IMG/VR virus record: IMGVR_UViG_3300028548_008103
Span: 1 to 22,138 of that record
DNA length: 22,138 bases
Reading direction: 5' to 3' (one strand)
Source: a virus
Below, piece by piece: positions 1 through 22,138 of this stretch; within the stretch, counting starts at the first letter, position 1; every line of letters begins with the position of its first letter. Made by a program: the position numbers and the translations under genes. The notes under the pieces are model-generated. The model searched no databases. It was given only the letters and a program-made list of their open reading frames with translations, and was not told the origin of the DNA.

Positions 1-318
1 AAATTCAAAAATAATATTCAAACTATCATTTTGATTTACGCCATGATCAGATTCAATATTATTTCTTTGAGCATAATCATTAAAAGCTTCCCTAAATTCC
101 TCACGAAACTCTTCATGACGAACCTGAGTACGTTTATCTATATCCTCATAAGAAACTTCTTTTGCAAAATCTCTCCACTGCTCATCTGCTTCATCTACCA
201 AAATGTAATGTTCTCTAACAAGACCATCATCTGGGTTCGTCCACAAAACTGCAACAGTATCCAGTTCTGGATTGCTGTAATAATAATCTGTAATTTTATC
301 TGACCATGAATATGACAT
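1..318 (-). CDS. Acidic protein, N-terminal 106 residues, runs off the window
   Basis: An open frame begins at the ATG at 318-316 and continues without a stop to base 1. It is preceded by GGGAG at a 6-base spacing, a strong ribosome site. The visible sequence starts MSYSWSDKITDYYYSNPELD and is strongly acidic, with three tryptophans in the first 50 residues and a charged helical stretch near residues 60-85 (TQVRHEEFREEFREAFNDYA). I recognise no family. The gap to the preceding stop is 27 bases and codon use matches the neighbours, so it belongs to the same late operon. The protein continues beyond the window. Confidence 0.8.
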   Translation of the reverse strand, partial: MSYSWSDKITDYYYSNPELDTVAVLWTNPDDGLVREHYILVDEADEQWRDFAKEVSYEDIDKRTQVRHEEFREEFREAFNDYAQRNNIESDHGVNQNDSLNIIFEF

Positions 319-345
319 TAATATCTCCCACTCTCTATATACATA

Positions 346-1290
346 TTAACCACCTTTAGCAATTCTAAGATTATAGGTTGTTATTGTTGCTGCTGAACCA
401 TCTGGAAATTCCTGTGAACGATAATCATCACCAACTTGTCTCCTTGTATAATTACCATTACCATTAAGACGAGTATCAACTATAGCAGTTCCTCTTGTGG
501 CACCACCAGACGTTGCCATTGTGTATACAATTTTTTGGCCACTAGTATTAGCAGTATCAAAACGTATCCAATTTCCTATGAGACTTTTCATAGTGGCAGT
601 GGCACCTTCTATCAGGTTGGCGTCACCATCGATAAGTAAAAGGTTTCTTGATGGAGTGCTATCTGCACCATCCCTTCTGTGAAGAAAGTAATTCGTTATT
701 GTTGTTGGTTGATCAAGTGTCTCTGGAATACCAGCAGAACTATACGCACCCACGTCTGCGCGTGTATCAGTGAATATTGCGGTAGTAGATACATTAGTAT
801 ATCCTGATGCTGCTGATGAAGATGTAGTAACAGTATAAGTTCCACCCGTATTGTTTGATTCTGAGCTTGCTATCATTAGATCAATCGCAGGTTCAACAAA
901 AGTATCTTTAAAATCTGCAAGATTCATTGCAACAATCGACCCACTACCATCATAATAAACTGGCATAGTTATTCCATTATCAGCAGTTTGGCCAACCCCA
1001 CTTGTAGTATACGTATTATCAACCCTGTCATATGAAACTGTTACTGTTCCCGGTTCAGCAGTAGTACTTTCAGCAACATAAGCATCATCGGCCGATGATG
1101 CGGCACCAGCTTTCTTTCTCGTATCAGACATAGCAGCAAGATCACCCGCTGAACTACTACTAACTGTAAGTACAGCAGTTGGTCCACTGGCGTAAACAAA
1201 AATTGCTGCAGCTTGCCATTCAACAATTTCGGCAGCAGTCATCTCTTGAAGATTTCCACTATTAAACCATAGAGGTGATCTAGCAGTCAT
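346..1290 (-). CDS. Probable tail-associated structural protein (314 aa)
   Basis: I do not recognise a named family. The protein opens MTARSPLWFNSGNLQEM, with a 'N-G-N-L-x-E/Q-M' feel common in phage tail proteins, followed by TAAEIVEWQAAAIFVYA. The middle (VYYDGSGSIVAMNLADFKDTFVEPAID, about 108-135) and the end (TRRQVGDDYRSQEFPDGSAATITTYNLRIAKGG) look like a folded virion domain. It is rich in Ser, Thr and Ala with no membrane segment. Its place after the S74 fibre gene and its composition suggest a fibre, fibre adaptor or baseplate decoration. It is less AT-rich than the wedge genes. The ATG lies in the repeated context TGGTAAACAAATACAATG and lacks a typical ribosome site; no better in-frame start is evident. 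Confidence 0.75.
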   Translation of the reverse strand: MTARSPLWFNSGNLQEMTAAEIVEWQAAAIFVYASGPTAVLTVSSSSAGDLAAMSDTRKKAGAASSADDAYVAESTTAEPGTVTVSYDRVDNTYTTSGVGQTADNGITMPVYYDGSGSIVAMNLADFKDTFVEPAIDLMIASSESNNTGGTYTVTTSSSAASGYTNVSTTAIFTDTRADVGAYSSAGIPETLDQPTTITNYFLHRRDGADSTPSRNLLLIDGDANLIEGATATMKSLIGNWIRFDTANTSGQKIVYTMATSGGATRGTAIVDTRLNGNGNYTRRQVGDDYRSQEFPDGSAATITTYNLRIAKGG

Positions 1291-1305
1291 TGTATTTGTT
1301 TACCA
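1288..1305 (-). repeat. 18-bp direct repeat, copy 2 (start of the next structural gene)
   Basis: The plus strand reads cattgtatttgtttacca, differing from the copy at 2292-2309 by one base. It includes the ATG of the 314-residue protein. The two copies bracket the S74 fibre gene and the short gap after it. Confidence 0.8.
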
Positions 1306-1367
1306 CGGAACCGCAGCGCTTGTAGGTGATACATGTCTTTAACAGTCCAAGTGTGTGTAATTGCTAT
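1290..1367 (-). pseudogene. Possible remnant of a small structural gene
   Basis: This 83-base gap contains a frame beginning ATA GCA ATT that reads IAITHTWTVKDM, resembling the start of small 'TWTV'-type virion proteins of T4-like marine phages (from memory, not searched). It follows an AGAAGG ribosome-like site about 10 bases upstream. The frame then reads 14 more codons and ends in a TGA that overlaps the next ATG. A second frame in the same stretch reads VSPTSAAVPW and stops. A deleted gene with its start codon mutated from ATG to ATA would explain this. The region is short, so chance is possible. Confidence 0.35.
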
Positions 1368-1373
1368 GAGTGT

Positions 1374-2294
1374 CTATCCTTCTAAGATTATAATTCTTGC
1401 AGTTAATGCTTCAATTAAAATGTTTTGTTCTTGTATTGCTTTCACTAGCATTGGCACTAATGCCCCCGGTGCTACCTGTTGAGTTCCATCGGGGTCTTCG
1501 TGCCAGACATTGTGACCATTAACAACATCTGAATGAGAGTCAATAACTGTTTTAACTTCTTGGGCTATAAATCCATGATGAGTATTACCCTCTCCATATA
1601 TAGGTTCTGAAGAATCCGCATCATATTGAGGCAGGTTGCTTTCAACAGCATTTTTAAGTTGCCATTTAAATGTAACAGGGCGTAAATCTTTAATAAACTC
1701 TAAACCTGCTGTAGATGTTGCAACATCTTTTTTAAGTCTTGCATCAGAATCAGCAGACCATGAGGAATCAGAGCCATCAAGTCCCAGAGTGGCATGCCCG
1801 CCAGCTGTTCCAATTCTTATTGTGTTTGTACCGCCTCCTATGGTGCTTGACCCTATTACTATTTCAGAGTCCACGCCAACAGCACTAGGTGCTAGGTTAT
1901 AACCCAAGGCGGTGTTGAGGTCGCCAGTGGTTAAGTTGTCATGGCATATATTACCAATTAGAGTGTTTTCGTGACCAGTGGTGACGGCAGTTCCAGCGCC
2001 TTTACCTACAGCTGTGTTGTTGCTAGCGGTGGTGTTAGCGTCTAGCGCAGCATGGCCAATGGCGACATTGTCGTCTCCGGTAGTAATCGATGAACCTGCT
2101 TCATCTCCAACCAAAACATTACGAAGTGATCCGCCTTGTAATGCTGCGCCTGCATTGAGACCTGCTATGAAGTTTGAAGTTCCATCTGTGATTGTAGAAT
2201 TACTACTAATATCTGAATGCAAAGTGTTAAATTCTTGTCTAAACCTTTCTAAACTATCTGATGCACCAACTAAAGCTGCGTTTATTGTAACCAT
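1374..2294 (-). CDS. Tail fibre with beta-roll repeats and S74 self-cleaving chaperone domain
   Basis: A probable receptor-binding fibre. Residues 1-40 (ALVGASDSLERFRQEFNTLH) are likely the virion-attachment segment. Residues 59-148 contain six 'N-x-A-[VI]-G'-like units (NVLVG, NVAIG, NTAVG, NTLIG, NTALG, EIVIG) spaced exactly 17 residues apart, a pattern of YadA-head-like trimeric beta-rolls. Residues 183-306 are a Peptidase S74 intramolecular chaperone: SDARLKKD (183-190) gives the conserved Ser and Lys, followed by LRPVTFKW, HHGFIAQEV and a C-terminal helix (VKAIQEQNILIEALTARIIILEG). In this family, trimerisation triggers cleavage just before the serine, releasing the chaperone. The mature fibre would then be about 182 residues, which is short. 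The gene looks less AT-rich than its neighbours, suggesting transfer. No strong ribosome site precedes the ATG. Confidence 0.9.
   Translation of the reverse strand: MVTINAALVGASDSLERFRQEFNTLHSDISSNSTITDGTSNFIAGLNAGAALQGGSLRNVLVGDEAGSSITTGDDNVAIGHAALDANTTASNNTAVGKGAGTAVTTGHENTLIGNICHDNLTTGDLNTALGYNLAPSAVGVDSEIVIGSSTIGGGTNTIRIGTAGGHATLGLDGSDSSWSADSDARLKKDVATSTAGLEFIKDLRPVTFKWQLKNAVESNLPQYDADSSEPIYGEGNTHHGFIAQEVKTVIDSHSDVVNGHNVWHEDPDGTQQVAPGALVPMLVKAIQEQNILIEALTARIIILEG
1851..2120 (-). repeat. Six 17-residue beta-roll repeats in the fibre
   Basis: Residues 59-148 carry six N-x-x-[VIL]-G units at positions 59, 76, 93, 110, 127 and 144, an exact 17-residue (51-bp) period. The repeats have diverged at DNA level. 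Confidence 0.85.
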
Positions 2295-2309
2295 TTTATT
2301 TGTTTACCA
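2292..2309 (-). repeat. 18-bp direct repeat, copy 1 (start of S74 fibre gene)
   Basis: The plus strand reads cattttatttgtttacca. Seventeen of 18 bases match 1288-1305, in the same orientation. It covers the end of the coiled-coil gene and the ATG of the fibre gene. Neither fibre-region start has a standard ribosome site, so the repeat could also be a shared translation-initiation context. Confidence 0.8.
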
Positions 2310-2526
2310 ATTGTTGTAAGAGAATTTTTATTTCTCTCATCTCATCTTGGAGATTATTAATTTCTTTTGTTGCATTTTTTAATTCATCTCTTTGCACTTT
2401 TGCTGCTCTTGAACGAATAATTGCTTTTTCATAAGCAGATTTGTTCGTATTCACAATACCACCAGAATAAACATCTCTTGAAAGATCTTTATTTTCTTCT
2501 ACTTTTATAAATTCTTTATTTTGCAT
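2296..2526 (-). CDS. Small coiled-coil protein (76 aa)
   Basis: A short, highly charged protein. Residues 16-33 (SRDVYSGGIVNTNKSAYE) resemble the 'R-D-x-x-S-x-x-I-x-N-x-D' opening of small proteins found among structural genes of T4-like marine phages. Residues about 45-75 (AKVQRDELKNATKEINNLQ to IKILLQQLVNK) form a clear heptad coiled coil. The ATG lies one base after the previous TAA, with no good ribosome site, so translation is probably coupled. The role is unknown; an oligomerising linker between the large tail protein and fibres is a guess. The last codons and stop are part of a direct repeat found again at 1288-1305. Confidence 0.8.
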   Translation of the reverse strand: MQNKEFIKVEENKDLSRDVYSGGIVNTNKSAYEKAIIRSRAAKVQRDELKNATKEINNLQDEMREIKILLQQLVNK

Positions 2527-2527
2527 A

Positions 2528-4969
2528 TTATGTTGCCAGTGCTATTGCCCTAAAATTTTTGATTCTAGGAGGTGATGCTGAATTAGTTGTTTGCATAACA
2601 ATTTTAATTGAGAATGCAATAAACGGATCCAACTCTTGACCAAGACCATCATCAGTAACACCAGCAGTATATAGATGTTCACGAAAATCATTTATGCTTC
2701 TTGATGCACCTACAGCTAAATCAGGACTGCCATCAGTGTTAAAATATCTCCAACCCAATTCTTTAAAATTAGAATCATCATCTTCTCTCAATATTTTGTA
2801 AAGAAGTTTAATTTCTCCATTTGAATCTTTATTTCCATCAAAAAATACTTTCAGTGCAGTTGCTCTTTGTGCAAGATTAACTTGTTTTATTATATATACT
2901 GCTTCGTTATTATCACCAAAAGATTCTGTAGAATCATTATATTCGCTTGTTGGATATACATCAGATGATGAATCAATGTTATTAACTCTGTTTCCAACAG
3001 CAATCATTGACATTCTTTCACTATCAATGAAAGGAGATATATTTGATGATTGTGATGTTAATGTTAAATCTAATGCTAAAGATTTTTCAGAAGACATTTC
3101 ATTATCTTGGTTAATATCAGAAGCTACCAAATATGGAACATCATAATAAACATTTTCATTTAATGGTATATTGAGAGAATTTGAAACCGTAGTCTTTGTA
3201 AACGAAGTCTGTGCACCACTTGGACTTGTTGCTGTTGATGGTCTTTTCTTTGCAACAATAGTTGTGCCGGGAAGTTCAATCCCATTAATTTGAGATTTAC
3301 CAAGTTCATATAAAATATTTTCTGTGGCAGTTATAGAATTTCCACCATTTTGTGCATGAGTAGTTCCAGTGCTATCGATAACAGCACTACTTGTTACTGT
3401 GATAGTATAACTATCAATTCCAATATTGCCGATTGATGTATGAGTTGTATTAATTTCTGTAAATGGAATTTTGTGTAACATATACAATTCAACCGTAGCA
3501 CCTGCGGCATGAGATACAGCAGTAGTTGAGTTTGTACCTCTAGTTGCACCACTAATAGTATTTGTACTAATTGAAGTATAGGTTATGATTTCATCATCAA
3601 TTTTTATATAATATATGTTAGATGTATCTCTAGAGAATTTTCCTGAAGTATCATCAAAATTTGTACCAGAAGCCAAAACAATAGTAGTGTCATCCACATC
3701 TATTGCTGTCGATAATGTTGTGCTTGCACCAGACTTTACACCATCAATAGTTACATTATTAGTTGTAACATACATTTGATGGTCGCGATGTCGCACTTGA
3801 ATCACAGCACTACCATCTAAGAAAATCAAAGGATGTTTTGACAAAGATTTAGTTGGGTTACTAGCATTCACCAAAGGAATTGTACCAGTCAATGGACTAA
3901 ACTCTGCTCTATACAAATTGAATTTCAAATCTTCAGTTAATGAAGGTGCCCAAGTTCTATTGTTATGTCCTTTAAACAAAACACCCATCGCTGGTTGTTT
4001 TGAAACTGTTCTTTCTGAAAACAAAACATTTGTTGCAGATGTAGAAGTGCCACCAGTTTGTGCTTGTGCTAATGTAGATTGGATTTCTGTTTCTCCCAAC
4101 CTTGCAATCCACACTTTGTATGTTGGAACATTAGCAATTACGACAATACAATATTCAAGGTTTGCTTGAAGATAAACTAGAGAATTAAATTTAAAATTTG
4201 TGGCTACTTGTGCAGTTACATCTATTGTAACATCAACAGGATCTTTAACCACTCTACTAAATGGCACAACTCGTGCTCCGGGAAATCCATTACTAACTTC
4301 TCTAATTTCTACAGTAACAGGAAGAGTGTCATCTTTTGATTCAAAGAAAAGATCGCAACTTGTTAAAAATATTCCCCCAACTTTATCAATTAAGAAAGTT
4401 TGTGCTAATGGATCGTCGCCGTCACCGCCGGGTGAGTCATCGAGGCCTTCACTGCTTAGAGAGCTGCTTTGTGAAACAGATGTTCTTCTTATTTCTGCGT
4501 TTCTAGTAGAAATAATAGTTTCTTGTTCAGTTCGAAAAATACCAACTGCTTGATAATTTGATTCTCCAGCAGTAATAGGATCAACAGAAGTTATATTTGT
4601 TGGGCTTGAAGTTAATCGAAAAGAAATTTCACCAGTTCTAAATTTAGGATTGCCTTTAATTTTAGGATCAGGTATACTAAAAACACCTTTGATTCTACCA
4701 CTGGCACTAGTTACGAGAGCATCACCATTTATCAAACTTGCATCGTTTGCCGAAAATCCAGCTAAAGGTTTTGTATGATCAGATACTCCTTTTACATCAA
4801 AGAACGGATAAACTTGTGTGTTAGGAAGAAAATCAAATCCTTCAAAATTAATATTGTTTGCTCTAACAAAAGGAACCATTGCTGTTGACAACAATCTTGT
4901 TCCTTTAGATTCTGAATCAATTTTTTCAACAACACGCGTCGTGATACCTGTTCTATTACGAGTTGCCAT
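2528..4969 (-). CDS. DUF4815-type giant tail protein, C-terminal part (813 aa)
   Basis: The N-terminus (RTGITTRVVEKIDSESKGTR, MVPFVRANNINFEGFDFLPNTQVYPFFD at about 32-59) and the block DPLAQTFLIDKVGGIFLTSCDL (about 186-207) resemble the middle of single-chain giant tail proteins of T4-like marine phages. The end (DPFIAFSIKIVMQTTNSAS, PPRIKNFRAIALA) is their usual C-terminus. The gene has its own strong start: AAAAGGGGA upstream of the ATG and an in-frame stop immediately before it. It lies 53 bases after the previous stop in a different frame. A repeat-like insertion around residues 410-500 includes IDDEIITYTSISTNTISGATRGT and AVSHAAGATVE, a common phage module. It probably assembles with the preceding product at the baseplate edge. 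A TATAAAAT sequence 19 bases before the ATG is a weak promoter candidate. Confidence 0.88.
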   Translation of the reverse strand: MATRNRTGITTRVVEKIDSESKGTRLLSTAMVPFVRANNINFEGFDFLPNTQVYPFFDVKGVSDHTKPLAGFSANDASLINGDALVTSASGRIKGVFSIPDPKIKGNPKFRTGEISFRLTSSPTNITSVDPITAGESNYQAVGIFRTEQETIISTRNAEIRRTSVSQSSSLSSEGLDDSPGGDGDDPLAQTFLIDKVGGIFLTSCDLFFESKDDTLPVTVEIREVSNGFPGARVVPFSRVVKDPVDVTIDVTAQVATNFKFNSLVYLQANLEYCIVVIANVPTYKVWIARLGETEIQSTLAQAQTGGTSTSATNVLFSERTVSKQPAMGVLFKGHNNRTWAPSLTEDLKFNLYRAEFSPLTGTIPLVNASNPTKSLSKHPLIFLDGSAVIQVRHRDHQMYVTTNNVTIDGVKSGASTTLSTAIDVDDTTIVLASGTNFDDTSGKFSRDTSNIYYIKIDDEIITYTSISTNTISGATRGTNSTTAVSHAAGATVELYMLHKIPFTEINTTHTSIGNIGIDSYTITVTSSAVIDSTGTTHAQNGGNSITATENILYELGKSQINGIELPGTTIVAKKRPSTATSPSGAQTSFTKTTVSNSLNIPLNENVYYDVPYLVASDINQDNEMSSEKSLALDLTLTSQSSNISPFIDSERMSMIAVGNRVNNIDSSSDVYPTSEYNDSTESFGDNNEAVYIIKQVNLAQRATALKVFFDGNKDSNGEIKLLYKILREDDDSNFKELGWRYFNTDGSPDLAVGASRSINDFREHLYTAGVTDDGLGQELDPFIAFSIKIVMQTTNSASPPRIKNFRAIALAT

Positions 4970-5022
4970 TTATATTCCCCTTTTATTAATTTTATACAAA
5001 GTCATTTCCGTCTTCTCCATCA

Positions 5023-8000
5023 TCAAGCTGGCGAATCGTCGAGACCGACATTTGCATAACCAAAAACATGTTCCAATCCAGTCACATGGCCGCCGCCGCC
5101 TTGGAATTCAGCTACACCAGTAGCAGCTGGACTCGCCGTTTCTAAAGATGGGCTAGAGGAACTATTATTTGTGCCGGGATTAGTAACACTAGTTGAGGCA
5201 GCAGCTGCTGTGGACTCTGGCGATGAAACAACAACAGTTGATGAAGTTCCACTCCACTGTGTTTCCCAAGAATTCCAAATCGTTCCTATAGAATTAACAA
5301 CACTTGCGGCAACTGTATTATAATTACCTTCCACATTAAGAATCAGAACAGGGGCAATTTCAGTTTCAAACCAATCATCTCCAGAAGGTGTTAATTCAAT
5401 TTGACCAGTCCAATTTGAAAGTAGAACAGGCGTAACTCTTTCTGTTCTTGTAGCAAATGGTTGTTGGTGTGATATAATTTCTGTATAAGGAAGTGTAAAT
5501 ATATCCCCTGTCTTTTGATAATTATTATTAGTTCTTGCAGAATCAGTTGCAGCAAATTCTTCTAATTTAACATTTTTAAATGTTGCAGAAGGTCTAAGCT
5601 CATTATATTCTTGGTCAATAGATATGCTATAATCGGGATGAGTGACATCACCAAGACGATGGCCCTGAAAAGCATCAACTACAAAACCAGATTTAAATCT
5701 GTTAAGTCCGTTTGAATCTTGAATTTCAAAACTTTCTGCATCACTTTCCAAAAGAGAAAGATGTGTATAATATTCAAGATTACTAATACGATTTTGAAGT
5801 TTACCAATATCTTCCATAGTAAACCGTTGATTCTTTTCTCTGCGAATAGATACAGTGTTTGGACTGTATGTAAAAGCAGGAATAAATAAATCACCAAGTT
5901 TCATTGTATTTTGAGGTTGTTCTGGAAATTGAGGGCTTTCATCAGACGATCCTTCAATAACTCTTATTTCACTATCAGAACCAATTACAATGATTGCTTT
6001 TTTAGATAAATAATATTCTAAATCTGCTTGTGCTAAAGAATTCGGTTTAGGACAATGACTTGCAGATGAACCAGCTCCATCATATTGACGATGGAAAAAA
6101 TCAAAAGAAGAAGCAGTGATTTCATCCACAGTTGTATGGTCTGTTCCTGCACCAGCAATGTTTTCTACTGTAGGTCTAAAATCAAATCCATTAGATAAAG
6201 GAATGCCTCTATATCTAGAAACATCCACATAATCCATTCTACCTGCAATACCGCTATACGAATCCACTGTGAATACATCACCAAAACCATGTTCAAGATA
6301 ATCATAAATTACAAGTAATCTTTTTGTTGGAGCTGGAGCACCGCGTTTTCTTTCTATTCTAGCAATGTCATAAAAATTATCTCTTTGTCCATTATCAAAA
6401 AGAAAATTACCTGAAATTACTAGATCACCATCAGTGAAAGCACTTACTAATGCAGTTGCACCAGATGATACGCCTGTGATTGTATCAGAAGTTGTAAAAG
6501 ATTTTGATAATTTTGTTGACACATAACTCATTGGTGTTGTGGTGTTAATAACTCTTCCAGTTGCACCACTAGAGCTGCCTGTGATTTTTTCACCTCTTGT
6601 AAACGAACCATTCGGAGTTGACAAAGAAAGTGTTGGGGCAACAGCATCAGTCGAAGCAGCTGTTGCTTCATAAACAGCAGATACAGCAAATACATCTGCA
6701 CGACCCAATGATATTAATCTATCATCAGGTCTTGTTCCAAATGGATCTGTTGCACCAGTATCTACTTTGAGTTGTTTCATCAACTTTGTTGTTTTGGTTT
6801 TTGGAGTCACATCAGTTTTTAACAGAGTTGCCATAACCTTAAGCTTTACACTAGCGCCAAAACCAGTTAGGTTAGTAATTGTTACTGCGGCAGTTCCTCC
6901 ACCAGAAAATCCAGTTGATGCACTAATAATATCACCCTGTTGAATTCCACTCAGAACAGAGATAGTGTAATCTGATTCGCTATGTGCCAAGAATGTTTCA
7001 CCACCACCACTAGCACCTAATGTTAACGCACCGGCCGAGTTTGTTGTAACAACAAATTGTCTACGGAAAGTATATTGTGTATCAGATACACCATCATTTG
7101 ATGCAGTCAATAAAGTTTTAACTGGAGTTTTTGGTAAAATATAAATGTTTGTATTTTTTTCTGGTTCTAAAAGTTTAGCAACACTTTTTATTGAACCAGT
7201 TCCAGCAGATGATCTCGATTGTAATGATAATCTTCCACCGTTTTCTAGCAGAACACTTTCATTTTCATTGCCGCCGCCAACTTGGACCAAAGAAGATGAA
7301 GAAGACGAAATTGAAACAAATTGAACATCAGCAGTAAAATCTTGTCCACTATCTGCACTAGTATCTTCTTGATGTACAGACCGAGTATTTTCAAAATTAA
7401 ATGGTGTAATCTCAACAGCTGTGATATCATCATTACCAGAAGTTTCAATCAAATTTCCAGTTTCAGTTGAATTTGACAATGCTAAAGTTTCACCAGACGA
7501 AAAAGTTCCTGTAACATTTGTAAGAAGCAAAGTAGTGCCAGATGTACCCGAACCAAACACAAAACCAGTTGCACCACTAGTACTACCCACTACTCGTTGA
7601 CCGCCATTACTTGCAGCAGACAAAATAGTTGGACTGGGTGTACCACTTAATATAATTCGTGTAAACATACGAATATCAAAAAGATACAATCTATATGTTG
7701 CAGCTTGTTCGCCAGCGATTCCCGAATCATATTGGTATGTTCTTGCACGAGCAACACCCATATGTACTCCTACAGCTGTACCTCTTGTTGCTATATTTGT
7801 ATCATACAAATCAAGTTGTTTATAAACAGTTGTTTCACCAGAAATACTTGAAACATCTGGTGTTCCATATAGATTAGTAACTTTGATATAGTTACCCAAA
7901 TCAATTGCTGAAGCTGCAGCATTTAATGTTCTAAAATCTCTACTTTTGTTAACATCAATAATAGTTGGTGCAATTTTATCTATTTCATATCCTTTGACAT

Positions 8001-9201
8001 ATGCTTTGCCAGTAGACACTTGAAGAGCCAACAAATCAGCTGACGCTTTATTACCATCTCTTGTTGTGACACCAGAAGCATATACACCGTCAAAATCAGT
8101 TTCTCTTACACTAACATCAACAGATTCTTTCATTTCAAATGTAAAAGGTCTTACAGTATAATTGCCAGATTCATCAAATGTTCTGCGAGCAAGAGTTTGT
8201 TCAAGAATTGAATATTCAGTATTACGGGCAAGCTTTTGAACAATACCATTTTCCACTTTAATTAGTTCAACGAAATTTTTATCATCTATAGAACTTAATG
8301 GTTTAGATATCAAGGTAAGAGTTAATTGTAATCTATGTGCACCTTTGGCAGCAAAATTAGAAGTACCAGTTGCATTATCTAATAAACTTAAATCTGATTC
8401 TGGAGTAATAATAGTTTCATTAATCTGCAAACCTATTTTTGCACTTGCGTTGTTATTATATTTTTCTACAACAATAGTTTGGTCTGTAACCTCAACAAAA
8501 TGTCCTCGAATAAAATAAATTCCGTTTGATATTTTTACTAAAACAGATTTACCAGTAACAGGTGTGTTTATTGAAGCATTTGCTGTGGTCGTTGTTCTTA
8601 TAGTTTCTGTTGCCGCGGTTGTCAAAGAAGCAACATTTGCCGAATATGCTGTTGTGCCATGTTGCACTGAAATGTCTGCACTTAAATTTTCACCAATAAC
8701 GAAACTATCAAAACCTGCCGCATCCAATTTACTACGAGAAATCGTGGTAACATCTTCTGTAAAAGTTCCTGCCTCAGTTCCAGAAAGATTGCTAGATGTG
8801 TATACACCAAAAAGTGTAGCAGGGTCATCTGCTGTTGCAGCGGCCGCTGCAATAACTCTAAATTTAACACCAGATGTAGCACCAGTCAATGTTACAGGAA
8901 TATCCTCATTTAAATATTGAGAAACATCTACACTTTCACCACCAAAATTACTTTGAATTTTAATATATCTTGGTGCATCAACATTTCCCAAATAAGATAC
9001 TTGGCCAGGAATAACTACAGTTCCATCTTTAAAGATGTGACTAAATCCTTGTTCAATTTGATTTTGAAGAGTAGATTGGAGTTGTGTTAACTCTCTTGCC
9101 TGAATAGCAAACCCAGGCCGAAATAATGTTTTAACATGATTTTCAGTCGAATCAAAATCATCATAATACGGTGCTACATTTAGGTTTGTAGATTCAGGCA
9201 T
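5023..9201 (-). CDS. DUF4815-type giant tail protein, N-terminal part (1,392 aa)
   Basis: The opening (NVAPYYDDFDSTENHVKTLF, then RPGFAIQARELTQLQSTLQNQIEQG at about 28-52) is the signature of the DUF4815-type phage proteins, large virion proteins at the baseplate periphery of T4-like marine phages. The region near residues 1040-1150 (DVFTVDSYSGIAGRMDYVDV, GIPLSNGFDFRPTVEN) and the block ending LLSNWTGQIELTPSGDDWFET are also typical. Several 'G-E-K-I-T-G-S-S-S-G-A-T-G' modules lie between. The last ~70 residues are Ser/Thr/Ala/Gly-rich linker ending in GLDDSPA. In relatives I remember, the chain continues into sequence that here begins the next gene. It occupies the place of T4 genes 9/10/11. 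The start directly follows the gp8 stop with GGAG 6 bases before the ATG. Confidence 0.88.
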   Translation of the reverse strand: MPESTNLNVAPYYDDFDSTENHVKTLFRPGFAIQARELTQLQSTLQNQIEQGFSHIFKDGTVVIPGQVSYLGNVDAPRYIKIQSNFGGESVDVSQYLNEDIPVTLTGATSGVKFRVIAAAAATADDPATLFGVYTSSNLSGTEAGTFTEDVTTISRSKLDAAGFDSFVIGENLSADISVQHGTTAYSANVASLTTAATETIRTTTTANASINTPVTGKSVLVKISNGIYFIRGHFVEVTDQTIVVEKYNNNASAKIGLQINETIITPESDLSLLDNATGTSNFAAKGAHRLQLTLTLISKPLSSIDDKNFVELIKVENGIVQKLARNTEYSILEQTLARRTFDESGNYTVRPFTFEMKESVDVSVRETDFDGVYASGVTTRDGNKASADLLALQVSTGKAYVKGYEIDKIAPTIIDVNKSRDFRTLNAAASAIDLGNYIKVTNLYGTPDVSSISGETTVYKQLDLYDTNIATRGTAVGVHMGVARARTYQYDSGIAGEQAATYRLYLFDIRMFTRIILSGTPSPTILSAASNGGQRVVGSTSGATGFVFGSGTSGTTLLLTNVTGTFSSGETLALSNSTETGNLIETSGNDDITAVEITPFNFENTRSVHQEDTSADSGQDFTADVQFVSISSSSSSLVQVGGGNENESVLLENGGRLSLQSRSSAGTGSIKSVAKLLEPEKNTNIYILPKTPVKTLLTASNDGVSDTQYTFRRQFVVTTNSAGALTLGASGGGETFLAHSESDYTISVLSGIQQGDIISASTGFSGGGTAAVTITNLTGFGASVKLKVMATLLKTDVTPKTKTTKLMKQLKVDTGATDPFGTRPDDRLISLGRADVFAVSAVYEATAASTDAVAPTLSLSTPNGSFTRGEKITGSSSGATGRVINTTTPMSYVSTKLSKSFTTSDTITGVSSGATALVSAFTDGDLVISGNFLFDNGQRDNFYDIARIERKRGAPAPTKRLLVIYDYLEHGFGDVFTVDSYSGIAGRMDYVDVSRYRGIPLSNGFDFRPTVENIAGAGTDHTTVDEITASSFDFFHRQYDGAGSSASHCPKPNSLAQADLEYYLSKKAIIVIGSDSEIRVIEGSSDESPQFPEQPQNTMKLGDLFIPAFTYSPNTVSIRREKNQRFTMEDIGKLQNRISNLEYYTHLSLLESDAESFEIQDSNGLNRFKSGFVVDAFQGHRLGDVTHPDYSISIDQEYNELRPSATFKNVKLEEFAATDSARTNNNYQKTGDIFTLPYTEIISHQQPFATRTERVTPVLLSNWTGQIELTPSGDDWFETEIAPVLILNVEGNYNTVAASVVNSIGTIWNSWETQWSGTSSTVVVSSPESTAAAASTSVTNPGTNNSSSSPSLETASPAATGVAEFQGGGGHVTGLEHVFGYANVGLDDSPA

Positions 9202-10698
9202 TTAAAACTCCACTATAACTTTAATATCTTCAATCTGGTCATTAGATCGACTGATTGGTTTGCGATTTTCTAAGTAAATAAGATTACCACTATCAGCTGC
9301 CAATTCTGGATTTGCATACCCATCAGTGAAACTAATTGTGTTTCCACCAGCAAGAGTGACAAGACTGTCAGCACTTGAATCTGGTGTTCCTACTGCGCTG
9401 GATGTTGCGCCAGTAACAACATTTGCTCCACTAAAAGCAACATACGAACCTGTAGTACTATTCGTCCCAAAATCACCAAATCGTTCTTGTGTATAATATA
9501 AAATTGAATTTGATGAATCCCATTCTACAACTTTACCAATTGCACCAGTTGTTGCTTGACTTATCTTTTCATCACCATCAAATGTTCCTGATTGTGTAGT
9601 TAGTTTAAGTGCATATGTCATTCTTGCAGTTGTGATTGAAGCCACTGAAGTTGTTCCAAAAGTATGTGGATCAACAACAATACCTATTTTTCTAAAATCA
9701 TTTCCTGTAGTAATATCATCACCCTCTGCACCCGTCAGAATTGTTGACATCATTACAAAGTGTCCACCGAGTTCTTTTGGTGCATCAAATCCATGACCAC
9801 CTTTGGGTCCAATCACAACTGTAATTGCACCACCAGAACCACCTATTGCAGAAGCACTGCTTAGAGCTGTGTCTGAAAATGTAAATCCACTTGCAAGATT
9901 TACTGTACCAAAAGTATAACCAGATCCTGCTGCATGAACTGTGGTATCTGTACCAGCAGTCAACCCAAAATCTTGAATTATATTTGATGATACAGTAATT
10001 CTTACAACTGCACCAGAAGAAGTGCCTTGACTTGCGCCATCACCATATACTGCGGCAAAGTAAGTTCCGTTTGAATATCCAGAACCAGCAGTAACAATCA
10101 AAGAATCAATTGCACCATCAGTAGCAGCAGTACTAATTGTAGAATCTGTGTTGACTGGTATAAAATCAGCAGTAAGAAAACTATTAATTTGACTACTTGT
10201 TAATGAATACATAAATTGTAACACATAACCACCAAGAGAAAATGGTGCCGAAGCAGTGCTCGTTGGTTCTGTACCACTATATGCTGTTCCTGCATTATTA
10301 TCCAAAACTTTATAAACACGAAAATCAGAAGTTATAAAATAAAAAGTGGAATCATAAAGATTGGAAGCACCAGAAGTTGTGGTTACAGATGCACTATAAT
10401 CTGGTCTGTATATATCGTATATGGTCCCGTTTACCCAATTTCTACGTGGAATAACTCGTTGAACATTTGATGTTGCAATCTTTTTGGCAGCAATCATATC
10501 GTCCCAAACAAAAAATTCTTCAGAAGGACCATCAACAGGAGTTGGCGGTGCTGAATCAGAACCACCACTTGTTCCAGAAGTGTATGGGGTATTCTTACCT
10601 ATAAAAAGATAATATGTATTATTAGACGATTCAGTAAACGACTCTTCGAATTGGTCGGCATTATGAAGTCTAAATTTTTCTGTGATAATAGCTGCCAT
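9202..10698 (-). CDS. gp8: Baseplate wedge subunit gp8, enlarged
   Basis: gp8 is a dimeric wedge protein that joins gp7 and gp6 in T4. The N-terminal half fits the family: IITEKFRLHNADQFEES, then YYLFIGK (about 29-35), FFVWDDMIAAKKIA (62-75), VIPRRNWVNGTIYDIYRPDYS (82-102) and FYFITSDFRVYKVLDN (119-134). T4 gp8 has 334 residues; this one has 498. The excess includes residues 205-295, a domain also present in the neighbouring giant protein, and a 'F-D-G-D-E-K-I-S-x-A-T-T-G-A' module near 375. The C-terminus (NLIYLENRKPISRSNDQIEDIKVIVEF) is family-typical. The ATG has AGGAAAG upstream. The stop codon abuts the next ATG directly (TAAATG). Confidence 0.93.
   Translation of the reverse strand: MAAIITEKFRLHNADQFEESFTESSNNTYYLFIGKNTPYTSGTSGGSDSAPPTPVDGPSEEFFVWDDMIAAKKIATSNVQRVIPRRNWVNGTIYDIYRPDYSASVTTTSGASNLYDSTFYFITSDFRVYKVLDNNAGTAYSGTEPTSTASAPFSLGGYVLQFMYSLTSSQINSFLTADFIPVNTDSTISTAATDGAIDSLIVTAGSGYSNGTYFAAVYGDGASQGTSSGAVVRITVSSNIIQDFGLTAGTDTTVHAAGSGYTFGTVNLASGFTFSDTALSSASAIGGSGGAITVVIGPKGGHGFDAPKELGGHFVMMSTILTGAEGDDITTGNDFRKIGIVVDPHTFGTTSVASITTARMTYALKLTTQSGTFDGDEKISQATTGAIGKVVEWDSSNSILYYTQERFGDFGTNSTTGSYVAFSGANVVTGATSSAVGTPDSSADSLVTLAGGNTISFTDGYANPELAADSGNLIYLENRKPISRSNDQIEDIKVIVEF
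9814..10086 (-). repeat. Domain shared with the gp7-position protein (copy in gp8)
   Basis: Residues 205-295 of gp8 (starting GSGYSNGTYFAAVYGDG) are the partner of the segment at 15388-15660. The alignment needs no gap over 91 residues. Confidence 0.85.
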
Positions 10699-10718
10699 TT
10701 ATACTTTCCTATTTTATA

Positions 10719-10726
10719 TATTTATG
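10719..10726 (-). promoter_or_regulatory. Possible late promoter variant for gp8
   Basis: The minus strand reads CATAAATA, one base off the late consensus. It overlaps the TAA of the preceding gene and lies 20 bases before the gp8 ATG, close to the spacing of the two exact sites. The match may be chance because the region is AT-rich. Confidence 0.4.
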
Positions 10727-11426
10727 TTGCGCTACCAGCGCCAATAACTGTTTTTAAAGTAGTACCACCAGAATTTTTGATAAGAAGAGTTGAATCATCT
10801 TTCAACATATTTCCTGTAACATTATTGGTAGAACCTGTAGTTACAAAAGTTCCAGTTTCATTTGGAATTGTAACTGTTTGGTCTGCTGTTGGGTCTACCA
10901 CAGTAATTGTTGTTTCATGCGCATCAGCAGATGACCCTTCAAGAACAATTGTTCCATTTGTACCAAGTACCAAAGAAGTAAAAGTACCAGCCGCGGCACT
11001 AGTACCACCAATTGTTGTTCCATCAATAGCACCAGCATTAATATCTACAGTTGCAAGCGTTGCAGTACCAGTAGTGCTAATATTTTCATTACCAAAACTA
11101 ATCGCACCAGAAGTATCTGTGATAGAACCAGCAGCTAATATAAGAGTTCCACCTTTAAGGGTAGTTCCATTAACTGTTGTGGTTGCAAGTGTAGTAATAG
11201 TAGCAGAAGTTTGTGTACCAGTAACAACACCACTAATATTAGGAGCAGACAATGATATAACAGTAGATGATGCACTAATACCACTACTTAGGCTAGTTGC
11301 CCCGCTTCCTCCAAGGACATCATACAATTCTACAAAATTAGCATTGAGCTTCGTTGCTCCTGCTCTTAATGTATCACCGCTACCATCGTTGGAGCCTGCA
11401 CCTATTCCTATTGCTTGATATGCCAT
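10722..11426 (-). CDS. Small fibre-like structural protein (234 aa)
   Basis: The first 40 residues (IGIGAGSNDGSGDTLRAGATKLNANFVELYD) follow the motif 'G-t-x-x-N-D-G-x-G-D-x-L-R-x-x-x-x-K-x-N-x-N-F-x-E-L-Y', common at the N-terminus of phage fibre-like proteins and presumably a virion attachment segment. The rest is low-complexity Thr/Ser/Gly/Ala beta-rich sequence with the recurring phage motif IDGTTIGGTSAAAGTFTSL and a VDPTADQTVTIPNETGTFV block near the end. The ATG has a good GAGGA site 7-8 bases upstream and a late promoter. T4 has no gene between 7 and 8, so this is an insertion relative to T4. A short fibre or baseplate decoration is likely, but the exact role is unknown. Confidence 0.85.
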   Translation of the reverse strand: MAYQAIGIGAGSNDGSGDTLRAGATKLNANFVELYDVLGGSGATSLSSGISASSTVISLSAPNISGVVTGTQTSATITTLATTTVNGTTLKGGTLILAAGSITDTSGAISFGNENISTTGTATLATVDINAGAIDGTTIGGTSAAAGTFTSLVLGTNGTIVLEGSSADAHETTITVVDPTADQTVTIPNETGTFVTTGSTNNVTGNMLKDDSTLLIKNSGGTTLKTVIGAGSAT

Positions 11427-11448
11427 TTATTGATTCCTCATTCCTTAT

Positions 11449-11456
11449 TATTTATA
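11449..11456 (-). promoter_or_regulatory. T4-type late promoter for the small fibre-like gene
   Basis: The minus strand reads TATAAATA, an exact late-promoter match. It lies in the 34-base gap after the giant gene, 22 bases before the next ATG, the same distance as at gp25. Confidence 0.75.
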
Positions 11457-11460
11457 ATGA

Positions 11461-14400
11461 TTATACAGCATCAAAGGTTATAATTGTTGAATCATATGTT
11501 GCAAGATTAGAATCAAATGTAGTTGCTTGAGCAGCACCAACAAGTGAAATTTCACTTATAGGTAAAACAAGGCCACCATCTTCTGATGCGACACCAAGTG
11601 ACACATTTAAAGTGTTTTGTTGTAAAAATTCAAGTGTTCCTAATTCTAATAATAATTCATCACCAGCATTTGTTGAAGAACCATCTGTACCATTTAATAA
11701 AACAAAACCGCCTTCGTTGCCGGGAATCAAATTATAATTTGTGTTTGAAAATTGAATACGATCACCATCATCACGGCCGCCCGTACTGTTAAGAATAATG
11801 TCATCCCCAACATCGATAACACCAGATTCAGTAATTAATGCCTCTCCAGCGTTAGTAGATGAACCATCTGTTCCGACTAGTGCTAACCTTCCTGTTCCTA
11901 TTCCTGTTCCTGTACCTAAATAACCATGTTCACTAATTAATGACTCTCCAGCGTTAGTAGAACCACCATCTGTTCCGACTAGTAATAACCTTCCTGTTCC
12001 TGTTTCAAGTCCAATAAGACTATTATTTTCAAGTCCAACTGCATCAACACTACCATTTATTAAAACTTTATCTCCATCATTAGACTTGCCGGGATCTGTA
12101 CCATCTAAAAGAATATTTTCTCCAATATCCAAAACAGCAGATGTGCCATTAAAAATAATATTTCCTGTTCCTGTTCCAGATTCTTGCCCAATTAAAATAT
12201 TAATTTCACGATCATCTTGCAGTGATATTCTATTTACTGCTAATTCTGTGTGTATTCTAGCTTCTCTTGTGAATGGTACTATATTTCTATTGTTATAATT
12301 CTCTTCTGGAATTTCACCTTGATTAGTATCACCCTCAAATTCAATCAAACTTCCTTCTGTAATTATTTTATTATTTTCACGAAGACCACTTTCGATAACA
12401 ATATTAACACTGTTATCTCCAACTCCAATATTTTCTCCTAACAAATATCCGTTTGAATCTGTTTCAGTTTCTAGTTTAATAATATTAACATCTGAACCAG
12501 TAGTAAATGCATTATTTTCTGAACCAGACTCAACTGTTATTCTACTAACTTCATTGTCTCTAAATCTACCTCTACCAGTATTTTCTAATAATATTTGATT
12601 ACCGTTTTCTGATATTATTACTTCATTTCTAACTTCATCTGCACCCAAGTCGAATAAAATAAAATCTTCTAAAGTTAATTCATCAAAAGATGAACTTTCT
12701 TCAAATATTATACCACCATCATTAGTATTTAACGTTCCAGCTGGTTCAGTAAATCCAACAGTGTTAAGTCCAACAAGATCAGATATAGATATTGAAGAAA
12801 TTTCATTAATTTTTACACTAGAATCAGTAGAGTTATCCCAATAATCTTCATAAACTATTCTATCTCCTATATCAATACCATCCATCACCAAATTATCTTC
12901 CATGATAATAGGTGATTTGTCTCTATTACCAATTTCTAATTGAATTCCTGGCCTATCAAAGAAAATTGAACCGGGTAAAGTATTAGATAGGAGCGGTGCG
13001 CCATAAGATCTTTTTGCAGAAACAAGTTGTGGTTTAACACTAAGTTTGGTTACTTTTGAAACTGTTCTATTATGAATACTATTTTCACCAAGTGCTGTTT
13101 CTACAAGTAATCGACCGCCACCGGAACCTTCTTCTAGATTAACAGAACCATCACCAGCATTACCAGAGTTTTCTATTGAAATATCAAGACCGCTTTCAAA
13201 TTGTAAATTATCACCATCTGTTTCTTCTAGAAGTTTATCACCAATTGCTACACCGTTTTCTATGAGCAACCCATCAAATAAACTACTTTCACCATCTGGA
13301 GAAAGTGTATTTTGGCGCATTCCAAGATTATTTTGTACATTAAATACCAATCTAATCAATGAAGCAAGTTCATCGCCAATACCAACACCACTAATTCCAA
13401 TTGCAGCTGAAATTTGTGTTGCAATTGCAATTTTACCAAATGGTGCAAATCCTGCTGGATGGATTGAAGATTTCAATTCATTCATGTATTCAGAAATAGC
13501 TGCGTCAACTTTTACTTCATAAGAAAATTGTTGATAGAAACGAGAATCTTGAATGCGAATAATATCTTCGCTAAGAGTACTATCAATATTGAGATATTTA
13601 CCTACTCTGGTTGCAGTAGTTCCAAAAGTTACATTTGTAGTTCCTGTTCCTTGTGTAAGAACTGTTGCTGTTGCACCACCGGAATCTGTTATTGTGTCCC
13701 CAACAATATTAAAAACATTTGCACCAGGCTCTAGAATAACTTCATCGCCAGCATCTGCTCCAGTGCTATCTGTTCCATCTAAAGCAAGTTCATCGCCAAG
13801 AATCTCATTTTCCATTATCAGTTGAGAATTAATATTAGCAGATAAAAAATCTGTACCGTCTAAAAGAATATTGTTGCCTATTTCATTCAGTATTTTATCA
13901 CCATCTTCTTGAACAATAAAACCGAAACCATCTGATTGGTCACCATCAAAAATAACTTGGTCATAAAGAATTTTACCAGTTGAAACAGTTGTTACATCAG
14001 GAGAATCTTCTGTAATAATTGTTTCTAATGATTCACCAACAAGTCTAGGGTTTGGTGTATTAACATGTTTTATTGATTGTCCATAATCAGGAAATATAAA
14101 TTTATTCCCAGGTTCAATTTCTAATAATAGTTCACCACCAGCATGTGTAATGAATTTTTGTGACTCTTCTTCACTAATAATATTATCTTTTTCAACATCT
14201 AGATTGAATGTACGAATTATAAAACTATCTCCGGCATCATTGCTGTCCGAATCTGTTCCATTGAATATTATTTCATTACCTGATCCTTCATTGAATAGAT
14301 AATTAAATGACCCACTATTTGGAGAATTTTCTAAAATAACTGCATCTGAATTATTAATTATTACTTTATCAGTAACAAAAGTATCATTAGATTGACTTAT

Positions 14401-17151
14401 TAAAGAACCAGAATTTTGTTCGCCGAATACATTCAATCCTACAGTAGCATCTTCTAAAGATAAATCAGCTTCGTTTGTTTTTCCATCTAATAAAAATCTA
14501 CCGGCAACATCATTCCTTACAACTAAACTATCTTCTAATCCAATACCTACTTCAATCCTACCACCATCATCGTCTTCTAAACTAATCTGAAAAACATTTG
14601 CATCAATAGCATCAGAAATGATTTGACCAACTTCATTTTCTAAATCAATACCTGTTTCTATTTGAGCAGAATTATTAATATTAAAACCAGAACCCGCTTC
14701 ATCAACACCTTCTAACTGAACACCATCATTATATGTGTCGGATTGTTCTAATTTTACTCTTTCTATTGGTGGAGAATCTATTACAAGTTCTTGTGTATCA
14801 GGATTGTACGAAACAACTGAACCATTATCATTAGTAAAAGTATTTCCTATTCCAAATACACCACTAACATCTTTAAGAATAAGGTGCGTATTAATAGTTG
14901 TATCTGGAGCAGTAGAATATTTAAATCCATTATCAATAACTTTGATTTCAATTATTTTACCAATATCAGTTGTATTTGAGATGAGGTTTGCACTTAAACC
15001 GTTTTCTGTAGTAATTCTTGTTGTGGGCAATGAAGTATAACCACCACCAACATCACCAAGATGAACTTTAATAAGCTCACCTTGCTCAGAAGTTGTTAAA
15101 GTTTCTGTTTCTAAAACTATACCATCTGATAAATTACCATAACTATCTGTAATTAAATCTAAATCTTCTGATATAACCCTATCGCCTAAACCATCACCAG
15201 TTGTTCCATCTTCTTGTCGTAATTGAAAACCATCATCAATAGTTTTTGTTAGTGTTTGAAACAAATCATAATCATTACTGTCATAAGTTGACTTGGCATT
15301 ATTTTGATTATCACTTGGCATCCAAAAAACTATGTCTGGAAATTCATCAAAAATATATTGATTGGATTGTACAATTGTTGTATTGGGGTTTACCAATATT
15401 GTACCACCAGTTCCACCCATATCAGATGTCGTGGTTAATTTTGCATCAGAAAAAGTAAATCCACTTGTAAGTTTTACATTTCCGAAAGTATAACCAGTTC
15501 CAGACCTATGTATTGTAGTTTCAGTTGCAATGGTAGTACCAAATGCAACAATTTTATTTTCTTTAACAACAATTCTTATAATTGCACCAGAAGATGTGCC
15601 TTGATTGTTACCATCACCAAAAATCGCTGCATAGTAAGTTCCATTTGTGTAATCAGAACCAAAATCTGTAACAAGAACAGAAACAATAGCACCACCAGTA
15701 CTAACTGAACTAATTTGTGATTTTAATTTGTTTATAAATAATGGATAATAATATGATTTGCTATCACTAAATCTTCTGTCAATACCAAATACAGCATATG
15801 GTGCATATGCAGGCGTTGCTAGGCTAGTTCCATCCAACAAAACAGAAGGTGAAACAAGTTGTTGTTTTGTTCCATCTTCTAAAAGAAAATTTTCTGATGT
15901 AGTTGTTTCTTCGCTAGACAATCTACCACCAACAACAGATACAAATGCACGAGCAGAAGAAGTATTAGTATCAACAGATGCATTGGTAAATTTAATAGCA
16001 TCACCAACTTTATATCCAGTACCACCACTTTCAACAAGAACTTCACTAATACTACCCGAAGATATTTCAGAAATTTCAGCACTAGCATTACCATTGCCAG
16101 CTCTTGAATCTAAAGTTATAATTTCGCCTTTATCATAAAGCAAACCACCATCAACAACATCAATTTTTGTTACTATTCCTTGAATAGTAAATTGCATAGC
16201 TATGTCGGATGTTTCAGATATTCCAGTAAATAGTTCCGATATTGTAAATCCAGTACCCTTTATAGTATCTTCTCTAAGAGTAAATTCAACTATATTTTCA
16301 GTACCTTGTTGAAAACTATATTCAGAAATAATTTGAGCTGTTGTTCCAGAAGATGCTCCGATAATATTTTTACCAACCATATCAGCAGGAACAGCACCGG
16401 GCTTGTCAGAAGTACAACGAATAATAATTGGCACTGCCCAATTACCATCGCTTGATCTTATCATATATTTTTCAGGATAATCGATTGTCGCTTCTTGACC
16501 TAATAATATTCTGAAGAAAAGTTTGTGTCCTTCAGATGTTCCTTTGGCTGCATACAAATCTCTAATTTGTTTAATAAGATTTCTTTTTGAAACACCACTG
16601 GTAAGAGAAAACGGTATAGATTCCATAAAAGAATCTTTGAATGCAGAAAGAAAATGATCTACAGTATTATCAGGATTTGCATATTCAAAAAGTTGTTGTA
16701 TATTTTGAACAGGGTTAGCACGATACTTAACTAGGGTACTAATTGCACCACTAGTTCCACCAGTAATTGTTTCGCCTTCTTTAAATCTTTGGTTTGCAGA
16801 AGTATAAAGAGTTTCATCATCATCTACTAATATTGTAGCAGTTGCTTTACTGATTCCACCAGTAATTGTTTCGCCTACTTGAAATTTGCCAGTGCTATCC
16901 TCAAAAACAATTTTATTTGATTCATTAGAATTGAATCTATCAGTACCATCTAATGTAATATAACTAGTTGATACTGTTTCAAGTAAAACTTGATCTACAG
17001 TACCAGTTATAGTCATTTGGGCAGATTCAAGAAATTTATAATATTGTCTTAAAAATTGAACAAAGATTGGATGGTCTGCCTGAATATAATCAGGTACTTG
17101 ACCATCAATTAATGGCGATATTTTAGTTATTAATGATGATTCTTGTCCCAT
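11461..17151 (-). CDS. Giant 1,896-residue baseplate protein in the gp7 position, with DGTD repeats
   Basis: It occupies the place of T4 gene 7 between genes 6 and 8, so a wedge-initiator or peripheral wedge role is likely; T4 gp7 is about 1,030 residues, so this is much longer. Residues 1-45 (ISPLIDGQVPDYIQ, then HPIFVQFLRQYYKFLE) form a conserved helical N-terminus seen at the start of several phage baseplate proteins. Next come 'F-x-x-G-E-x-I-T-G-G-x-S' modules (about 90-160), a 'SGGTGYKVGD' region, and a 91-residue domain (498-588) shared with gp8 in this window. From about residue 780 onward the protein is dominated by repeats of the type L-x-G-T-D-x-x-S-x-x-x-A-G-D-x-L-L-x-E, acidic and beta-strand rich. 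It starts 3 bases after the gp6 stop without a clear ribosome site, so it is probably translationally coupled. The fold of the repeats is unknown to me. Confidence 0.85.
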   Translation of the reverse strand: MGQESSLITKISPLIDGQVPDYIQADHPIFVQFLRQYYKFLESAQMTITGTVDQVLLETVSTSYITLDGTDRFNSNESNKIVFEDSTGKFQVGETITGGISKATATILVDDDETLYTSANQRFKEGETITGGTSGAISTLVKYRANPVQNIQQLFEYANPDNTVDHFLSAFKDSFMESIPFSLTSGVSKRNLIKQIRDLYAAKGTSEGHKLFFRILLGQEATIDYPEKYMIRSSDGNWAVPIIIRCTSDKPGAVPADMVGKNIIGASSGTTAQIISEYSFQQGTENIVEFTLREDTIKGTGFTISELFTGISETSDIAMQFTIQGIVTKIDVVDGGLLYDKGEIITLDSRAGNGNASAEISEISSGSISEVLVESGGTGYKVGDAIKFTNASVDTNTSSARAFVSVVGGRLSSEETTTSENFLLEDGTKQQLVSPSVLLDGTSLATPAYAPYAVFGIDRRFSDSKSYYYPLFINKLKSQISSVSTGGAIVSVLVTDFGSDYTNGTYYAAIFGDGNNQGTSSGAIIRIVVKENKIVAFGTTIATETTIHRSGTGYTFGNVKLTSGFTFSDAKLTTTSDMGGTGGTILVNPNTTIVQSNQYIFDEFPDIVFWMPSDNQNNAKSTYDSNDYDLFQTLTKTIDDGFQLRQEDGTTGDGLGDRVISEDLDLITDSYGNLSDGIVLETETLTTSEQGELIKVHLGDVGGGYTSLPTTRITTENGLSANLISNTTDIGKIIEIKVIDNGFKYSTAPDTTINTHLILKDVSGVFGIGNTFTNDNGSVVSYNPDTQELVIDSPPIERVKLEQSDTYNDGVQLEGVDEAGSGFNINNSAQIETGIDLENEVGQIISDAIDANVFQISLEDDDGGRIEVGIGLEDSLVVRNDVAGRFLLDGKTNEADLSLEDATVGLNVFGEQNSGSLISQSNDTFVTDKVIINNSDAVILENSPNSGSFNYLFNEGSGNEIIFNGTDSDSNDAGDSFIIRTFNLDVEKDNIISEEESQKFITHAGGELLLEIEPGNKFIFPDYGQSIKHVNTPNPRLVGESLETIITEDSPDVTTVSTGKILYDQVIFDGDQSDGFGFIVQEDGDKILNEIGNNILLDGTDFLSANINSQLIMENEILGDELALDGTDSTGADAGDEVILEPGANVFNIVGDTITDSGGATATVLTQGTGTTNVTFGTTATRVGKYLNIDSTLSEDIIRIQDSRFYQQFSYEVKVDAAISEYMNELKSSIHPAGFAPFGKIAIATQISAAIGISGVGIGDELASLIRLVFNVQNNLGMRQNTLSPDGESSLFDGLLIENGVAIGDKLLEETDGDNLQFESGLDISIENSGNAGDGSVNLEEGSGGGRLLVETALGENSIHNRTVSKVTKLSVKPQLVSAKRSYGAPLLSNTLPGSIFFDRPGIQLEIGNRDKSPIIMEDNLVMDGIDIGDRIVYEDYWDNSTDSSVKINEISSISISDLVGLNTVGFTEPAGTLNTNDGGIIFEESSSFDELTLEDFILFDLGADEVRNEVIISENGNQILLENTGRGRFRDNEVSRITVESGSENNAFTTGSDVNIIKLETETDSNGYLLGENIGVGDNSVNIVIESGLRENNKIITEGSLIEFEGDTNQGEIPEENYNNRNIVPFTREARIHTELAVNRISLQDDREINILIGQESGTGTGNIIFNGTSAVLDIGENILLDGTDPGKSNDGDKVLINGSVDAVGLENNSLIGLETGTGRLLLVGTDGGSTNAGESLISEHGYLGTGTGIGTGRLALVGTDGSSTNAGEALITESGVIDVGDDIILNSTGGRDDGDRIQFSNTNYNLIPGNEGGFVLLNGTDGSSTNAGDELLLELGTLEFLQQNTLNVSLGVASEDGGLVLPISEISLVGAAQATTFDSNLATYDSTIITFDAV
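11640..14280 (-). repeat. Field of DGTD-type protein repeats
   Basis: At least eight copies of a short motif, roughly [LIF]-x-G-T-D-x-x-S-x-x-[AD]-G-[DE]-x-[LIV]-[LIV], are scattered here (for example LLNGTDGSSTNAGDELLLE near 11640-11700 and IIFNGTDSDSNDAGDSFII near 14230-14280). An earlier relative (LDGTDRFNSN) lies near 16935. Two copies, at 11842-11905 and 11944-12007, repeat almost exactly at DNA level with a period of 102 bp (34 codons). The low-divergence pair points to recent tandem duplication. Confidence 0.8.
15388..15660 (-). repeat. Domain shared with gp8 (copy in gp7-position protein)
   Basis: Residues 498-588 (starting GSDYTNGTYYAAIFGDG) align without gaps to residues 205-295 of gp8 (9814-10086). 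By eye about 54 of 91 residues are identical, including NQGTSSGA/SQGTSSGA, GYTFG and SGFTFSD. The DNA is also visibly similar. Confidence 0.85.
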
Positions 17152-17154
17152 CTT

Positions 17155-19065
17155 TTAGTAACCCGATCCTGATGGACTTACAGAAGCAGATGGCGCACTA
17201 TAAGTCGTTCCACCACTTTCACTACCCACAGCAATACTATCAATCTCGCCAGTTACGGTAGTGTTAATTAAATCAAGTTCTAAAATTTGATTTCTTAATG
17301 CTACAATATCTCTAGAATTAGGAACAACAATTACTCTTACAAGAGTAGAAGATTCACCATCAAAATTCGATATAGCTGTTACATTAATTTGGTCAATTTT
17401 TATTTGACCAGTGGCATAATTTATCGTGCCTATAATTGGGTTTGTATAAACTCTGTCTCCACCAGTAGAAATATAATATAATCTTATGTTTCCATTACCG
17501 TCATCGTCAAGGAAATATTCCTCGGTTGCTCCACTAATATTAAAACCAGAAGATGACAAAACACCACCGAGTGCTTCATTATGACCACTATGAGGATTAA
17601 ACAAAGCATTATTAAAAAATAGATTATAACTTGTAATTGAATTCAAAGTAGGACTAAAATATTTTACCAATCTTGGAACAACAGAACTAGCAGTTATAGA
17701 ATTATCTGTATTATCAATAGACCTCAACAGAAAAGAATTTCTCAATACTGCATTAAATTTTGTAAGTTCTGTTGTATTATAGGAAGTAAGTGTCGATGTA
17801 ATTTCAGTAACCAAAGTATCTTTTGTTTTAGTTGTCAAATTAGAATCGAACTTAAAATTAACTGTGAGAAAAATATAGGTATAATCTGGATCAACAATAA
17901 CAGGAGTAATTGACGCAACTTTGAAAGGTTCTAAAGCATCAATCAATGAAACCTTTTCTTGCAAACTTAATTTAGTTCCCTGAGTATTAATTACAGAGAT
18001 AAATACTTTGCCATATTCTGGTGTGCTTACAACACCCAAAACAGGATCGAAAGAACCATTTTCTCCACCAAATACTTGAACATTGTCTGCATTAGGATGT
18101 AATTTTTTCACATAAACTTTATAATCATTTGTGGTAACACAACGACCCTGTGCAGCATAATCAAGAGGAGCAGATAATTTTATTGATTGAATACTTTCTG
18201 CGAATGAACCGCCGTTTGCAGCTTCAATAGTGGTTGTGTCAATATTAGTAACAGTATTGATTGCACCTGAGGCAGTAAATGAAAATGCACCGTTTGCTTC
18301 ACCAATATTTGTAACAACATAGTTAAGAATAACTATGTTGCCATCTGACAGCGCTTTACTTACAACACCATCACCAAAATAAACTTCGAAAAGTCCATCT
18401 TCTGATTCTTGCAAATAATATACAGCACTAGTTCCTGTCAGCTGTGTTATGTCAGTTGCTTTAGTATAAGCCACGGTAGTGCTATCAGTTGAAGAGTTTT
18501 GTACTTTGACTATTAATGTTGAAGTATCTGCCACATTACTTGTTAATATAAATCTTTGATCAACATTTGTGCTATCAACTGTATATCTTGTATTGACATA
18601 TGTTCCTTCATAAATTGGCACATCAGCAAATAAAAGACCAGAACCTGTTTGAGAAGCAGTAAAATCAGACACAGTTACAAATTGATAATTCACATTATCA
18701 ATTCTGCTAGTAAATACTTGACCTGAATTCATAGTTGCTGTTGGTAAAGAAATATCATTCAGAAAAACATTGATTTTTGCTTTTGGTGCTCTAACTGATC
18801 TAACTTCATAACCCAATGTTTTTGCATGAGACACAACACTAGACCGCAATGCAGCACTGTCAAGAAACATTTCATTTGCAATCATATTTGCATGAAAACT
18901 TAGATAATGGGTGTTATAGGATAGAACATCTAACAATGCACTCATGCCAGAACCTTCAAAATCATAATCAAGAAATTGATCTTGATTTTTTAGAAATGTT
19001 TTAAGATTTCCTTTAATCAAATCAAAATCAAGTTCTGAAATATCTAATTTTTGATTGTTTGCCAT
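17155..19065 (-). CDS. gp6: Baseplate wedge subunit gp6
   Basis: gp6 forms the continuous inner ring that links the six wedges around the hub. The N-terminus (ISELDFDLIKGNLKTFLKN, then DYDFEGSGMSALLDVLSYNTHY around residues 35-55, and MIANEMFLDSAALRSSVVSHAKTLGYEVRS) is a strong family signature shared with baseplate J-type proteins. The length of 636 residues is close to T4 gp6 (660). The middle part has a YFGDGVVSKAL segment typical of the family. The C-terminus ends in a Ser/Gly/Pro-rich tail (SASVSPSGSGY). The start overlaps the gp25 stop by one base, and a GGAGG lies about 15 bases upstream. The next gene begins 3 bases after its TAA. Confidence 0.95.
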   Translation of the reverse strand: MANNQKLDISELDFDLIKGNLKTFLKNQDQFLDYDFEGSGMSALLDVLSYNTHYLSFHANMIANEMFLDSAALRSSVVSHAKTLGYEVRSVRAPKAKINVFLNDISLPTATMNSGQVFTSRIDNVNYQFVTVSDFTASQTGSGLLFADVPIYEGTYVNTRYTVDSTNVDQRFILTSNVADTSTLIVKVQNSSTDSTTVAYTKATDITQLTGTSAVYYLQESEDGLFEVYFGDGVVSKALSDGNIVILNYVVTNIGEANGAFSFTASGAINTVTNIDTTTIEAANGGSFAESIQSIKLSAPLDYAAQGRCVTTNDYKVYVKKLHPNADNVQVFGGENGSFDPVLGVVSTPEYGKVFISVINTQGTKLSLQEKVSLIDALEPFKVASITPVIVDPDYTYIFLTVNFKFDSNLTTKTKDTLVTEITSTLTSYNTTELTKFNAVLRNSFLLRSIDNTDNSITASSVVPRLVKYFSPTLNSITSYNLFFNNALFNPHSGHNEALGGVLSSSGFNISGATEEYFLDDDGNGNIRLYYISTGGDRVYTNPIIGTINYATGQIKIDQINVTAISNFDGESSTLVRVIVVPNSRDIVALRNQILELDLINTTVTGEIDSIAVGSESGGTTYSAPSASVSPSGSGY

Positions 19066-19532
19066 TATCTCAACGCCTCCAAAAGTACGTCTAGTTGAAT
19101 TATTTCCCCTGGCGCATTTACCACCTCAAATTCTATTGTTATATCATAAGCATTAGAATCCATATTATCAATAACATCAATATTAATCAATGAAGCTCTA
19201 GGTTCATAGTTAGTTATAACATCTTCAATAGATTGTGCTAATGCAATCGCCGTCAATGGACCAACAATTTCAAACAACAAACCTCTAACACCAGAACCTA
19301 TTTCTGGATGAAAAGGTTTTTCATAAAAATCAGTTAAAACTAAATTTCGAACTGATCTTTTAATTGCTGTAATATTTGTAAGAACATTTACATCATTGTC
19401 CTTAGATTTACGAGTAAAGAACAAATCAAGATCTCTATACTGCCTAACATTTAGAGTAGAATTGTTTTGTCTTTCTGCATCTCTAAGTGCTGTCAGTTCT
19501 TTAAAACTACCCGTTCTTTCTACTATGGCCAC
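19065..19532 (-). CDS. gp25: Baseplate wedge subunit gp25 (lysozyme-like fold)
   Basis: gp25 sits in the inner baseplate wedge and binds gp6; it nucleates sheath polymerisation in T4-like phages and is conserved in contractile injection systems. The sequence carries the family core: a dibasic N-terminal segment, KRSVRNLVLTDFYEKPFHP around residues 59-77, then GSGVRGLLFE and NYEPRASLINIDV. At 155 residues it is slightly longer than T4 gp25 (132). The start is a GTG (19532-19530), chosen because a clear GGAG site lies 6 bases upstream and a late promoter lies before that. The stop codon overlaps the gp6 start by one base (TAATG), implying coupled translation. The family has a lysozyme-like fold, but I see no evidence for enzymatic activity. 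Confidence 0.95.
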   Translation of the reverse strand: MAIVERTGSFKELTALRDAERQNNSTLNVRQYRDLDLFFTRKSKDNDVNVLTNITAIKRSVRNLVLTDFYEKPFHPEIGSGVRGLLFEIVGPLTAIALAQSIEDVITNYEPRASLINIDVIDNMDSNAYDITIEFEVVNAPGEIIQLDVLLEALR

Positions 19533-19554
19533 TGAACACTCCGTTATTTTTAAT

Positions 19555-19562
19555 TATTTATA
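19555..19562 (-). promoter_or_regulatory. T4-type late promoter for gp25
   Basis: The minus strand reads TATAAATA, the exact T4 late -10 consensus recognised by the gp55 sigma factor with gp45/gp33. It sits in the largest gap between baseplate genes, 22 bases before the gp25 start codon. The same spacing occurs before the gene starting at 11426. It should drive gp25, gp6 and genes beyond. Confidence 0.75.
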
Positions 19563-19600
19563 AGGAATCATTCACTATAATTTTATAAAGAAAAATCATA

Positions 19601-20584
19601 TTAATTCAAATTAATTCTATTTGTTGATGTTGGAGAACCACCACCAGAATCAAGATCAAGTATAGTTCCTGCAACAATGTTGGTTTGTCCAACAGAACGA
19701 ATGTCAACTACACCAGCGGCCTTTAATGAAATAATTCCTGCTGCACTATCATTGGCACTAATGGATACATTTTTAATAGCGAACAACAAAACATTACCTG
19801 TGGTTGATATGAGAGAAATATCTTCTACAACGCCAAGTGAATCATTACCGTTGATTAATGTTGTTCTATTCTTTTCTATTGTTGCATCATAATTTCCAGT
19901 AATGCGAGATTTGTAATCTTCATTAATTTGTTCAGAATAATTTCCTCTGATTTCTACTTTATGATTACCACCAATACCTGCACCTATCTTTGTAAATTTA
20001 TTTCCGTGAACTTTTTCATGATAATCACCTTCAACTTCTAAAACATAATCGCCTTTGACTAATTGCCGCACATTACCATTAACAGTTATGACTAACCCAT
20101 CTTCTCTATCACCTCTTCCCGCAGCATTAATGAATATTGATTTTTTACCAGCAATAACTTCATATCCATCGCCAACAACCATAACGGATTTGTCACCATT
20201 TGGTAAATATTCTTCGTATGTTCCTGTTTTATGTTGTTTTAATAATCTTTCGCCACCTAAAGTATCATCGATAACATCTATATGCCCGCTTTCGCTTCTT
20301 TGAATTTTTACATATGGATACTGTGCGCTGAGATAAACAGGATCGCTTGGATCAACTCCAGCATATCTTGGTATTGTTTCAGTTCCACGAGGTTCTGGTT
20401 TACCTGTTTCGCCCAACGAAATTAAATGAGTCTTACTTGCTGTTGGAAATTCACGATCTCCTTGCAATGCACGAGCAAGTTTGGTAGCTTGAGTATCTTC
20501 TTGGTTTCTACCACCTTCTGTGCCTGGTGGTATACCAAAATGTTTAGGATTTGGTCCACTTCCGTATATAGTTTTATCATTCAT
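19601..20584 (-). CDS. gp5: gp5-like baseplate central spike, lysozyme domain absent
   Basis: This is the membrane-piercing needle below the baseplate hub. Residues about 85-160 (YPYVKIQRSESGHIDVIDD, then LLKQHKTGTYEEYLPNGDK and VVGDGYEVIAGKKSIFINAAG) match the start of the T4 gp5 / VgrG-type C-terminal part. Residues about 165-305 hold the short V-x-G-x-type repeats (VNGNV, VKGDY, VEGDY, IRGNY, ITGNY) that build a trimeric triple-stranded beta-helix. T4 gp5 is 575 residues with an OB fold and a lysozyme domain; this one is 327 residues, and its first 80 residues are a polar proline/glycine-rich segment with no visible lysozyme. Peptidoglycan hydrolysis, if used, must come from another protein. 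The ATG is preceded by AAAGGAAAA at good spacing. gp25 follows after a 68-base gap that holds a late promoter. Confidence 0.9.
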   Translation of the reverse strand: MNDKTIYGSGPNPKHFGIPPGTEGGRNQEDTQATKLARALQGDREFPTASKTHLISLGETGKPEPRGTETIPRYAGVDPSDPVYLSAQYPYVKIQRSESGHIDVIDDTLGGERLLKQHKTGTYEEYLPNGDKSVMVVGDGYEVIAGKKSIFINAAGRGDREDGLVITVNGNVRQLVKGDYVLEVEGDYHEKVHGNKFTKIGAGIGGNHKVEIRGNYSEQINEDYKSRITGNYDATIEKNRTTLINGNDSLGVVEDISLISTTGNVLLFAIKNVSISANDSAAGIISLKAAGVVDIRSVGQTNIVAGTILDLDSGGGSPTSTNRINLN

Positions 20585-20596
20585 TATAATTTTCCT

Positions 20597-22114
20597 TTAA
20601 TATCCATCAACATTATAATTAAATATTGTTTGTGATGAACTTATATCAGAAAGTCCTTGATCTAATGTTGGATTAATTTTTTTAGAGAGATCATCTAAAA
20701 TTTGAGTAATCTTTGCAAAATCATCAACGGCAGGAACATTTAAAGGAGATTTTTTATCAAGTTCAAATAATTCTACTGGTATTTCTGATAATGAATTTTC
20801 TGCTTGTTTAAATAAATCTGAAAGATCTCCTTCACCAGCTAATTTTCCAGAAAGCACACCAAGCCCAAGATCAGCATTTTCTAATTCTTTTACTAAATTA
20901 CCCATCAATCCTTTTATATCTGTTGGTTTGTCTACTAAATTTTCTAAAACAGGAATATTCTTTTTTATATCTGGCAACACTAGTTCAGATTTTTTTAGAG
21001 TATCGTTCCAAATAATCTTTCCCTTATCGTTTCCATTTCCAATAGGAAAAGATGTTAGGTTGTTACGTAATTTGCTTGATAATCTAACTATTTCTGGATT
21101 TAAATTTAATTCGGCAGGTTCTTCTTGAACAGAATCTACAGCAGATTGAATTGCCTTTTTTGCTTTTTCAATAACATCACCACCAAGTGCAGGCATTTCA
21201 AGATTTGGAACAATTTTAGATATCATATCGGGCAAATCTGTTCCTGCACTACCAATTTGATCAGATAATAAATTTTTAACTGATTCTATCTGCCCCAATT
21301 GTGCACTCAGCTGAGATTTTAAACCTTTTAACGATTCTTTACTTACTGAAGGAAGATTTTTTTCAACTAAATCTGGCATATTGTAAATAAATTCTTTTCG
21401 AGAACCAGATCCATAATGTTCAATATCTTCTTCATCAAATAATTCTGGAAGTTGTAAAACTTCAACTAATTCAGGATCAATTATTGCTCCCAAATTTCCC
21501 AAAGTTTTAATTTTTAATTTCATACTGTCAACTATTGTATCTAATTCTCCTAATTGACTTAAAACAAGAGGATTTGCTGCATCTTTTAAATTATTAATTA
21601 TTCCATCTAAATCAATACCTTTGCCTGATAATGTATCACCAAATTTATCTTTAATATTTGCAAACGAACTGATAAATTTTGTAGAACCAACATCAAAAGA
21701 AAGCAAACTCCCCAATTCATCTTGTAAATTTAGATTGGGTAAAGATGGAATTTTTGGAATTACACTGCGAAGTTCACCAACCACATTTTCCATTTTACCC
21801 TTTAAATCTGATGTAATTGATGCATCAGCTGTTAAATTTCCTAATGTATTAGTGATTGATTCTTGAAGCTTGTCTTTTACATTTTCAATTTTACCTGAAA
21901 ATTGTTTAGCAACACCAGGCAGTTCTGGTAATCCCGGTGATTCCGGTAAACCTGACAAACCTTTTGTTGCTAATTTTATACCTTTTACAATTTCTGCTGA
22001 GTTGTCAGGAATGAGTGGCAAATCAATACTCGAAATTCCTACAGGATAATTTCCAAAATCATCAAGAGCAAGATTGCTTAGTTTTGATATTACTCGGCCA
22101 GCTGGTTTTGACAT
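20597..22114 (-). CDS. Unrecognised 505-residue helical protein upstream of the tail spike
   Basis: I do not recognise this family. The protein opens with a proline/leucine-rich stretch (about residues 50-70, LPESPGLPELPG) and is otherwise rich in leucine, aspartate, lysine and serine with amphipathic, helix-like spacing. It shows no signal peptide, membrane segment or catalytic motif. The end (SSQTIFNYNVDGY) is aromatic and polar. The ATG has only a weak GAGT-type ribosome site about 9 bases upstream. Twelve bases separate its TAA from the spike gene, so the two are probably co-translated. The position directly before a gp5-like spike suggests a hub or tail-tip component, a scaffold for spike assembly, or a measure-like protein; that is inference from context only. 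The coding call is firm: the frame is long, composition matches the neighbours, and the strand is shared. Confidence 0.85.
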   Translation of the reverse strand: MSKPAGRVISKLSNLALDDFGNYPVGISSIDLPLIPDNSAEIVKGIKLATKGLSGLPESPGLPELPGVAKQFSGKIENVKDKLQESITNTLGNLTADASITSDLKGKMENVVGELRSVIPKIPSLPNLNLQDELGSLLSFDVGSTKFISSFANIKDKFGDTLSGKGIDLDGIINNLKDAANPLVLSQLGELDTIVDSMKLKIKTLGNLGAIIDPELVEVLQLPELFDEEDIEHYGSGSRKEFIYNMPDLVEKNLPSVSKESLKGLKSQLSAQLGQIESVKNLLSDQIGSAGTDLPDMISKIVPNLEMPALGGDVIEKAKKAIQSAVDSVQEEPAELNLNPEIVRLSSKLRNNLTSFPIGNGNDKGKIIWNDTLKKSELVLPDIKKNIPVLENLVDKPTDIKGLMGNLVKELENADLGLGVLSGKLAGEGDLSDLFKQAENSLSEIPVELFELDKKSPLNVPAVDDFAKITQILDDLSKKINPTLDQGLSDISSSQTIFNYNVDGY

Positions 22115-22138
22115 TTTTAAATACTCATGTTTCTAGTG

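Follow-up and report, generated by a model that had tools for sequence, protein, structure and literature searches.

A domain of the baseplate wedge protein gp8 copied into the adjacent gp7-position protein in one clade of Kyanoviridae-like phages

The window, by which we mean the whole 22,138-nucleotide stretch of viral DNA analysed here, encodes a domain of the baseplate wedge protein gp8 that occurs a second time inside the giant protein at the position of gp7. Comparison with relatives shows that the two segments are homologous, that the direction of copying was from gp8 to the gp7-position protein, that the copy has a single origin and a definable insertion site, and that it is under purifying selection. 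The whole explanation that we favour, a single duplication from gp8 to gp7 that has been maintained, most likely as a surface or contact module, is given a probability of about 0.7.

The nearest relatives by protein similarity identify the window as a fragment of a Kyanoviridae-like phage, one of a group of marine T4-like phages; for gp8, similarity is 59% to Methylophilales phage Melnitz, 48% and 43% to the Pelagibacter phages Mosig and HTVC008M, and approximately 35% to cyanophages. The genes are ordered on the minus strand as follows (Table 1): a gp5-like hub protein; a gp25-type ORF, so named by position and length; gp6; the gp7-position protein; a gp9/10-N-like ORF; gp8; and a VrlC-like protein. 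The gp9/10-N-like ORF (10722-11426, minus strand, 234 aa), which intervenes between the gp7-position gene and gp8, is without one repeat unit of about 73 residues found in the otherwise near-identical protein of contig L007 (307 aa). The VrlC-like gene of the window consists of two ORFs on the minus strand, 5023-9201 (1392 aa) and 2528-4969 (813 aa), the second of which has its own start after the purine-rich AAGGGGAATATAA. The same split is present in L010 (95-97% identity), and a single ORF in L012 (2159 aa) and L016 (2182 aa); the split is a gene fission in the subclade of the window.

Table 1. Features of the baseplate gene cluster that bear on the shared domain (positions in the window)
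Feature	Position	Strand	Basis
gp6, baseplate J-like wedge protein	17155..19065	-	phrog_219, E 2.1e-164; marker for the phage tree
gp7-position giant wedge protein, 1896 aa, recipient	11461..17151	-	lies between gp6 and gp8; PF23786; phrog_17744, phrog_26741, phrog_2885
Conserved core of the gp7-position protein, residues ~145-387	15991..16719	-	phrog_17744, phrog_26741, also matched weakly by T4 gp7
Left half of the acceptor module, residues ~431-482, ...PYAVFGIDRRFSDSKSYYYPLF...	15706..15861	-	profile of the unoccupied module; alignment
gp8-derived copy within the gp7-position protein, residues 487-588	15388..15693	-	54/91 identity; clean insertion; one clade; dN/dS
Right half of the acceptor module, residues ~590-640, ...NQYIFDEFPDIVFWMPSDNQNNAKST...	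15232..15384	-	profile of the unoccupied module; alignment
gp8-type baseplate wedge protein, 498 aa, donor	9202..10698	-	PF09215; phrog_438; AlphaFold2 model
Shared gp8 domain including its edges, residues 191-303	9790..10128	-	in gp8 of all relatives; not in T4 gp8
Core of the second gp8 insert, residues ~366-445, 'GTFDGDEKISQATTGAIGKV' module	9364..9603	-	alignment with T4; repeat family D3

The original prediction, made from the sequence alone, was that 91 residues of each protein align without gaps at about 54 identities, with visible similarity of the DNA, and both observations hold. Residues 205-295 of gp8 (9814-10086) and 498-588 of the gp7-position protein (15388-15660) are identical at exactly 54 of 91 positions at a constant offset of 293, and BLASTP of one protein against the other gives an E value of 6e-33, with a gapped alignment of 142-294 against 441-587 at 49% identity. 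Homology starts some 12-18 residues ahead of residue 205, so that the shared unit comprises about 100-110 residues. At the DNA level the two segments form a single direct repeat of 264 nt at 71% identity, by far the longest repeat in the window, and the matches at first, second and third codon positions number 67, 69 and 52 of 91, the greater divergence of third positions being the pattern expected for conserved coding DNA. The next best ungapped diagonal of 91 residues has 20 identities, and 2000 shuffles reach at most 19. Of the 34 columns in which G, S, T and A are absent from both copies, 22 are identical, which excludes low complexity as the cause of the match; the similarity is thus not confined to low-complexity residues, as the prediction required, and at 59% sequence identity unrelated folds for the two segments would be untenable.

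The donor is a recognizable gp8: it matches Pfam PF09215 (Phage-Gp8) with E 1.2e-21, passing the cutoff, and phrog_438 over its full length with E 5.6e-128. Its AlphaFold2 model (pLDDT 83.8) has as best solved matches in Foldseek a Klebsiella phage structure (9f4a, E 2.8e-12) and T4 gp8 (1n7z, E 9.6e-11), with the N-terminal half and the C-terminal ~40 residues aligning on the same framework; the TM-scores are modest (0.38-0.56), probably because of two inserts. One is the shared domain, predicted to be beta-rich and mostly modelled at pLDDT above 90, which falls between T4 residues ~210 and ~253 and is absent from T4 gp8 (334 aa). The other, likewise absent from T4 gp8, comprises about 100 residues at ~348-459, before the conserved C-terminus. 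Relative to T4, therefore, the domain is an accessory insertion as had been claimed, but it is not peculiar to this phage, since it is present in gp8 of every relative examined (viral contigs, Melnitz, Mosig and cyanophages) and is thus ancestral to the phage group. Of the 164 residues by which the window gp8 exceeds that of T4, the excess from which the accessory nature of the domain had been concluded, only about 95 are explained by it, the second insert being separate. A short module, 'F..GE.ITG.TSGATG.V' (family D3), is common to the gp7-position, gp8 and VrlC-like proteins and lies at 16736-16885, 9533-9583, 6554-6604 and 7562-7612.

The recipient had been called gp7, which its location between gp6 and gp8 supports. 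It matches PF23786 (Baseplate_wedge) at residues 17-237, but none of the Pfam gp7 domains PF21427, PF21428 and PF21456, all three of which are found in T4 gp7, was detected in it; being in the right place without a Pfam gp7 domain, it is here termed the gp7-position protein. Kinship to T4 gp7 appears remote and limited to part of the conserved core at residues ~145-387, for which residues 646-759 of the T4 protein, in its helical region, weakly match the profiles phrog_26741 (1.7e-5), phrog_2885 (1.3e-4) and phrog_17744 (3.6e-4) that the window protein matches strongly; the direct profile match between the two proteins has an E value of 0.016 in a two-sequence search, and otherwise no significant similarity was detected. 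T4 Gp7 has been described as absent from pelagimyophages and cyanomyophages, with VrlC proposed as its substitute (PMC7029224). Contrary to that view, the profile link suggests that a divergent gp7 core exists in the gp7-position giants of pelagiphages and cyanophages. A profile of the N-terminal part of the gp7-position protein matched no solved structure, and a structure model of residues 1-710 (pLDDT 46) is too poor for use; in it the predicted strands of the copy fall near those of gp8, at pLDDT 23-36 and so without weight. The C-terminal half (approximately 11461-14300, minus strand) is rich in 'LDGTD....AGD..LLE' repeats of families D2, D4 and D10. Even phages that are otherwise near-identical differ here by large in-frame indels, a length polymorphism possibly driven by these repeats.

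Among close relatives with the gp7-position gene in sequence, the copy is present in the window, L009, L010, L088 and L090, as well as in L012, L013, L015 and L016, and absent from L014, L018, L020, L021, L023-25, L029-31, L033, L035, L040-42, L045 and L093. The comparison reveals an empty site: sister proteins read '...YAVFGTDRRFSDAQTYYYPLYLSEARAKAKDTDNG-QATFFIFDQVPGGVFWMPSNN...', and carriers hold the gp8 domain at the hyphen. The copy sits, cleanly inserted, in a loop belonging to an acceptor module that is uninterrupted in ten sister gp7-position proteins; a profile of this uninterrupted module matches the carriers on either side of the insert. The acceptor module is itself missing from the deeper relatives (L040-42, L045 and L093), so that the insertions are nested, and it had no match elsewhere in 50,697 phage records. 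In some relatives (L021, L025 and L029) the unoccupied loop has AHAHTF or AHAHVF and NHAKST motifs, possibly metal-binding, which carriers do not have.

The direction and number of events follow from where the copies fall in trees. Used as a query against the 50,697 phage records, the copy matched only gp8 genes. In a tree of the domain, all nine gp7 copies group together (100/100) in a clade nested among gp8 copies, and in a tree of gp6 the seven carriers for which that gene is available likewise form one clade (100/100); thus one duplication from gp8 to gp7 explains the pattern. A distance of 5.6 kb separates the gp8 and gp7 copies of the window. The gp7 clade attaches, with weak support, beside gp8 of the non-carriers L021, L025 and L029, so the donor may have been either the phage's own gp8 or that of a close relative.

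Since its insertion the copy has behaved as a protein domain under constraint. Between the two carrier subclades, which are still about 75% identical in the copy, dN/dS is approximately 0.19-0.24, and within the second subclade it is approximately 0.12; every gp7 copy retains 24 of the 33 residues that do not vary among gp8 copies, and at eight positions the gp7 copies have become fixed for something else. The dN/dS ratios and the retained invariant residues together indicate a maintained domain. At the smallest scale, between the window and its closest phage, L010, all differences in the copy change amino acids (dN 0.04, dS 0), a contrast that could reflect relaxed or diversifying selection at that scale. 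A hot spot of recombination or diversity at the domain, considered on the strength of these values, was rejected because the SNP profile places variability in the C-terminal half of the protein.

Cyanophages contain a comparable arrangement. A gp8-type module is found in the gp7-position giants of contig L077 and of cyanophages S-H38, S-SSM4, P-RSM4, syn9 and ACG-2014d; in S-H38, S-SSM4, syn9 and ACG-2014d it is a near full-length double module in a giant encoded next to gp6, as in the window, and at least 149 phage records match the cyanophage gp7 copy at 60% identity or more. Annotation of these giants goes no further than wedge initiator or structural protein, and no mention of their kinship to gp8 was found. 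The domain itself has two GxGY-type motifs flanking a GDG turn, in which the G, D, G and Y positions are invariant or nearly so in the alignment. A profile of the domain finds related modules in many cyanophage ORFs, with up to 13 matches per record, and by this sequence criterion it is one of the 'GxGY' modules, a family widespread among cyanophage virion proteins. An apparent kinship of S-SM2 gp7 to gp8 (phrog_438, E 2.6e-8) was set aside, the segment resembling ordinary GxGY modules.

The cyanophage gp7 module is older than that of the window and was probably acquired in a separate event. The cyanophage copies are 32-34% identical to the window gp8 domain, match the gp8 domains of the loci compared at approximately 38-46%, and form their own clade (99/98). 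The window copy and the gp8 of its own group share indels and the motifs 'QGTSSGA', 'FG.T..T.TT.H' and 'SGFTFSD', none of which the cyanophage gp7 copies have, and the insertion contexts differ. It could be supposed instead that the gp7 copy is ancestral, being an ancient copy shared with cyanophages and lost in the sisters, with gene conversion keeping that of the window close to gp8. The AU test does not reject a tree in which all gp7 copies form one clade (p 0.084), but the free tree is better by 18 log units and, with the indels and the insertion contexts, favours two events; the shared indels speak against a common origin, and we consider an ancestral copy very improbable.

What the copy does is a further question, for which the T4 baseplate provides the framework. 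T4 gp8 sits in the upper dome, where it contacts gp10, gp7 and gp6 (PMC3004832), so that the contact between gp7 and gp8 on which the prediction relied is a stated feature of the T4 wedge; gp7 and gp8 form the platform on which gp6 docks by its N-terminal dimer, one chain on each (PMC3004832). In the explanation that we favour, gp8 throughout this phage group includes a beta module of about 100 residues, which was duplicated once in the common ancestor of the window phage and the eight other carriers; the duplicate entered a loop within an accessory module of the gp7-position protein and was then kept as a folded domain. Such a self-contained surface module would most likely give the gp7-type protein a contact surface already offered by gp8, the contact being made either inside the wedge or with a different peripheral tail protein. 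We infer the surface position and the contact role, neither of which is visible in a gp7 model of such low pLDDT. The most serious competitor, which we judge less probable, treats the copy as a decoration, whether neutral or exchangeable, long beta-rich tail proteins of marine myophages freely gaining GxGY modules and gp7 having taken that of a nearby gene. The abundance of these modules in single cyanophage records, in gp7-position proteins and several other ORFs alike, the lineage-specific acceptor module and the in-frame indels of the C-terminal half all agree with it, and gp7 proteins that collect exchangeable beta modules remain a strong case as the simpler reading; it is the purifying selection on the copy, and its retention in two subclades at the present level of identity, that count against mere decoration.

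More specific roles appear less likely. Because T4 gp7 and gp8 jointly dock the gp6 dimer, a pseudo-symmetric contact is plausible, in which the two gp6 chains would dock on the gp8 domain and its gp7 copy respectively, the same module serving both halves of the wedge platform. By analogy with T4, donor and recipient are precisely these two partners, and gp8-type modules occur in gp7-position proteins of two phage groups; yet T4 manages without the domain in gp8, and sister phages with the same gp6 family are without the gp7 copy, so that we regard such docking as unlikely. Broader, and to us doubtful, is the proposal that the accessory domain of gp8 was placed in gp7 at least twice independently, both copies presenting the same surface to the two-fold gp6 dimer, which would amount to a pseudo-symmetric platform built by domain copying. 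It also seems improbable that both copies form a shared ligand- or receptor-binding site (for example, for a glycan or a metal) multiplied for avidity. Host-recognition domains are known in baseplate-region proteins of this group (PMC7029224), and the AHAHTF motif of the acceptor loop in some relatives would fit; against this, no lectin or binding family was matched in Pfam, small or structural residues (G, Y, T and A) predominate among those that both copies share, and there is no hot spot of variation at the domain.

Reuse of domains among T4 baseplate proteins is already known, gp10, gp11 and gp12 sharing a common 'flower' fold (PMC3004832), and the window is a clear case of such reuse; no report of domain sharing between gp7 and gp8 was found in the open-access papers searched. 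As in the window, the T4 proteins are interacting peripheral baseplate proteins encoded by adjacent co-transcribed genes, and the domain that they share has one origin but carries different decorations from protein to protein. Unlike that ancient sharing, which was detected by structure, the case described here is evident from protein and DNA sequence, is younger and is restricted to a single clade, the empty site being preserved in sister phages. The example is polarised, since donor, recipient, empty site and clade can all be named, and it illustrates how abundant marine phages enlarge their giant baseplate proteins with modules copied from neighbouring genes, a route that for T4 gp10, gp11 and gp12 is inferred from structure only. 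For annotators it connects gp8 with the gp7-position giants, which are poorly understood, and the recurrence in cyanophages raises a question for cryo-electron microscopy, namely whether gp7 and gp8 may present the same module to one partner.
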